This document shows, in pieces, positions 1 to 64,000 of a stretch of DNA of 64,000 nucleotides (the first letter of the stretch is position 1; each line of letters opens with the position of its first letter). The stretch spans positions 682,001 through 746,000 of the forward strand of contig NZ_WWEO01000045.1 of the NCBI RefSeq assembly GCF_009928685.1, written 5' to 3'. The notes under the pieces were generated by a model. It did no database searches and was not told the origin of the DNA. It saw only the letters and a list, made by a program, of their open reading frames with translations. A program made the translations under genes and the position numbers. The stretch comes from Mucilaginibacter agri. Lineage in GTDB: Bacteria; Bacteroidota; Bacteroidia; Sphingobacteriales; Sphingobacteriaceae.

Positions 1-244
1 TAGGATAGGCCACTACCCCGTAAATAAGTGGTACCGCCACGCAAATAGCTACAACAATGCCGCCAAAGGTAGCGCCGCCGGAGGCTACGCCGTATCCCAT
101 GATTATGGCGCACCCAATAAACATCATCATGCCAGCCGGGCTGCGTAGTTTTTGAACCACGAGAATCTCACGAAGCGTTTCTTTAAAGCTTTTTTTACGC
201 TTACGCGCAACTCTATCGTTAACTATCGTAAAACTTTCTGCCAC
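1..244 (-). CDS. Multi-spanning membrane protein, N-terminal part (possible O-antigen ligase/polymerase), cut by window edge
   Basis: The frame opens with GTG at 244, directly after the TAA of the 49-residue gene upstream, and runs off the left edge. About 81 residues are visible. A basic cytoplasmic-looking stretch rich in Lys and Arg (RKRKKSFKE) is followed by two hydrophobic segments near residues 40-57 and 60-80. The position as last visible gene of an exopolysaccharide operon, and this start architecture, fit an O-antigen ligase/Wzy-type polymerase, but the diagnostic periplasmic loop lies outside the window. The function is therefore inferred from context only. No ATG is available in frame upstream, and the abutting stop/start suggests translational coupling. 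Confidence 0.6.
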   Translation of the reverse strand, partial: MAESFTIVNDRVARKRKKSFKETLREILVVQKLRSPAGMMMFIGCAIIMGYGVASGGATFGGIVVAICVAVPLIYGVVAYP

Positions 245-394
245 TTAAAAAAATAGTATTTTAAAAATCAACGTGTAAGTACTTAAAAATGCTACAACCA
301 ATGCAACAATGCGAGTTACCTTATTCGTTTTTTCTTGCAGCTTGGCCGCAATTTCATCTTTGTAGATTACTTTTTCAGACGGATTAATTCTCAT
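245..394 (-). CDS. Small 49-residue single-pass membrane protein in EPS operon
   Basis: A short frame starts with ATG at 394 and ends with TAA at 245-247. Its start lies inside the 3' end of the preceding glycosyltransferase gene (11-nt overlap), and its stop abuts the GTG of the next gene, so all three look translationally coupled. The first half is charged and hydrophilic (SEKVIYKDEIAAKLQEK). The second half is one hydrophobic segment from about residue 27 to the end, closing with aromatic and aliphatic residues. I recognise no family. Tight packing between two polysaccharide genes suggests a small accessory subunit of the synthase or polymerase, which is inference. It is too short for usual gene-length cut-offs and easily missed. 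Confidence 0.6.
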   Translation of the reverse strand: MRINPSEKVIYKDEIAAKLQEKTNKVTRIVALVVAFLSTYTLIFKILFF

Positions 395-1571
395 CGCTTA
401 ACTCCTCATCCTTTTGACTATGATAGTAATGCGTAGTGGCTACCGAATGTTTGTTGGCTTTACGCACTTTCATTAACGATAATACCTGGTAGAAAATAAA
501 CTTCGGAATATTAACCAACGATTGGTAGATACTTTTATCTGTTTCAGATTTAGCTAGTGAAAGGTAAAAGCCAAACACAAATGTGATAAAGGCAACCAAC
601 CATATGATAACTGCTGTGGCGCTTATAAAAATGTTAGCCAACATAAAAAATGCCGACAAGATCAAAAATATAAACAACGGCGGGCGCAGTAAAATAAGGC
701 CGAATACAAATTGGTTCCAGCTACCACGGAAAACAAGATCAAACCCTAACACAAAATATTTAAACCAGGTATTGATCCATCGCGAACGTTGTTTTACTAA
801 CTGATCACTCTGAGTAGTTTTCTCGTCGTACACAATTGCGTGTTCTGCAAAGGCTATCCGCTGGTTGCGTTTCAATATAGCATGCTGTAAAACCTTATCA
901 AAACCCGCACCTGTTACATCAAGATGCTCCAAACAATCGCGGTAAAGCTGCGTGGTAAACGCCATCCCCGACCCTGCCAGCGTAGCCGACGAACCAATAC
1001 CGAACAAAATTTTACCATCGTAAAAATGATAGTAAATATCGCGGGCTGCATCCAGGCGGGCATAGGTTGTATTTAAATTTTTGGCATCGCGCACCCCCTG
1101 CACGGCCTGAAAACCAGCAGCAAAATAAATATCCAACTGGTTTAAATATTCCGGATCGGTAAGGTTATCGCTGTCAATAATAGTTATACGGCTGTGGGGG
1201 CGCTTAAAACGGTTAATGGCGTAAAAATGTGACCTTGTATTACTCGCAAGCGTTTCTTCGGGACGGAGAATGATCACGCGCTCATCGTTAAAGTTTAATC
1301 CGGATATGTCGCACTTATCCGCAACAATGTAAATAAGGTAATTGGTATAGTTGAGCTTCAAAAGCGACTTAACCACATCGGGTATGGCAGTTACCTGCTC
1401 GTAAGCGGTTACTATAATACCATAGTCGGCATCCTGAGCGGTAAACAAATCGGCCCGAACCATAGGCTTACGCTTTTTTGCAGCATATATAAGGTACAAT
1501 AAAAATGGAAGCACCAAATTGTAGCCAATAAGTACCTGTATAACTATCCAGATATAGTTTATAACAACCAT
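384..1571 (-). CDS. Membrane-anchored GT2-family glycosyltransferase
   Basis: A 395-residue family 2 glycosyltransferase that adds a sugar to a growing exopolysaccharide at the inner membrane. An N-terminal membrane segment (about 5-30) precedes the GT-A domain. The nucleotide-sugar/metal motif D-S-D is at 133-135, a G-S-G-M acceptor-site segment lies near 200-203, and the Q-x-x-R-W motif of processive GT2 enzymes is Q261-R-S-R-W265. Two or three further hydrophobic segments follow (about 285-312 and 315-338). The motif set resembles cellulose/hyaluronan-type synthases, although sequence alone does not prove processivity. It starts 3 nt after the stop of the Wzc-like gene and overlaps the small gene downstream, so it belongs to the same operon. 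Confidence 0.88.
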   Translation of the reverse strand: MVVINYIWIVIQVLIGYNLVLPFLLYLIYAAKKRKPMVRADLFTAQDADYGIIVTAYEQVTAIPDVVKSLLKLNYTNYLIYIVADKCDISGLNFNDERVIILRPEETLASNTRSHFYAINRFKRPHSRITIIDSDNLTDPEYLNQLDIYFAAGFQAVQGVRDAKNLNTTYARLDAARDIYYHFYDGKILFGIGSSATLAGSGMAFTTQLYRDCLEHLDVTGAGFDKVLQHAILKRNQRIAFAEHAIVYDEKTTQSDQLVKQRSRWINTWFKYFVLGFDLVFRGSWNQFVFGLILLRPPLFIFLILSAFFMLANIFISATAVIIWLVAFITFVFGFYLSLAKSETDKSIYQSLVNIPKFIFYQVLSLMKVRKANKHSVATTHYYHSQKDEELSDEN

Positions 1572-1574
1572 TGC

Positions 1575-3740
1575 CTATTTTACTTTAGCGGTGTCAACCA
1601 GCTCGTCTGGCATAACCATGTTCATTACCCAACCAATAAACTTATTACCGTACGATTTTAAATATTCCAGATTAAGCTGCTGAGGTTCTTTAAAACTTTG
1701 TCCGGCTTCAAATACGGTTAATATCCTATCAGAAAAAGTTATCCACTCTTTCGATTTGTTTAAAGTTTCTAATGCTGATGCCTCGATAATGATCACATCA
1801 AACACTTGTTTTAAGGCTTCTATTTTAGAAGTGATAACCTGCTGCGAGGCTACTTCTAAAAGCGATGCGCTACCATTTCTGTTACCCATAAAAGTAATAT
1901 TCGATACAGATTCGTTGTTGCTGGCATCTACCTTACCATTTAAATAATCTTCGAGGTAAATTTTAGGGTTAATTAGTTTAGTAATGCCCGGATTGATAAA
2001 GTTACCGTCGATAAGTAAAACTTGTTTGTTGATGGCCGCAAAAGCATAAGCCAGGTTCATAGACAAATAGGTTTTACCTTCGCCTTTCGTTATACTGTTA
2101 ACTAGCAATACCTTATCGTCCTGCATTTCAGTTTCAATCTCAAATCGTATTGATTGTAGCAGATTGCGAAACGTGGCAACATCCGGCGTATTTTGCCTGT
2201 CGTGCCAAACCTTATTCAAGTCGATAGAGGCAGTATTTAAAAGATTTAGGTAACCAAGAACGGGTGTTTTGGTTTTGTTGGCCAAGTCTCTTGGGGCTTT
2301 TAACGAAGTATCTAACAAAAACAGCACGAAGAATACTGCGATACAGAACACAAAACTTACAATGCCGCTAATAATAACCAACAGCATTTTTTTAGATGGC
2401 TGGGCCATACCCGGCATAGCCATGCTAACTTGTTTTAAGCGTGCCGTAAAGTTAGATTCCAGGCTCATTTGATTATACTTCTGCAACACGTCGAGATATT
2501 CCTGACTGGCAACAGTAATTGCACTTTCATCGCCTTGTACAACAGCTTCATGTGGCACCAGGGTATGCAGCCTGTCATTCAACGCCGCCAATTGCGATGT
2601 CATGGAGCTGATGCTGTTTTGAGCAACTTCTTGTTGTACCTGCAGATTTAGTTTTTGCTGTATAAGGTTCTGTTTGTTGCTTAGCGGATTGGTTATATAT
2701 TTATCGGATGATTGGTTAACCTGGCTTTCAATTACTCTTCGTAATGAGTCAATAGAGTTCTTATACCTCGGATTAAAATTGCTTTGCACATATTTGCTAT
2801 TCAAATCCTGCAATTGGGCACGACTGTTTACAATGCTTTGGTTAATCCTAACCATGGCGCTCTCTAAATATTTTCGGTCGTTAGGATCAAACTGCTTGTC
2901 GATATTACCAATAGCACCCTGAAAAGCCACTGCATCTTTTTTTGCCTGATCTAACTTGGTTTCAAAATCTGCTATCTGGCCGTAAAGCGCTCTTGCCTGT
3001 TCGTTAAGATTGAACACATGATTTTTGATCTTATAATCCTTCAGATCGTTCATGCGCTTGGTTAGCGTATCTTGTTTAGCTTTGGCCAAAGTACCCAGGT
3101 AGCTTACGGCCTTACGCTGGTTGTCTTTTAACAAAAAGTTAAAGTATTCGATCATCTCGCCGCAAAGTGTGTTTACAATCGACGCAGCAAGCTCCGGATT
3201 ATCCGTTTCCATTTCTACCTGTACAAAATCGCTATTCTCACTACGGTATACGGTAAGCGTTTTTAATATCGACTGATCATCGTAATGCATAGAGGTCAAC
3301 AAATCATACATCCCCTTTTGGTCCTTATCAAACAACGAAAGGCTTTGACGATTTTTATATAAGTTGCTGTAAACGGCAACCGCATGCTCCCTTGCACTCT
3401 GGTTCATGCTTTCCATCAGCTTACTCGGAGTACGGTATGGGGTTTTGCTCGTAAGGTCATGGATCATGATCTGGTACGAAACCTGATCGAGCATTTTTTT
3501 GGAACGGATCAGTTGAATAATATTGGCAAACTCCTGGTTTATCCTCGATTCCTGAAGCACTTCCTGTCCTAAAGTTTGTTGAGTTTGGTCGACAATACCT
3601 GTGGAAATTTGTGCCTGAGAACTATAACTGTTAGGCTGGTTACGTACCAAAAAATACGTGATTATAATTGCCACTAATGGAATAATGACAAGGGTGTACT
3701 TATGCTTTTTAAGTAAGGTAATAAATCCTTTAATCTCCAT
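1575..3740 (-). CDS. Wzc/GumC-like polysaccharide co-polymerase with degenerate BY-kinase domain
   Basis: A 721-residue inner-membrane polysaccharide co-polymerase of the Wzz/Wzc class, controlling chain length and export of the EPS. A membrane helix at about 13-32 is followed by a Wzz-type periplasmic domain with long coiled-coil stretches (about 200-440), a second helix at 452-476 and a cytoplasmic P-loop domain (about 490-721). Walker A is intact (S549-ITKGEGK-T557). Walker A' is altered: D578-G-N-F-I-N-P instead of D-x-D-x-R. Walker B ends in Glu (E653-A-S) where these kinases have Asp-Thr-Pro-Pro. The C-terminus lacks the tyrosine cluster used for autophosphorylation. The start codon overlaps the stop of the TolC-like gene (TAATG). 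Membership of the family is secure; kinase activity is doubtful. Confidence 0.88.
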   Translation of the reverse strand: MEIKGFITLLKKHKYTLVIIPLVAIIITYFLVRNQPNSYSSQAQISTGIVDQTQQTLGQEVLQESRINQEFANIIQLIRSKKMLDQVSYQIMIHDLTSKTPYRTPSKLMESMNQSAREHAVAVYSNLYKNRQSLSLFDKDQKGMYDLLTSMHYDDQSILKTLTVYRSENSDFVQVEMETDNPELAASIVNTLCGEMIEYFNFLLKDNQRKAVSYLGTLAKAKQDTLTKRMNDLKDYKIKNHVFNLNEQARALYGQIADFETKLDQAKKDAVAFQGAIGNIDKQFDPNDRKYLESAMVRINQSIVNSRAQLQDLNSKYVQSNFNPRYKNSIDSLRRVIESQVNQSSDKYITNPLSNKQNLIQQKLNLQVQQEVAQNSISSMTSQLAALNDRLHTLVPHEAVVQGDESAITVASQEYLDVLQKYNQMSLESNFTARLKQVSMAMPGMAQPSKKMLLVIISGIVSFVFCIAVFFVLFLLDTSLKAPRDLANKTKTPVLGYLNLLNTASIDLNKVWHDRQNTPDVATFRNLLQSIRFEIETEMQDDKVLLVNSITKGEGKTYLSMNLAYAFAAINKQVLLIDGNFINPGITKLINPKIYLEDYLNGKVDASNNESVSNITFMGNRNGSASLLEVASQQVITSKIEALKQVFDVIIIEASALETLNKSKEWITFSDRILTVFEAGQSFKEPQQLNLEYLKSYGNKFIGWVMNMVMPDELVDTAKVK

Positions 3741-4450
3741 TATTTAACGCTTTCGAGTGTTTGTCCAAGTAATTCTTCCAGATCGGCGCGGGCATTAAGC
3801 AGGTTAGCTTCCGCCGCTATACGTGTTTGGTTGCGGTCGGCAAATGTTACCTGCGCTTTGTTATAATTTTCGTAGGTATCTTCACCCTTCTCAAATTTAT
3901 GCCTCAATGTTTTTACGATCTGATCCGCATCCTGCGCCGATTGCGATTGAATCTTTAATTCGTTTAAACGCAATATGTATGTGTAATACCGTTTTTTAAC
4001 CTCCGTTGTGAGGGTTAAAAAATATTCGTCGCGCTCACTATTGGCTACCAACAATTCTTGCTTGGCCACACGTACAGCATAAGGTTTTTGCAAAAAGTTA
4101 CCAAGGTTAAAGAAAACGCCGGCCTGTATACCATTAAAATAGCTGTAATTTTGTCCCGTAGTTGTGCCACCAGCGGTATTAACTATGGTTGCGCTATGCG
4201 GCTGGTAAACGTATGAAAACGTAAATGCATCGAAATACGACGCCCTGGCCTTACCTATATTTTGTTGGGCTATTTCAATATGATTTTGCAGGTTTTTTAC
4301 CCGGGGATAGTTAGCCTTGGCAGTGGCGATAAGTTTACTTAAATAAGCCGTATCGATATCTTGAATTATTGATGATTGAGCTTTGGTTGATTGGCTAACC
4401 GATAATAAGATTATTACAAGTAATAGTATATAAGTAGGTGTCTTTTTCAT
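3740..4450 (-). CDS. Short TolC-like outer-membrane protein (half-length)
   Basis: A secreted protein of about 236 residues with the helical-repeat style of the TolC outer-membrane efflux family. The preferred start is ATG at 4450, giving a signal peptide with a lysine pair, a hydrophobic core and an A-Q-S junction; an upstream ATG at 4471 would only add seven residues ahead of the signal. The body has one set of TolC-type segments: a long helix (about 25-65), a beta-type stretch with GQNYSYFNGIQAG, then long helices with the E-x-Y-x-x-A-Q-V-x-x-A-D and L-L-N-A-R-A-D-L-E-E-L-L-G pattern. Family members are usually 400-500 residues with two such repeats, so this looks like one half. It is the gene before, and overlaps, the Wzc-like gene, suggesting a role in outer-membrane export of the same polymer. 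Confidence 0.75.
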   Translation of the reverse strand: MKKTPTYILLLVIILLSVSQSTKAQSSIIQDIDTAYLSKLIATAKANYPRVKNLQNHIEIAQQNIGKARASYFDAFTFSYVYQPHSATIVNTAGGTTTGQNYSYFNGIQAGVFFNLGNFLQKPYAVRVAKQELLVANSERDEYFLTLTTEVKKRYYTYILRLNELKIQSQSAQDADQIVKTLRHKFEKGEDTYENYNKAQVTFADRNQTRIAAEANLLNARADLEELLGQTLESVK

Positions 4451-4599
4451 TAACAAACAAGTCATCGTCAAATAAGCTTAATACGATCGGGTGCTTAAAA
4501 GTATGCAAATCATTTTACACGCCCAACTAACAAGCTAAAATGAATATATAGTTACTACGATGTGCGCCAAAAAAAAGTTTTGGATAGCTATAATATATT

Positions 4600-4627
4600 T
4601 AAGGCCCGGCAATTTGCCGGGCCTTAA
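4600..4627 (-). terminator. Hairpin terminator after capD-like gene
   Basis: A nearly perfect inverted repeat with arms AAGGCCCGGCAA and TTGCCGGGCCTT, lying just after the stop of the CapD-like gene and before the TolC-like gene. On the minus strand it is followed by an A/T-rich stretch. It probably ends or attenuates the capD transcript and separates it from the four-gene unit downstream. Confidence 0.7.
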
Positions 4628-4650
4628 ACGCTCAAATTATATTAAAACTA

Positions 4651-6600
4651 TTAATTTGACAGCTCTGCCTTATAATCCAACGACTCGTAGATAGAATTGT
4701 TAGACTTAAACTCCGGCACAATTTCTTTCATTTTAGATACCATACGGGTTGTATTACCTGTAGCTGTGGTCTGTATCAGTTCATCTACTTGTTTTACAAC
4801 CAGCTCAAAGCTGTATTCTCTAACTTTAGCCACCATAATTTTATGATGGTGTGTTGGTATGGTGTTCTCTTCGTCGTTAAGCAATTCTTCGTAAAGCTTT
4901 TCGCCTGGACGTAAACCGGTAAATTCAATGGCTATATCCTGGTTAGGTATTAAGCCCGAAAGACGGATCATCTTTTTAGCAAGTTCAACAATTTTGACTG
5001 ACTTGCCCATATCAAAAATAAAGATCTCACCGCCATTACCCATCGAGCCAGCCTCTAATACAAGCCTGCAGGCCTCTGGAATGGTCATAAAGTAGCGTGT
5101 AATTTCGGGATGGGTAACGGTAATCGGCCCGCCTTTCTCAATCTGAGCCTTAAATCTTGGAATAACCGACCCATTAGAACCCAATACGTTTCCGAAACGG
5201 GTAGTGATAAATTTGGTTAGCTCTTTTCTACGGTTGTTATTAAGATGACTTAGGCCGTTTTCATAAATAACGCCTCGCTCAGAGAAAGAATTGAACAATG
5301 CCTGTACATAAATCTCTGCAATCCGTTTAGAAGCCCCCATGATATTGGTTGGGTTCACTGCCTTATCTGTAGACACCATTACAAATTTCTGCACGCCGTA
5401 TTGCACCGAAAGATTGGCTATAATTTTGGTACCTAATATATTGGTACGGATTGCCTCTGCCGGGTTGTGCTCCATTAACGGAACATGCTTATATGCGGCT
5501 GCGTGATATACATAATGTGGCTGGAAAGTCTTGAATAACGTATCCATGCGATTCTTATCCCGCACATCACCAATAAAAGAATGAAAGATCTGGTCTTTAC
5601 AGGTATCTTCCAGTTCTAGTTGTAATTCGTGCAGAGGTGATTCGGCCTGATCGCTCAAAATGATCAGCTGCGGATTAAAATGAATCAGCTGACGAACAAT
5701 CTCACTACCAATTGAACCCGCAGCACCGGTAACTACAATACGCTTGCCGCTAATCTGCTCGGCAATCGAATCGTTGTGAATCTCTATCGGCTCACGTTCC
5801 AATAAATTTTCAATTTTTATCTGCTGAATTTGCTCAGAGTTAATATGCCCATTGATCCAATTAGTAACGGGGGGCAATGTTAGTACACGGATGTTATGCT
5901 TCAAACAGATATCAACTATCCTATTCTTCCTTTCCGAACTCAGGTTGTTTATAGCGATTATCAGATCATCTATCTTATCGTGGAGTTTTATTAGCTTCTC
6001 GAAAGAGTTAACCGCATGAATTTTTACACCTTCAATATTCTTACCTTCTTTCCGGGTATCGTCATCAAGAAACGCATTTACAGTCATGTTAACTACAACA
6101 TCATGGTCGAGCGTTCTTTTTGCTGCCATACCAACTTCGCCGGCACCATAAATAACTACATGTCGCTTGTCGAGGTTTAAATTCTTAATATATAAGAAAA
6201 AGTACTTCACTAACACTCTGTAGCTAACCAGCAACACAAAACTGCACAATGCATTTATCACCAAAACCACGTTTGATATAGCCGGTTTTAAACCATAGGC
6301 CATCAGCGTCATATTGGTGATAAAAAAAGCAAAATTACTAATGCTGATTGATAACACTATGCGATGGGCATCCTGAAAACTGGTATAGCGTATGATACCC
6401 GCATAGGTTTTCACACAAACAAAAACGATAATATTTATTGATGAAAAAATAAAGATGTTTCTCCAGAAAGAAACCGCGTCAATATTATAGATATCAAAAT
6501 TATACCGTATGAAATATGCTAGTCCCAGTGAAAACATGCAGATAATCATATCCAGCATAAATATTATCCAGCGTGGAACTATGTTTATTGATTGAAACAT
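4651..6600 (-). CDS. capD: Membrane-bound UDP-sugar 4,6-dehydratase (CapD/WbpM/FlaA1 family)
   Basis: A 649-residue enzyme of the large nucleotide-sugar 4,6-dehydratase family, which makes the 4-keto-6-deoxy intermediate (typically from UDP-GlcNAc) for surface polysaccharides. Four membrane helices occupy about residues 10-135. Two Rossmann domains follow: GAGEVG at 152-157, and the catalytic domain with G-A-A-G-S-I-G at 292-298. The motif STDKAVNP begins at S410, and the catalytic YxxxK is replaced by M421-G-A-S-K425, the S-M-K triad known for the WbpM-type large members rather than the S-Y-K triad of soluble ones. Length and order are normal for the family. It heads the minus-strand EPS region and has a hairpin terminator behind it. 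The exact substrate is not readable from sequence. Confidence 0.92.
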   Translation of the reverse strand: MFQSINIVPRWIIFMLDMIICMFSLGLAYFIRYNFDIYNIDAVSFWRNIFIFSSINIIVFVCVKTYAGIIRYTSFQDAHRIVLSISISNFAFFITNMTLMAYGLKPAISNVVLVINALCSFVLLVSYRVLVKYFFLYIKNLNLDKRHVVIYGAGEVGMAAKRTLDHDVVVNMTVNAFLDDDTRKEGKNIEGVKIHAVNSFEKLIKLHDKIDDLIIAINNLSSERKNRIVDICLKHNIRVLTLPPVTNWINGHINSEQIQQIKIENLLEREPIEIHNDSIAEQISGKRIVVTGAAGSIGSEIVRQLIHFNPQLIILSDQAESPLHELQLELEDTCKDQIFHSFIGDVRDKNRMDTLFKTFQPHYVYHAAAYKHVPLMEHNPAEAIRTNILGTKIIANLSVQYGVQKFVMVSTDKAVNPTNIMGASKRIAEIYVQALFNSFSERGVIYENGLSHLNNNRRKELTKFITTRFGNVLGSNGSVIPRFKAQIEKGGPITVTHPEITRYFMTIPEACRLVLEAGSMGNGGEIFIFDMGKSVKIVELAKKMIRLSGLIPNQDIAIEFTGLRPGEKLYEELLNDEENTIPTHHHKIMVAKVREYSFELVVKQVDELIQTTATGNTTRMVSKMKEIVPEFKSNNSIYESLDYKAELSN

Positions 6601-7192
6601 TAGATAGGTGTAGAGTTAAAATCAGATATATTAAGAATCCTTTACAATATTAAAAATAAAATATTCACAAACCTAACCTTTAAATACCGTGCTGTATAAA
6701 CACAAGGTTAATTTTTTTACAAAAAGCCAGGTTTATTAGAGTGTTATTTACATTACGCAGGCTTTTAACTGTATGATACAATCAAATGACAATTCTGTTT
6801 CAATTTTATGGAGATGCATAAATTACTATTAGATGAATAAGTCATTCAAAAACCTGACAAACAATTATTTATGTTAAAATAAGCCCTCAAAAAATAATTA
6901 AACCTAAAGACCAGGAGTTTTTAATTATTGTGCCCGATGGCTAATGAGTTCAATGTTCGGGAGTAATTTCGCACAGCAAAAAGGTTAACATTAAATATGG
7001 CGTTTTTTTTTCTTAAAATTAAATAGGCTCCGAAAATTGGGTGTTTTAACGGTATCAAGCTTTAGATGGATAAATATTTGAAGGCAAGAAAGATAAAAGT
7101 TCTTAACCATTTAATTATCAGCACAATGAAAATAGCCGTAAAAAAGGCAAAAAAGGCTCCGAGGTAGGGTGCCATTTTTTTTAAAAAAAACT
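6601..7192. other. AT-rich intergenic region between capD and tRNA-Pro
   Basis: About 590 bases without a credible gene on either strand. It is very AT-rich with many short A and T runs. It must carry the promoter and leader of the capD-like gene (minus strand), but I cannot point to a clear TTG/TAnnTTTG pair for it. The only longer frame touching its right part is the antisense shadow of the tRNA gene. Confidence 0.5.
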
Positions 7193-7223
7193 TTGTAATA
7201 GTGGTTCCATAAACCTACCTTTG
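7193..7223 (+). promoter_or_regulatory. Bacteroidota-type promoter of tRNA-Pro
   Basis: TTG at 7193-7195 and TACCTTTG at 7216-7223 are separated by 20 bases. This matches the Bacteroidota sigma-ABfr consensus (TTG, 19-21 bases, TAnnTTTG). The second box ends 10 bases before the first base of the tRNA, consistent with a start site at or just before the mature 5' end. Confidence 0.75.
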
Positions 7224-7233
7224 CATTCCCTTT

Positions 7234-7307
7234 CGGGATGTAGCGTAGCCCGGTATCGCGCCACATTTGGGATGTGGAGGCCGCAGGTTCGAATCCTGCC
7301 ATCCCGA
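7234..7307 (+). tRNA. tRNA-Pro (anticodon TGG)
   Basis: A 74-base cloverleaf. The acceptor stem CGGGATG pairs with CATCCCG at the 3' end, with discriminator A at 7307. The D arm is GCG...CGC, the anticodon stem is CCACA/TGTGG with loop TTTGGGA (anticodon TGG, proline), and the T arm is GCAGG-TTCGAAT-CCTGC. The 3' CCA is not encoded. It stands alone, with a promoter directly in front and a terminator hairpin directly behind. Confidence 0.97.
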
Positions 7308-7321
7308 CAAAAAGCGATACC

Positions 7322-7353
7322 AAAAAAGCCTGTAATTTTTACAGGCTTTTTTT
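7322..7353 (+). terminator. Intrinsic terminator after tRNA-Pro
   Basis: The arms AAAAGCCTGTAA and TTACAGGCTTTT enclose a three-base loop, followed by a T run. It lies 15 bases after the tRNA end. The long flanking A and T runs mean it can also act for transcripts from the minus-strand lipoprotein gene that ends at 7388. Confidence 0.85.
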
Positions 7354-7387
7354 ATTTTCAGACAATTTTATAAAGCGCAAATCCTAA

Positions 7388-8353
7388 TTAATAATCTGTA
7401 AATGGTAATGTTGTTGAGCCTCCCCAAACCGGGTTTGCTGATACATTTGCCGATTGGGAATTATCGAATAGTGTACCTGTGAAAGTAACCATGGTATTAG
7501 CATCTATTTGCGTATTATCTGATACGTATCTTGTATACAGCTGATTACCGGCTGCATCGTACGCAAATAATTGGATCGAAATACTCGTAGCAAAAGTTGT
7601 GACGCCGAATGTGAAACCCTTCTTCCCAATTTCGGCCGGTGTAACCTGATGATGGAATGTTAAAATAGGTAAACCGCCGCCATTACCATAGTTAGGCGTG
7701 CCTGTAAATAAATCATAAGCACCTGGTAAGCTTTGCCATAAACAATCTATACGTGCAACATTTGTAGGTATGGCATCTTGTATTACCACTTTTGCCTTGC
7801 CTACTATACGTTCCATAACCACGTCGTAATTGGTACGTGCATTAACTGTAAGGTTAAGTACTTTTGCGAAATTATCACCGATAGAATCGCTTCGGAAGAA
7901 ACTACCGTCATCGGATGCATATAAATCCCACTGTGAAACAGGCACTTCGTAATCAAATGACATCGCCCCTACTTTTATTCGGCTACCGGTAGAACCCAAA
8001 AACACTACCCTGTAATTTCCATTCGGTAGGGTGTCTCTGATGGTTCCAAAATTAGCATCGGTTGATTTTTGAACAACCTTTTTAATAATAATGCCGGGGC
8101 TGTCAACACTTGTTACATAGTATGATAAAACTTTGATTACGTCTTTTAACGCCTGCGTTTGCTTAACCGCCGTTACAGCCTTCGTTCCAAACGCACTTGT
8201 TTGGCTGCTAAAAGCAGATGCAGAAAATGAAACCGGATATTTGGTTACCGCGACAGTAGGATCTGGCTGATTTTTAACAACCATCGTGTTGTCTTTTTTG
8301 CAGCTGGCCAAAGCCAACACAAAAATCATTAATAATGTAAAGTTTGCTTTCAT
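7388..8353 (-). CDS. Lipoprotein, paralogue 3 of tandem triplet
   Basis: A 321-residue predicted lipoprotein. A short Lys-containing signal ends in the lipobox A-L-A-S-C (Cys18) followed by K-K-D, the usual Bacteroidota lipoprotein start. The mature part is rich in Thr, Asp and aromatic residues and looks beta-rich. Shared blocks with the next two genes include the KYPVSFS segment, the V-T-S-V-D-S-P-G-I-I-I-K segment, the G-N-Y-R-V-V-F-L-G block, an I-P-x-N-V-A-R-I block and the terminal P-F-T-D-Y. I do not recognise the family with certainty; the beta-rich layout is faintly like fimbrillin (FimB/Mfa) proteins. It has its own 176-base upstream region resembling that of the first gene of the triplet. 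Confidence 0.82.
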   Translation of the reverse strand: MKANFTLLMIFVLALASCKKDNTMVVKNQPDPTVAVTKYPVSFSASAFSSQTSAFGTKAVTAVKQTQALKDVIKVLSYYVTSVDSPGIIIKKVVQKSTDANFGTIRDTLPNGNYRVVFLGSTGSRIKVGAMSFDYEVPVSQWDLYASDDGSFFRSDSIGDNFAKVLNLTVNARTNYDVVMERIVGKAKVVIQDAIPTNVARIDCLWQSLPGAYDLFTGTPNYGNGGGLPILTFHHQVTPAEIGKKGFTFGVTTFATSISIQLFAYDAAGNQLYTRYVSDNTQIDANTMVTFTGTLFDNSQSANVSANPVWGGSTTLPFTDY

Positions 8354-8529
8354 AGTGGTAGAATTAATTTCAAGTTGTATTTACCAATATTTGTAGAGTG
8401 ATCTAATGTAGGTGAGAAATATTAAAATGAGTCCAAAAACGGCAGAATGGACACTATCTGAGAAATTATGTTCATTCAACTATATCGCTTTTGCAATCCG
8501 GCGAAAACGATACAATACGCAAATTTTTA

Positions 8530-9504
8530 TTAATAGTCTGTAAACGGAACCGTCTTGATGTTGCCCCATGTAGGGTTTATACCCACAATAGTCGTCGAAG
8601 GATTATCGAACATATTGCCAGAAAAGATAAGCTCCGTATTAGCTATTACAGGGTATCCGCCACCATCGGCTGCATAACGGTCAAATAATAATTTACCCGC
8701 CGCATCATAAGCTCTTAGATTTATTTGTGTACCATCTTGAGGAAAACTCATGGCGTAAAACGTTAAGTATCTCGTCCCTATTTCGGAAGGCAAAACCTGA
8801 TGAACAAATGTTGTATACGGAAAGCCGCTGCCACTACCCTTATAGTCTTCGTTGGTAATCAGGTTATATCCATCAGTAAAAACTTCTCTGCATTCTATAC
8901 GGGCTACATTTGCAGGGATAGGATCCTGTATAACTACATCTACCTTCGCCGTTAACCTTTCCAGTTCTATGTAAGTGAAGGCCCTTTCGGAAACTGTAAC
9001 TTTAACTACTTTTACGAAAATGTCTCCCAACGGACGAGGTGGGATATAGCTTTGTGCTTCATTAAAAGCGAATAGATCCCAGGTTGATTGCGGGGCTTCC
9101 CAATCATAAGAATATGGAACAACATCTGTTCCGCCTTCTGTTTCGCCTAAAAAAACCACCCTATAATTTCCTTTTGGCAGCGTATCTCTGATGACCCCGA
9201 AATCAGGATCTGTAGATTTTTGGATAACCGTTTTAATAATAATTCCCGGGCTGTCAATTCGGGTTACGTAGTATTTTAAGAAATTGATATAATCTTTTAA
9301 AGTACCCTGGGTTTTCTTGACACCGTTTATTGCTTTTAAACCAAGGGGCTTAGAGTTGGCACTAAAAGAGGTTGAAAATGAAACAGGATATTTGGTTACC
9401 GCAACTGGAGGGCTGGGCTTATCTTTAACAACCATAGAGTTGTCTTTTTTGCAGCTGATCAATGCAACCGCAATAACTATTAAGAGTGTAAGGTTTGTTT
9501 TCAT
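8530..9504 (-). CDS. Lipoprotein, paralogue 2 of tandem triplet
   Basis: A 324-residue lipoprotein with lipobox A-L-I-S-C and K-K-D after it. It is the middle copy of the triplet and the most divergent in its first third, with a G-T-L-K-D-Y-I-N-F segment where its neighbours have Q-A-L-K-D. It keeps the P-G-I-I-I-K, G-N-Y-R-V-V-F-L-G, I-P-A-N-V-A-R-I-E-C and terminal P-F-T-D-Y blocks. Only 40 bases separate it from the upstream copy, so those two are probably co-transcribed. The function is unknown; an exported, possibly surface-exposed, beta-rich protein is the most that can be said. Confidence 0.82.
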   Translation of the reverse strand: MKTNLTLLIVIAVALISCKKDNSMVVKDKPSPPVAVTKYPVSFSTSFSANSKPLGLKAINGVKKTQGTLKDYINFLKYYVTRIDSPGIIIKTVIQKSTDPDFGVIRDTLPKGNYRVVFLGETEGGTDVVPYSYDWEAPQSTWDLFAFNEAQSYIPPRPLGDIFVKVVKVTVSERAFTYIELERLTAKVDVVIQDPIPANVARIECREVFTDGYNLITNEDYKGSGSGFPYTTFVHQVLPSEIGTRYLTFYAMSFPQDGTQINLRAYDAAGKLLFDRYAADGGGYPVIANTELIFSGNMFDNPSTTIVGINPTWGNIKTVPFTDY

Positions 9505-9544
9505 AGGGATTTAATAAAAATGATTTTATATATCCATAGTTTGA

Positions 9545-10513
9545 TTAATAGTCTGTAAACGGTAATGTTGTTGCCGGCCCCCATACCGGGTTTGTGGTTA
9601 TATTGGTGATTGAAGAATTATCGAACAGCGTGCCCGAGAAAGTAAGCGTTGTATTAGCTTTTACAGGTTCGTTGTCGGACACATAACGATCGAATAATAC
9701 ATTACCTGCCGCGTCAAACCCGAATAACTCGATGTTGGCGCCCGTAGGGAAGCACGTTGTGGAAAACGTAAAGCCTTTAGTGCCGATGTCGGAAGGTACA
9801 ACGTTGTGAAAAAACGTTATAAGAGGAACGCCATTGCCGGTACTAAACACCTTATTTGAGATTATGTCATACCCTCTTGGCAGACGCTCCCTACATTCTA
9901 TGCGAGTTACATTTGCTGGTATCGCATCTTGTATAACTACATTTATCTTTCCAACTAACCTATCCATAACAATATCGGTGTTGGTTCTGGTAGTTACCGT
10001 TAGGGTAAGTACTTTTAGGAACACATCACCCATGGAGCTCGGAGACAGGGGGTAACTACCTGGGATATCATCAAAAACGTATAGAGGCCAGAGTGATTCA
10101 GGGTTATCCTCATAACTGTTATTATATGCAGCAACATCTATGTCTTTGGTCTCTGTGCCTAAAAAAACTATCCTGTAATTTCCATTTGGTAACGTATCCC
10201 TGATAGTTCCAAAGTTAGCATCCGTCGATTTTTGAATAACTGTTTTAATAATAATACCGGGGCTATCAATACGGGTTACATAGTATTGTAGGAAACTGAT
10301 CTGGTCTTTTAAAGCCTGTGTTTTCTTAACACCGTTTACTGCTTTCGTCCCAAAGGCACTTGTTTGGCTGCTGAAAGCAGAAGCAGAAAATGAAACAGGA
10401 TACTTGGTTACGGCAATGGTGCTTGGCTGTTTTTCCGGAGTTACGGATTTGTCTTTTTTGCAGCTGAACAATGCAACCGCAATAATCATTAGCAGTGATA
10501 GATTTGTTTTCAT
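9545..10513 (-). CDS. Lipoprotein, paralogue 1 of tandem triplet
   Basis: A 322-residue lipoprotein from ATG at 10513, which places the lysine-containing signal and lipobox A-L-F-S-C at the N-terminus. A longer frame from 10594 exists but would put 27 residues ahead of the signal, so I reject it. It is the first gene of the triplet and shares its blocks, down to the last residues T-T-L-P-F-T-D-Y, which match the third copy. The first and third copies are more alike than either is to the middle one (for example S-S-Q-T-S-A-F-G-T-K-A-V in both). A promoter-like box lies about 49 bases upstream. Confidence 0.85.
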   Translation of the reverse strand: MKTNLSLLMIIAVALFSCKKDKSVTPEKQPSTIAVTKYPVSFSASAFSSQTSAFGTKAVNGVKKTQALKDQISFLQYYVTRIDSPGIIIKTVIQKSTDANFGTIRDTLPNGNYRIVFLGTETKDIDVAAYNNSYEDNPESLWPLYVFDDIPGSYPLSPSSMGDVFLKVLTLTVTTRTNTDIVMDRLVGKINVVIQDAIPANVTRIECRERLPRGYDIISNKVFSTGNGVPLITFFHNVVPSDIGTKGFTFSTTCFPTGANIELFGFDAAGNVLFDRYVSDNEPVKANTTLTFSGTLFDNSSITNITTNPVWGPATTLPFTDY

Positions 10514-10561
10514 AGTGATAAAGTTAGATCGGGTATTAGGTACCGGTGTTTGTAGAATAGC

Positions 10562-10569
10562 CAAATATA
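10562..10569 (-). promoter_or_regulatory. Candidate -7 box for the lipoprotein triplet
   Basis: On the minus strand this reads TATATTTG, a full match to TAnnTTTG. A TTG lies 22 bases further upstream, one base outside the usual spacing. The surrounding leader aligns by eye with the leader of the third copy near 8390-8425, where the box has decayed to TACATTAG. Confidence 0.5.
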
Positions 10570-10733
10570 GGCGAGATAACACCAAGTATAACAATTAGTT
10601 ACAAAACGGTAACGATTTGGGAAATACTGTAAAGCAACAAAAGCGCCTAAAATTTCTATCGATCTTTTTATGTCCAAAATCATTTTATCAACTTATATAA
10701 TGGCTATCTTTAGAAGTAGTTAACCGATAGATT

Positions 10734-11477
10734 ATGAAACATTTCCTAAACGTTATCCCGCTTTTTGCAGCAACAATTGTTGCAGCATCGTGCACCCAGC
10801 ACGCCACCACCGATCAAACTACTGCAACTATCCCCGACTCATCAATTATTACGGTTACAGTGCTTACTAAAGACCAGCAAGCCAAACTAAGCCCTGACAG
10901 TATAATTGCCAGTTTAAAAGAGGGAAATCAGGATTTCATTGAAGACAAATTGACTATCCGCAACAACTCGGAAAGAATCCGGGAAGCTGCTTTAGGGCAA
11001 TACCCAAAAGCCGTAGTCCTTTCGTGTCTGGATTCACGCGTTCCGGTTGAAGATGTGTTTCATAAAGGCATCGGCGATCTTTTTGTAGCCAGGGTTGCAG
11101 GCAACATTGTTAACGAGGATATTTTAGGCAGCCTCGAATACGCCTGTAACGTATCGGGCTCTAAAGTTGTAGTTGTCTTGGGCCACGAGTACTGTGGCGC
11201 TATTAAATCTGCAGCAGATGATGTTAAGTTTGGCAATATCACTCCCCTACTGGCTAAGATCAAGCCTGCTGTGCAGAATGTCCGGTCGACATTTAAAGGC
11301 GATACCTCGTCGAAAAACGAAGGATTTATTGAGGCTGTTTGCAAGGAGAACGTACTGCTGACTATTCAAAACATCCACAAGCAAAGCCCTGCACTTAGTG
11401 AGATGGAACAGGAAGGTAAGATCAAAATTATTGGGGCTATTTACCACATGAAATCAGGAAAAGTAGATTTTTTATAG
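10734..11477 (+). CDS. Beta-class carbonic anhydrase with lipoprotein signal
   Basis: A 247-residue beta-carbonic anhydrase, interconverting CO2 and bicarbonate. Zinc ligands are Cys98 (in S-C-L-D-S-R), His151 and Cys154 (in H-E-Y-C-G-A); the Asp100-Arg102 dyad is intact. The first 20 residues form a signal with lipobox V-A-A-S-C, so the enzyme should be lipid-anchored outside the cytoplasm. A Ser/Thr-rich linker (about 21-45) leads into the catalytic domain. Most bacterial beta enzymes are cytoplasmic and lack this. The gene stands alone, divergent from the lipoprotein triplet; a weak TATCTTTA box lies about 22 bases before the ATG. Confidence 0.93.
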   Translation: MKHFLNVIPLFAATIVAASCTQHATTDQTTATIPDSSIITVTVLTKDQQAKLSPDSIIASLKEGNQDFIEDKLTIRNNSERIREAALGQYPKAVVLSCLDSRVPVEDVFHKGIGDLFVARVAGNIVNEDILGSLEYACNVSGSKVVVVLGHEYCGAIKSAADDVKFGNITPLLAKIKPAVQNVRSTFKGDTSSKNEGFIEAVCKENVLLTIQNIHKQSPALSEMEQEGKIKIIGAIYHMKSGKVDFL

Positions 11478-11598
11478 CTAGTTGTAGCGTTTGTTTTTAA
11501 CAAACCGTATAGGTATATGTAGATTATAATTTTGATCCTATTCAAGGCATCAAATCATAATCTTTCGGTTTATTATAAAATAATAAATAACAACCTAT

Positions 11599-11997
11599 AT
11601 GTCACCTTTATCCAAATGCATTATTCTTGTTGCCATTATTGTTAGTGCTATTGCAGCCTGTAAAAAAGAAAGCGTCGATGCGGACATAAAATTAACGGAG
11701 GCAGACAATGGAAAATTGATATCAGTAACCAGAGGAGAAACTATTGCCGTAACTGCCGGCGACCCGGGTGACTCCGGGTATCAAACCATTGATCCCAAAT
11801 TTGATGCGACCGTTTTAACCCTAAACAGTCGCTCTCATCAAAATCCTAAAAACCCTAAGATGTTGGGCGATTTTGGAACTAATACGTGGAAATTTACAGC
11901 AATTTCCACTGGCAAAACCACCCTGAAGATACCCGCAGTTCGAGGTGCAAATACAGATACCCTATGGGTGTTCAGCAATCAGATTACTGTTAATTAG
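11599..11997 (+). CDS. Small lipoprotein, possibly chagasin-like (I42) protease inhibitor
   Basis: A 132-residue lipoprotein (lipobox A-I-A-A-C, followed by K-K-E). The mature part has the look of the I42/chagasin fold: a G-E-T-I-A-V-T strand, a G-D-S-G-Y turn where chagasins have N-P-T-T-G-Y, then G-T-N-T-W-K-F-T-A and G-K-T-T-L-K-I-P with a following Arg. Two of the three inhibitory loops are therefore only loosely preserved, so the family is a suggestion. It lies 121 bases after the carbonic anhydrase on the same strand; co-transcription is possible but unproven. Confidence 0.7.
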   Translation: MSPLSKCIILVAIIVSAIAACKKESVDADIKLTEADNGKLISVTRGETIAVTAGDPGDSGYQTIDPKFDATVLTLNSRSHQNPKNPKMLGDFGTNTWKFTAISTGKTTLKIPAVRGANTDTLWVFSNQITVN

Positions 11998-12068
11998 ATT
12001 AATATCTATGTGGTTTTGATAGGCATTGGTTTTTAAAGGACCGAGGCTTTTGTAAATTACGCTTTATT

Positions 12069-12929
12069 TTACCCTAAGATATTACTGTTAAGTTTTGGAT
12101 TCTGGCTGGCATTAACCTGATAGGTTGAGATCTTATTATTTTGCCCTACCTCTACAATCCGGTAGCCTTTGTAGTCGGTCCCCCAGTTACCGCCAAAATG
12201 CGAGTCGAACAAATGTGGGAATCGCTTCCCTGTATATCTGATACCATCTAATGAATGATCGTGCCCGTGAAAGGCTGCTTTAATATTTGGATAAGCATGC
12301 AGAAGTTCAACCGTATCGGCACAATCTAAAAATATATTCTTCTCTTCGGGCAGCCATTGGTGCGGTGCAATATGCAGTACGGCAAAAACAATTGCCTTAT
12401 TTTTAAACTTCTCGAATGATTCTTTCAGGAATTTATTGTCCGGACAAACATACTCACCTTTGGTGTTAGCCGTATTGGCGAATACCAGGCCTATATCACC
12501 ATGCTCTACAGTGTATTTGTCCTCATAACCAAAAACGTTTTTCCATATGGCAGCATCAGCAAAATCATGATTGCCGGGTATGGTGTAATAGGGCACGGCC
12601 AGTTTATCTAGATAAGTTTCCTTAACCTTCGGCAGTAGATCGGGGCGATTATGCACCAAATCGCCATTCACAATTACAAAGTCGAGGTGATTATCCTGAT
12701 GTTCCTTATTCATCCAACCGATCATGTTGTGATAAAAAGTGTCTGAATCGGTTTCCGGTTGTGCGTAATGCCCGTCTGAAACCAGAGCAAAACGCAGTTT
12801 AAAATCACCGGCCATCCTTTTGGTTATTTCGTTGCCGGTTGATGCAAAAGAATTTATGGCCGGAAGCAAGTTTATGCCTGCTATCCCAGCAATGCCAGTT
12901 TTAATAAATTTACGACGTGTACTGCTCAT
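12069..12929 (-). CDS. Tat-signal calcineurin-like metallophosphoesterase
   Basis: A 286-residue exported metallophosphoesterase from ATG at 12929. This start gives S-S-T-R5-R6-K-F-I-K followed by a hydrophobic, Gly/Ala-rich stretch, a Tat-type signal; the ATG seven codons earlier would push the twin arginine inward. Metal motifs are complete: D52-G-H54, G89-D90, G119-N-H-D122, a later His in L-H-I-A-P-H, and G-H-D-H near residue 220. The substrate is unknown; phosphodiesters or phosphomonoesters released outside the cell are plausible. It lies downstream of susD but behind a strong palindrome, so it may be only partly co-transcribed with the SusCD operon. Confidence 0.88.
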   Translation of the reverse strand: MSSTRRKFIKTGIAGIAGINLLPAINSFASTGNEITKRMAGDFKLRFALVSDGHYAQPETDSDTFYHNMIGWMNKEHQDNHLDFVIVNGDLVHNRPDLLPKVKETYLDKLAVPYYTIPGNHDFADAAIWKNVFGYEDKYTVEHGDIGLVFANTANTKGEYVCPDNKFLKESFEKFKNKAIVFAVLHIAPHQWLPEEKNIFLDCADTVELLHAYPNIKAAFHGHDHSLDGIRYTGKRFPHLFDSHFGGNWGTDYKGYRIVEVGQNNKISTYQVNASQNPKLNSNILG

Positions 12930-13004
12930 ACGTAGTTTTTCAGGATACAAGATAAATCGATTGATTATTTCTTTAGTTTTTGTTTTACCAACAATTCTTA
13001 ATAA

Positions 13005-13040
13005 AACATGCCCTCTTAAATATATTTAAGAGGGCATGTT
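13005..13040 (-). terminator. 36-bp perfect palindrome after susD
   Basis: Arms AACATGCCCTCTTAAATA and its exact complement form an uninterrupted palindrome. On the minus strand it is followed by TTTATT. It sits 22 bases after the susD stop and about 75 bases before the phosphoesterase start, so it most likely terminates the SusCD transcript. It may also be symmetrical enough to stop transcription from the other side. Confidence 0.75.
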
Positions 13041-13061
13041 GATTGGGCAATTCCGATATTG

Positions 13062-14606
13062 TTAAAAATATCCCGGATTTTGGGTTAAGTCAGGATTGGT
13101 CTCACGTTCCGATTGTGGAATCGGGAACAGCAACCTGTCGTTAGTTACGTTGTAGGCATCCGGTGTTATGTAGCTATAGATTTTTTTCAACTGCACACCG
13201 TAGGCGTTAATTACCGAAATGGCGTTGCCTGTACGCACCAGATCTAACCAACGGTGGTTTTCAAAGGCAAGTTCCACTCTTCTTTCATGCAAAATAATAG
13301 CACGCAAAGCGGTTTGATCTGTAGTATTGGTTACAGCTAAGCCCGCGCGTGTACGTACTGCATTTAAACTGGTAAGCGCCAAAGCCGATTTACCTTGTTC
13401 GTTCTGCGCTTCAGCCAACAACAATAATGCGTCGGCATAGCGGTATATCGGCCAGTTATCATTGGTATTGTTAGGGTTTGCGTGCGGGTTAAGGTATTTT
13501 TTGATGTAAGGCACACCGGTTTTACCAGCTGCAGGAGTATAATTTAGAATGCTCTTATTTGCGGTGATGGTAAACAGATTACTGCTGTTGTAAGTACCTT
13601 CGGCAATAGCGATAGAAGCGTCCTTACGTTTGTCGCCCGCTTCGTAGCTATTGATCAGATCTTGCGTTGGTGTGTTCCAACCGCCAATACCACTGTTATT
13701 ATCATTGGCAATGCCTGTAATGATCTGTGCATTAGTGGTACGGGGCAAAAATTGATAAATGAAATTACTTTGCTGTCCGCCTTGTAAGCCTTCCAAAAAC
13801 TGAACCTCGAAAATTGACTCTTTGCTGTTTTTGTTTGCAGTAGAGAAAACGTCCGCATAATTAGTTAACAGGCCGTAACCCATTGCAGGCAGTGTAGTTA
13901 ACAGAGTCTCGGCCTCGGCCCATTTCTTTTGAGTAACGTATACTTCGGCAAGTAACATGGTAGCCGAACCCTTAGTAGCCTGGCCGCTTTGCGGAAACTT
14001 GGTTGGCGCAGCTAACTCATTGATTGCATCTTTAGCGTCGGCAATTATCTGAGCGTAAACAGCATCAACGGGCGAACGTGGTAAAAAGGCCTCATCAGCA
14101 GTGGTTACTTCTTTTAAATAAAGCGGAACAGCGCCGAAGTATCTAACTAAACGGAAATAGTTCCAGGCGCGTAAAAACTTAGCCTGACCGTCTATATCAC
14201 TCTTAGCAGCTGTAGCTACCGTTGATGCGCCAAGGCGGCCAATTACAATATTGGATTTTGAAATACTGCTATAGCAGTCGAAATAAACTTTGTTCGTGTA
14301 GGTGTCTGTAGGGGTATCTGTAAAGTCGGCAATGGTTTCGCGTTGCGTGTATGCCGTACCACGATTGGTTTGATAAAATTCGTAATGAGTATTGTCAGAA
14401 CGCTCTTCGCCGGTAAAGTAATCGTAGTTAAGCAAATCACGTAACGGCGTATAAGCTGCAGTTACCGCCTGCCTAAATTGAGCTTCGGTTTGGTAAAAGT
14501 TGCCCGACGAATATTGATCTTGAGGCGTAAGCTCTAAAAAGCTCTTTTTGCAAGATGTTGCCGTTAGCGACGCCAGAAGTATAGTAAGTATATATGTCTT
14601 TTTCAT
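13062..14606 (-). CDS. SusD/RagB family nutrient-binding outer-membrane lipoprotein
   Basis: A 514-residue SusD-type lipoprotein that caps the SusC channel on the cell surface and binds the substrate (glycan or another oligomer). The signal ends in T-A-T-S-C with Cys19 followed by K-K-S-F-L-E-L-T-P-Q, the classic SusD start. The tetratricopeptide-like region includes F-L-R-A-W-N-Y-F-R-L-V-R-Y-F-G-A-V-P, and the C-terminal part has A-D-A-L-L-L-L-A-E-A-Q-N and the E-R-R-V-E-L-A-F-E-N-H-R-W-L-D-L-V-R block, ending in N-P-G-Y. All are standard for the family. It lies 18 bases after susC. The substrate cannot be read from sequence. Confidence 0.95.
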   Translation of the reverse strand: MKKTYILTILLASLTATSCKKSFLELTPQDQYSSGNFYQTEAQFRQAVTAAYTPLRDLLNYDYFTGEERSDNTHYEFYQTNRGTAYTQRETIADFTDTPTDTYTNKVYFDCYSSISKSNIVIGRLGASTVATAAKSDIDGQAKFLRAWNYFRLVRYFGAVPLYLKEVTTADEAFLPRSPVDAVYAQIIADAKDAINELAAPTKFPQSGQATKGSATMLLAEVYVTQKKWAEAETLLTTLPAMGYGLLTNYADVFSTANKNSKESIFEVQFLEGLQGGQQSNFIYQFLPRTTNAQIITGIANDNNSGIGGWNTPTQDLINSYEAGDKRKDASIAIAEGTYNSSNLFTITANKSILNYTPAAGKTGVPYIKKYLNPHANPNNTNDNWPIYRYADALLLLAEAQNEQGKSALALTSLNAVRTRAGLAVTNTTDQTALRAIILHERRVELAFENHRWLDLVRTGNAISVINAYGVQLKKIYSYITPDAYNVTNDRLLFPIPQSERETNPDLTQNPGYF

Positions 14607-14624
14607 GTTGACTTAAATGGGAGA

Positions 14625-17600
14625 TTATTTAAAGGTTGATGTAAGACCGATTGAGAATGTGCGCGGTACCGGATAAGCATTTTCGTCAACACCAATACCC
14701 TGCGTTGGGTCTAAACCGGCAAAGTTTATCTCGGGGTTCATGCCAGAGTAACCGCTGATGATAAAGGCTTGCTGAACTGATGCATATAACCTCAGGCTTT
14801 TTAAAATAAACTTGTCTTTTAAACCGAAGGTATAACCCAATGCAATGTTCTTAGCGGTAAGGTATGAGCCGTTTTCAACCCACTGTGTGTTTACCGAACG
14901 ACCAATTGCCGTTGTACCGGTTTTTGTACGCGGATAAATGCCCGAACCCGGATCTTCCGGAGATCTCCAACGGTCTGCTGCGGCAGCTAACAACATACGC
15001 GAGCCATCCATATTGGTACGATAAGCCCATTTAGCCGCGTTTAGGATTTTGCCGCCTACCGAGCCAGCCATAGATATGCTTAGATCGAACTTTTGATAGC
15101 GGAAGCTATTGGTTAAGCCGAAGGTAAACTTAGGTGTAGGGTCACCGATGAAAGTACGGTCGTTTACGTCGTCTATTACGCCATCGCCGTTAAGATCCTT
15201 CATTTTAAGTGTACCCACGTCAGATGCCGAACCATATTTAGCAGAGGTAGCCAAGTCATTAGCATCTTTATACAGACCCAGATTTACAAAGCCATAGAAT
15301 TCGCCTAAATGATGACCAACCTGGTTTCTGTAATAATCTGAAGTAACCGTATTGTTTCTGCGGATATAACCCGGGCTAACCAATGATTTGATAATGTTTC
15401 TATCGAACGAAATGTTAAAGTTGGTAGTCCAGTTTAATTTACCATTTAAGTTAACTGTATTTACAGTAATCTCGTGGCCCCACATGGCAAATGCGCCCAC
15501 ATTGTATTTGATGGTAGAGAAACCAGACGCCTGTGGCACAGGTCTGTCCTGAATCAGCCCGTCAGTTAGTTTGTGATAGTAATCGTAGGTTACCGAGATG
15601 CGGTTATTAAGCATTGACAGGTCGAAACCGATATCAAATTGCTTATTGCGCTCCCATGCTAAATTACTGTTTCCCAAGCTACTGATAGTAGTGCCTGGTA
15701 CCAACGCGCCATTAAACACGTAATTGTAGCTACCTATGGTAGATTGTGCGGGGTAGTTGCCAGAAGTAAAAAAGTTATTGCCTGTTAAACCGTAGCTTGA
15801 ACGGATTTTGAACAGGTTGATCACCTTTAAGCCTTCCATGAAGCTTTCGTCGCTAACAATCCAGCCGGCAGACACTGATGGGAAGTTACCATACTGCTGA
15901 TTAGAACCAAACCTTGATGAACCGTCGCGGCGGATAGCACCTGATAACAGGTAGCGACCTTTATAGTTATAGTTGATACGCCCAATTGCCGACAATAAAG
16001 CATAGCTCGTAGTATTGCTCGAGCCAGAGGTTATGCTGGTTGCAGCACTTAACCAAGGCACGTCGTCACTAGGGAATCCTGTACCAGCAACCGAGTTACT
16101 CACCTGGTTAAATTTCTGCGCCGAATAACCTACCAACGCTTCGATATTGTGATCGCCGAATGATTTGTTGTATTGTAAGTTGGCTTCTGCAGTCCACGAG
16201 TAGTTATCAACCGAACTAGAAGTAGCGGTAGCTAATGACGTACTGCTTAATAATGAGTTGTTATATAAATTGCGTGTTTCGGCGCCTTTGTCTACACCCA
16301 AATTTGTTTTGAGGGTAAGGCCCTTAACAAATTCGTAGTTAAAATAGCCATTACCCAAAATACGCGTAGTTAGATAATTATCATTCGATAACATAAACTG
16401 AGCGTACGGATTAAAATACTGCACCATCGGTGGCGAGTAAGCATACTTAGGATAACTACCATCCGGGTTAACCGGCACAGCTAACGGGCTGGCCTCGAAA
16501 ATCCTTTCAAATAAACCACCAACGCCGTCGGTATTTAAACGATTGTTATGATCCATACGATAGCTTGGCGCCAGGTTAAAGCCAATTTTAATTTTGTTGT
16601 TGGCAATGCTCAAATCTTCGTTTATGCGTAATGAGAACAACTTAGTACCTGTATTCAATAATACCCCTTGCTGATCCTGATACCCTGCAATAACTGTCGA
16701 AGATGATTTTTCGCGGGCAGATTTGATGGTTAAATCATAGCTTTGGATTGGTGCTGTACGCGTCAATACGTCAAACCAATTGGTGCCTGTGCCATAACGT
16801 TCCGGGTTTAAATAAGTAGTATCCAGTTTACCGGTGTAACCTTCGTATTTAACCCTGTCCTGATAGTATTCATTCTCAAAGTCAGCCCACTCACGTGCGG
16901 TCATCATTTTAGGCACTTTATTGGTTGGTAGTTTTTGCACGCCATAATTACTATGGAACTCAATTTGTGCATCGCCCGGTTTGGCATGTTTTGTAGTGAT
17001 TAAAACCACACCGTTAGCAGCCCTCGAACCGTAAAGCGCGCTTGCAGCAGCATCTTTTAAAATTGAATAAGATTCAATCTCGTCCGGATTAATGTTATTA
17101 ATGCTACCAGTGATAGGCATGCCATCAACTACAAACAATGGCTGATTGCTTGAGAATAATGAGGCTGCACCACGGATACGGAAATCAATACCCCTACCCG
17201 GCTGACCGCTGCTGATAGCTACCTGTACACCTGCCACCTTGCCCTGTAATGTCTGAGCAAATTGAATAACAGGCATATCTTCTAAAGGCGCCGCATTAAG
17301 CTGGCCTATTGAACCTGTAACTTCACGGGCACGCTGTTTACCATAACTTACTGTTACTTCTTTAAGCATTGCTCCGCCGGCCAGACTAAAATCTAACGAA
17401 GTAGTTTTATTGGCAGAAATCTTTACATTTTTAATAGTTGATTTCTGAAAACCGGTAAAGGATACCTCAATGCTGTAAACGCCCTCGGGCAGGTTAAGCG
17501 AATAGCTGCCATCGGCGCCTGTTGTTGTGCCGTTAGTGCTATCAACCACTTTAACCGTTGCGCCCGGCAATACCTGGCGGGTTTCGTCGGTTACTTTACC

Positions 17601-17975
17601 GTTTAACTTACCATAAGCTTGTTTAAAAAGCAGGATATTGCCAGCCTGTTCCTTAAACGCAATGCCGGTTCCGTTAAGCACTGTTGCCAAAATTGTCTCC
17701 AGCTTTTCCTGGCGGAATTTAGAAGTCTTTACAATTTTTTGGGCCAGCGCCAAATAATTGGCATCATAGGCAAATGTAAGGTCGGCTTTCGACTCCACCT
17801 GTTTAATGGCTTTATCGAGGCTCTCGTGATCAAAGTCAATATCGATGCGCTTCTCTAAGCTTTGCGCATTTACAGCAGCTGCCTGGCTATAGAGCAGCCC
17901 AACCGTAAGCAGGATACTAAAAGATAATATACTAATTCGCATAAATTGCTTCCATAACAGTGTATAGAAATTCAT
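14625..17975 (-). CDS. SusC/RagA TonB-dependent transporter with STN signalling domain
   Basis: A 1116-residue outer-membrane TonB-dependent channel. After the signal peptide come an STN domain (about 45-100), which contacts the FecR protein, a carboxypeptidase-like Ig repeat (about 120-200, V-T-D-E...G-A-T-V-K-V), the plug domain (about 215-330, with L-Q-G-K-V-A-G-V-Q-V and G-S-R-A-A-N-G-V-V-L-I-T-T-K) and a long beta barrel ending in a phenylalanine-containing strand. The STN domain together with the upstream sigma/FecR pair indicates substrate-triggered trans-envelope induction. It is paired with SusD downstream; a 125-base spacer with a hairpin separates it from fecR. Confidence 0.96.
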   Translation of the reverse strand: MNFYTLLWKQFMRISILSFSILLTVGLLYSQAAAVNAQSLEKRIDIDFDHESLDKAIKQVESKADLTFAYDANYLALAQKIVKTSKFRQEKLETILATVLNGTGIAFKEQAGNILLFKQAYGKLNGKVTDETRQVLPGATVKVVDSTNGTTTGADGSYSLNLPEGVYSIEVSFTGFQKSTIKNVKISANKTTSLDFSLAGGAMLKEVTVSYGKQRAREVTGSIGQLNAAPLEDMPVIQFAQTLQGKVAGVQVAISSGQPGRGIDFRIRGAASLFSSNQPLFVVDGMPITGSINNINPDEIESYSILKDAAASALYGSRAANGVVLITTKHAKPGDAQIEFHSNYGVQKLPTNKVPKMMTAREWADFENEYYQDRVKYEGYTGKLDTTYLNPERYGTGTNWFDVLTRTAPIQSYDLTIKSAREKSSSTVIAGYQDQQGVLLNTGTKLFSLRINEDLSIANNKIKIGFNLAPSYRMDHNNRLNTDGVGGLFERIFEASPLAVPVNPDGSYPKYAYSPPMVQYFNPYAQFMLSNDNYLTTRILGNGYFNYEFVKGLTLKTNLGVDKGAETRNLYNNSLLSSTSLATATSSSVDNYSWTAEANLQYNKSFGDHNIEALVGYSAQKFNQVSNSVAGTGFPSDDVPWLSAATSITSGSSNTTSYALLSAIGRINYNYKGRYLLSGAIRRDGSSRFGSNQQYGNFPSVSAGWIVSDESFMEGLKVINLFKIRSSYGLTGNNFFTSGNYPAQSTIGSYNYVFNGALVPGTTISSLGNSNLAWERNKQFDIGFDLSMLNNRISVTYDYYHKLTDGLIQDRPVPQASGFSTIKYNVGAFAMWGHEITVNTVNLNGKLNWTTNFNISFDRNIIKSLVSPGYIRRNNTVTSDYYRNQVGHHLGEFYGFVNLGLYKDANDLATSAKYGSASDVGTLKMKDLNGDGVIDDVNDRTFIGDPTPKFTFGLTNSFRYQKFDLSISMAGSVGGKILNAAKWAYRTNMDGSRMLLAAAADRWRSPEDPGSGIYPRTKTGTTAIGRSVNTQWVENGSYLTAKNIALGYTFGLKDKFILKSLRLYASVQQAFIISGYSGMNPEINFAGLDPTQGIGVDENAYPVPRTFSIGLTSTFK

Positions 17976-18058
17976 ATTTTTGATTGCTTTGTGATGGTGA
18001 ATAAATTGCTAAGCATTGCTAGCCGGGGATTGCCGTCCCATTGGCATGCAAAAATTAT

Positions 18059-18091
18059 TTAGACGGTCCTGCTTCAACAGGGCCGTTTTTT
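18059..18091 (+). terminator. Hairpin between fecR and susC, T run on plus strand
   Basis: ACGGTCCTG and CAGGGCCGT enclose a six-base loop and are followed by TTTTTT on the plus strand. In plus-strand RNA the one imperfect position is a G-U pair; in minus-strand RNA it would be an A-C mismatch. The orientation thus favours termination of antisense transcription running toward fecR, yet the genes here are all on the minus strand. It may also attenuate read-through from fecR into susC. Confidence 0.5.
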
Positions 18092-18100
18092 GTTGGAGGT

Positions 18101-19039
18101 TTAGTAGAGTGTTATGTCTGTCCCCTCCTTTCTGAAGTGTGTGTTGTGAATCTGGCTGATGACTTTCAAAATCTGATCTGCCTGAAGATTATGTTGTATG
18201 CGTAGGGTAAACAGGTAGTTATTTACTTGTTTGTTACCCGGTTTAAGTGACAGCCCGAAGATATTTTTGATAACAACTGCCAGCTCTTTAAAGTTGGCCT
18301 GCTTTAAATAGGTGGATCCTGTTTTCCAGCTTTGAATCTCGTTAGGGTTAACTGTAAGCTGTTGATAGATACCCGTGCGTGTTGCGTAGCTTAACTGTTG
18401 ACCCGGTAGCAACATTGCCAAACATTTACTCCCTTGTGTTACTCCTACCTTACCGGTAGCAACAGAAACCTGTACGTCTTTGAGTTCTCTATAAGCCCTG
18501 ATGTTGAATGATGTACCCAATACCTGTACGTTAAGCTTGGCTGTATGAACAATAAAAGGTTGCTTCGGATTTCTTTTGATATCGAAGAAAGCCTCGCCTT
18601 CAACCAGCTTAACCTCACGTAGTTTGCCTTTAAATGAAGCCGGAACATCCAATCTACTTGTTGCATTAAGCCAAACCACCGAGCTATCGGGCAGCATAAT
18701 TTGCTTTAAACCGTTGGTGTTTGTATGGATAGCGGTGTATCGCACCTGCTCTGGCGCGTTAGATAAGCGCAGATAATAAATAGTTAACGAGGCGCCCGCC
18801 ACCAAAACCAAACTTGCTGCAACACGAAAGGCTGGCAGGCGAAAGATTGAAGGTCTTACAACTGCAGTTTTTATTTTGTTACGAATTGCATTCCTAACGC
18901 GCTGCTTCTCGGCATCACTTAGTTCTGGCTCTTTATCTTTGTATGATTTGTACCATGCCTCAATCAAGGCATTTTCGGTTTCGTTCGATTGTCCTTTTAA
19001 GTACCGTGTTAGTTTTATTCTGAATTTACTAATATCCAT
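18101..19039 (-). CDS. FecR-family anti-sigma factor
   Basis: A 312-residue membrane anti-sigma factor. The N-terminal cytoplasmic part (about 1-68) should bind the ECF sigma factor encoded just upstream. One membrane helix (about 70-89) is followed by the periplasmic FecR domain (G-L-K-Q-I-M-L-P-D-S-S-V-V-W-L-N-A, with V-E-G-E-A-F-F-D-I and T-A-K-L-N-V-Q-V-L-G-T-S-F-N-I-R-A-Y) and a C-terminal DUF4974-type domain. It receives the signal from the SusC STN domain and releases or activates the sigma factor. The order sigma-fecR-susC-susD is the standard one in Bacteroidota. Confidence 0.95.
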   Translation of the reverse strand: MDISKFRIKLTRYLKGQSNETENALIEAWYKSYKDKEPELSDAEKQRVRNAIRNKIKTAVVRPSIFRLPAFRVAASLVLVAGASLTIYYLRLSNAPEQVRYTAIHTNTNGLKQIMLPDSSVVWLNATSRLDVPASFKGKLREVKLVEGEAFFDIKRNPKQPFIVHTAKLNVQVLGTSFNIRAYRELKDVQVSVATGKVGVTQGSKCLAMLLPGQQLSYATRTGIYQQLTVNPNEIQSWKTGSTYLKQANFKELAVVIKNIFGLSLKPGNKQVNNYLFTLRIQHNLQADQILKVISQIHNTHFRKEGTDITLY

Positions 19040-19111
19040 ATCTGGGGTTTTCAGTATTAAGTCGCTGAAAATCCTCGCAGGTACTTATAATTAAGATGAT
19101 CTTTATGTTAA

Positions 19112-19717
19112 TTATTTGTGAAGTAGCGGCAGTAAAAGTGCTATATAAGTGAGATGTTTCTCGGGATATTTTTCGGTAATTACAACACGAAGGCGGCGGG
19201 TAGCTTCGGCAATGTAATTCTTAACAGTTTGGTCTGCTAAACCAAGTTCGCCTGCTATGGCTTTTACGGAATGATTGTCGCTGCGAAGCTGGTAAACCCT
19301 TTTCAGCATGTCGGGCATGCAGTTAACGGCTTCTTCCAGCGTACGCTCCAGTTCAACATAGTCAGCAATGGCGTCTATCGAGTCTTCGAGCAGGTTGATA
19401 CGCTCTAATGCATTTTGCAACTGGATATCAGTGGCTTGTTTGGAACGGAAGTGGCTGATAACACTAAAGCGAACGGCGCCATGCAGGTAATTTTCAAGTG
19501 AAGTATTGATCACCAGGTTTTCACGGCGTTGCCATAATTTAATAAATAACTCTTGTACGATATCCTGCGCAATTACATCGTCGCCGAGCCTGGCATAAGC
19601 AGCCTTGTAAAGCTTCTCCCAATAACGGTCGAACAGTACGTCAAACGCTGCATGATCGTTTGCACTGATCTGCTCCAGTAACTTTGAGTCCGAATGATTT
19701 TCCATCGCTTCGCGCAA
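19112..19717 (-). CDS. ECF RNA polymerase sigma-70 factor
   Basis: A 201-residue extracytoplasmic-function sigma factor. Region 2 spans about 30-95 (A-F-D-V-L-F-D-R-Y-W, D-I-V-Q-E-L-F-I-K-L-W-Q-R-R) and region 4 about 128-180, with a helix-turn-helix (V-K-A-I-A-G-E-L-G-L-A-D-Q-T-V-K-N-Y). The frame allows starts at 19717 or at the ATG four codons later (19705), which gives M-E-N-H-S-D; the choice does not affect any domain. It should drive the SusCD operon under control of the FecR protein encoded 72 bases downstream. It is transcribed divergently from the luciferase-like gene. Confidence 0.94.
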   Translation of the reverse strand: MREAMENHSDSKLLEQISANDHAAFDVLFDRYWEKLYKAAYARLGDDVIAQDIVQELFIKLWQRRENLVINTSLENYLHGAVRFSVISHFRSKQATDIQLQNALERINLLEDSIDAIADYVELERTLEEAVNCMPDMLKRVYQLRSDNHSVKAIAGELGLADQTVKNYIAEATRRLRVVITEKYPEKHLTYIALLLPLLHK

Positions 19718-19869
19718 AACTATATTTCCAATGTTAACTTAATTTTAAATCGATGTGCGCCAGCCCTATTTTAAATTTATAATTTGCAGGTAAACATTGC
19801 ACTCTCGAATACATGTTACAACATCAATAGTTTTAATTATAGTTACCTTTACTCTATTATCAATTACTT

Positions 19870-20907
19870 ATGGAACTAGGTATAAGCACATTTGGCGAAG
19901 TACACCCCGATGGCGTAGCCGGCAAGGCAGTAAATGCGCATAAACGAGTACAGGAATTATTAGAAGAAGTTAAATTAGCGGATGAAGTTGGCCTTGACGT
20001 TTATGCTTTCGGCGAGCATCATCGCCCCGATTTTGTGGTATCTGCGCCAGAAATATTTATGTCAGCAGCCGCAGCAATTACGAAAAACATCAAGTTATCA
20101 AGTTCAGTTACTGTATTAAGTTCAGCTGATCCGGTGCGTACTTTTCAAAACTTTGCCACCGTAGATCTGATTTCCAACGGTCGAGCGGAAATGATAGCTG
20201 GTCGTGGTTCGTTTATTGAATCATACCCATTGTTTGGTTTTGATTTGAATGACTATGACGAACTTTTTTCAGAAAAGCTCGCCCTGTTTCTTCAGATCAA
20301 TAAGCAAGAGGTGGTTTCGTGGAAGGGAAAATTTCGTTCTCCTATCATGAACCAAGGTATTTACCCACGCCCTATCCAGGAATCTATCCCAGTATGGTTG
20401 GGAGTTGGTGGCACACCTGCATCTGCAAAACGTGCAGGCTCACTTAACCTGCCTATGATCATCGCGGTATTAGGCAGCGCACCTAAGCAATTTGTGCCAT
20501 TTGTTGACCTTTACCGTGAATCGGCTGCCAAAGCAGGGCACGATGTTAGCAAACTTCAGCTGGCCATCAGTTCGCAGTTTTACGTAGCAGAAACTTCCGA
20601 ACAAGCAGTAAACGAGTTCTACCCATCGTACGAAGCCCTGATGAATCGTGTAGGCCGCGATAGAGGCTGGTCGCCAATGAGTAAACCTCAGTTTGAATAC
20701 CTGCGCAGCGATGGCCCATTAGTGGTTGGCGACGCGCAATTGGCTATTGATAAAATTATGGGGCAATACGAATTATTTCACAATACGCGCTTTGTAGCCC
20801 AGCTGGTTACCGGCCATACATCACATAAAAATATCTTAAAAGCTATTGAGTTGTATGGAACTAAGGTTGCGCCTGTGGTAAGGAAAGAGACGGGGGTCGC
20901 TAACTAA
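19870..20907 (+). CDS. LLM-class (luciferase-like) flavin-dependent oxidoreductase
   Basis: A 345-residue member of the bacterial luciferase superfamily, using reduced FMN or F420-like cofactors in a TIM barrel. Typical segments are G-E-H-H-R-P-D-F near residue 48, the S-S-S-V-T-V-L-S-S-A-D-P block near 77, N-F-A-T-V-D-L-I-S-N-G-R-A-E near 97, G-R-G-S-F and P-V-W-L-G-V-G-G-T near 175. Length and order are usual for the group. The true substrate of such genes is rarely known. It converges with a second member of the superfamily at 21011, with a palindromic repeat between them; the two belong to different subgroups and are not recent duplicates. Confidence 0.9.
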   Translation: MELGISTFGEVHPDGVAGKAVNAHKRVQELLEEVKLADEVGLDVYAFGEHHRPDFVVSAPEIFMSAAAAITKNIKLSSSVTVLSSADPVRTFQNFATVDLISNGRAEMIAGRGSFIESYPLFGFDLNDYDELFSEKLALFLQINKQEVVSWKGKFRSPIMNQGIYPRPIQESIPVWLGVGGTPASAKRAGSLNLPMIIAVLGSAPKQFVPFVDLYRESAAKAGHDVSKLQLAISSQFYVAETSEQAVNEFYPSYEALMNRVGRDRGWSPMSKPQFEYLRSDGPLVVGDAQLAIDKIMGQYELFHNTRFVAQLVTGHTSHKNILKAIELYGTKVAPVVRKETGVAN

Positions 20908-20910
20908 TAT

Positions 20911-20994
20911 TTGTCATACAGAGCGCTAGCGAAAGATCTTGTACGGTAGATCTTCTTGAAGCAGAAGATTCTTCGCTAGTGCTCTGAATGACAA
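20911..20994. repeat. 84-bp palindromic (REP-like) element between convergent genes
   Basis: The outer ends TTGTCAT and ATGACAA are complementary, followed inward by AGAGC-GCTAGCGAA against TTCGCTAG-TGCTCT and then an internal AGATCTT / AAGATTCT region, forming one long hairpin with a few mismatches. The style (TGTCATnCnGAGC...GAAGAATCTT) resembles dispersed palindromic repeats common in Bacteroidota intergenic spaces. Here it fills the gap between two stops and can serve as a bidirectional terminator. I saw only this copy in the window. Confidence 0.75.
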
Positions 20995-21010
20995 TTTAAG
21001 ATTTTTAATT

Positions 21011-22018
21011 TCACCCTTTCAATACCTCGGCAAAAATCTCGTAAGATCTTAACCTTGCTGCATGATCGAAGATGTGTGAAGTAACCATCACTTCATCAAC
21101 CTGGGTTTGATCAACAAAATCCTGCAAATCTGCTTTTATGGTTTCAGGGCTGCCGAAGAAAGCATAAGCCAACATCTGATCGGCAGCTTCTTTCTCCAGG
21201 TAGCTCCAATGCCCCTGCATACTGTCCACCGGCGGAGGTAAAAGTTGGCGTTTGCCGGAAACCACACCCACAAAAAATTGCTGCACAGAGGTCGCCAATC
21301 TTTGCGCTTCTTTATCGGTATCAGCAGCCACCACGTTTACACATGATAATACATATGGTTCTTTCAAGTGCTCGGATGGGCGAAAATTATCGCGGTATAT
21401 TTTAATGGCGCTCACAAAAAGGGCGGGCGCAAAATGACTTGCAAATGCATAAGGTAAGCCCATAGCTGCCGCCAGACGAGCGCTGTCATGGCTCGACCCT
21501 AAAATCCAGATCGGAATATCCAATCCTTCGCCGGGGATTGCGCGTACTTTGGCGTCAAAGTTATCGGCGGAGAAAAACATCTGCAAACGCTCTACATCTT
21601 GCGGAAAATGGTGCGACGCATTAAAATTATCGCCACGGATAGCCATCGCAGTCAATTGGTCAGTACCCGGCGCACGGCCCAAGCCCAGATCAATGCGACC
21701 GGGATATAACGAGGCAAGTGTACCAAACTGCTCGGCTATAACCAGTGGTGCATGGTTGGGCAACATGATACCCCCCGAGCCCACTCTGATAGTTTTTGTA
21801 CCACCGGCAATGTAACCGATTAGTACCGACGTTGCCGAACTGGCCACATTCATCATATTATGATGTTCGGCAAACCAATAACGGGTGTAACCCAATTTTT
21901 CGGCATGTTGCGCCAGATCAAGACTGTGTTTAAAACTATCTGCGGGAGTTTGGCCTTGCACCACGGTAGCCAGATCTAGCACCGAGTATGTAAGGTCTTT
22001 TAGTTGTTTCGAAGCCAT
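21011..22018 (-). CDS. LLM-class flavin-dependent oxidoreductase (YhbW-like)
   Basis: A 335-residue luciferase-superfamily protein of the subgroup often called MsnO8/YhbW. Key segments are Y-S-V-L-D-L-A near the N-terminus, [12 protein letters not shown] near 45, [13 protein letters not shown] near 79, [25 protein letters not shown] and P-I-W-I-L-G-S-S. It probably uses FMN; the substrate is unknown. Its promoter lies in the 224-base gap shared with the divergent VOC gene. Confidence 0.92.
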
Positions 22019-22242
22019 TTATTTATATTTCTGTTAAGCATATGAAGCCACATGCCGGTAGGTAAACAATCAAATTTATAATTTGGTGGCGTACCTAATT
22101 GTCAATAAATCATAAATGACTTTGGATATACAAAAGGTTAACATATAACCCGTCGCGAGCAACCCTTGATTCTGTCGTGTTTGTACCCGCTATTTGTAAA
22201 TCGATAATACTATGTTTGTGTAAACCATTAATAAACAACGCT

Positions 22243-22707
22243 ATGAGTCAGGAAACCAAAATCACTCCATTTTTGTGGTATAACGATCAGTTAGAGGATG
22301 CACTTAATTTCTACCCCACTGTCTTTAAGAATACTGAAATTAAAAGCATTAACAAAATGGACGGGAAAGTATTTTCGGCAACCTTTGTTATCGAAGGCCA
22401 GGAATTTATGGCTTTAAATGGCGGCCCACATTTTAGCTTCACTCCCGCCATATCCCTGTTTGTTAAGTGCGAAACTCAGGAAGAGGTGGATGATTATTGG
22501 AATAAGCTCACAGCCGATGGCGGTAAAGAATCGCGCTGCGGGTGGTTGGAAGATAAGTATGGCTTATCATGGCAAATTATCCCGAATATTCTGATGGAAT
22601 TACTGTACGACAAAGATACAGCTAAAGCAAACCGTGTTATGCAAGCCATGATGCAGATGGCTAAAATAGATATTGCCAAGTTAAAAGAAGCTGCAGAAAA
22701 ACAATAG
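22243..22707 (+). CDS. VOC-family (PhnB/glyoxalase-like) protein
   Basis: A 154-residue protein from ATG at 22243. The frame extends upstream to 22177, but the residues there do not fit the family, which starts with a short K-I-T-P-F-L-W-Y motif as seen from the chosen start. Signature segments are F-L-W-Y-N-D-Q-L-E-D-A, the F-Y-x-x-V-F-K-N-T-E block, F-M-A-L-N-G-G-P-H-F, D-D-Y-W-N-K-L near 85 and the G-W-L-E-D-K-Y-G-L-S-W-Q-I-I-P block. The pattern is that of the so-called 3-demethylubiquinone-9 methyltransferase-like VOC subgroup; the methyltransferase name is historical and catalysis is unknown. It ends 2 bases before the stop of the convergent helicase gene. Confidence 0.9.
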   Translation: MSQETKITPFLWYNDQLEDALNFYPTVFKNTEIKSINKMDGKVFSATFVIEGQEFMALNGGPHFSFTPAISLFVKCETQEEVDDYWNKLTADGGKESRCGWLEDKYGLSWQIIPNILMELLYDKDTAKANRVMQAMMQMAKIDIAKLKEAAEKQ

Positions 22708-22709
22708 CG

Positions 22710-25700
22710 CTAGCTTACCAGCCCCAGCAAGTCATCTTTACTCAACGATTTGATAAAGGAGCTGTCTGTACGGATCAGATCATTGGCCAAATCTCTTTTT
22801 GCCTGCTGCAGTTCCATTATCTTTTCTTCTACCGTGTCTGGGCAGATTAAGCGCACAGCCATAATATGCTTATCCTGACCGATACGGTGGCAGCGATCTA
22901 TGGCCTGGTTCTCAACAGCGGGGTTCCACCAGGGATCAACGAGATATACATAATCCGCCTGGGTCAGGTTCAGCCCTGTTCCACCGGCTTTAAGACTGAT
23001 AAGGAATACGCGAGTGGCGGGATTGGTCTGAAAATCGTTTACCACGGCTTCACGATTGCGGGTTTGCCCTGTCAGATAACTAAAGCCAATTCCCTTGGCT
23101 GTAAGTTCTTTCTTGATCAGGTCGAGCATACCTACAAATTGCGAGAACACAAGTATTTTATGATTGGCATGCTTCTCTTCTATTTGCTCTATCAGCATAT
23201 CTATTTTGGCGGACGCGTTGCCGGGCAGTTTATCTCCGCTTAATAGCAGTGGTGAATCACAAATCTGACGGAGTTTGGTAAGACCTTTCAACACATTCAT
23301 CGAGCTCTTTTTCAGCTCATCATTATTGGTAGCCGAAATATATTCGCGGAACTCCTTTTCGTAGGCATCGTAAATGTCCTTTTGTTCACGGCTCATTTCA
23401 CAATACAGCACCATCTCTGTTTTCTCGGGCAACTCGGTTGCTACTTGTTGTTTGGTTCGGCGCAAAATAAAGGGCTTTATCTTAGCCTGCAGTTCTGCAG
23501 CCCGTTTACTGTACTTAAACTGATCTATTGGCGTAGAATAAATGTCTTTAAAGTATTGCTTGCTCCCTAATAATCCAGGGCAGGCAAATGATAGCTGCCC
23601 ATACAGATCGAAGGTATTATTCTCAATAGGCGTACCTGTAATGGCTATCTTATTCCTCGATTTTAGTAGCCTCACAGTCTTATACCGTTGCGATTCAGGG
23701 TTCTTAATATTCTGCGACTCGTCTAGGAAAACGTAATTGAAATGATAGTCTTTAATAAAGTTAATGTCCGATAATAACGTGCCGTAAGAGGTGAGGATGA
23801 TCTCGTAGCGGTTAAAATCTTCTGTGTTTTTAATCCTGTCTGCGCCATAAATAGTATGTATTCTTATGGTGGGCGCAAACTTTGCTACCTCCTGCTGCCA
23901 ATTAAATATCAGCGAAGTGGGCACTACAATTAAATTGGTATTTCGAATTACCCTTTCGCGCTGCGAAAGGATAAAGGCGATAATCTGCAGAGATTTACCT
24001 AACCCCATGTCATCGGCAAGGCAACCGCCGAAATTAAACTCGTCTAAAAAATTCAACCAGTTTAAGCCGTCTTGCTGATAATGGCGAAGCGTGGCGTTAA
24101 GTTCAGCAGGTGGTGGAATATCTTTGATAGAATCAAAGTTGTTTAGTTTCTTATTGTAAACGTTTAATTCATGCTTCACTCCGTCATCCAGCATTTCGGC
24201 GTCATACAATTGCGCAATCGTCGCGAAATTGATTTTGGGAATACGTAGCGTGTCGTCGTCCGCTATTTCAGCCGAATTAAAGTACTCTGCAAATTTCTCC
24301 AGCCAGTCGGCAGGCATAATTCCCATAGACCCATCATCGAGCTGCACATACCTGCTTTTGTTTTTAACCGCTCTGTGCATGTGTTTCAACGAAGCCTTTC
24401 TGTTCCCGAAGCTTACGTTAACCAGCGCATTAAACCAATTAATACCACTCAGCACTTTAATATTTATCTTTACCTTATTAGGATTGAGCTTGTTACCCTC
24501 CAACTCGTTAAAACCATGTATAGTTATATTATGGTTCTGCCATTCGTCAAAAACGTTCAGAAACCAGTTTTCATCCAGAAAGTGTCTTTTGTGAAGGTAG
24601 AAATAGTGCAGATCATCATTTAACTGTTCGGCGAAATAGGGATGCTGCTTAATAAGCAGTGACGTAAATTCAACCTCTGCTGCATCGTCGCGTTTTACTA
24701 CAAACTGTTTACCCTTTTCGTCCATTGCATAAATAAGCCGACGGGTACGGATGGAGATCTCCATTTCGCCGTAGCGCATCACGGGGATAATCATCACATG
24801 CATACCAAAATCAGACAGGTAGATAATTTTCTCCGCTTCATTGGTAAAACCTTGCTGCTTTAGCTGGGCTTGCGTGGCCGGCTCTATGTAATGGTATTTA
24901 ACCGTAATTGTATCTTCCAGCTTTGAAAGCCATTGCGATTTAAACTCTCCGAATTTGGTTTGATGTATCCACAATCCTTCGGGCTTACTTTTCAGCAATT
25001 CGACAACATTAAGCACCTGCAGGTTATCAACCAAATAAAAGATATCGCGAATATTTACAAAGTAGGTATAGCGTACTACAAAATCCTTTAAGAGATAAGT
25101 ATTACCATTAATACCCAGAGTGGCTTTTATTTCGTAAAACTGATCTTTGATATTTACATTTAAAACAAGCGACCCGGCCGGAAGTAGCCGTACCTTAACA
25201 GGATAGACGGCAGTTGAGGTTACCTTGTCGGACATCTCCGGAAGATGCTGATAGAAATCGTATCCAACCGGGTTTTTAACTATGGCTCGCAGCGCAATAA
25301 TATCAGCCTCTGTTTTTTTAGCATTCAGATGGTTTTGGAACTTGTTTACAGCCGCGTAAAATTTCAACTCGGCAGCATCTTCAACTCCCCATACAAAGTC
25401 TAACGGAGGAAGCAGCGTACAAGGATTCTTAACCTTTCCCTCCTTTGTGGTTTGGGCCTTGTATAACTCTATAAACAGATACTTATAATACTTATGCTCC
25501 TTTAAAACAATAAACACCTTACTATCCTCCGAGCCAGTAGTTTGAAGCTGAGGTTCCGTAAGCGGAACAATGATTTCGTTAAGTGCATATATGCTTTCGC
25601 GCGTTACGGGCGTCAGCGCCTTGGATCGCGGCGATATCACAGCTTTTTTATTATGGTAATTTATCTGAAAAAAAGCATCCAGATCGCGTTCGTTTTGCAG

Positions 25701-26102
25701 ACCATAGTCGGTAGCAAAAATCTTTAGTCTTTCGTGGCGAAGCTTATCATCGAAAAACAACCTGAGCTCATCGTTCCGAATCAAGGCATTAAGAACCAAA
25801 GCCTGATGCTCACATAAACGACCGCCTTCTGCGTAGCAACTGCACGAAAGTGATAATACATTCTGTTGTTGTGAAACGCTTACCTGCGGAAAAGCGAAAC
25901 CGGCAAATTGATTGGTAAACGTTCCGTAACCTAGCCCTATTTTTGAGGGATTAATATGTTGATGAGCTTTTAGATCAAAATAAACACCATTAGAAGCATG
26001 CCTGGCAATATCGCTTTCGGTAAGTGTGCCGATACTGACACCATCCAAAATAACACTATGGTTTCCGGCTCTATCTTCCTGATCATTAATTATTTTACTC
26101 AC
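22710..26102 (-). CDS. SWIM zinc-finger SNF2-family DNA-dependent ATPase/helicase
   Basis: A 1130-residue Swi2/Snf2-type protein. A SWIM zinc motif (C87-S-C89...C97-E-H99) sits near the N-terminus, followed by a long poorly conserved middle part (about 110-650) with the bacterial SNF2 N-terminal layout. The two-lobed ATPase fills the C-terminal 460 residues: Walker A D-D-M-G-L-G-K-S near 700, D-E-S-Q as motif II, I-T-G-T-P-I-E-N-N, and the second lobe with Q-F-V-G-M-L-D, G-G-T-G-L-N-L-T-Q-A-D and D-P-W-W-N-P...Q-A-I-D-R-C-H-R-I-G-Q. Such proteins translocate on DNA, and in bacteria some (RapA-type) recycle RNA polymerase; the role here is unknown. It is a single-gene unit with no restriction or defence partner nearby. 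Confidence 0.95.
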   Translation of the reverse strand: MSKIINDQEDRAGNHSVILDGVSIGTLTESDIARHASNGVYFDLKAHQHINPSKIGLGYGTFTNQFAGFAFPQVSVSQQQNVLSLSCSCYAEGGRLCEHQALVLNALIRNDELRLFFDDKLRHERLKIFATDYGLQNERDLDAFFQINYHNKKAVISPRSKALTPVTRESIYALNEIIVPLTEPQLQTTGSEDSKVFIVLKEHKYYKYLFIELYKAQTTKEGKVKNPCTLLPPLDFVWGVEDAAELKFYAAVNKFQNHLNAKKTEADIIALRAIVKNPVGYDFYQHLPEMSDKVTSTAVYPVKVRLLPAGSLVLNVNIKDQFYEIKATLGINGNTYLLKDFVVRYTYFVNIRDIFYLVDNLQVLNVVELLKSKPEGLWIHQTKFGEFKSQWLSKLEDTITVKYHYIEPATQAQLKQQGFTNEAEKIIYLSDFGMHVMIIPVMRYGEMEISIRTRRLIYAMDEKGKQFVVKRDDAAEVEFTSLLIKQHPYFAEQLNDDLHYFYLHKRHFLDENWFLNVFDEWQNHNITIHGFNELEGNKLNPNKVKINIKVLSGINWFNALVNVSFGNRKASLKHMHRAVKNKSRYVQLDDGSMGIMPADWLEKFAEYFNSAEIADDDTLRIPKINFATIAQLYDAEMLDDGVKHELNVYNKKLNNFDSIKDIPPPAELNATLRHYQQDGLNWLNFLDEFNFGGCLADDMGLGKSLQIIAFILSQRERVIRNTNLIVVPTSLIFNWQQEVAKFAPTIRIHTIYGADRIKNTEDFNRYEIILTSYGTLLSDINFIKDYHFNYVFLDESQNIKNPESQRYKTVRLLKSRNKIAITGTPIENNTFDLYGQLSFACPGLLGSKQYFKDIYSTPIDQFKYSKRAAELQAKIKPFILRRTKQQVATELPEKTEMVLYCEMSREQKDIYDAYEKEFREYISATNNDELKKSSMNVLKGLTKLRQICDSPLLLSGDKLPGNASAKIDMLIEQIEEKHANHKILVFSQFVGMLDLIKKELTAKGIGFSYLTGQTRNREAVVNDFQTNPATRVFLISLKAGGTGLNLTQADYVYLVDPWWNPAVENQAIDRCHRIGQDKHIMAVRLICPDTVEEKIMELQQAKRDLANDLIRTDSSFIKSLSKDDLLGLVS

Positions 26103-26254
26103 TCAGTATTGCTTGTTAACGGGTGCAGTAAATATCCATAACTAATTCAAAATATCACCCTTTAATTAAACATTCCGCAAAAATCCGACAATTTTCTTTA
26201 AACCTTTACCTGGTATTAGTTGTCATAAACGCGATTAGCATATAATAAATACTT

Positions 26255-26557
26255 ATGAAAAACATTGCAAAAACCCTGATTATTGCTGGTGCGATGTCCT
26301 TAGCGGCATCAGCGTCACATGCTCAGGTAGTAGTACGTGTGCGCCCTGTACACACCGAAACAGTTGTAGTAACACGCCCGGCCCGCCCTACCCCAGCTCA
26401 TGTATGGGTTAAGGAAGAATGGGGACCACGAGGCAACGCTTATGTTTGGCACGGCGGTTATTGGGCAGCCCCACCCCGTCGCGGAGCGGTATATGTAGCG
26501 GGGCACTGGCGCAATACCCGCCACGGTTACGTATGGATACCCGGCCAGTGGAGATAA
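26255..26557 (+). CDS. YXWGXW-repeat exported small protein
   Basis: A 100-residue protein with a cleavable signal (lysines, then A-G-A-M-S-L-A-A-S-A-S-H-A-Q). The mature part is basic and rich in Trp, Tyr, Gly, Pro and Val, with three loosely repeated units containing H-V-W-V-K-E-E-W-G, Y-V-W-H-G-G-Y-W and Y-V-W-I-P-G-Q-W. This matches the YXWGXW repeat family, whose function is unknown; members are often envelope-associated. It is monocistronic, with a terminator right after the stop. Confidence 0.9.
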   Translation: MKNIAKTLIIAGAMSLAASASHAQVVVRVRPVHTETVVVTRPARPTPAHVWVKEEWGPRGNAYVWHGGYWAAPPRRGAVYVAGHWRNTRHGYVWIPGQWR

Positions 26558-26587
26558 GAAAAAAAGCACCCTACGGGTGCTTTTTTG
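26558..26587 (+). terminator. Intrinsic terminator after YXWGXW gene
   Basis: GCACCC and GGGTGC surround a three-base loop, with an A run in front and a T run behind. It follows the TAA immediately. Confidence 0.9.
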
Positions 26588-27046
26588 TTGTATAACGAAG
26601 TGTGAACTTAATTAAGCCTTTTTACAAAACCCAAGGTAGTTTTTCTACGTAAATCCCATATCCTGTAATTAATTATTAAACTTAATTAAGCAACCCAAAA
26701 CAACAATGCACATGACAGTCATTACATTATTTTATCGCAAGATTTTTCGTTCGTAAACTACAATTGATTTATTGTGATGTATTAACATTATCAATCGTTA
26801 AATATTCATCAGAATTTAAGCGGATAAAATTTGTCACTATCGGAGTAAAATATTACTTTTATATACGCTCCAGATTAGAACAATTATAATATCTTCTTTA
26901 AGATCAAGATTTAGCCATTCCTCAATTTGGTAAACAATAACAGGCTTACCAAAATGTATAATATTTATATGTCGTATCTTAAGATCCATGCGGACAATTT
27001 GGCTGCAAGGATTATATAGCTATACCCCTATTTATATTGATTAACC
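26588..27046. other. AT-rich intergenic region before cheR-like gene
   Basis: About 460 bases with no credible reading frame. It contains two TTAATTAA-type AT-rich segments (near 26609 and 26670-26690). It must include the promoter and leader of the CheR-like gene, but no clear TTG/TAnnTTTG pair stands out. Confidence 0.45.
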
Positions 27047-28381
27047 ATGCCGGAGCAAACAGAACACCCAGAATACCAATACGGGTATTTAGAAAAGGAA
27101 ACTACGCAGCAGTTGCCAGTCGCCGCTGAATTTGATAATGGCGATAATCCTGTTTCGTCAGAACGTAGTACTTCGAGAACAATTCGGTATATCAAATTTG
27201 CAGAGCTAAGCGGCACTGCACAAGCATATGTACAGGCAGAACAAAGTAATTCTCAAAGCATGCAGCAGATTCTTCTGCTACTGTACGCCCATACCGGAAA
27301 CGATTTCGCTTCTTATAAAAAAGGCACCATAACTTCCCGGATAGATCGTCGCTTAAGCTATTACAGGTACGATAATTATTCGCAATATGCCGAGTGCCTG
27401 CGTCAAAATCCGGCTGAAATAGATGAATTATTTAGTGAACTCTTGATCGGAGCTACCCGTTTCTTCAGGGACGCCCCTGCTTTTGAGGTTATCCGTCAAA
27501 AAATCAACGAACTTATTGAGCGCAAAAAAAACGATGAGCCTTTGCGTATATGGGTTGCGGGTTGCTCTACAGGTCAGGAAGCGTATTCTTTAGCAATGAT
27601 CGTATCAGAATGCATTGAAGCAAGTCAACAGCAACAACTAACTAAGGTGCAATTATTTGCCACCGATCTTAGCGAGCAAGCTATCGGCCATGCCAGCGTA
27701 GGATTATATCCGCAAAGTATTTCAAACGAAATGTCTGACGAAAGACTCAGAAAATTCTTCACCAAAAAAGACTATATGTACCAGGTGAAGCAAGATCTGC
27801 GCGATATGGTAGTGTTTGTACGTCATAATATCATTAAAGATGCGCCATTCACCAAAATAGACTTGCTTTGCTGCCGTAATGTGATGATCTATTTTACAGC
27901 CGAGCTTCAGAAAAAGATTGTGCCGATACTACATTATGCGATTAGCAACGGCGGGATGATATTTACCGGTGTTGCCGAAACCATAAGCGGATTAACAGAC
28001 ATGTTTACCCCCGTTGACCCCAAATGGAAAATATTTGAACGGAAAGAAAAGGGTATTGTCTTTAATAAGGCATCTGGCGTTTATACAAACAGTCGGCAAA
28101 CCCCAACGGATGACGAAAGTATTGTACCCATACAGGATAGCAAAACCATAGCGCTGCAGGAAGAGATCAGACACACCAGGCAGCTGCTACAAATAAGTGT
28201 TGAGCAACTGGACGACCTGCTTGTTAAAATACAACTGGCCACCGATCAGGGCCATTTAAGTAATGATGACCTGATGTACATAAGACGGCAATATCAAACC
28301 AAAGCTAGAGAACTTGCCAAATTAAATGATGCCTTAAAAAGCCTTATCCAGGCGGCTTATACGGGCATCGTACTTCAATAG
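27047..28381 (+). CDS. CheR-type protein methyltransferase with C-terminal coiled coil
   Basis: A 444-residue protein built around a CheR methyltransferase, which methylates glutamates of chemoreceptors from S-adenosylmethionine. The helical N-domain lies at about 75-145 (I-T-S-R-I-D-R-R-L, T-R-F-F-R-D). The SAM-binding domain has G172-C-S-T-G176 with Q-E-A-Y-S, the acidic A-T-D-L-S-E motif near 205-210 and C276-R-N-V-M-I-Y-F283. The first 70 residues are unassigned and about 360-440 form a helical, coiled-coil-like tail. No chemoreceptor, CheA or CheW is nearby, so it more likely belongs to a sensory module with the PAS-kinase gene 22 bases downstream. In relatives CheB, CheR, PAS and kinase parts are often fused; here no CheB part is present. 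Confidence 0.9.
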   Translation: MPEQTEHPEYQYGYLEKETTQQLPVAAEFDNGDNPVSSERSTSRTIRYIKFAELSGTAQAYVQAEQSNSQSMQQILLLLYAHTGNDFASYKKGTITSRIDRRLSYYRYDNYSQYAECLRQNPAEIDELFSELLIGATRFFRDAPAFEVIRQKINELIERKKNDEPLRIWVAGCSTGQEAYSLAMIVSECIEASQQQQLTKVQLFATDLSEQAIGHASVGLYPQSISNEMSDERLRKFFTKKDYMYQVKQDLRDMVVFVRHNIIKDAPFTKIDLLCCRNVMIYFTAELQKKIVPILHYAISNGGMIFTGVAETISGLTDMFTPVDPKWKIFERKEKGIVFNKASGVYTNSRQTPTDDESIVPIQDSKTIALQEEIRHTRQLLQISVEQLDDLLVKIQLATDQGHLSNDDLMYIRRQYQTKARELAKLNDALKSLIQAAYTGIVLQ

Positions 28382-28402
28382 TAACTATTAGCGGCTTGCA
28401 TC

Positions 28403-29620
28403 TTGAAAAATAAAAAGTTTTTACAACACGACAAGGCCATACTTGATAAACTACACGCCGACGCTGAAAAGATACTATCCAAAAGCATCAGTGATGACAT
28501 GGATACCGATCAGGCGGATATGCGGACGCTTTTGAGCCAGCTTAAAATTAATCTACTTAAACTTGAATTTCAAAATCAGGAGTTAAGTACGATTAACACG
28601 GCACTAGAAGAGCAACAAGCCAATTTTACCCGAATATACGACTTAGCACCCGTAGGTTACGTTATTTTAAACGAGGCGGGTATTATACAAGATATCAATA
28701 ATGCTGGCTTCAACTTGCTCGAGGCAAGCAGATCTTCAATTATAAGAAGCGATTTTGGAAGTTATATAGCTCCCGATTTTTTTACTAGTTACAGCCTGTT
28801 TTTCAAACAGATCTTGCAAACGCGAGCGCGGCAGTCATGTAAGTTAAAAATTGTATCTAAAGCCAATCGTGAGTTCTATGCTCAACTAGACGGCATTGCC
28901 ATCTACACGGCTACCAATGCCCTTTTGCGTTGCTATATTGCTATTGTTGATATCACTGACGTAAAAAATGCAGCTAACGAAAATACAGCCTTAAAACTCG
29001 AGCATCAGAAAAATATTGCATTGGCTTCTGTTGCCGCGCAGGAAAATGAACGAAAGCGTATCAGCACAGCCCTGCATGATGGTATTGGCCAACTTCTGTA
29101 TGGTATAAAAATGCAGATTGATATATTAAATACAGAACACCCATCCCCTGCCGTCGAAAAAATATATCAGCTGCTCGAAACTGCAGTTATTGAAACCCGC
29201 AACATCGCATTTGAACTCGCACCTTCTATTTTAACGGATTTTGGCCTGTTTGAAACAATAACCGAGCTTACTCAGAGGCTATCTACACCAAAACTTCAAA
29301 TTAAAACCCGTATCAGTGGTTTCACACAGCGCATGGATATATACCTCGAGCTGTGCATATTCAGAATAGTACAGGAACTTATTAATAACAGTATTAAACA
29401 TGCCGATGCAAGTGTTGTCGAGCTATCGCTTACTCAGGCTCAAAATATTGAGATAATAGTGCACGACAATGGCAAAGGGTTTAAACCGCAGCCAGCGACT
29501 ACCTCAGCAGGGACCGGCATTAGTAGCATCAAAAACCGCATCTCGCTTTATAGCGGTACCTTAGAAATCCAATCTGAATTAAAAAAAGGTACCACGGCAA
29601 CAATTACACTTCAATATTAG
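28403..29620 (+). CDS. PAS-domain sensor histidine kinase (HisKA_3 type)
   Basis: A 405-residue soluble histidine kinase with no membrane segment. An N-terminal coiled coil (about 35-75) is followed by a PAS domain (about 76-190), a second short coiled coil, a HisKA_3 dimerisation region with phospho-acceptor His225 (A-L-H-D-G-I-G-Q) and an ATPase domain with N328-N329, D355-N-G and G370-T-G. The only start open to this frame is TTG at 28403, because a stop lies 19 bases upstream. It sits 22 bases after the CheR-like gene and is almost surely co-transcribed. No NarL/LuxR-type response regulator is next to it, so its partner is elsewhere. Confidence 0.9.
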   Translation: MKNKKFLQHDKAILDKLHADAEKILSKSISDDMDTDQADMRTLLSQLKINLLKLEFQNQELSTINTALEEQQANFTRIYDLAPVGYVILNEAGIIQDINNAGFNLLEASRSSIIRSDFGSYIAPDFFTSYSLFFKQILQTRARQSCKLKIVSKANREFYAQLDGIAIYTATNALLRCYIAIVDITDVKNAANENTALKLEHQKNIALASVAAQENERKRISTALHDGIGQLLYGIKMQIDILNTEHPSPAVEKIYQLLETAVIETRNIAFELAPSILTDFGLFETITELTQRLSTPKLQIKTRISGFTQRMDIYLELCIFRIVQELINNSIKHADASVVELSLTQAQNIEIIVHDNGKGFKPQPATTSAGTGISSIKNRISLYSGTLEIQSELKKGTTATITLQY

Positions 29621-29739
29621 TTACTTACCTGTTTGGCAATTTTACGAGGCAATTATTTAGATAAGAAGTTAAACAAATGAAGTAAATTAGCTGGCTTAAC
29701 TTATGTCTGTATCCGTTTACATTATAAAGTCGCTATGTA

Positions 29740-30666
29740 ATGCCTAAATCAGTTGCTGTTATATTAGTAAACTGGAATACTCCTGTGCACACAGCTAACT
29801 GCATTAATTCACTGCTCGGTTATTGCGAAGTTGCTAAGTTTGACATTATATTGGTTGACAATGGATCTACAGACGGTTCATTGCAAGTATTACAAAGCCA
29901 GTTTCCGGATCTTATTTTTATAGATAACCAGGAAAACCTGGGCTTCGCCGAAGGTAATAACCGCGGTTTACAGTATAGCATTAATCGAGGCTATGAATAT
30001 TCGCTTGTGATCAATACTGATACACTGGTTGATGAAGATATTATCACAGCCCTTTCAGCACACCTGGATTGCTACACACTAGCTGCAGCAGTGCAACCTG
30101 CTATTCGCTGGATGCATCAGCCTGACAAGTTATGGAACGGGCCATGCTATTTTAACGTTGTGCTCGGCGTTACACGGGCCAAGACCGATGATAAGTTAAA
30201 AGATCTTAAAACCTATCAGATGGTAGATTGGGTTACCGGATGCTGCGTCATGTTCAGAAATTCGGCGTTGCGGACTGCGGGGCTATTTAATAAGCAATTT
30301 TTTCTGTATTATGAAGATGTTGAACTCTCGTACAGGTTACGGAGTTGTGGCTACCAGGTTCACTACCTGCCAACCAGCAAAATGTATCACGAAGCAGGTG
30401 TTTCCGGAAAATCTGAGAAAAAAAAGGCCGAAGGTTTTTTAAACCCATTTATACATTATTATACCAGCAGAAATCATATTTGGTTTATACGTCGCTATGG
30501 AAAGCCCATATTTTACCCAATTTACTGGCTATATAACGGAGCTTACTATGCAGCCGTTTTGACATATTTGAAATTGCGCGGGCGTAACAAAAAAGTGTCG
30601 CTTTTATTAAAAGGATTAAAAGAGGGCGTTTTTACCTCACAAACCTTAATTTGGCCCAATAATTAA
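29740..30666 (+). CDS. GT2-family glycosyltransferase (rhamnosyltransferase-like)
   Basis: A 308-residue cytoplasmic GT-A enzyme that opens the second polysaccharide locus. Motifs are V-I-L-V-N-W-N at 7-13, V-D-N-G-S-T-D-G near 41-48, N-L-G-F-A-E-G-N-N-R-G near 67-77, the D-x-D-type N-T-D-T-L-V near 92 and V-T-G-C-C-V-M-F-R, then D-V-E-L-S-Y-R-L near 190. This is the pattern of the WcaE/rhamnosyltransferase-like subgroup that acts on lipid-linked intermediates. Sugar and linkage are unknown. It is followed after 16 bases by the ligase/polymerase-like gene in the same operon. Confidence 0.92.
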   Translation: MPKSVAVILVNWNTPVHTANCINSLLGYCEVAKFDIILVDNGSTDGSLQVLQSQFPDLIFIDNQENLGFAEGNNRGLQYSINRGYEYSLVINTDTLVDEDIITALSAHLDCYTLAAAVQPAIRWMHQPDKLWNGPCYFNVVLGVTRAKTDDKLKDLKTYQMVDWVTGCCVMFRNSALRTAGLFNKQFFLYYEDVELSYRLRSCGYQVHYLPTSKMYHEAGVSGKSEKKKAEGFLNPFIHYYTSRNHIWFIRRYGKPIFYPIYWLYNGAYYAAVLTYLKLRGRNKKVSLLLKGLKEGVFTSQTLIWPNN

Positions 30667-30682
30667 AGGAGCAGTTTTAACA

Positions 30683-32071
30683 ATGTTTATTTTCCCAGTA
30701 ATATTTCTTGCCTCTTTTATTATTGCCTTAAAAGAGATAGTTAAAGGAAATAAGCAAGGTTTTCTGCTATTCTTAATATTTGGCTTGTCTATTTACACAA
30801 CAGCCATGTCTGTGTCCTTTTTGTTTGGGCTGAAAGACATTATCCCATTTTTTCAGTTCTTCAAAGAGATACTGGTGCTTACCATACTTCTGGTTAACAT
30901 TTATACTTTAAAGACCCGGCCCAAATTTTATCTTATAGATTATCTTATCCTGGCGTTTTTGGCTTATGCCATTATTTATGCCATATTGCCCATTGGCGAA
31001 CAAAACCTGCACGACAGGCTTGTAGCTCTTAAAAGTATGGCGTTTTATATGATGTTATATTTCGCAGGCAGGCTTTTTGACATTCGAAATATCTACGTTA
31101 ACAAATACTTTAATTTTATTGCGCTCGTAACTATCGCTGCGGGCATAGTTGTATTTTTCGAAGTACTTTTCAATATTAATTTGCAGAACATTTCGGGCTA
31201 TGCAGATTACGTATATTACTTTTTCAATTTTGAGCCCAGCGGTAACTACGGCCTTAGCTGGACCTTTGAATCTGAAGGTGGTTATCGTCGTTTCGCGAGT
31301 TTTTTTGACAACCCCTTAGAACATGCAGCCGCCACGCTTATAGGCATCTCGGTAATTATTGCACTTTATACCAGGGACAACAACAAGTTTAAACCTAATG
31401 AAACTGGGCTACTGGCTATTGGCGCTTCGTTGCTCTCTATAACTTTTGCCTTCTCCCGGGCTCCATTTGTAAGCTATTTTTTCATCATATACTTTTATGC
31501 GATTATTACGCATAAAAAACAGATTACTCAAACCATTCACTATTGCATTGCAGCAGCCTGCTGTTATGTAATCTATATTTTTATAGGCTGGAGTAACAAA
31601 GTAGATGGCTTAATGGAAGTGATTATGAATACCATCGACTTCAGCAATCCATCAAGTGTTGGTCACCTTTTGGCGTGGGTTGAGGGTATAACAGCTTTAA
31701 TACAGCATCCGCTAGGACTTGGTTTAGGTGCTTCGGGGCGCGTTGCGGGGTCTTTAGGTGAAAGTATCGGCGGGGAAAATCAATTTCTTATCATCGGCGT
31801 ACAAGCCGGAATTATTGAATTAAGCCTTTATTTGGCAATATATATCGCGTTTATTAAACTCGGCCTTAAGTGGTTTAGAATATTAAAAGGTAAGGAACGT
31901 AAAATCTGTCTTGCGGTATTATTGATAAAGATTGGTTTTTTATTGCCGATGTTTACTTCTGAAATTGAATCATCTTCTTATATTTCCTATATGAATTGGT
32001 TTTTGTCGGGCCTATTTATAGCAACCATTATGCAGCACGAACGTGAAAATACATTAGCCCATGGTTATTGA
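30683..32071 (+). CDS. O-antigen ligase/polymerase-like multi-spanning membrane protein
   Basis: A 462-residue protein with about ten to twelve membrane helices. A large extracytoplasmic loop lies near 330-375 with the W-x-E-G and H-P-L-G-L-G-L-G-A-S-G segment typical of the Wzy_C/WaaL family, followed by G-G-E-N-Q-F-L. It should polymerise or ligate the polysaccharide repeat units in the periplasm. Ligase and polymerase cannot be told apart here; the location within a Wzx/Wzy-style locus favours polymerase. An unusually good Shine-Dalgarno-like AAAGGAG is present 11 bases before the ATG, rare for this phylum. The 3' end overlaps the acyltransferase gene by 11 bases. Confidence 0.85.
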   Translation: MFIFPVIFLASFIIALKEIVKGNKQGFLLFLIFGLSIYTTAMSVSFLFGLKDIIPFFQFFKEILVLTILLVNIYTLKTRPKFYLIDYLILAFLAYAIIYAILPIGEQNLHDRLVALKSMAFYMMLYFAGRLFDIRNIYVNKYFNFIALVTIAAGIVVFFEVLFNINLQNISGYADYVYYFFNFEPSGNYGLSWTFESEGGYRRFASFFDNPLEHAAATLIGISVIIALYTRDNNKFKPNETGLLAIGASLLSITFAFSRAPFVSYFFIIYFYAIITHKKQITQTIHYCIAAACCYVIYIFIGWSNKVDGLMEVIMNTIDFSNPSSVGHLLAWVEGITALIQHPLGLGLGASGRVAGSLGESIGGENQFLIIGVQAGIIELSLYLAIYIAFIKLGLKWFRILKGKERKICLAVLLIKIGFLLPMFTSEIESSSYISYMNWFLSGLFIATIMQHERENTLAHGY

Positions 32072-32768
32072 GAATATTATACGTAAGCTAAAAAATGATC
32101 CTGACTATAAATGGGATAGCACATATTCTGTGAGAGATCTGACTGTAGTTTCACTAATGCGCGCAGTACAGATTTTTAGAGGATTTTGGCTTAAGCTATT
32201 CATTAAGCAATCACAAGGCCTTGTTTTTATTGGTCGTAATGTTAAGGTTAGGCATGCCTACCAATTAACAGCCGGGAAAAATCTGATACTCGACGATAAT
32301 GTAAACATCAATGCCCTTTCGTATGACGGTATCCAATTTGGCGACCATGTTTCTATTGGCAAAAATTCAATTCTGTTCGGTACGGGTATAATATCATATA
32401 AAGGCAAGGGTATAAAAATTGGCAATCGAACCGGGATTAATGCGGGAGCATATTTGGCTGGTCAGGGAGGAATTATCATTGGCGACGACGTGATAACAGG
32501 CCCAAATCTCCAGGTATTTTCAGAAAACCACGTATTTGCCAATCTTACTACAACCATTAAAGAGCAAGGCGTAACCCGTATTGGTGTGAATATTGGCAAT
32601 AACTGTTGGATTGGTGGCGGCGTCACTATTTTAGATGGGGTTTCCATTGGCGATGGTTGTGTTATCGCAGCCGGTAGCGTGGTTAGCAAATCAATGCCTG
32701 CCAACTCGGTTATAGCTGGCGTGCCTGCCAAAGTGATCAGAACCAGAACGGAAGGGCAAAATGGCTAA
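32061..32768 (+). CDS. Hexapeptide-repeat (left-handed beta-helix) acyltransferase
   Basis: A 235-residue acyltransferase of the WcaF/NodL-like group, likely O-acetylating a sugar residue of the polysaccharide. The C-terminal two thirds carry repeated [LIV]-G-x-x hexapeptides (for example I-G-R-N-V, I-G-N-R-T-G-I-N-A-G, I-I-I-G-D-D-V, I-G-N-N-C-W-I-G-G-G-V-T-I-L-D-G-V, I-G-D-G-C-V-I-A-A-G-S-V-V) ending in the usual S-V-I-A-G-V-P-A-K-V-I. A histidine in S-E-N-H is a candidate catalytic base. Acetyl-CoA as donor is presumed from the family. Start and stop overlap both neighbours, indicating tight translational coupling. Confidence 0.9.
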   Translation: MVIENIIRKLKNDPDYKWDSTYSVRDLTVVSLMRAVQIFRGFWLKLFIKQSQGLVFIGRNVKVRHAYQLTAGKNLILDDNVNINALSYDGIQFGDHVSIGKNSILFGTGIISYKGKGIKIGNRTGINAGAYLAGQGGIIIGDDVITGPNLQVFSENHVFANLTTTIKEQGVTRIGVNIGNNCWIGGGVTILDGVSIGDGCVIAAGSVVSKSMPANSVIAGVPAKVIRTRTEGQNG

Positions 32769-33885
32769 ACCGCTGGTTATAGGTGTCGACATCCGCGATT
32801 TGCGCGTGGCTCAAACAGGCACCAAAACCTATCTGGAAGAGCTTGTGCATGAGTTTAAGCTCATGGAAAGTAAAGAATTGAGATTCCATTTTCTGGATGT
32901 CTCGATACCAGTTTACAGAGGAAAGCAAAAGATATTGAAATGGATAGAGCACTTTCGATATCAACTTTGGAAACAGCTTATACTCCCCATAAAAGCATGG
33001 TCGAAGGGCTGCGATGTGGTATTCTGCACCGATAATTTTGTACCCATTGTCCACTTAGGTTATCAGACGGTGCCCGTATTTCACGATGCCTTCTTCTTCG
33101 AAAACCCCGAACATTATGGCAAACTATGGCTGTGGCTATATCGTAAAACAGCAATTCCGGCTGCGAGGAAGGCTGCATTTATAGTTACCCCAACAGCTTA
33201 TTCAAAAAAGCAGATCAATTATTATACAAAATTACCTTTAGATAAACTGGCCGTGATACCCGAAGGCCCTAAATCCCTGGAGGTTAGTGCAGATCGCGAG
33301 GCGTCTGGTCTTTTATCGCGCTTTAACATCTGTAAGCTACAGTATATTTTGCATGTGGGCTCGATGTTTAAACGCAAAAATATCCCGGCTTTAATCTATG
33401 CTTTTCAGAAAGTAAGCGTCTATAACCCAAATCTTAAACTGGTATTAGCAGGTTCTGCACCATCCAAGACACTGAGCAATGATTTAGACTTGATTGAGGA
33501 CGCGATAAAAGAAACGGAGTTGCAAGACAAGGTGATATTCACCGGCTATTTATCTGACGCCGAACTGGCGCAGATCTATCAGGATGCATTGCTTTATGTT
33601 TTTCCATCTACAAACGAAGGTTTTGGTATACCAATACTGGAGGCTTTTAAATATAATCTGCCTGTTTTGGTGGCCGGCAACACCTGCCTGCCCGAGGTTG
33701 GCGGTGATGCTGTTATTACTTTCGATCCTTTTGACGTAGACGACATAGCCGTAAAAATAGAACAAGCTATTTCCGACCCTTTACTTCGCAATCAGTTAAT
33801 TACAGATGGCCATAAAAGACTGGAGTTATTTTCGTGGAAAATTGCAGCAGAACAATTGGTAGCGTTATTTAAGAAAGCGGTATAA
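32761..33885 (+). CDS. GT4-family glycosyltransferase
   Basis: A 374-residue GT-B retaining glycosyltransferase. The N-domain opens with G-V-D-I-R-D-L and a T-G-T-K-T-Y loop. The C-domain has H-V-G-S-M-F-K-R-K-N near 200, V-L-A-G-S-A near 228, V-I-F-T-G-Y-L-S near 258, and the donor-binding motif E-G-F-G-I-P-I-L-E near 287-295. It overlaps the acyltransferase gene by 8 bases and is the last gene of this plus-strand unit. Its stop directly abuts the stop of the convergent gene at 33886, with no intergenic base. Confidence 0.92.
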   Translation: MAKPLVIGVDIRDLRVAQTGTKTYLEELVHEFKLMESKELRFHFLDVSIPVYRGKQKILKWIEHFRYQLWKQLILPIKAWSKGCDVVFCTDNFVPIVHLGYQTVPVFHDAFFFENPEHYGKLWLWLYRKTAIPAARKAAFIVTPTAYSKKQINYYTKLPLDKLAVIPEGPKSLEVSADREASGLLSRFNICKLQYILHVGSMFKRKNIPALIYAFQKVSVYNPNLKLVLAGSAPSKTLSNDLDLIEDAIKETELQDKVIFTGYLSDAELAQIYQDALLYVFPSTNEGFGIPILEAFKYNLPVLVAGNTCLPEVGGDAVITFDPFDVDDIAVKIEQAISDPLLRNQLITDGHKRLELFSWKIAAEQLVALFKKAV

Positions 33886-34986
33886 CTATTCGGAAAATAT
33901 CCGTACGTGTTCTTCGGCAACTTTATCCCAATTAAATACGCTTAATGCACGTTCTTGTGCTTTTAATGCCAAAGCCTGCATTTCGGAATAGTTTGTCTCG
34001 CAGTAATTAATCTGCTCGGTTAAAGATTCTATATCGCCCTTTTTAAACATCCGGGCGGTATCTTGTACAACATACTGATTTTCTTCTATGTCGCTAACTA
34101 TCAGAGGCACGTTCAGCCCCATTACCGTTAACACCACCGGTGAAAGTCCCTCCACATCTGAGGGTTGAATATAGCAGTACGAATTAGACATCAGGGTATT
34201 AACTTCATCTCCGTAGATATAGCCCGGGAAAACAATACGGTCATCCCCCATATCAAATATTTGTTGTTCATATGGCGATGGATTAGGCGATCCGCCAATT
34301 AAAACTAACTTCTTTGTAGAATTGGAGTTCTTAAATCCCGGAATTAAATAATGTAACCCCTTATCTGGTATAAAACGACCGACAAATAAGTAATATCCGC
34401 CTTTTTGTAACCCCAATCTATCCAGTACGTCAGTGTTACCATTGCCCGGCTCTACCTCGCTACCAAAGGGTATAAAGCGATATTCTTTTTTAAAACGGTC
34501 TTCGAAAAGCTTTTTGGCAATTACATTATCAAAAATGATCTGATTGGGGACGTGAGCGGTGATGTAAGCAGATATTTTTAAGTACAGTTTACCATACCAT
34601 GGCCATTTATCGCGTTTCCAGTCTACACCATCCTGGCTAATAAATACCTTTTTGCCAAACAATCGTAATGGCAAAGCCCATATGCTATTACCACCGTTTT
34701 GTATATGAACTATGTCAGCAGTATTTCTGAAAATGATATCACACGTGCATTTAAATGAGTGTAATAACGTATCAAATCCAGATTTAGGTACTGTCTTTAT
34801 ATTTTTGATTTGTACACCCTTGTAATTGTCAAGGTCGACAAATACATCGGGGTATCGCCTGTTATACGCAACAACACTGTGTCCTAACTTAACCAGGCGA
34901 GGGAACAGCTCAAGTGCAAATTTATCTGCACCGGCGGCTCCCTTTGTAGGTGGGATAGTACGAAACCCAAAAGCAGCAATACGCAT
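33886..34986 (-). CDS. GT4-family glycosyltransferase
   Basis: A 366-residue GT-B glycosyltransferase with an N-terminal motif F-G-F-R-T-I-P-P-T-K-G-A-A-G-A-D-K resembling the rhamnosyltransferase-like DUF1972 group. The C-domain has Y-L-F-V-G-R-F-I-P-D-K-G-L-H-Y-L near 205, L-I-G-G-S near 233, V-F-P-G-Y-I-Y near 253 and P-S-D-V-E-G-L-S-P-V-V-L near 275, where the usual E-x7-E second glutamate is replaced by a hydrophobic residue. It lies 3 bases after the RmlD-like gene and is co-transcribed with it on the minus strand, inside an otherwise plus-strand locus. Confidence 0.9.
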   Translation of the reverse strand: MRIAAFGFRTIPPTKGAAGADKFALELFPRLVKLGHSVVAYNRRYPDVFVDLDNYKGVQIKNIKTVPKSGFDTLLHSFKCTCDIIFRNTADIVHIQNGGNSIWALPLRLFGKKVFISQDGVDWKRDKWPWYGKLYLKISAYITAHVPNQIIFDNVIAKKLFEDRFKKEYRFIPFGSEVEPGNGNTDVLDRLGLQKGGYYLFVGRFIPDKGLHYLIPGFKNSNSTKKLVLIGGSPNPSPYEQQIFDMGDDRIVFPGYIYGDEVNTLMSNSYCYIQPSDVEGLSPVVLTVMGLNVPLIVSDIEENQYVVQDTARMFKKGDIESLTEQINYCETNYSEMQALALKAQERALSVFNWDKVAEEHVRIFSE

Positions 34987-34989
34987 TTT

Positions 34990-35943
34990 TTATACAGCCG
35001 ACTTAAGAATTATTCCGTCTTCTTTAGTTGTAGAGATATTTTCAGCCAAATATTCTGTGTAATAATCTTCGATATACTCTGCCAGTGCTACCTTCCAGTC
35101 GCGCATAATATTCATCTTCCTCAACTCTAACTTTTTATTTATCAGACGTTCAGAAGGTGGTCTAGGTGCAAAGTAGGTATCTTTGAAATAGTCAGAAGTA
35201 ACTTCGTGTATGGTTACCTCATCTTGCAATCCAAGGATTTTTACAATTTCTTCTGCTACATCGCGTCTACTGGTTTCGCCTTTACAAACCAAATTGTATA
35301 GCCCCCAGTACTCTTTTTCGATAAGCAGTTTAACATTTTTTGCAAAATCTACTGTAAACGTTGGGGTGCCATCTTTATCATTAACAATGTGTAAGTCTCT
35401 TTTACCACTTGCTAATTGCTTAATGATCTTATTGATAAACTTCTTATCTTTTTTGGGGCCACCTCCCATCATCCAGCCGGCACGGCAGATAACGTATTTC
35501 TTTGCATTTTCGCGAACGTAACGTTCGCCCATGTATTTAGAACGGGCATAATGGCCAAGGGGATTGGGCTCATCCCAGTCATCGTAATAGTCTTTCTGTC
35601 CATCAAATATACCGGCAGTGCTAATATAAAGCACCGGAATATTCAGCTGATTAGCTAGTAAAACAGCATTTTCTACAGATGTGGTGTTGGTTAGGTATGT
35701 ATCATCTACGTTTAACTCGCACTCTTCGAGGTCGGTTAAGGCGCCTAAATGAAAGAGATAATCCGGCTTAAATTCTTCTACATCCTTCTTGTATCTTTCA
35801 AAATCACGAAAGTCCAAAAAATCAAGCCACTCTTCGTTTACATCTTTATCAGTACATCTAATCTCATATTCACTTTTAAAAATTCGGTAAAAAGCTTCAC
35901 CAAGCATCCCACCGGCACCGGCGATATAAATTTTTTTCTTCAT
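34990..35943 (-). CDS. RmlD-like sugar-nucleotide reductase (extended SDR)
   Basis: A 317-residue NAD(P)-dependent short-chain dehydrogenase of the dTDP-4-dehydrorhamnose reductase type, making a deoxysugar donor. G9-A-G-G-M-L-G15 binds the cofactor; H-L-G-A-L-T-D-L-E-E-C-E follows near 65-76. The S-T-A-G-I-F-D-G segment (about 108-115) supplies the catalytic Ser/Thr, and Y132-A-R-S-K136 is the YxxxK pair. The C-terminal part has the R-P-P-S-E-R-L segment typical of RmlD. No RmlA, B or C genes are in the window, so the product could be another 6-deoxysugar. It is transcribed divergently from the GT4 gene at 36229. Confidence 0.88.
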   Translation of the reverse strand: MKKKIYIAGAGGMLGEAFYRIFKSEYEIRCTDKDVNEEWLDFLDFRDFERYKKDVEEFKPDYLFHLGALTDLEECELNVDDTYLTNTTSVENAVLLANQLNIPVLYISTAGIFDGQKDYYDDWDEPNPLGHYARSKYMGERYVRENAKKYVICRAGWMMGGGPKKDKKFINKIIKQLASGKRDLHIVNDKDGTPTFTVDFAKNVKLLIEKEYWGLYNLVCKGETSRRDVAEEIVKILGLQDEVTIHEVTSDYFKDTYFAPRPPSERLINKKLELRKMNIMRDWKVALAEYIEDYYTEYLAENISTTKEDGIILKSAV

Positions 35944-36228
35944 TATGTATTTTCATGCCATTAGGTTAACTATGTACTAACAGCGGTAGTATGTAATTAT
36001 ACTTTAGAACAAAATTCAAAAATAACCTTTTTAAGTTTATAAACAACGCTTTGTTAAATATGGTTTCAGTTTTACTTATTAAAACTAAAAAATGTTATCC
36101 AAAATTTAATTATAGCGTAAAAAGTAGTATCACTTCTAAAAAAATGATTTAATACTGGCATCTTTGGGGATAACTTTTATATGGTATAACTTGCATAAAC
36201 TATGCCACTATAATGCTAATTTAATATA

Positions 36229-37464
36229 GTGAATATTCTTGTACTAAACTGGACCTGGTATCCCAGCGGGGGCGACTGGACTTATGTGGAAAATATAACA
36301 AATGTATATCGCCAAAACGGGCATGCCATTGTTCCATTTTCAATGAAGGATGAAAGAAATTTCCCTTCCGAATATTCCGAATATTTTATTGAGAATATCA
36401 ACTACAAAACATTAGATAAAAGCAGTTTAAAAGCCGGTATAAAGGCCGTCAAAAAAAGCATCTATTCAACAGAAGCACAACAAAATCTCGAAAAGCTATT
36501 ATCGGTTGTAAAAATCGACTTTGCACATGTCAACGTAATTCATCATTACATAACACCAATAGTATTAAAAGTACTAAAAGATAAAGGAATACCCATAATA
36601 TGGACCCTTCATGAGTACACTCCTATTTGCCCTGAAAGTACTTTTATTAGCCACGGAGTAATATGCGAGCGATGTTTTGGCGGCAAATTCTATAACTGCG
36701 TTACGCACACCTGCAAAAAGGGATCTTATGCTGCAAGTACCGTTGCGGCGTTAGAAAACTATGTTCACAAATATCTTAATTACTATAAATACGTAGACTA
36801 TTATGTATGTCCATCCGTGTTTACTTACAAAAAGTTTAAGCAATTCAATTTCTTTGAAGAAAAGCTGGTACAACTTTATCATGGTTACGACTACAGCATT
36901 ATAGATAAACTGCCTAAAGTAATGCCATTAGGCGATAGCGAAAGATATATCGTTTTTGTAGGCCGTCTCGAAAAGATAAAAGGTATCCAAACGCTCATTA
37001 AAGCAATGGAAAAGCTTCCTGAAATACGACTTAAAATAATTGGAAGCGGCACCTTAGAAAAAGAGCTAAAAACATTAGTGAGTGAAAATGGTTTAAAGCA
37101 CGTTACGCTGCTCGGCAAAAAGTCTCAGCACGAAACCTTGGAAATCATCAGCAAGGCCGATTTTTTGGTTTGCCCATCTGAATGGTATGAAGTATTGGGC
37201 TTTACCGCCGTTGAAGCCATGGCCCTAAGCAAACCCGTAGTGGGATCTGCAATTGGCGCCTTACCAGAGATGGTGATTGATGAGCGTACTGGTTTTTTAT
37301 TTGAACCCGGTAATTTCGAAGAACTGGCAACTAAAATAGAACTGCTTTATAATAACAAACAATTAATTTTAGATATGGGCTTAAACGCACATACACATAT
37401 ACATACGCTTATTAACACAGAAAAACATTTTGAAGGCTTAAAAAAGCTTATACCTGCTTTGTAG
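36229..37464 (+). CDS. GT4-family glycosyltransferase with cysteine cluster
   Basis: A 411-residue GT-B glycosyltransferase. The frame starts with GTG at 36229, giving N-I-L-V-L-N-W directly at the first beta strand; no ATG lies closer. The N-domain contains a five-cysteine insertion between about 129 and 160 (C-P-E, C-E-R-C-F-G-G, C-V-T-H-T-C-K), seen in a subset of EPS GT4 enzymes and possibly metal-binding. The C-domain has V-F-V-G-R-L-E-K-I-K-G near 240, I-I-G-S-G near 268, V-T-L-L-G-K-K near 287 and S-E-W-Y-E-V-L-G-F-T-A-V-E-A near 318, a variant of the E-x7-E motif. A 285-base divergent promoter region precedes it. Confidence 0.9.
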   Translation: MNILVLNWTWYPSGGDWTYVENITNVYRQNGHAIVPFSMKDERNFPSEYSEYFIENINYKTLDKSSLKAGIKAVKKSIYSTEAQQNLEKLLSVVKIDFAHVNVIHHYITPIVLKVLKDKGIPIIWTLHEYTPICPESTFISHGVICERCFGGKFYNCVTHTCKKGSYAASTVAALENYVHKYLNYYKYVDYYVCPSVFTYKKFKQFNFFEEKLVQLYHGYDYSIIDKLPKVMPLGDSERYIVFVGRLEKIKGIQTLIKAMEKLPEIRLKIIGSGTLEKELKTLVSENGLKHVTLLGKKSQHETLEIISKADFLVCPSEWYEVLGFTAVEAMALSKPVVGSAIGALPEMVIDERTGFLFEPGNFEELATKIELLYNNKQLILDMGLNAHTHIHTLINTEKHFEGLKKLIPAL

Positions 37465-37507
37465 CTTATTTTTTATACTTGTCTTTTTATTTACATCATC
37501 ACCTATA

Positions 37508-39163
37508 ATGAACCGTATTTTTAAAAATACTTTACTTTCTATACTTCTGCTCGCTGCATGCACTTTAAAAACTAAGGCTCAGGCTGTATTTGAAAATCCA
37601 AACCATCCTATATATAAGTACCTGGCGCGTCAGGCTCAAAAAGGTAATATTAGTTACGACGATCTGATACAACCTGTTAGCCGGAAAGAAATATCAACGC
37701 TGTTGTATTTTTTACGAGATTCTGTAAATACATTGTCTGCCAAAGAAAAAAAGGAGCTCGATTTTTATCTTAATGAATACAGCGAATTTGATACCAATTA
37801 CAAGGACACCACACATTATATCTGGGGTAAAGATCAATACGATAACCGGAGGCTACTAAGTGTTAAAAAAGGCGACTTTATATTCAGAGCCGACCCAGCA
37901 CTAACCTATGAGTATACAGCAGGGAGAAATAAAGGTGTTTACAAGCAAGGTGTAGGTATGGCCTTCTGGGGACAAGCAGGTAAGCATTTTAGTTTCCAAG
38001 CCTATTTCCAGGATATTAACGAGAGCGGAAAAGGCGTAGATAGCCTGAAAAGATTTAGTCCGGAAACCGGTATCCAGAGAACCGCCAATCTCGATCCAAA
38101 ATCAACTTCGGTTAATTACAGTGATGTTCGCGCTAACGTAACATACAGTTGGGATAAAGGCTTAATTAGCATTGGGAAAGACCAGCTTTTATACGGATAC
38201 GGGCAAAACGGCAGACTTGTGTTATCTGACAAGGCGCCATCATACCCTTATATACGCTTTGATTATCAACCATTAAAGTGGCTTCATTTCAACTATAGCT
38301 TTGGATTTTTACAATCGGCTATTATTGATTCGGCCCGTACCTATAATAAAGGCAATTCGCTATATGGGAATTACCGCGAAATGTATGTGCCTAAATATAT
38401 GGCATCGCACAGTTTAAACTTTTTACCTGTAAAAGGCTTAGAGCTTAGCGTTGGCGAATCTATGATCAGCAGTGATAATTTCGATCCGGCATATTTGATC
38501 CCTATCCTATTCTTTAAAGCTTATGACCAATATTCGAGCCGCTATAAAATTACAACCGGCTCTAACGGACAGTTCTTTTTCCAGGTAAGCTCTCGCAATC
38601 ATATACCTAAAACACATTTATACGCGACACTATTTATCGACGAGATACGTTTAGAAACGGCATTCGATCCAGCTCGTAGCCGTAACCAGCTTGGCTTCAA
38701 CATTGGCGGATCGGTGACGGATGTATTTATACCTTATTTAACAGCAGGTTTGGAATATACACGCATCAACCCATTTGTATATCAAAATTTAATCCCGGCA
38801 CAAAGCTACACTAGTCAAACCTATTTATTGGGCGACTGGATTGGGCAAAATGCTGATAAGGTTATTGGATGGCTTTCATACAACCCTTTTCCACGTTTAA
38901 TCACCACCGCGCAGTTTATGTATATCAGAAAGGGAGCCGACGGTAGCTTACTAGATCAATATTTTGCAGAACCGCAGCCTAAGTTTTTAGATCAGGGCCC
39001 TGTACAATCACAACGCCAAATATCGTTAGATGTCCGTTACGAACTTTTACACCGTTTGTTTGTAAGAGCTGCGTATCAAAATCAGAAAGGTGTTGTCAGG
39101 CCAGAGGTGCAAACATCAGCGGTGCCAAATCAGGTTACTGTTGGTGTTAACTATGGCTTTTAG
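37508..39163 (+). CDS. Wzi-like outer-membrane beta-barrel protein
   Basis: A 551-residue secreted protein (signal ending K-A-Q-A) with the pattern of a capsule-assembly Wzi-type barrel: a short helical N-terminal region (about 25-95, Y-K-Y-L-A-R-Q-A-Q-K-G and S-R-K-E-I), then many alternating aromatic strands, a W-D-K-G-L-I-S-I-G-K-D-Q segment with G-Y-G-Q-N-G near 215-232, and a terminal aromatic residue in N-Y-G-F. Wzi proteins sit in the outer membrane and anchor or organise surface polysaccharide. It differs clearly from the tandem pair at 42623 and 44335. It lies 43 bases after the GT4 gene and 51 bases before the first Wza-like gene. Confidence 0.82.
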   Translation: MNRIFKNTLLSILLLAACTLKTKAQAVFENPNHPIYKYLARQAQKGNISYDDLIQPVSRKEISTLLYFLRDSVNTLSAKEKKELDFYLNEYSEFDTNYKDTTHYIWGKDQYDNRRLLSVKKGDFIFRADPALTYEYTAGRNKGVYKQGVGMAFWGQAGKHFSFQAYFQDINESGKGVDSLKRFSPETGIQRTANLDPKSTSVNYSDVRANVTYSWDKGLISIGKDQLLYGYGQNGRLVLSDKAPSYPYIRFDYQPLKWLHFNYSFGFLQSAIIDSARTYNKGNSLYGNYREMYVPKYMASHSLNFLPVKGLELSVGESMISSDNFDPAYLIPILFFKAYDQYSSRYKITTGSNGQFFFQVSSRNHIPKTHLYATLFIDEIRLETAFDPARSRNQLGFNIGGSVTDVFIPYLTAGLEYTRINPFVYQNLIPAQSYTSQTYLLGDWIGQNADKVIGWLSYNPFPRLITTAQFMYIRKGADGSLLDQYFAEPQPKFLDQGPVQSQRQISLDVRYELLHRLFVRAAYQNQKGVVRPEVQTSAVPNQVTVGVNYGF

Positions 39164-39177
39164 ACCAATTTATAATT

Positions 39178-39185
39178 TATATTTG
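39178..39185 (+). promoter_or_regulatory. Candidate -7 box before Wza-like gene
   Basis: TATATTTG matches the TAnnTTTG consensus and ends 29 bases before the ATG at 39215. No TTG lies at the expected distance upstream, so this may be a weak internal promoter or chance in AT-rich sequence. Confidence 0.4.
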
Positions 39186-39214
39186 CATAATCGGTTTTAC
39201 CATTATAATCTTCA

Positions 39215-41557
39215 ATGCGCATTAAATACGTACTCCTTATACTGTTTATCTTTTTAACAGCAACCTATCAGCGGAGTGATGCTCAGGCTGTTTCCCTTAG
39301 TAATATTCAGAATATTAAAGTCAATCAACTTACAGACGATCAGATAACTGCCGTTTGGAAAAAAATGCAGGACTCTGGTGTTTCCGAAGCCGAAGCTTAT
39401 AAGTTAATGGCACAAAAAGGATTGCCAGACGACCAAATTCAGGCATTTAAAGACAGGGTTACTTTGTTAGGCTTAAATTCTAAAACCAGCGCAAAAAAAG
39501 TTATTAGCAGAACAGAGAAAGAAAAAATAGATTATTCAAGAGATATCAACGATACTGTTCTTAAGCCAATAACAGTACCCGAAAAAATGCCAGCTGTTGC
39601 AGGTAATCAGCCACTACCTATCTACGGATTAGACTTTTTTAATCAGAGCACAATTAAATTTGAACCAAATTTTAATGTTGCAACCCCAAAAGGATACGTG
39701 ATAGGTCCCGGTGATGAACTTATTGTATTGATAACGGGACTGAATGAAAGTAGCGTACGTTCGAAAGTTACGCCAGAGGGTAATTTACAAATACCTTATG
39801 CCGGCATAGTGCATGTCAGTGGCCTAACTATAGATCAGGCTACTACAACTATCCGCGGTAAAATGGGCAAAATATATCCTGGTTTACGTAGCGGCCAAAC
39901 CCAGCTCAATGTTACTTTGGGCAACGTTCGCAGCATTAAGATCACCATTGTAGGCGAGGTTAAAACCCCGGGCTCATATACCATATCTTCTTTATCAACC
40001 CTTTACAATGCCTTATATAATTCGGGAGGACCAAGCGCCAATGGTTCATTAAGAAATATAGAGTTGATTCGTAATAACAAGGTTTACAAAACAATAGACT
40101 TTTATACGTTTTTGCAAAATGCGTTAATGGACGGTAACATTCGCCTTGAAGACCAGGATGTTATAAGAATACCTGTTTACAAAAAACGGGTTGGCATACA
40201 GGGTGAAGTTAAAAGACCTGCTATTTACGAACTTAAAGAGGGTGAACAACTGGACGATCTGGTTAGATACGCAGGTGGTTATACAGACATAGCTTATAAA
40301 GGAATAGCAAAAGTAGAACAAATTAGTGATTTAGAGCGTGATGTAAAGGATGTACCATCGAACCTGTTCAGCAACTTCACTCCGCGCAATGGCGATCTTG
40401 TAACGGTGGGTGCTATTACTAATCGCTACAGCAACCGTGTAGTATTGGAAGGCGCCGTATATCGCCCTGGCCCTTATGAACTTACCGCAGGTTTAACACT
40501 ATCATCATTATTAAAGCTTGCACAGGGATTAAAGCCCGAAGCATATATGGAACGCGGTTATATTAAAAGAACCCTCCCTAATCTCGAGCGGCAGTTTATT
40601 TCATTTAATCCGATGGATATTTTAGCGGGCAAAAATGATGTTCCGTTGTTACGTGAAGATACAGTAACCATACAGGAAGAAAGTTCATTCATTTCACAAC
40701 AAGTTGTGACTATAAATGGGCATGTTAGAAACCCTGCAAAATTTCTATACCGTAAGGGTATGAAACTGGCCGATGTAATTGCCATGGCCGGTGGATTTGA
40801 TGACCAGGCAGCCGAGCATCACGTAGAAGTTTCGCGCATTATTAAAAACAAAGAGGATAATGTAGCTAATCAACTTGTTAAGACCTTCGATATCAATATG
40901 ACCGGCGGCTCGAATAACGATATGGAGTTAGAACCAATGGACTACGTCTTTGTACAACGATTGGTAAACTACAGATCCTTAGGCAATGTAAGCGTGCAGG
41001 GTGAAGTATTATTCCCGGGAGATTATGCTGTACAACGCAGGGACGAAACAGCCCAGGACTTTTTACAACGTGCCGGTGGATTAACCCCTTACGGATCTAT
41101 ACAAAACGCTCAGGTATATAGAAAAGGTGTACGTGTAAATCTCGATCTAATGAATACAAGTCAGGATTCCCTGACTAAGGCCAGCATGATGCTTTTAGCA
41201 GGCGACAGTATATACATCCCCCGCGTTATCGCATTTGTTGAAGTTGCAGGCGCTGTGAATAATCCGCAGTTGATAAACTATAACGGACATAGCTTTATGT
41301 ATTATGTTAACGCGGCCGGCGGTAAAACTTCACACGCGCGTCTTAAAGGATCGTACATTAAATATCCCAATGGTTTAAATCAACCAATCCGTCATTTCTT
41401 GTTTTTCCGCAACTATCCTACTGTTAAACCTGGAAGCAAAATTATAGTACCCGAAAAAGATCCAGAATCAAGATTTAAACTTGGCGTAGGTGACATCACC
41501 GGCATTGCAACTGCTTTAACAGCGTTGATAAGTTTAATTGCCATACTGAAAAAGTAA
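39215..41557 (+). CDS. Wza-like polysaccharide export protein (SLBB domains)
   Basis: A 780-residue outer-membrane polysaccharide export protein. A signal peptide (ending S-D-A-Q-A) is followed by a short helical domain (about 30-85, with L-T-D-D-Q-I-T-A-V and G-L-P-D-D-Q). The export motif F-E-P-N-F-N-V-A-T-P-K-G-Y-V-I-G-P-G-D-E-L leads into the Poly_export domain (about 145-245). Several SLBB repeats follow (V-K-T-P-G-S-Y-T-I, V-K-R-P-A-I-Y-E-L, V-Y-R-P-G-P-Y-E-L, V-R-N-P-A-K-F, V-L-F-P-G-D-Y), and the C-terminus has a hydrophobic helix (about 755-778). It should form the channel that exports the polymer. There is no lipobox, unlike E. coli Wza. It is coupled to the Wzz-like gene one base downstream. 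Confidence 0.93.
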   Translation: MRIKYVLLILFIFLTATYQRSDAQAVSLSNIQNIKVNQLTDDQITAVWKKMQDSGVSEAEAYKLMAQKGLPDDQIQAFKDRVTLLGLNSKTSAKKVISRTEKEKIDYSRDINDTVLKPITVPEKMPAVAGNQPLPIYGLDFFNQSTIKFEPNFNVATPKGYVIGPGDELIVLITGLNESSVRSKVTPEGNLQIPYAGIVHVSGLTIDQATTTIRGKMGKIYPGLRSGQTQLNVTLGNVRSIKITIVGEVKTPGSYTISSLSTLYNALYNSGGPSANGSLRNIELIRNNKVYKTIDFYTFLQNALMDGNIRLEDQDVIRIPVYKKRVGIQGEVKRPAIYELKEGEQLDDLVRYAGGYTDIAYKGIAKVEQISDLERDVKDVPSNLFSNFTPRNGDLVTVGAITNRYSNRVVLEGAVYRPGPYELTAGLTLSSLLKLAQGLKPEAYMERGYIKRTLPNLERQFISFNPMDILAGKNDVPLLREDTVTIQEESSFISQQVVTINGHVRNPAKFLYRKGMKLADVIAMAGGFDDQAAEHHVEVSRIIKNKEDNVANQLVKTFDINMTGGSNNDMELEPMDYVFVQRLVNYRSLGNVSVQGEVLFPGDYAVQRRDETAQDFLQRAGGLTPYGSIQNAQVYRKGVRVNLDLMNTSQDSLTKASMMLLAGDSIYIPRVIAFVEVAGAVNNPQLINYNGHSFMYYVNAAGGKTSHARLKGSYIKYPNGLNQPIRHFLFFRNYPTVKPGSKIIVPEKDPESRFKLGVGDITGIATALTALISLIAILKK

Positions 41558-41558
41558 T

Positions 41559-42626
41559 ATGACCCCGCAACAGCAGCCACCCTATCCATATGAACCTGAG
41601 TTTTCTGTAAAGAAGCTAATTGGTGATCGTTTCAATGATTTTAAATATGTTTTTAATTTTAAAAAAGGCCTGGCACTAGTATTTATTGGCGGAAGCCTCT
41701 TAGGTGCCTTGGCAGCATGGGTGTCTAAACCAACATATACCGCCAAACTGACTTTTGTAATCGACGATTCTAAATCGACAGGTGGCGGCGGACTTAGTGC
41801 TTTGGCTGGACAATTTGGTTTTAACCTGGATGGCATAGGAGGCAGCAGTGGGGTATTAGCTGGTGATAACGTACAGGAACTATTAAAGAGTTATACGCTT
41901 ATTAAAGGCACCTTGTTAACTCCATATGACTTTAAGGGTACACAGTCCCTTGCAGATCGTTATGCAGCAGTATACAAGCTCGACAAAAAGTGGCTGAAAC
42001 ATAGTCTTGATGGGAAAATTACCCGCTTCCCATTAGATACTGCTCATTATAGCCGCTTACAGGATAGCTTGCTACATGAAATGACTATCCTGATATTGAA
42101 TGGGGAATTTGGTATAGCTAAAACTGACAAGAAACTGGGTTTTTTTGAAGTAAACGCAACCATGAAAGACGAGCGCCTTGCGCAGCTTTTTTGCACAAGG
42201 ATGATCAAACAGGCGACGGACTTTTACATTCGTACTAAGACAAGCAGGCTACGTAATAACGTTAATCGCCTGCAGCATCGGGCGGATAGTATAGGTTCTA
42301 TTTTAACCCGCAAAACCTATGCCTTATCGTCGGCAAATGAGGTATTGCTAGATCTTAACCCCGCATATACATCAGCCAATGCGAATGTGGAGGTAAAAGA
42401 ACGCGACAAGATTGTTTTAAATACCGTATTTTCTGAGACTGTGAAAAATCTTGAAGCAAGTAAAACGATGCTTGCACAAGAAACACCTACAGTGCAAATA
42501 GTAGATGCGCCAGAACTTCCGTTAAAGAAAAACCGGTTAAAATATTCTGTTGCTATTTTAACCGGTATCATCATTTCAGAAATTATATTCTGTTTTTATA
42601 TTCTTATTTTCAGGAAGAGAACTTAA
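41559..42626 (+). CDS. Wzz-like chain-length determinant protein
   Basis: A 355-residue polysaccharide co-polymerase without a kinase domain. A Pro-rich N-terminus is followed by a membrane helix at about 37-55, a periplasmic Wzz domain (S-K-P-T-Y-T-A-K-L-T-F-V-I-D-D, then a Gly/Ser-rich stretch near 75-100 and coiled coil near 215-310) and a second helix at about 329-350 with a basic end (F-R-K-R). It should set chain length and couple polymerisation to the Wza-like channel encoded just upstream. Its TAA overlaps the stop codon of the convergent Wzi gene by three bases. Confidence 0.9.
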   Translation: MTPQQQPPYPYEPEFSVKKLIGDRFNDFKYVFNFKKGLALVFIGGSLLGALAAWVSKPTYTAKLTFVIDDSKSTGGGGLSALAGQFGFNLDGIGGSSGVLAGDNVQELLKSYTLIKGTLLTPYDFKGTQSLADRYAAVYKLDKKWLKHSLDGKITRFPLDTAHYSRLQDSLLHEMTILILNGEFGIAKTDKKLGFFEVNATMKDERLAQLFCTRMIKQATDFYIRTKTSRLRNNVNRLQHRADSIGSILTRKTYALSSANEVLLDLNPAYTSANANVEVKERDKIVLNTVFSETVKNLEASKTMLAQETPTVQIVDAPELPLKKNRLKYSVAILTGIIISEIIFCFYILIFRKRT

Positions 42627-44326
42627 AATCTAAAAGTTACCCCTAGTTCTGCATGAAGATTAAAAGCATCATTGTGTGGAATGTAGTAAGTATTGCTTGG
42701 GTCATAACCTTTTAAGATCCATTCGTAGTTCAAAGACCTTACCCCCTGTAATTTGGCGTTGAAAAGAAGGTTTTTATAAGCCCAATCACCTTGAAGGCCA
42801 AAGGCAAAATCAACCCATCTCCTACTATTGCCATTAATTGGGGGAAAAGCAACTAAAGCATAGTCAACATCATGTTCATATCTTTCAAAGCTAATGCCCA
42901 GCTTCTTAAGCCCCATAACCCAGCTTACGTCAAAAGATTGCAAGTTGCCTCCAGAACCAGTACCAGCACCGAGTATTTGTCCTTCATTGGTTTGTCCCTG
43001 CCTAACTCCTGAGTGAATATACCAGCCGCTAGCCCCTCTAACCAAACGGTCAGCGGATTGGGATAATTGCGTGACCTCAGCACTAAAGAGTATGCTTTGA
43101 TCTTTATCTGTCAATGGGATTAGTTTTCTGATCCCCCATATATAGGCTCTTGAATGCTCTGGCGAACCAATGAAATCACTATAATTATAAGAATTATCAT
43201 TAATTCCATATTCGAAATAAACTTCAGCTTTCGCTTTGGCAAAAAGCCACCTGGCATAGAAGGAAGTTTGCTGGTCGCGGTCAAATTTATCGACCTCACC
43301 AGTACTGGAAGTCGAACTTGATTTTTGAAAGGGGGTAAGAAAAGGGAAATAATCTTGAAACGAATGCAAATCAGAATGATAAGAATTAAATGTTCTTATC
43401 CATCCCAAAAATAATCCAGGAATCCAACGAGGTTGGTACACTACATTGTATCCGGTATAATAACGCCAATCGTCTCTTTTAGATCTATAAAGATTTGCTC
43501 CCGTAGAAGTTGCTGTAACGCTAAATGGCGGCAGCCCGGTGGCATCCAAATGCGCTCCAATAATCTGCCCTTCAAATGAACCGATAATAGTATGTATAGG
43601 GCGTACCGTATTTAGCACAAGATGCTCAAAACCTGGTGCGGTATTACTTATTATCAGGGCATTTTTTATACCAGGCCCCCACCACAAGTTTTCATTAGAA
43701 ATACCAATTGATGCCGGTCCAAAAGTTAAACGAATACTGCTTTGTCCGAGTGAGGCTTTAGTGTAATTACTGTTGCCCAACCTCTCCGGCTGGTCGATAA
43801 GATTATGATAGGCGTAATAGTTGGTAAGGTCATTATCTCCGTGCCCGGAGCTAAATCCTACAAAATTGGGGTTTACTGCATAAACGAATTCTGGCCTAAA
43901 TTGAATACTGAGCGGACCGATTTTAAAGAAGAAACCGCCACTAACCATACTCTGGTAGCCTTTAGCAGGTATCATTAGCCCATCATTCCATCCATATGGA
44001 TGATCTGAATTAAATTGCTGTTGTATTGTAATCGGTAGTATTTGAAACAATCCATTACTTTTAAGAAAAGAAAACCGGCCATTAAATTTAGTTAACTTAT
44101 CATTCCGTAAGGTACTGTCTGGATCGAATACATCTTTGATTTCATGAGAAGCCGATGGAAAAATTGGACGGACGGTAAAAGATTCTGTAGAATCAAACTT
44201 ACCTAATAGCTGCGCCCTTCGATAATAATCTTCGAGTACGGGAGTCCCAACCGGTAATGACTGAGCGATTGTTAAACTTGTTGATAAGCAAGTAATTATG
44301 TTTAACGTTAAAAATATCTTCTTCAT
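42623..44326 (-). CDS. Capsule-assembly Wzi-family outer-membrane protein (copy 2)
   Basis: A 567-residue secreted beta-barrel protein (signal ending T-I-A-Q). Diagnostic segments are V-L-E-D-Y-Y-R-R-A-Q near 30-40, N-D-G-L-M-I-P-A-K-G-Y-Q near 115, L-N-L-R-P-E-F-type strands (I-Q-F-R-P-E-F-V near 140), N-E-N-L-W-W-G-P-G-I near 212, and a terminal strand ending F-R-F. It is clearly homologous to its upstream neighbour at 44335, with the same block order and W-W-G-P-G-I-x-N-x-L motif, so the two are a tandem duplication that has diverged. Wzi proteins bind and organise surface polysaccharide at the outer membrane. It lies 8 bases after the other copy. Confidence 0.9.
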   Translation of the reverse strand: MKKIFLTLNIITCLSTSLTIAQSLPVGTPVLEDYYRRAQLLGKFDSTESFTVRPIFPSASHEIKDVFDPDSTLRNDKLTKFNGRFSFLKSNGLFQILPITIQQQFNSDHPYGWNDGLMIPAKGYQSMVSGGFFFKIGPLSIQFRPEFVYAVNPNFVGFSSGHGDNDLTNYYAYHNLIDQPERLGNSNYTKASLGQSSIRLTFGPASIGISNENLWWGPGIKNALIISNTAPGFEHLVLNTVRPIHTIIGSFEGQIIGAHLDATGLPPFSVTATSTGANLYRSKRDDWRYYTGYNVVYQPRWIPGLFLGWIRTFNSYHSDLHSFQDYFPFLTPFQKSSSTSSTGEVDKFDRDQQTSFYARWLFAKAKAEVYFEYGINDNSYNYSDFIGSPEHSRAYIWGIRKLIPLTDKDQSILFSAEVTQLSQSADRLVRGASGWYIHSGVRQGQTNEGQILGAGTGSGGNLQSFDVSWVMGLKKLGISFERYEHDVDYALVAFPPINGNSRRWVDFAFGLQGDWAYKNLLFNAKLQGVRSLNYEWILKGYDPSNTYYIPHNDAFNLHAELGVTFRF

Positions 44327-44334
44327 GCGGTTTA

Positions 44335-46020
44335 TTAAAATCTGTAAGTTACTCCGGCCTGCAACTGTAAATTAAAAGCATTTTGCCCTCCGACATAATA
44401 CGGGCCTCCAGCTACCTCCTTCGAACGGTCAAGATACCACTGATAGTTTAACGAATGTATTGCCAGAAATTTAGCATTGAATATAAAATTTCTCACATTC
44501 CATTCGCCAGTGAGTCCACCGCTCATATCCACCCAATGTCTTCTCCAATCTTGCGTATCCACAAAGGCATAATAATAGAAATCGTCATTGTGCAAGTACC
44601 TTTCCAATTGTATACCAATATGCTTTAAGCCTTTTACCCAACTAATGTCCAAGGTTTGCGAATTCGCACCGGGTCCAATTCCTGCGCCTAACAATTGCCC
44701 GTCATTGGTATACCCCTGCCTGATATATTGATTTGTATACCATTCTGAAAGACCCAATATTTTATTGTTTGTGGTACCCCCGAGTTGTGTGGCTTCAATG
44801 CTTATCATTATATTCTCATGCCTGCTGGCATTAAACGGCAATAGCTTTCTTAAGCCGAATACGTATGCTCTTCCATCCTGTGGTTCCAATAAGCTATTCC
44901 TAAAAGTATTAGTGTTATTGTTAATACCGTATTCAAAATATACTTCTGCGTGTTCTTCTGGCCACACCCAGCGGGCAAACATCGAGCCTCTCGTGTCTCG
45001 CTTGTTTATAGGTTCGTCGGCAGTTACCTTCTTAAAAGGGGAAAAGAAAGGTAAATAACTACCCAAACTATGTAAGTCATTACTATAAGATTGCGCACTG
45101 CGGGTCATACCCAAAAATAAACCTCGAACCCATTTAGGCTGCCAGGTTACAACAAACCCGGATAGGTAACGCCAATCACTAGGTTTTGGCAAGTAAAGTG
45201 GGTTACTAAAATAGTCCCATCCTGGTGTTAAAGGGTTGATATTTGCATTATTTAAGCGCCCGGCAATAAACTGTCCCTCAAAAGAGCCAATTGATGTCTC
45301 TATAGGTTTTGTAGTATTTAATGTAAAATGCGCAAAACCAGGGGCGCTATTACTCATCAACAGCGAATTTCGAATGCCTGGCCCCCACCACAGATTCTCT
45401 GTTGAAAGCCCGAATGAAAGAGATTTATAGTTTAATCTTATGCTACTTTGGCCAGCATAAACTTTGCTGTAAGCGCCCGTGCCAAATCTAGTAGGAAGAT
45501 CTATATTGTTATAAACGTCATAATACCTCGCGACAAAGGTTGAATAACTATTCTTATTCATGTCCGTAAAGTCTTGATTGGCCGCACTTACAAATTCAGG
45601 TCTGATCTGAATTGATAAAATACTGTACTTCGCGTAAAAACCTGCGCTCAGCAATGTTTGCAATCCTTTTGCGGGCACCATAGCACCATCGTTCCAACCA
45701 TAGGGCGAATTGCGATTAAATTGCGTTTGCACACTAACCGGCAATAGCATGAAACTAAAACCGTCTTCTTTCCACACATTACCCGGAGAAAATTTATTAT
45801 ACCCTTTCTCAGTCGAATCGGGATAAAAAACATTTTTACTGCTTGCCACTGGAAAAAAAGGGCGAGCTGTAAATGAAGTTAATGAATCTTTATTATCAAT
45901 TAATTGCTGTCTCCGATAATAGTCTTCCATAGTAGAGCCTACCGGTATTGTTTGTGCTTGTGTGCTCAATTTTATTATGGCGAGTAGGACGCATACAAAT
46001 GCACTCTTTATTAACCTCAT
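44335..46020 (-). CDS. Capsule-assembly Wzi-family outer-membrane protein (copy 1)
   Basis: A 561-residue secreted beta barrel (signal ending T-Q-A-Q). It has M-E-D-Y-Y-R-R-Q-Q near 31-39, N-D-G-A-M-V-P-A-K-G-L-Q near 105-117, I-Q-I-R-P-E-F-V near 140, N-L-W-W-G-P-G-I-R-N-S near 210 and the C-terminal strand ending T-Y-R-F. Its start overlaps the end of the lipoprotein gene upstream by 4 bases, so lipoprotein, copy 1 and copy 2 form one translationally coupled unit. Having two related barrels back to back suggests either two polymers or a hetero-oligomeric surface platform. Confidence 0.9.
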   Translation of the reverse strand: MRLIKSAFVCVLLAIIKLSTQAQTIPVGSTMEDYYRRQQLIDNKDSLTSFTARPFFPVASSKNVFYPDSTEKGYNKFSPGNVWKEDGFSFMLLPVSVQTQFNRNSPYGWNDGAMVPAKGLQTLLSAGFYAKYSILSIQIRPEFVSAANQDFTDMNKNSYSTFVARYYDVYNNIDLPTRFGTGAYSKVYAGQSSIRLNYKSLSFGLSTENLWWGPGIRNSLLMSNSAPGFAHFTLNTTKPIETSIGSFEGQFIAGRLNNANINPLTPGWDYFSNPLYLPKPSDWRYLSGFVVTWQPKWVRGLFLGMTRSAQSYSNDLHSLGSYLPFFSPFKKVTADEPINKRDTRGSMFARWVWPEEHAEVYFEYGINNNTNTFRNSLLEPQDGRAYVFGLRKLLPFNASRHENIMISIEATQLGGTTNNKILGLSEWYTNQYIRQGYTNDGQLLGAGIGPGANSQTLDISWVKGLKHIGIQLERYLHNDDFYYYAFVDTQDWRRHWVDMSGGLTGEWNVRNFIFNAKFLAIHSLNYQWYLDRSKEVAGGPYYVGGQNAFNLQLQAGVTYRF

Positions 46021-46691
46021 AGGGCAATTACTTTAATTTTAATATTATCAACTGACCAACTCTCGTCGCATAACACGTCGGAAACATTCGTTTGAATCAA
46101 TTTTGCAAGGCACTGCAACGTAACAGTGCTACCCGAATGGGCTACCTGCTTTACTATCTTATACTGAGTTGTACCCTTGGGACTAGAGGCCAAGGCGCAC
46201 GCACCTGGAAGGGTTGTACGGAAAGCTCCCGTTTTGGGGTTATTATAACTATTGAGGTAATTATCGGGATAAGATTGAGGTGGGCAGAAATTGCCGGCGA
46301 TACAGTCTGAATTGGAAAAGGTGGTATTAATATAGGGGTTACCGTCAATTGACATCGTCCACATATCAGGTCCAGCAAAACTTTCCTGAATGCTATTACC
46401 CTCCCATGTATCGTGGATATACAAATCGAAAGATACTTCGATAAGATCGTGCTTAGGTAAATTCGGTACCGTTAAGCTAAACCCACCCGTGTTATAACGG
46501 CCTAAAACCTTAGTCTTGTTGAACGTTGTTAGTAAACCTCCATCAATATTCTTAAGATCGCCCGACTCGAAGTCGTTACTATAAACTTCTTTTTCACTTT
46601 TAACATCTTTGCCACATGATAAAAACAGCGATGCTAGAAAGAAGAGAATTAAAAAAGGGAGCTTCTTGATCCGGTTGTAAATTTTTTTCAT
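46017..46691 (-). CDS. Lipoprotein of unknown function coupled to Wzi genes
   Basis: A 224-residue lipoprotein: a basic start, a hydrophobic core and the lipobox L-F-L-S-C followed by G-K-D. The mature part begins with Y-S-N-D-F-E-S-G-D-L, a start often seen in jelly-roll carbohydrate-binding domains, and contains F-D-L-Y-I-H-D-T-W-E-G and a terminal D-E-S-W-S-V-D-N-I-K-I strand, consistent with a lectin-like beta sandwich. Four cysteines in the second half could form disulfides. I do not recognise a named family. Its overlap with the Wzi copy 1 gene and its fold-like pattern suggest a surface lipoprotein that handles the same polysaccharide. Confidence 0.78.
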   Translation of the reverse strand: MKKIYNRIKKLPFLILFFLASLFLSCGKDVKSEKEVYSNDFESGDLKNIDGGLLTTFNKTKVLGRYNTGGFSLTVPNLPKHDLIEVSFDLYIHDTWEGNSIQESFAGPDMWTMSIDGNPYINTTFSNSDCIAGNFCPPQSYPDNYLNSYNNPKTGAFRTTLPGACALASSPKGTTQYKIVKQVAHSGSTVTLQCLAKLIQTNVSDVLCDESWSVDNIKIKVIAL

Positions 46692-46723
46692 AAATAGATT
46701 TAAGACACTACAATAAATGCCGG

Positions 46724-47698
46724 TTATTTAGCCTTAGTATTTTTTAGGAGATGGCTTGTCCCTTCGATGTAAAAACGAACCCCGACAAATAATACGGCAC
46801 TTAATATCGTAAACAGTAAAATTACAGGTAATGAATGCGGCACAAAACTCAATAGTGCAATATTAATTAATAATTGTACTAAGCCATATATTGCTGCAAC
46901 AATTAAATGAGGTATCTTTTGTTCATTTGCCAGATACTGATAAAAGTGACTTCGATGGGCTTCCAACACATTCTCTTTCCTAATTAATCTAAAAATAATG
47001 GTGGTAGATGTATCTAAACCGTAAACTAACAACAACAGAATATACCTTACATCTTGTGTTTTTAAAATAAGCTGGAACATAAAAAACACAATAATAAAAG
47101 CAATACTTACGCTACCAACATCTCCAGCGAAACATTTAGCTTTTTTTCGAAAGTTAAAAAAGTTAAACACTAATACAGATAGTATAGCTGTCAACAAAAA
47201 GCTATCCGTTGTAAATCTAACCAACGTGTTTGTATAGTATAAAGTCCCCAATGCAACTAAACCATATAATCCAGTTATTCCGTTAATTCCATCCATAAAA
47301 TTGATGGCATTAATGGTGCCTATTACGAATATCAACGCAAGAACAACCCAGTAAAAAGCGAGCGTAAATAGGTGTATCTGAATGAATAATAACGCCACTG
47401 CTATCGAGTGGAAAAGAATGCGCAATTTACTACTCAGGGGTCTTACATCGTCGATAAAACTAATGAAAGCAATAATCAACAGTCCCAATAAAAACCAAGG
47501 ATATATCAAATCATTGTACAAAGGGTACAACAAAAGTGCTAATGCGAATATAATCCCGCCCCCTCTGATGGTCAAGTTAGAATGTGAGCTGCGATGATTA
47601 GGTTTGTCGATAACATTATAATGACCTGCTATCTTAAAATAGATAATTTCAATTACAAGCAAAAAAAATAAAATTATTACTATTATATATACAGACAT
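46724..47698 (-). CDS. WecA/WbpL-type undecaprenyl-phosphate sugar-1-phosphate transferase
   Basis: A 324-residue polytopic membrane enzyme of the PNPT family that starts repeat-unit synthesis by moving a HexNAc-1-phosphate onto undecaprenyl phosphate. The family motifs are present: D-K-P-N-H-R-S-S-H near 31-39, the Mg-binding F-I-D83-D84-V-R-P, N-F-M-D-G-I-N-G-I at 133-141, F-A-G-D-V-G-S near 196 and H-R-S-H-F-Y-Q-Y-L near 247. About ten helices are evident. In relatives this gene follows a UDP-HexNAc epimerase; here only a fragment of such a gene remains, 4 bases upstream. The donor sugar is therefore uncertain. Confidence 0.93.
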   Translation of the reverse strand: MSVYIIVIILFFLLVIEIIYFKIAGHYNVIDKPNHRSSHSNLTIRGGGIIFALALLLYPLYNDLIYPWFLLGLLIIAFISFIDDVRPLSSKLRILFHSIAVALLFIQIHLFTLAFYWVVLALIFVIGTINAINFMDGINGITGLYGLVALGTLYYTNTLVRFTTDSFLLTAILSVLVFNFFNFRKKAKCFAGDVGSVSIAFIIVFFMFQLILKTQDVRYILLLLVYGLDTSTTIIFRLIRKENVLEAHRSHFYQYLANEQKIPHLIVAAIYGLVQLLINIALLSFVPHSLPVILLFTILSAVLFVGVRFYIEGTSHLLKNTKAK

Positions 47699-47702
47699 GT
47701 AG

Positions 47703-47843
47703 TTATTGAATCTTAAATCTCTCTAAAACGGGAGCCGGTTTCCAACCAAAAGGAATTACAGCTTTGTCATCGTTAAATGTCAAATCAGAAATTATTTTGT
47801 TTAACTCATTGGTAAGTAGAAAATCTGGCACTTCCTCTTCCAC
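47703..47843 (-). pseudogene. C-terminal remnant of a sugar-nucleotide epimerase (extended SDR)
   Basis: An open stretch of 46 codons ends with TAA at 47703-47705, 4 bases before the WecA-like start, and is closed upstream by an in-frame TAG at 47844-47846. Its sequence L-T-F-N-D-D-K-A...F-G-W-K-P-A-P-V-L-E-R-F-K-I-Q looks like the last residues of the SDR epimerases that normally pair with WbpL/WecA-type transferases. Nothing resembling the rest of the enzyme (no GxxGxxG, no YxxxK) is found upstream before the Wza-like gene. I read it as a deletion remnant; family assignment rests on recognition of the C-terminal pattern only. Confidence 0.5.
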
Positions 47844-47846
47844 CTA

Positions 47847-48220
47847 GCCTATCCAACAGTTTAGTAATCCCGATGTGCATATTTGCCGGCTTAGGCTTGT
47901 TAATTGAAGTGCAATGAGTTGCGACAAATCAAAAACTAAGGTGGCGGCGATCTGTTACATTTTATGTCGCCAATTTTCCAACACACTGAAGAATAGCTGC
48001 ACTGTCTTCTACTAACACGATGCTCTTTTTTGCCGTGCCCCAGCTATATCAAAATAATAACTTTTTTGTATTCCATTGATCATAGATTTTAAATTGCCTG
48101 GGATTGGCCACTGGAATTAAGGGTATTCTCAAAATTGTAAAATTATTTTTCCTTTTGCACACCATATTATGACAAAATCTTTACTTATATCATACTCAAT
48201 TCGCAAGGCCTATACTACCG
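47847..48220. other. Degenerate intergenic region beside epimerase remnant
   Basis: About 370 bases without an intact gene. On the minus strand, around 47962-48040, a short open stretch reads K-S-I-V-L-V-E-D-S-A-A-I-L, similar to the first strand of a CheY-like receiver but closed by a stop within 25 codons. Another open stretch near 47870-47930 has no recognisable homology. Both may be relics or chance. No terminator hairpin is clear after the Wza-like gene ending at 48221. Confidence 0.4.
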
Positions 48221-50857
48221 TTACTTTATTAATGTTACAATAATCACAGCAAAAGATGATAATGCTGATGCAATTGCTGCAATCCCTGTAATTCCAATTT
48301 TTTCTCTTGGTGGATGTTTAGGCACAAATATCTCTGCCCCTGGCTTTATAGACGGGTAATCGTAAAAGAATAAGAACTTCTTCGTAGATTTTATTGATCC
48401 ATTAGCATATACCACGTAAGCGCCTTTTTTATTTGCATTATAAGTAAACCCTCCCGATTCGTTGATGTACTCACCCATGCTTTTACCCGGTTTATAAACA
48501 ATATTAATCGGCTTTAAAATCTCTCCCGAAACCCTTATGGTTTGAAGCTCTTTAGGTACAGTAATAACATCGCCGTCTTCCAAAAGCAAATTATACCTCG
48601 AATCCGGTTTTTGCATTATCCTAACCAGGTCAATACCCACAAAATCGCTCCGCAACGATAAAGAATCTTGCTGTAAAGAGGTGGTATCTTTTACCCCCTG
48701 GGCTTGTTGTAAGCGCTTAAGATTCATTAATTTTTCGGTATCGTCTTTAGATATGTCAGAGCTATTTTTGTTTCTGGAATTATTGTTATATGGGTTTCGG
48801 TTATTCCCGTAAGGATTATCATCACCTTCGCCGTTACCGTTATTACTCTTTTCCTTATTTTTATCCTTAGGTACTTCGGGACCCGGACGCCTTAAGGATG
48901 CCCCAGCTGGAAAGGCCATTGCCGTTAAACCGCCAGCCCTTTTTAGTACGTCAGATATTTTCTCGTCTTTGCGTTGTATAGTATAAGTGCCGGGATACAA
49001 AACCTCACCCTCTATCTTAACGATCTTTTGTACCTGATAACCCTCAGATCCCCTCACAGATACGATGTCAAATGGCTGTAAAATAAAAGGATCGCCAACT
49101 ACTTTTAAATTTTGATCGATGTTGACTGTGAATATCTGGGCCGTTGTTGCCGATACTGACATGGCATCACTATTTTTTACCCTGCGTGAAATTTCAATCC
49201 GATTGGGGGTAGCACCTTCATTAAAACCGCCTGCCAATTGTATCAGCGATTCCAGGTTCATATTATCACCGTATTTGAATATACCCGGATTTCTTACTTC
49301 TCCTTTGATCTCGACCTGATATTCATCCCTTAAATCAAATATGGAAGATATCGTGATCTTATCCTCTCGTTGAAGTGATATATCAGCTTGCGTACCCTTT
49401 ATAATTTTGTCCACATCGAACGAAAGCAAAGAAGGTGTATTGTCGAGATTTAGCCTTGAAATATATCCACGATTTAAAAAGGCATCTTCCTTTAAGCCAT
49501 CCGCTTTAGCAATCAATTGTTTCAGGGTCATACCCTTTTCCAACTCATATTTACCTGGACGAAAAACTGCGCCTGAAATCTCAACGCGATTTTCAAATCG
49601 GTCGAGAATCATCTCAATAATATATTTATCCCCGTTGATAGGTTTGTAAGTACTAAATTGATCCGCGTCCACGTCAACTATCTTACGTTCCTTATTAGTG
49701 TTTTGTAACACCTTAATATTTGCGGTATAAGCCTGGCTTGTAAACCCGCCGGCAAAATCAATAACATTCTGTAAATTTTCGGTCTTAAGCACCTCGTATA
49801 ATGCAGGGCGCTTAACCTCTCCTCCCATCTCCACACGGGCTTCGTAAACTGGGATATTAATAACATCCTGATCCTGTAGCCTAATATTTTTTTGAATACC
49901 TTTTAAAAGGAAATCATAAACATCTATAGTAGCAATGGTCTTACTATTTCTGATTACCTGTATTTTTCTGAATGATCCGTTTTCATTAGGCCCGCCAGAA
50001 GCATACAAAGCGTTGAAAACAGTTGAGAGCGACGATAAAGTATAAGAACCCGGTTTAACCGACTCGCCAATTATGGTAACCTTTATACTTCTTATATTAC
50101 CCAAATTGATAGAAACGTTACTTCTGCCAGTCCTTAAGGCTGGGTACGTTTTGGACATTGCAGCCCTTATTTTAGAAGTAGCTTCTTCAATAGTAAGCCC
50201 TCCAACAGCAATGAGTCCTACATATTGCAATCGTATCGTGCCTTCGGGATTAACTTTTAAATTATAATTGGCCTCATTATCCCCTGTCAGGTCTATTAAC
50301 AGCTCGTCGTCCGGGCCGATGACGTAGCTTTTGGGTGTAGCCATTCTTAAATTCGGTTCGAAAGATATTTTGCTATTTCTAAAAAGCTCTTCGCCAAATA
50401 TTTTGGGTATCAAATTACCAAATGCGTCGCGCATTTTCTTGTTACGATTATTTTCCAGATTTCTTTTCCCCAATCTTGACGTATCAGTGGTATCTGCATA
50501 GCTATTATATGATCGACCGTTGTACCCATTGTTTTGGAATTGGTTGTTATTACCGGACGACTTGTTATTGTTATTGTTATTGTTATTGTTATTATTATCT
50601 TCTTTCTTAATCTTATCAATTCTCAACGTTAGTTTTTGGGCTTCATCCGGACTCATTCCCTGAGCTACTGCCATTTGCGCTATTTGTGCATCATCTGTAT
50701 ATCCTACAGAAGCCGCCTTCTGCATCAATTGCCTAACCTGTGTATCAGTAAGATCGTCAACTTTAACATCGCCGAGGTTTGACTGCGAAAAGGCTGTTTG
50801 TGAAACAATGATTATCAGAAAAAAAATAAGCGCAGTAATGGCTCTTTTCAAATTCAT
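48221..50857 (-). CDS. Second Wza-like polysaccharide export protein (SLBB domains, Asn-rich inserts)
   Basis: An 878-residue paralogue of the export protein at 39215. A signal peptide ends T-A-F-S-Q, followed by the same helical N-terminal domain (L-T-D-T-Q-V-R-Q-L, G-M-S-P-D-E-A). An Asn-rich linker (about 92-113) comes next, then F-E-P-N-L-R-M-A-T-P-K-S-Y-V-I-G-P-D-D-E-L and Poly_export, five or more SLBB repeats, a second Asn/Arg-rich insert (about 680-715) and a C-terminal hydrophobic helix. It is the first gene of the minus-strand group (Wza2, remnant, WecA-like, lipoprotein, two Wzi). No chain-length protein accompanies it on this strand, so it may use the Wzz-like or Wzc-like proteins encoded elsewhere. 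Confidence 0.92.
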   Translation of the reverse strand: MNLKRAITALIFFLIIIVSQTAFSQSNLGDVKVDDLTDTQVRQLMQKAASVGYTDDAQIAQMAVAQGMSPDEAQKLTLRIDKIKKEDNNNNNNNNNNNKSSGNNNQFQNNGYNGRSYNSYADTTDTSRLGKRNLENNRNKKMRDAFGNLIPKIFGEELFRNSKISFEPNLRMATPKSYVIGPDDELLIDLTGDNEANYNLKVNPEGTIRLQYVGLIAVGGLTIEEATSKIRAAMSKTYPALRTGRSNVSINLGNIRSIKVTIIGESVKPGSYTLSSLSTVFNALYASGGPNENGSFRKIQVIRNSKTIATIDVYDFLLKGIQKNIRLQDQDVINIPVYEARVEMGGEVKRPALYEVLKTENLQNVIDFAGGFTSQAYTANIKVLQNTNKERKIVDVDADQFSTYKPINGDKYIIEMILDRFENRVEISGAVFRPGKYELEKGMTLKQLIAKADGLKEDAFLNRGYISRLNLDNTPSLLSFDVDKIIKGTQADISLQREDKITISSIFDLRDEYQVEIKGEVRNPGIFKYGDNMNLESLIQLAGGFNEGATPNRIEISRRVKNSDAMSVSATTAQIFTVNIDQNLKVVGDPFILQPFDIVSVRGSEGYQVQKIVKIEGEVLYPGTYTIQRKDEKISDVLKRAGGLTAMAFPAGASLRRPGPEVPKDKNKEKSNNGNGEGDDNPYGNNRNPYNNNSRNKNSSDISKDDTEKLMNLKRLQQAQGVKDTTSLQQDSLSLRSDFVGIDLVRIMQKPDSRYNLLLEDGDVITVPKELQTIRVSGEILKPINIVYKPGKSMGEYINESGGFTYNANKKGAYVVYANGSIKSTKKFLFFYDYPSIKPGAEIFVPKHPPREKIGITGIAAIASALSSFAVIIVTLIK
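50572..50600 (-). repeat. AATAAC hexanucleotide repeat coding for poly-Asn
   Basis: About five in-frame AATAAC-type units code for a run of eleven asparagines in the linker of the second Wza-like protein. Because the unit is six bases, gain or loss of a unit changes linker length without shifting the frame. Confidence 0.8.
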
Positions 50858-51521
50858 ATATTTAAATGGATACTATTTTCAGTAAAAAACTACACTATTT
50901 GCATTACAAACAGTATGTCAAAGTTATTTAAAAAAAGTGTTTATGATTATTAATATTGGTCTCAGGCCTCGATAATGAATGTGTCTTCAACACAATTATT
51001 GTTGATGTTACTAAGGCTTAATTGGTTATCCTTCCCAGCAATTCTTTGAATTAACATATTTTTCATTTAAGGCAACTTCATTTCGTGATAATGCGACGAA
51101 TATACAGAAATATTTATAATCATATAGGCTTAAAACAGGCCTCCGGACATCGTGGTTATCAAATGCACATAGCAATTCTTGGCCTATTTTGTTTGCTTTT
51201 TTTTGCTTTAAGAATCACCGATTGCTTTAAACAGTTGTATATAAGCAATAAAAAATCTAAATCAATTTTTCGTTCTTTAAAAAACTTCTTTTCGACTCCA
51301 TTTCTAATAACCGTTTGCGCAAATACACCCGGTTTGTCTATTATTGATAATAATATCTTGATAAATGTATCATAACCGTACACCTGCTGTTACGGATACG
51401 AACATAATAACAAAGCTACATACAACATAAATATCTAACTAACAGACACTTGTATTTGTGGTATATGTTTTAAAGTAACTTGTCTGAAAAATATCGTTTT
51501 GCAATTTCAACTTACGCTATC
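50858..51521. other. AT-rich divergent intergenic region
   Basis: About 660 bases between the minus-strand Wza-like gene and the plus-strand permease gene. Open frames of 60-100 codons exist on both strands near 51085-51383, but they overlap each other, show no recognisable domain and use a composition unlike the neighbours, so I do not call them. The region must carry two divergent promoters. Confidence 0.45.
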
Positions 51522-53900
51522 ATGATAAAGAATTATATAAAAATTGCCTGGCGCAACCTTAAACGAAACAAGGCCTATGCGGCCATTAGTGTTATCGGTT
51601 TGGCATTAGGCATTACCTGTGGGATACTGATATTCACACTCATCAGCTACAACCTGAGTTTCGACAATTTTCATAAAAATGGCGACCGGGTTTATAGAGC
51701 TTACACCGAGTGGCACGACGATGGCGTAGGCCGTTCGTCGGGCGTACCGCAACCTTTAGGAAAAGCTTTCAGGAATGATTTTTCAATCGCTGAAAAAACG
51801 GCGCGTATTATCAATTTTCGTGATAACCTGATTACTATAACAAAGGGCAGCGATATTAAAAAATTTAAGGAAGAAACTGGCGTTGCATTCACTGAACCCG
51901 AGTTTTTTGATATCCTGACGTTCCCGTTGATAAGCGGTAACAAAAAAACCATACTAACGCACCCCAACGAAGCTGTTGTAACGCAGAAAATTGCACATAA
52001 ATATTTTGGCGACGGTAACGCAATGGGCCAGGTTATTAAATTAGATAACAAAATCAACTTTACAATTACCGGAATCCTGAAAGATATTCCTCCAAATACC
52101 GACCGTCGCCAGGAGATCTATGTATCATATTCCAACATGGATCAATACACCGATAAAGAACGCGAAAACAACTGGGGTGGCGTTTATAGTGGCAGTGAAG
52201 TATTTACATTATTAAAACCCGGCACTACCATCGAACAGGCAAATGCCGCAGGTGATATGATGGTTAAAAAGCACTATACAGGCCGCGATCTTAAAGTTTG
52301 GAAATTTAAATTTCAACCGCTTAATGATATTCACTTCAATACCGAACTGGATGCATCTGTAGATCGAAAATATTTATGGGCGCTATTTTTTATCGGCATA
52401 TTTTTGATCATTACTGCCTGTGTTAACTTTGTTAATTTGGCTACAGCTCAAGCTCTCAATCGCTCTAAAGAAGTGGGCATACGTAAAGTATTAGGTAGTT
52501 TACCCCGCCAGCTTTTCTGGCAATTTATCGCCGAGACGGCACTCATCACTTTCGTGGCTATTATACTGGCTGTAGCGCTGTCTTTCTTAACATTACCTTC
52601 AATAAACCAGTTATTTACATCGGAAATGCAGTTTAATTGGGCGCAGCTATCAGTATTTATTGCCATCATTAGCGTGGTGGTCGTATTTCTTTCAGGTTCG
52701 TATCCCGGTTTGGTATTGGCCAGGTTTCAACCTATTATGGCGCTTAAAAGTAAGCTTTCGCAAAAGCATGTTGGTGGCTTCTCGTTGAGAAGAGTGTTGG
52801 TGGTAACTCAGTTCTCTATTTCGCAGGTGTTAATTATCGGTACTATTATTATCGTATCGCAACTGCATTATTCACAAACTGCAGATCTTGGCTTTAGAAA
52901 AGATGCCGTAGTGCTTTTACCTTTGCCACAAAATGATAAGGCAAAGCTCACTACCATGCGTAACCGCCTTAGCGAGATTCAAGGCGTTGAGAACATTTCT
53001 TTTTGCTATCGCCCGCCGGCATCACAATCAAACAATAGCACAGGTGTAAACTACGACAATCGTGCGGAGGAAGAACATTGGGGCATTAACACCAAAACTG
53101 CCGACGAAAATTATCTGAAAACTTTTGGATTGAAATTAATAGCCGGCCGCAACTTCTTCCCTGCCGACAGCACACGCGAGTTTGTAGTTAACGAAACTTT
53201 TGTAAAAAAGCTCAATCTGAAACCGCAAGATGTAATTGGTAAAATACTAAGCATTAATGGAAAGCACACGACTGCCCCTATTGTTGGCGTTGTAAAGGAT
53301 TTCTACAATTATTCATTCCATGGAGAAATTTCGCCAATATGCATTATGCCCGATTATCGGGGATATTCTACCTGCGCTATTAAAATAAATATGGGCAGTG
53401 CCAAAACTTCACTTCCAGCATTTGAAAGGGTTTGGAACGAGACTTTTCCTGAAGAATTGTACTCATACGAGTTTCTGGATGATAGTATCAACAAGTTTTA
53501 TCAAATGGATAATATCCTGTTAAGATTAATCGAAGCATTTGCAGGTATAGCAGTAGTAATTGGCTGCCTTGGACTTTATGGACTGGTATCATTTATGGCC
53601 GTGCGCAAAACTAAAGAAATTGGTGTACGTAAAGTACTTGGTGCTAACATAGGCAGCATCTTATGGCTATTTGGTAAAGAGTTTTGCCGACTCTTGATTA
53701 TAGCATTCTTAATTGCTGCGCCTTTGGCTTGGTGGGCTATGAGCAAATACCTGCAAGATTACAAATATCGCATCACTATTGGCCCGGGCATTTTCCTGAT
53801 ATCGATACTTTTAACCTTCATTATTGCCTCTATTACAGTTGGATACAGATCTATATTGGCGGCTTTAGCCAACCCGGTTAAAAGTTTGCGTAGCGAATAA
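51522..53900 (+). CDS. MacB/FtsX-type ABC transporter permease
   Basis: A 792-residue permease from ATG at 51522. The frame is open from a TTG at 51480, but the family begins with M-I-K-N-Y-I-K-I-A-W-R-N-L-K-R-N-K as seen at the chosen start. Layout: helix (about 20-42), a MacB_PCD periplasmic domain (to about 265), FtsX bundle with three helices (about 285-420, including E-V-G-I-R-K-V-L-G), then a second helix, periplasmic domain and FtsX bundle (E-I-G-V-R-K-V-L-G-A near 710). This duplicated form is widespread in Bacteroidota. No ATP-binding subunit or membrane-fusion protein is adjacent, so its partners and substrate are unknown. Confidence 0.93.
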   Translation: MIKNYIKIAWRNLKRNKAYAAISVIGLALGITCGILIFTLISYNLSFDNFHKNGDRVYRAYTEWHDDGVGRSSGVPQPLGKAFRNDFSIAEKTARIINFRDNLITITKGSDIKKFKEETGVAFTEPEFFDILTFPLISGNKKTILTHPNEAVVTQKIAHKYFGDGNAMGQVIKLDNKINFTITGILKDIPPNTDRRQEIYVSYSNMDQYTDKERENNWGGVYSGSEVFTLLKPGTTIEQANAAGDMMVKKHYTGRDLKVWKFKFQPLNDIHFNTELDASVDRKYLWALFFIGIFLIITACVNFVNLATAQALNRSKEVGIRKVLGSLPRQLFWQFIAETALITFVAIILAVALSFLTLPSINQLFTSEMQFNWAQLSVFIAIISVVVVFLSGSYPGLVLARFQPIMALKSKLSQKHVGGFSLRRVLVVTQFSISQVLIIGTIIIVSQLHYSQTADLGFRKDAVVLLPLPQNDKAKLTTMRNRLSEIQGVENISFCYRPPASQSNNSTGVNYDNRAEEEHWGINTKTADENYLKTFGLKLIAGRNFFPADSTREFVVNETFVKKLNLKPQDVIGKILSINGKHTTAPIVGVVKDFYNYSFHGEISPICIMPDYRGYSTCAIKINMGSAKTSLPAFERVWNETFPEELYSYEFLDDSINKFYQMDNILLRLIEAFAGIAVVIGCLGLYGLVSFMAVRKTKEIGVRKVLGANIGSILWLFGKEFCRLLIIAFLIAAPLAWWAMSKYLQDYKYRITIGPGIFLISILLTFIIASITVGYRSILAALANPVKSLRSE

Positions 53901-53910
53901 AACTTGCTTA

Positions 53911-53953
53911 TGAAAAACAACAAAGGCGCCATTGGCGCCTTTGTTGTTTTTCA
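53911..53953. terminator. Bidirectional terminator, 20-bp stem with 3-base loop
   Basis: Arms of about 20 bases (centre GGCGCC-ATT-GGCGCC, flanked by AACAACAAA / TTTGTTGTT) with A runs on one side and T runs on the other. It sits between two convergent genes, 10 bases after the permease stop and 8 bases from the phosphoesterase stop, and can end both transcripts. Confidence 0.92.
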
Positions 53954-53961
53954 TCTTTCGA

Positions 53962-56415
53962 TTAGTCGTCGTCATCCTTTTTCTTCTTTTCCAGAATTAC
54001 GAAGGCGCTACGTTTGGGTGCGGGCATTACCGAACTTTCTCCTTTTACCGATTTCCAGATTACTTCATTCAAATCAAGATCAGGTGCCGCATCTTCTTTC
54101 AAAAAGTTAAAAGATTCAGAACGTTTACTGCTTTTGTTTACGGCAACATTACGCTGGTTTAAGTCCACCCGGGTAGGTTTGCACAGATATGGTGTAGCGT
54201 CCATTTTACTGGTAAAGCACTCATACATTGGCAACGCTGCCGCATCATATTGGCTCATTGGCGGAAGGCCCAAAATTAGCTCGATAGTTCGTAAGACGCC
54301 TGAAGTTGAATACATGCTATGTACAACCGCATCACGTTTCACGTAAGGCCCGGCCACAAAAACCGGCGAACGGTGAGCATCAATATGATCGGGCCCGTTT
54401 TGTGCATCATCCTCCAAAATAAATACAACAGACTCTTTCCATATCGGACTTTTAGACAGATGTTCGATCAACCTTCCGATAGCTAAATCGTTATCCGCTA
54501 CCGCAGCAATTGGTGTGTATTTACCTTTTTTCTGCCCGCTGGTATGGTCGTTAGAGATGCGGATAGTACTTAGTTGAGGGACGGCATTTGCCGTTACCAA
54601 GGAATCGAAATCGTGTTCCCAGGCATCAACCCTAACCTGATCTTTAATATCCAGGTTAAAACCCGGCGACTGTGGACACATGTGGCCTTGCAATGTTTTT
54701 AGGTTGGCATGGCCATAGTCGCCAAACTCGCCATAACTGCGATAACTTAGGCCCGCGCGTTTGCAATAATCCCAAATAAAGCCGTCGCGAGGGTAAGTTG
54801 CCTTACGGCCGCCCTCGTAATTGGTTGTACCTCCACGGGCCCCGTAACTGGTTGGCCAGGTTTTTTCTACTACATCCGTTGCGTAGGCAGCCATACTCCA
54901 GTTATGACCATCGGCGCTAACTTCCGCGTCTACGTAAAAGTTATCCATCAGTACAAATTCGTTTGCCAGCGCGTGGTGATTAGGTGTAATGCTATCGCCA
55001 AATAAGCACAGTGATTTATCGCCGTTTCCTTTGGGTAAATCGCCTAGGACCTGGTCGTACGTGCGGTTTTCTTTAATAATATAAAATACGTGCTTAATTG
55101 GTGATACTTCTCCTTGCTTACGCGGGATAGGGTTACCAGTTTCGCCTTCGGCGGTTATTGCTTTTTTATCGCTGAAAGGCGTATTGGCATATACCTGTTT
55201 AGTATATATTTTCAACTCATCATCTTTCGGCACATCAATAAAAGATAGCGTGCCTTTAAATAAACCAGCTATGTATTGCAGTCTGCTATTGGCTGTACTG
55301 CCTGTTTGGTAGCCGCTATTGTCTGCCTTAGATATGGGCTGAGGGCCTTGTGGGTTAGGTAACGATGTTTCGCCCTTACCATTAGTTACCAATATTTTAT
55401 TCCCCAATACTTTAACATTCGTCGGGTACCAACCTACCGGAATAAAGCCCTGGCTTTTGCTATTCCCCTGATTACTAACATCAAAAACAGCGAGGCAGTT
55501 ATTGTCTGCATTAGCTATGTAAAGCGTTTTCTCATTGGCGGATAAAGCAAGCCCGTTGGTAGTAGATCCGGTTAACTTAGTAGGATATAATGATGTCGAC
55601 ATGGTTTCGATAACCGTATTGGTTGCCGTGTTGATGATCGAAACAGAATTATCATTGGCGTTGGCAACGTACAATAATGTGCCCTTTTTATTCATCAATA
55701 GCTCGTTCGGATGACTACCCGTCTTGATACTCGCCGTAATGCTCTCAGATTCAGTACTCATTGCCACCACTTCCTCTCCGCCCCATAAAGATGCGTAAAG
55801 TGTTTTTTCATCGGGAGAGAGCACACAGCTGTAAGCAATAGTTGGAAGCTGAATTTTATTAATGATGCTGCTCTTTTTCAGGTCGATGATATAAATACTA
55901 CTATCCTCTTTGGTAACCGTATATAGCTTACTATTGTCTTTGTTAACCACCATTCCGGCGGGGCTCACTTTGCCTTTCGGCCATGGTTCGGCCAGCCTGA
56001 TCGTATCCGGGTTTTTCAGTTTATTATTCTTAATGCCAAAATTTAGGATACTGTTATCATTACCTGTCGATACATAAAGATTCTTTTCGTCACTGCTAAA
56101 GGCCAATCCGTACCACGATTTATCTAGCTGCCTTTCGTCCAGCTGTTTTTCATGTATAGGGTCTATTAGCTGTAATGATTGCGTGCTTTGCCCATTGTTG
56201 GTTATGGCAAGCATTTTGCCCGATGGGCTCAGTTGCATATTCAACGGCAAATCGCCCAATTGAATAGATCGTCCCGCTGGACTTAATTTCCAGCCGTTGG
56301 GTAATAATATCTGATTGGTTTGCTTTATTTTACCGGGAAACTGCGCCATTGCACCTCCGGCAAATATTGCCATCAGCGTAGCAACCAAACCTGTGTTTCT
56401 GAATAAGTTATTCAT
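53962..56415 (-). CDS. Fusion of YncE-like beta propeller and phosphoesterase (alkaline phosphatase-like)
   Basis: An 817-residue secreted protein. A signal peptide (ending A-M-A-Q) is followed by a seven-bladed YncE-type beta propeller (about 40-390), recognisable by repeats such as L-Y-V-S-T-G-N-D-N-S, L-Y-V-A-N-A-N-D-N-S-V-S-I-I-N and L-Y-I-A-N-A-D-N-N. A phosphoesterase-family domain (about 435-765) has I-I-K-E-N-R-T-Y-D-Q near the metal/nucleophile site, D-N-F-Y-V-D-A-E-V-S-A-D-G-H-N-W, and the metal motif E-D-D-A-Q-N-G-P-D-H-I-D-A-H-R near 690. The fold is that of phospholipase C/acid phosphatase AcpA relatives. The C-terminus ends in a Lys/Asp-rich tail. The substrate is unknown; phosphate scavenging is plausible. 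Confidence 0.92.
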   Translation of the reverse strand: MNNLFRNTGLVATLMAIFAGGAMAQFPGKIKQTNQILLPNGWKLSPAGRSIQLGDLPLNMQLSPSGKMLAITNNGQSTQSLQLIDPIHEKQLDERQLDKSWYGLAFSSDEKNLYVSTGNDNSILNFGIKNNKLKNPDTIRLAEPWPKGKVSPAGMVVNKDNSKLYTVTKEDSSIYIIDLKKSSIINKIQLPTIAYSCVLSPDEKTLYASLWGGEEVVAMSTESESITASIKTGSHPNELLMNKKGTLLYVANANDNSVSIINTATNTVIETMSTSLYPTKLTGSTTNGLALSANEKTLYIANADNNCLAVFDVSNQGNSKSQGFIPVGWYPTNVKVLGNKILVTNGKGETSLPNPQGPQPISKADNSGYQTGSTANSRLQYIAGLFKGTLSFIDVPKDDELKIYTKQVYANTPFSDKKAITAEGETGNPIPRKQGEVSPIKHVFYIIKENRTYDQVLGDLPKGNGDKSLCLFGDSITPNHHALANEFVLMDNFYVDAEVSADGHNWSMAAYATDVVEKTWPTSYGARGGTTNYEGGRKATYPRDGFIWDYCKRAGLSYRSYGEFGDYGHANLKTLQGHMCPQSPGFNLDIKDQVRVDAWEHDFDSLVTANAVPQLSTIRISNDHTSGQKKGKYTPIAAVADNDLAIGRLIEHLSKSPIWKESVVFILEDDAQNGPDHIDAHRSPVFVAGPYVKRDAVVHSMYSTSGVLRTIELILGLPPMSQYDAAALPMYECFTSKMDATPYLCKPTRVDLNQRNVAVNKSSKRSESFNFLKEDAAPDLDLNEVIWKSVKGESSVMPAPKRSAFVILEKKKKDDDD

Positions 56416-56571
56416 ATAATAAATGTACAGACTATAATTTTATTGATGTAGTTATGGTTCGGTTTAACTGGAAACAAAACCATCGGGTAAATGTCAACAG
56501 TGCCTGTGATGTATTTATTAATTCAATGTTAAGTATATATCAATCCAGTGTTTTGTTACGTTGATGCCAAT

Positions 56572-56601
56572 AAAAAAAGCATCCCCTTCAGGATGCTTTT
56601 C
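56572..56601 (-). terminator. Intrinsic terminator after DUF1223 gene
   Basis: AAAAGCATCC and GGATGCTTTT enclose a six-base loop; on the minus strand a T run follows. It lies about 70 bases after the stop of the gene at 56671. Confidence 0.88.
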
Positions 56602-56670
56602 AACTAATTATTCTGGGATATAATTAGTTAAACTACTCTACTTAAATACAAGGAATAAAGTTTATTTGAG

Positions 56671-57450
56671 TTAAAGACTAGTTTGTTTCGCATTTTTGTC
56701 AAGATTCAAAGCAGTGGCCGAAGTTACAGCCAGGCTCTTGTGATTTTGGGTGTAAACGATCAGTTTTAATGATTTGTCTTTTAATTCGCCAGGTATATCA
56801 ATACTAAGCTTACCGAAAGTGTTTTTAAGCGGCGAAGACACAAATTGCCTTACAATATTTACATGTCGCAAGGTATGTCCATTATTTTCACCAGCTTTTA
56901 CTGCCGAAGAGTCTTCGCTCTGAACCAGGGCAACATTGAGAATATCTTTCTTATCAAAACCCTCCGATACAAAAGTTATGTCGGCCTGTTCATCTCTTAC
57001 TATAACATTATATTCAATGGATAAAGATTTCTGATCTTTTTTTAATGCCTCATCTATTGCATAATGCACTTTGGCTTTGTCAGATCCAATTAACTGTTGT
57101 TTTCCGTTCACTATCATTTGGGGCGTGTATGTTTGTGATTGCAGGGCAGTACAATAAGCATTTTGTCGCTTGGTGTAGGCCGGATTACTATATTTATCTT
57201 TCCAGCCAAGTTTGTCCCAATAATCAACATGGAATTCCATTACATATACGTTATTTGCCGGATAGTCTTTTTCGAGTGTTTTTAATAATGCATCAGCAGG
57301 CGGGCAGCTCGAGCAACCTTCGGAAGTAAATAGTTCGCACACTGCAAAGCCACCATCGCTCCCTGTAAACTTTGCAGTAAGCTGTGGTGGATTGGTTTGA
57401 GCACAAGCTATAGTGTTCAATAAGCCCAACAATAAAATCATCCTTTTCAT
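56671..57450 (-). CDS. DUF1223 secreted thioredoxin-like protein
   Basis: A 259-residue exported protein. The N-terminus has a signal with T-I-A-C16-A-Q, which could be a weak lipobox or a simple cleavage site. The DUF1223 core follows: V-C-E-L-F-T-S-E-G-C46-S-S-C49-P-P-A-D, then V-Y-V-M-E-F-H-V-D-Y-W-D-K-L-G-W and Q-T-Y-T-P-Q-M-I-V-N-G. The C-x-x-C in a thioredoxin-like fold suggests redox activity, although the family has no proven role. It shares the minus strand with the small membrane-protein gene 24 or so bases upstream and is probably co-transcribed with it. Confidence 0.9.
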   Translation of the reverse strand: MKRMILLLGLLNTIACAQTNPPQLTAKFTGSDGGFAVCELFTSEGCSSCPPADALLKTLEKDYPANNVYVMEFHVDYWDKLGWKDKYSNPAYTKRQNAYCTALQSQTYTPQMIVNGKQQLIGSDKAKVHYAIDEALKKDQKSLSIEYNVIVRDEQADITFVSEGFDKKDILNVALVQSEDSSAVKAGENNGHTLRHVNIVRQFVSSPLKNTFGKLSIDIPGELKDKSLKLIVYTQNHKSLAVTSATALNLDKNAKQTSL

Positions 57451-57461
57451 AAAAATCGGTT

Positions 57462-57974
57462 TTATAGGTTCTTAGAGCTGATGGGTTTAGTATTATAGTA
57501 TTTTGATGCCATAAGCGTTATCGGCAAGGCGATGCAAAATATTAAGATAACAGCGTTTACAATTGCCGGTTGTGCATGTATGCCACGCCAGCCGATACGG
57601 GTTAGCGGCACTGCTATCAAATTCATTACCGACCATACAAAAAGGCCATATAGGATACAGTTTATAACTACGCTCCGTTTTAGAAACGCTAAGCGTGGGT
57701 ATAAATAGAAATAAAACCTGGTAAATACCAGGGCTATCAGATAATGGATAATTAAACCTTGCAGTACCATATCAGAACCACCGCTAAAAGCGGCCTTTCC
57801 GTAAAGCGAACTAGCTACAAATTTAAATACACCTGCGCCGTTTCCGCCGGCAAGAATGAAGGTAGCGGCCAGGGCATCCATAGTACCGGCTAAAAGCCAT
57901 GTTACGAATATAACAAGTATAAATCCCTTGTCAGTTGTTTTGTTTAATGTGTGATAATTGGTACGTATTTCCAT
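57462..57974 (-). CDS. Small four-helix membrane protein of unknown function
   Basis: About 170 residues from ATG at 57974, giving M-E-I-R-T-N-Y-H. Another ATG lies six codons upstream (57992), and the frame is open to 58043, but that extension runs through a terminator-like hairpin and looks non-coding. Four hydrophobic segments are visible (about 18-42, 75-95, 103-125, 140-160). The second lies after a G-G-S-D-M-V-L-Q-G-L-I-I-H-Y-L stretch. I do not recognise the family. It precedes the DUF1223 gene by 11 bases, so the two likely form an operon; a membrane redox or transport partner is possible but not supported by any motif. Confidence 0.8.
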   Translation of the reverse strand: MEIRTNYHTLNKTTDKGFILVIFVTWLLAGTMDALAATFILAGGNGAGVFKFVASSLYGKAAFSGGSDMVLQGLIIHYLIALVFTRFYFYLYPRLAFLKRSVVINCILYGLFVWSVMNLIAVPLTRIGWRGIHAQPAIVNAVILIFCIALPITLMASKYYNTKPISSKNL

Positions 57975-57999
57975 GTTTACTTTAATTGGCATGTCTGCT

Positions 58000-58039
58000 A
58001 AAAAAGGGAGCAAGAGCGCTCTCACCCTCCCCTGCTCCC
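58000..58039 (-). terminator. Terminator-like nested hairpin in leader of small membrane-protein gene
   Basis: On the minus strand, GGGAGCA and TGCTCCC form the outer stem, with an inner AGAGCGCTCT palindrome, and TTTTTT follows at once. It lies 8-26 bases before the possible start codons of the gene at 57462. No gene lies upstream on this strand, so it would act on the leader RNA itself. Confidence 0.6.
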
Positions 58040-58495
58040 ACAACTTGAACCTCTATCAGTTAACGGTTAACATAAGTAAGTTATAAAGCATTGCAGAGCG
58101 GTAAAAACATTGTAGACCATAACGCGCTACCTCCCCACAGTAAGCTGGTATAGAATACTTTTTGGTATTCATATATTTAAATGAACCATTAATAGGTAAA
58201 AGGTTGTAATCTGTAATATCCCAACACAAGAAAAGGCCCCCTCGCGAAGCCTTTCCTTGTTAAAATCTAACTTACTGACTCAACAGATTCTCCGCACGAA
58301 AAACTGTTATAAACAAATATTTAAACTTGGCCACTCATTTAACAGCATAGCCGCTATAAGCATGTTTATTAGCCATAGATACCTGTTAACCAAAGCGGTG
58401 TAACAAACGTATACCACAAAGTGCCGTTTATATACCCATGGGCACCATTGATATTATTATTGATTTTTTGCCGAAATAATGCCGAACTTCAAACA
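58040..58495. other. Intergenic region with imperfect hairpin at 58226-58260
   Basis: It holds the divergent promoters of the membrane-protein gene and the two-component genes. An imperfect hairpin at 58226-58260 (AAGAAAAGGC against GCCTTTCCTT, one mismatch, 12-base loop) has the look of a Bacteroidota terminator or leader structure. I see no credible gene in it, although the kinase frame remains open back to a GTG at 58421. Confidence 0.45.
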
Positions 58496-59563
58496 GTGAA
58501 GAGTAAGTTTTACAGGCACCTTTTATTCTGGTTTGCCTATTGTATTCAGGGAACTTGGTTTGAATATGCATGGATACATGATATGTTCCCACCTAATAAA
58601 CATTGGCACGTTTGGGGCTTTGCCATTTTATTTAATTTGGCAGTTTTACCAGCTAAAATGGCCTTCTCGTACTATTTAATGAATTTTACGGTAAGCGATC
58701 TGCTAATTAAAAAAGAGCCGGTTTTTAAGGTGGTATGTAAAATTATAGTGGCTGCCATGGTGGCCATATTTATCTATCGTTTGGGTAGATACTACATTGT
58801 TAACCCATTATTATATCCTACCACCAAATACGTTTTCTCCGATAACCTGGGTGTTACCATTTTGCTATCAGCTATTTTCGATATTGGCTACGTGAGTGCG
58901 CTGGCCGTAGCTTTAAAGCTATTCAGGATGCAGATCCATCACCTAAAAAATGAGAAACACCTGGTGAAAGACAAGCTCGAAACGGAGCTAAAATTTTTGA
59001 AGAACCAGATCAACCCTCATTTTCTTTTTAATACGCTGAATAACATTTACGGTCTGGCTCGTAAAAAATCTGACCAGGCACCGGATGTGGTATTAAAGTT
59101 ATCTAAACTACTGCGGTTTATGCTTTACGAGTCGGGTAAGGATGCAATTACCATCTCGGAGGAATTGCGTATTCTGGAAGATTATGTTGAACTGGAAAGA
59201 ATCAGATACAACAACCGGCTGCAGATTTCATTTGAAAAGGAGATTGACAACTGCGACCAGAAAATTACCCCATTGATCCTGCTTCCTTTTGTTGAAAATG
59301 CCTTTAAACATGGACTGAGCGAAACTACGGGCAATACCAGCATAGCCATAAATGTAAGCTTAAAAGAAGGCTATTTAAACTTTAGCGTATACAACACACA
59401 GGATTATAATAACAATAGTGAAGTAACCGAGAAGATTGGATTAAGCAACGTAAGGCGACAATTAGAACTGATGTATAAACAGTTTTCGTTACAATTGCAT
59501 AACCTGTCTGATAGCTTTAACGTAAACCTTGAGGTAAATTTAAACAGCCATGGAACAATATAA
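58496..59563 (+). CDS. LytS-type sensor histidine kinase
   Basis: A membrane histidine kinase of the LytS/YehU family. The preferred start is GTG at 58496 (V-K-S-K-F-Y-R-H-L-L-F-W), which matches how these proteins begin; the frame also opens at GTG 58421, adding 25 hydrophobic residues of doubtful value. Four membrane segments precede a short coiled coil. The kinase core has the phospho-acceptor His in Q-I-N-P-H-F-L-F-N-T-L-N-N (about residue 175), the D-Y-V-E-L-E-R-I-R-Y motif, and P-F-V-E-N-A-F-K-H-G as N box. It overlaps the response-regulator gene by 14 bases, an obligate pair. Confidence 0.92.
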   Translation: MKSKFYRHLLFWFAYCIQGTWFEYAWIHDMFPPNKHWHVWGFAILFNLAVLPAKMAFSYYLMNFTVSDLLIKKEPVFKVVCKIIVAAMVAIFIYRLGRYYIVNPLLYPTTKYVFSDNLGVTILLSAIFDIGYVSALAVALKLFRMQIHHLKNEKHLVKDKLETELKFLKNQINPHFLFNTLNNIYGLARKKSDQAPDVVLKLSKLLRFMLYESGKDAITISEELRILEDYVELERIRYNNRLQISFEKEIDNCDQKITPLILLPFVENAFKHGLSETTGNTSIAINVSLKEGYLNFSVYNTQDYNNNSEVTEKIGLSNVRRQLELMYKQFSLQLHNLSDSFNVNLEVNLNSHGTI

Positions 59564-60266
59564 CTGCATCATTATTGAAGATGAGCCGCTTGCTGCCGAG
59601 ATTTTGCAGGATTATATTGCCGATATACCATTTTTGTCGTTAAAAAAAACTTATAGCGATGCCATCCATGCGCTCGACGACCTGCGCTCCAACGATATTG
59701 ATCTCATTTTTTTAGATATCAATTTACCTAAGCTAAAAGGGCTCGAGTTTATTCAAACACTCAAAAACCCGCCGCATATTATTATCACTACTGCCTACCA
59801 CGAATATGCCTTGCAGGGTTACGACCTGAATATTGTAGATTACCTGTTAAAGCCCATTGAGTTCAGCAGATTTTTACGGGCAATTAATAAGCTTAAATTG
59901 CTTGCCTCGGCCAAAACGGTAGCCTCATCGGTGTACATTCCTGGCAGCAAGGATTATATGTTTGTTAACACCGGTAAAAAAAAGGTTAAGATCCATTTTC
60001 AGGATATACTTTACATTGAGAGCCTAAAAGAATATGTGCGCATTTTTACCGCGGATAAAACGGTTACTACCAAATTTCAACTAGGTCAAATAGAGGCTCA
60101 ATTACCAAAATCAGAGTTTCTGCGTATCCATCGCTCTTTTATGATAGCCAAAGAAAAAATCGATGCCTATACCAGCACCGATGTAGAAATTGGAACGAAA
60201 CAACTTCCTATAGGCAGAAGCTACAAAGAACTCGTAATGAACATCTTAGAACACAGCGAAAAGTAA
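59550..60266 (+). CDS. LytTR-family response regulator
   Basis: A 238-residue response regulator. The receiver domain (about 5-120) has the acidic pair E10-D11, phospho-acceptor D56 in F-L-D-I-N-L-P, a Thr in T-T-A-Y, and the late lysine in L-L-K-P-I. A LytTR DNA-binding domain follows (about 135-235) with I-L-Y-I-E-S-L-K-E-Y-V-R-I and F-L-R-I-H-R-S-F-M-I-A. It is phosphorylated by the kinase encoded just upstream. The target genes are unknown; the flanking operons are candidates. Confidence 0.94.
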   Translation: MEQYNCIIIEDEPLAAEILQDYIADIPFLSLKKTYSDAIHALDDLRSNDIDLIFLDINLPKLKGLEFIQTLKNPPHIIITTAYHEYALQGYDLNIVDYLLKPIEFSRFLRAINKLKLLASAKTVASSVYIPGSKDYMFVNTGKKKVKIHFQDILYIESLKEYVRIFTADKTVTTKFQLGQIEAQLPKSEFLRIHRSFMIAKEKIDAYTSTDVEIGTKQLPIGRSYKELVMNILEHSEK

Positions 60267-60352
60267 CAAACCTTCGTCTCGCTTTTCCACTTTCATCCCA
60301 AACAAAATAAATCGGTGATAATATTTTGAATTGTCGCGATTAATTAGACTTT

Positions 60353-60390
60353 TGTATAAAAATACTATGCATGCATAGTATTTTTATACA
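60353..60390. promoter_or_regulatory. 38-bp perfect palindrome upstream of leucine-catabolism operon
   Basis: The half TGTATAAAAATACTATGCA (60353-60371) is followed directly by its exact complement. The centre is ATGCATGCAT. It lies 87 bases after the response-regulator stop and 56 bases before the mccB start. The AT-rich symmetry without a T run beyond the stem fits an operator for a dimeric repressor at least as well as a terminator. Which of the two it is cannot be decided from sequence. Confidence 0.65.
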
Positions 60391-60445
60391 GCAACCGAAC
60401 ACTTTCGACTGTAAACCAATTATATACTTAGTATAAACTTCTTCT

Positions 60446-62041
60446 ATGGATACACTACTGAAGGACTTGGCCAGCAGGCTACAGACCGTTAAGCTTGGTG
60501 GCGGACTAAAGAAAATTGAGGCGCACCAAAAAAAGGGCAAGCTAACTGCAAGGGAAAGAATAGATTATTTAATTGATCCCGGAACCGAGCTGTTAGAAGT
60601 TGGTGCTTTTGCAGGCGACGGTATGTATGCAGAAGAAGGAGGCTGCCCAGGCGGCGGCGTGGTAACCGTTATGGGCTATGTTGCGAAACGAATGTGCGTT
60701 ATCGTATCAAACGATGCTACCGTTAAGGCCGGCGCATGGTTTCCCATTACGGCTAAGAAAATATTACGCGCACAGGAAATAGCCATGGAAAACCATTTAC
60801 CAATTATTTATCTGGTAGATAGTGCCGGTGTTTATTTGCCGCTGCAGGATGAGGTATTTCCTGATAAAGAGCACTTTGGCCGCATATTTCGCAACAATGC
60901 AAAAATGTCGTCGATGGGTGTTGTGCAGGTTTCGGCTATTATGGGCAGTTGTGTAGCGGGCGGGGCATATTTACCCATTATGTCTGATTATGCCTTTATC
61001 GTAGAGGGAACCGGATCGGTGTTTTTGGCCGGATCGTATCTGGTAAAATCGTCCATTGGCGAAGAGGTAGATAATGAGACGCTCGGCGGTGCAAGTACCC
61101 ATTCAGAGATCTCGGGTGTAACAGACAACAAATATCCCGATGAGGCCTCCTGTTTGGATGCGATACGTAACGTGTTTGATAAGTTAGGACATCAAAATAC
61201 CTCGGGTTTCGATCGCGTAGCCCCTTTTCCACCTAAAAAAGATCCCGAAGAAATTTCGACGATATTACCGCAAGACCGCACCAAGCCTTATGATATGCTG
61301 GAGATTATTGACCGATTGGTCGACAACTCCGAATTTGAGCAATACAAAGAACTTTATGGTCAAACACTGCTCTGTGGCTTGGCACGCATCAACGGCTGGG
61401 CTGTTGGTATTGTAGCTAACCAGCGCAAAGTAGTAAAATCTAAAAAAGGCGAAATGCAAATGGGTGGCGTTATCTACTCAGACTCGGCAGACAAGGCGGC
61501 CCGTTTTATTATGAACTGCAATCAGCAAAAGATCCCGCTGGTGTTTTTGCAGGATGTATCCGGATTTATGGTGGGCAGCCGGTCTGAGCATGGCGGCATT
61601 ATTAAAGATGGTGCCAAAATGGTATCGGCTATGGCTAATTCAGTTGTTCCCAAGTTCACTTTTATTATCGGTAACTCCTATGGCGCAGGCAACTATGCCA
61701 TGTGCGGTAAGGCTTATGACCCGAGATTGATCTACTTGTGGGTAACCGGGCAAATGGCCGTTATGAGTGGGGCATCTGCCGGTAAAACTTTACTACAGAT
61801 ACAAGAAGCAGCGCTAAAATCTAAGGGCGTTGAGATTAGTACGGAACAAGAAAAGGCTTTACTGGATAAGATCACTAATAAATACAACGAACAATTGAGC
61901 CCATACTACGCCGCAGCACGGCTTTGGGTAGATGGTGTAATTGATCCGTTGGAAACCCGGAAGATTATCTCAATGGGTATCGAAGCGGCTAATCATGCAC
62001 CCATAACCGAACGATATAATGTGGGTGTGATTCAAACTTAA
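60446..62041 (+). CDS. mccB: Methylcrotonyl-CoA carboxylase, carboxyltransferase (beta) subunit
   Basis: A 531-residue biotin-dependent acyl-CoA carboxylase beta chain that moves CO2 from carboxybiotin to 3-methylcrotonyl-CoA in leucine breakdown. The N-terminal half has T-A-R-E-R-I, L-V-D-S-A-G-V-Y-L-P-L-Q-D-E-V-F-P-D, H-F-G-R-I-F-R-N-N-A-K-M-S and G-S-C-V-A-G-G-A-Y-L-P-I-M-S-D. The C-terminal half has F-L-Q-D-V-S-G-F-M-V-G and G-N-S-Y-G-A-G-N-Y-A-M-C-G. The L-P-x-Q-x-E-V-F-P-D and F-x-N-x-A-x-M-S wording is that of MCC rather than propionyl-CoA carboxylase. The biotin-carrying alpha chain is not adjacent. The operon context (acyl-CoA dehydrogenase, HMG-CoA lyase) supports the call. Confidence 0.93.
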   Translation: MDTLLKDLASRLQTVKLGGGLKKIEAHQKKGKLTARERIDYLIDPGTELLEVGAFAGDGMYAEEGGCPGGGVVTVMGYVAKRMCVIVSNDATVKAGAWFPITAKKILRAQEIAMENHLPIIYLVDSAGVYLPLQDEVFPDKEHFGRIFRNNAKMSSMGVVQVSAIMGSCVAGGAYLPIMSDYAFIVEGTGSVFLAGSYLVKSSIGEEVDNETLGGASTHSEISGVTDNKYPDEASCLDAIRNVFDKLGHQNTSGFDRVAPFPPKKDPEEISTILPQDRTKPYDMLEIIDRLVDNSEFEQYKELYGQTLLCGLARINGWAVGIVANQRKVVKSKKGEMQMGGVIYSDSADKAARFIMNCNQQKIPLVFLQDVSGFMVGSRSEHGGIIKDGAKMVSAMANSVVPKFTFIIGNSYGAGNYAMCGKAYDPRLIYLWVTGQMAVMSGASAGKTLLQIQEAALKSKGVEISTEQEKALLDKITNKYNEQLSPYYAAARLWVDGVIDPLETRKIISMGIEAANHAPITERYNVGVIQT

Positions 62042-62094
62042 ACTGGTGCACTTTTAAATATCTCCCAATTGTAACCATTATAAAAAGCTAAATT

Positions 62095-63252
62095 ATGAAT
62101 ACCGACACGATAGATGAACAATTAGCGCTGATTAAACATAGCGCTAAAGACTTTGCCGAAACCTACATCCGTCCGCATGTAATGGAGTGGGACGAGCAAC
62201 AGGTATTCCCGGTAGACTTGTTCCGCAAACTGGGCGAACATGGTTTTATGGGTGTACTTGTGCCCGAAGCCTATGGTGGTTCGGGACTCGATTACCAAGC
62301 GTACATCAGCATCCTTGATGAAATCTCGCAGGTATGCGGATCGATAGGGTTATCGGTTGCGGCGCATAATTCATTATGCACCAATCATTTGTTAACGTTT
62401 GGTACCGAGGCACAGAAAAACAAATATCTCCCCTTACTGGCTTCGGGGCAATGGATAGGTGCATGGGGTTTAACAGAAACGGGGACTGGCTCTGATGCAG
62501 GGGGCATGAAAACCACTGCCGTGTTAGACGGTGATGAATGGATTATAAACGGATCGAAAAACTTTATTACACATGCCATCAGTGGCGACGTAGCCGTGGT
62601 AATAGCCCGTACAGGTAAAAAAGGCGATTCGCATGCTATGAGTGCTTTTGTTATTGAGAAGGGAACTCCCGGCTTTACCGCAGGAAAAAAGGAAAATAAA
62701 TTGGGAATGCGCGCATCCGAAACGGCGTGTCTGTTTTTCGACAACTGCCGGATACCAAAAGAAAACATTTTGGGTGCGGTTGGCGACGGATTTATCCAAT
62801 CTTTAAAAGTGTTGGACGGTGGCCGCATCTCTATAGCTGCACTCTCATTAGGTATTGCTAAAGGCGCTTACTTGGCTGCCATTAAATACGCCAAAGCGCG
62901 CGAACAATTCGGCAAACCTATTGCGCAATTTCAGGCTATTGGCTTTAAACTGGCTGATATGGCGACTAAAATTGAAGCATCAGAACTATTAATCCGCCAG
63001 GCAGGGCATCTGAAAGACCGGGGCGAGAAGGTGACTAAGCTATCTGCCATGGCCAAATATTATGCATCTGAAGCATGTGTCGAGATTGCCAATGAAGCGG
63101 TACAGATTCATGGTGGTTATGGTTACACTAAAGATTATCCGGCCGAAAAGTACTATCGCGACGCTAAACTATGCACCATTGGTGAGGGTACATCGGAGAT
63201 CCAGAAAATTGTAATTTCGAGAATAATAATGGAAGAAGCCCTGTTTGTATGA
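62095..63252 (+). CDS. Acyl-CoA dehydrogenase, probable branched-chain (isovaleryl-CoA) substrate
   Basis: A 385-residue FAD enzyme of the acyl-CoA dehydrogenase family. The N-terminal helical domain and middle domain (W-G-L-T-E-T-G-T-G-S-D-A-G near 123, with N-F-I-T-H-A) are intact. The C-terminal part has R-E-Q-F-G-K-P-I, Q-I-H-G-G-Y-G-Y-T-K-D-Y and G363-E364-G-T-S-E-I-Q. E364 is at the catalytic-base position of short/medium-chain enzymes; orthodox isovaleryl-CoA dehydrogenases carry a small residue there and have their base on another helix. Position between mccB and HMG-CoA lyase still points to isovaleryl-CoA. The gene starts 53 bases after mccB and overlaps the lyase start (ATGA). Confidence 0.92.
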   Translation: MNTDTIDEQLALIKHSAKDFAETYIRPHVMEWDEQQVFPVDLFRKLGEHGFMGVLVPEAYGGSGLDYQAYISILDEISQVCGSIGLSVAAHNSLCTNHLLTFGTEAQKNKYLPLLASGQWIGAWGLTETGTGSDAGGMKTTAVLDGDEWIINGSKNFITHAISGDVAVVIARTGKKGDSHAMSAFVIEKGTPGFTAGKKENKLGMRASETACLFFDNCRIPKENILGAVGDGFIQSLKVLDGGRISIAALSLGIAKGAYLAAIKYAKAREQFGKPIAQFQAIGFKLADMATKIEASELLIRQAGHLKDRGEKVTKLSAMAKYYASEACVEIANEAVQIHGGYGYTKDYPAEKYYRDAKLCTIGEGTSEIQKIVISRIIMEEALFV

Positions 63253-64000
63253 AACTGATAGAATGCCCCCGGGATGCCATACAGGGCATCAAGCACTTTA
63301 TCCCAACAGAGGCGAAAGTTCAGTACATTAATCAATTACTAACAGCAGGTTTCGACACAATAGATTTTGGAAGCTTTGTATCGCCCAAAATGGTACCTCA
63401 AATGGCTGATACGGCCGAGGTGCTCCGCATGCTTGATCTTTCTTCTACCAAATCAAAGCTTCTCGCCATTGTAGCTAATGAACGTGGTGCTCTGGATGCT
63501 TGTTCATTTGAAGAGATAGCCTGCCTCGGTTACCCATTTTCTATTTCTGAAGCCTTTCAATTAAGAAATACAGGTTCTACCATCGCAGAATCGTTAGATC
63601 GCGTTAAGGTCATTCAAGAGCTTTGCGCCAAACATAACAAGCAACTGGTGATTTATATCTCTATGGGCTTTGGCAACCCCTATGGCGAGGAATGGAACAG
63701 CGAGATTGCCCTCAAGTGGGTTGATGTCCTGAACCAATTGGGCATTAAGACATTTTCACTAGCTGATACTGTGGGAGTTGCCAATCCTCAAAGTATTAGC
63801 TACCTGTTCGGCAACCTCATACCAACTTATCCGCATTTAGAATTTGGAGCACACCTGCATACCACACCCAATACCTGGAAAGAAAAGTTGGAGGCGGCGT
63901 GGCTGGCGGGCTGCCGCAGGTTCGACGGCGCTATAATGGGATATGGTGGTTGCCCTATGGCAAGCGACCAATTAGTGGGCAATATGGCCACAGAAAACCT
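63249..64000 (+). CDS. Hydroxymethylglutaryl-CoA lyase, N-terminal part, cut by window edge
   Basis: The frame starts at the ATG that overlaps the stop of the dehydrogenase (ATGA) and stays open to the right edge, giving 250 residues. It cleaves HMG-CoA to acetoacetate and acetyl-CoA, the last step of leucine breakdown. Visible motifs are E-C-P-R-D-A-I-Q-G near the N-terminus (the DRE-TIM R-D pair), D-F-G-S-F-V-S-P-K-M-V-P-Q-M near 38-51, A-D-T-V-G-V near 175, H-L-H-T-T-P as metal-binding histidines, and G-G-C-P-M-A near 235, which holds the active-site loop cysteine. Family length is about 290-300, so only the last 40-50 residues are missing. Confidence 0.93.
   Translation, partial: MKLIECPRDAIQGIKHFIPTEAKVQYINQLLTAGFDTIDFGSFVSPKMVPQMADTAEVLRMLDLSSTKSKLLAIVANERGALDACSFEEIACLGYPFSISEAFQLRNTGSTIAESLDRVKVIQELCAKHNKQLVIYISMGFGNPYGEEWNSEIALKWVDVLNQLGIKTFSLADTVGVANPQSISYLFGNLIPTYPHLEFGAHLHTTPNTWKEKLEAAWLAGCRRFDGAIMGYGGCPMASDQLVGNMATEN

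Follow-up and report, generated by a model that had tools for sequence, protein, structure and literature searches.

A perfect 38-bp palindrome before an mccB-like operon: a probable operator of a MarR-family repressor of acyl-CoA oxidation genes

The 179-bp gap between a histidine kinase-LytTR gene pair and an mccB-like operon contains one perfect palindrome, which raises the question of what this palindrome does and which protein might recognize it. In the window, the whole stretch of 64,000 nucleotides analysed here, its two 19-nt arms (60353-60371 and 60372-60390) show 100% complementarity without a spacer around the center ATGCATGCAT, confirming the perfect 38-bp palindrome with two exactly complementary 19-base halves that the sequence-only reading had claimed. 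By a simple composition estimate, perfect arms of at least 19 bases are expected about 4.5e-7 times per 64 kb at the composition of the window and 2.4e-6 times at the A+T content of the mccB intergenic gap; the palindrome is far beyond chance, and chance does not explain it. A search for the full 38-mer with up to three mismatches in the 5.6-Mb genome (45 contigs) found no second copy. The coordinates of the features are collected in Table 1.

Table 1. Features of the palindrome, its neighboring genes, the putative promoter and the MarR-family gene.
Feature	Coordinates	Strand	Evidence
Perfect 38-bp palindrome, whole feature	60353..60390	.	Arm pairing, chance estimate, single-copy search
Conserved operator core TATGCATGCATA (pattern TATGCNNGCATA)	60366..60377	.	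Recurrence in own genome and relatives
Extended 16-mer core ACTATGCATGCATAGT	60364-60379	.	Same site as TATGCATGCATA
Putative -33 element TTG	60326..60328	+	18 nt before -7 box; promoter consensus
Putative -7 element GACTTTTG, 5/6 vs TANNTTTG	60347..60354	+	Score 8/9; 9/132 control windows reach 8
LytTR response regulator, upstream neighbor, not counted in the switch	59550..60266	+	ORF and protein-family matches
mccB-like acyl-CoA carboxyltransferase, first operon gene	60446..62041	+	ORF and protein-family matches
Acyl-CoA dehydrogenase, second gene	62095..63252	+	ORF and protein-family matches
HMG-CoA lyase-like, third gene, continues beyond window	63249..63998	+	ORF and protein-family matches
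MarR-family gene, locus L092, outside window	G000:C17:762824-763249		Homology and Pfam

There are 55 bases between the end of the palindrome and the ATG of mccB. The second gene of the operon probably encodes an isovaleryl-CoA dehydrogenase, the substrate being suggested by the gene context, and an enoyl-CoA-hydratase-like gene, named by eye, lies 3' of the HMG-CoA lyase-like gene just past the end of the window. Among the reading frames examined at the mccB operon, no mccA was seen. The mccB leader also contains a second small palindrome, TATACTTAGTATA, at 60423-60435, just 5' of the start codon. Other long palindromes of similar length in the window (53910-53954 and 13005-13040) have arms with G+C-rich blocks, and further long inverted repeats with G+C-containing arms are located at 4598-4628 and 7322-7352; all four are probably ordinary or bidirectional terminators.

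With up to two mismatches, the 16-bp core occurs at four places in the same genome, compared with one for the reversed control, and these places are situated before mccB in the window and before genes for an acyl-CoA dehydrogenase, an IcmF-type isobutyryl-CoA mutase and IlvD. The form YTATGCRYGCATAR without mismatch adds a site before a CcmC-like gene; with one mismatch it shows no excess in this genome (9 matches vs 15 for the control), and these extra matches were not used. Exact TATGCNNGCATA has 14 matches in the genome, against 5 for the reversed pattern. Seven of them are assigned, to mccB, the acyl-CoA dehydrogenase, IcmF, IlvD, the CcmC-like gene, a MarR gene and the gap between an FAH-family and a homogentisate-dioxygenase-like gene (both named by eye), while six are inside longer reading frames and one (L185) has no assigned target. 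In the gap (L190), TATGCTTGCATA stands between the two divergent genes, and from this site tyrosine breakdown may belong to the regulon. Within the window, the relaxed core with at most one mismatch shows no excess (3 matches vs 3.4 expected); TATGCCGGCATA at 39797-39808, within a long reading frame, is probably a chance match. The genome has an EtfD-like gene towards the end of an ETF-FadB-FadA-FadE-FadD-type operon (by eye), and no site with up to two mismatches was found before the first gene or fadB of this operon (L242 4872-18922), nor was a clear operator site found for the thiolase gene.

The core is frequent in relatives. We counted 74 sites of AYTATGCRYGCATART in 37 same-genus genomes, the own genome included, with at least one site in 34 of the 37, and another 4 in 23 genomes from other families, while the reversed-pattern control gave 1 in all 60 genomes; these totals are hand sums from the per-genome table, and the orthologous sites among the counts are not independent events. 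The sites covered, of the 78, are 69 in 68 loci of relatives, plus three each in the own genome and before mccB. Among the 69 listed sites of relatives, 59 are no more than 100 bp away from the start of an acyl-CoA-oxidation gene. The targets are an EtfD-like Fe-S protein (24), acyl-CoA dehydrogenase (17), thiolase (9), IcmF (6), MarR (2), and SCOT, ETF beta, SDR and IlvD (1 each), as well as pstS (3); SCOT, ETF and pstS were named by eye and the other targets by BLAST against Pfam/NCBIfam-typed proteins. Four sites have no assigned target; one of them (L071), at the end of a contig, shares its flanks with L222 in the same genome. Residues 10-334 of the EtfD-like protein match the iron-sulfur-binding reductase 9ojn (6e-43), which is taken to be the mycobacterial EtfD of PMC13083937, judging from the accessible part of that paper. 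Among the 24 mccB loci fetched from the genus, five (own, L013, L027, L028 and L030) have an exact core upstream of the gene, and L008 has a one-mismatch form; with so few exact cores, mccB appears to be an optional target. In two genomes (L192 and L066), the core lies 250-280 bp upstream of ilvD, a gene of branched-chain synthesis, which is odd for a catabolic repressor. The gene of a pstS-like phosphate-binding protein is preceded by an operator in three genomes (L199, L216 and L231, by eye). The recurrence before other catabolic genes on which the sequence-only reading had made its operator depend was thus found for a core of 12-18 bp; the conserved unit is neither the 38-mer nor the 19-base half-site that it had suggested as a search key.

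Outside the core, the arms behave differently. Across 73 distinct sites, the bases beyond the core pair at most offsets about as often as expected from shuffled partners, and the idea that the flanks generally belong to the operator was rejected. Arms of at least 12 bases occur at 9 of the 73 sites against 6.9 expected, arms of at least 15 at 5 against 0.9, two of these five (L201 and L209) being near-identical orthologous sites, and arms of 19 at 2 against 0.25. Arms of 18-19 bases are found at a few sites, the window site, L060 and the near-identical L201/L209, with three different arm sequences; the other sites share only the core, and their arm sequences vary. Either extra protein contacts or the repair of an imperfect palindrome by template switching could produce such long arms. 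Mobile palindromic elements and replication/recombination sites typically have perfect arms, as does the palindrome here; we nevertheless give this explanation practically no weight, as the palindrome is single-copy at three mismatches and only the core is kept from site to site.

The position of the core relative to the promoter is informative at some of the sites. The Bacteroidota promoter consensus is TTG / TANNTTTG. In the window, 11 bases separate the TTG-N18-GACTTTTG pair from the core, and the last two bases of the pair are already part of the palindrome, which would place the transcription start at about 60360, inside the palindrome. Pairs scoring 8-9 of 9 were found at 18 of 68 promoters compared with 9 of 132 control windows, whereas scores of 6-7 are as common in control windows and only 8-9 are informative. 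These 18 promoters are 17 EtfD-like sites, which are mutually orthologous, and the window site; the 68 promoters scored revealed no such pair at the dehydrogenase, thiolase, IcmF or other mccB sites. For 23 of the 24 EtfD-like promoters, 8-12 bases separate the end of the best pair from the core, and a distance of 6 bases between core center and start codon is seen at most of the 24. A core directly before the start codon of EtfD-like genes, where a terminator makes no sense, argues against the view that the kinase-LytTR transcript ends here at a rho-independent terminator, possibly one working in both directions. The palindrome RNA does fold at -17.8 kcal/mol (z -6.6), the palindrome follows the LytTR stop codon after 86 bases, and a shorter inner hairpin would have a U run after it. 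However, the terminator scan left the palindrome unflagged, and the stem is A+T-rich with its T's within the full stem, instead of a G+C-rich stem followed by a T-tract. The terminator of the LytTR gene that the sequence-only reading had offered as its second option is therefore not supported, and we regard it as very improbable. Binding by the adjacent LytTR regulator is scarcely credible: its gene adjoins the site, but LytTR proteins bind direct repeats, which mismatches a perfect palindrome, and the core recurs where the neighboring genes examined are acyl-CoA genes.

A MarR-family protein encoded elsewhere in the genome (L092) is the best candidate for the partner of the core. It contains the Pfam PF01047 MarR domain (38.0 bits vs a cut-off of 24.6) and has profile matches to solved MarR proteins, the CouR entry 6c28 among them. 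The model of the homologue at L104 (not of L092 itself) adopts the MarR fold, a winged helix with a beta hairpin and long terminal helices (pLDDT 93.4), and its best 50 fold matches are all MarR-type regulators by title, with MepR entries, including a MepR-DNA complex, at the top. All 15 matches to named NCBIfam MarR subfamilies (BilQ, SlyA, HpaR, FabT, OhrR and others) are far below the curated cut-off, and the best of them, BilQ, reaches 52.8 of the 125 bits required. The L092 protein contains no cysteine from the first ATG on, and cysteine is also absent in 42 of 56 homologues, which argues against a thiol redox sensor and makes a metabolite ligand the likelier signal. A thiol-based redox MarR of the OhrR type was rejected on the missing reactive cysteine. 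At an E value of 1e-10, the MarR-like protein of G057 has a match in 47 of 60 genomes, the own genome included, in single copy in 46 of the 47 and in two copies in G045; a profile search of 149 genomes of the class gave matches in 74, a single one in 67 of these.

The strongest support for a link between this protein and the site, as judged from sequence conservation, is the occurrence of TATGCNNGCATA at MarR promoters beside fadB. A scan of named genomes for a FadB-like neighbor gave 80 loci, 56 of them with a MarR gene. For the FadB-like protein of L086, from a genome of the same genus, the nearest named relative was in a Mucilaginibacter MAG (90%), followed by Flavihumibacter, Pedobacter, Daejeonella and Sphingobacterium, which places the window in the Sphingobacteriaceae and probably in Mucilaginibacter. 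From 160 bp upstream to 20 bp downstream of the MarR gene start, exact TATGCNNGCATA is present in 48 of these 56 Bacteroidota loci and a form within one mismatch in 53, while the reversed pattern within one mismatch is found in 0 of 56, and 1120 mononucleotide shuffles of the promoters gave 0 exact matches and 8 with one mismatch. At L193/L092 of the own genome, the core TATGCATGCATA contains the first ATG of the MarR frame. A tandem pair of cores in G057, a genome of another family, is followed by a 150-aa MarR-like gene and then by a 3-hydroxyacyl-CoA dehydrogenase gene. With the core recurring both before other catabolic genes and at Bacteroidota MarR promoters, the initial idea of an operator for a dimeric regulator is supported.

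The same operator might instead be read by another dimeric regulator, such as a TetR- or MerR-type analogue of LiuQ or LiuR, with the MarR gene merely sharing the site. There is a precedent in Proteobacteria, where LiuR (MerR) or LiuQ (TetR) controls the genes for branched-chain amino acids, as given in the accessible part of PMC5343134. In addition, the genus of the window has lost the core at most MarR promoters and kept it at catabolic genes; an exact core is present in only 4 of the 19 same-genus MarR promoters fetched (own, L086, L099 and L100), and L094 has a core with a single mismatch. On the other hand, the strong conservation at MarR promoters across Bacteroidota speaks against another regulator, as do the doubled cores at the MarR promoters of L074, L077, L086, L099 and L100 and the lack of any other regulator gene among the nearest genes of the 69 listed sites. 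We consider another regulator unlikely. The MarR gene heads the fadB operon in L086, L099 and L100, but not in the own genome. In 149 genomes, counts of the W-flanked relaxed motif separate MarR-bearing genomes (107 vs 31 for the control) from MarR-lacking ones (71 vs 51) only modestly. The missing sites at this genome's ETF/EtfD operon and thiolase gene and the lack of an exact core at 15 of 19 same-genus MarR promoters, along with the slight excess of the relaxed motif in genomes without the MarR gene, indicate either that the regulon drifts between lineages or that the motif is too strict.

We return to the MarR protein as the likely reader of the core. On the sequence evidence, the palindrome is very probably the operator of a MarR-family repressor, presumably autoregulated, that would block transcription initiation of acyl-CoA-oxidation genes. 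A homodimer of the winged-helix protein (L092) would bind the core TATGCATGCATA, which appears to overlie or just follow the transcription start of the mccB-acyl-CoA dehydrogenase-HMG-CoA lyase-enoyl-CoA hydratase operon. The bound dimer would cover the start and keep RNA polymerase from initiating, a repression by occlusion, and the protein would similarly repress its own gene and further acyl-CoA genes. Once acyl-CoA intermediates accumulate, the dimer would be released by a ligand; by the gene set and the CouR precedent, this ligand is most likely an acyl-CoA thioester.

FadR, one of the known regulators of such pathways, belongs to the GntR family. CouR is a repressor of the MarR family with known structures in complex with p-coumaroyl-CoA and with DNA, and the entries 5cyv (with p-coumaroyl-CoA) and 6c2s (with DNA) are among the fold matches of the L104 model. 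The MarR fold is common to both, and CouR serves as a precedent for a CoA-thioester ligand, although other proteins match more closely in both sequence and fold. MepR of Staphylococcus aureus, also of the MarR family, is the top fold match (TM 0.81-0.84, the DNA complex 4lln included) with 24-26% identity, but its entry titles link it to a multidrug pump and not to catabolism. In the case of LiuR and LiuQ of Proteobacteria, the accessible part of PMC5343134 likewise describes a dedicated regulator of branched-chain amino acid breakdown genes. The present system is set apart from them by phylum and family: their regulons have a MerR or TetR regulator, whereas the regulator linked here is of the MarR family. 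FadR, PsrA and FadP, in the same source, likewise place one regulator over fatty-acid breakdown genes, PsrA and FadP being TetR-family proteins of Proteobacteria. These are regulons of Proteobacteria under GntR- or TetR-family regulators, compared with a MarR protein in Bacteroidota here. In what it does and how it would work, the proposed system is of a familiar type, comparable to the proteobacterial LiuR, PsrA and FadR regulons in the accessible part of PMC5343134.

No earlier description of this MarR family, motif or regulon was found in the literature searched, subscription journals being mostly outside it. RegPrecise 3.0, according to the accessible part of PMC3840689, covers the phylum Bacteroidetes/Bacteroidota through 11 Bacteroidaceae genomes. 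A wider reading, which we put forward tentatively and would rate, as a whole, at somewhat below an even chance, is that one MarR protein is a phylum-wide acyl-CoA switch of Bacteroidota acting via TATGCNNGCATA operators and sensing acyl-CoA thioesters. As part of the same joint reading, it would tie the ETF/EtfD electron gate to the breakdown of branched-chain amino acids, fatty acids, ketone bodies and perhaps tyrosine, in some lineages it would also reach ilvD and pstS, and at a few sites, the mccB one among them, the operator would have extended to a perfect palindrome of 36-38 bp that may seat extra dimers. If the MarR operator reading is right, it identifies which regulator acts through which site on which genes when Bacteroidota switch on the oxidation of branched-chain amino acids and fatty acids, and the question would be testable with one protein and one short duplex.
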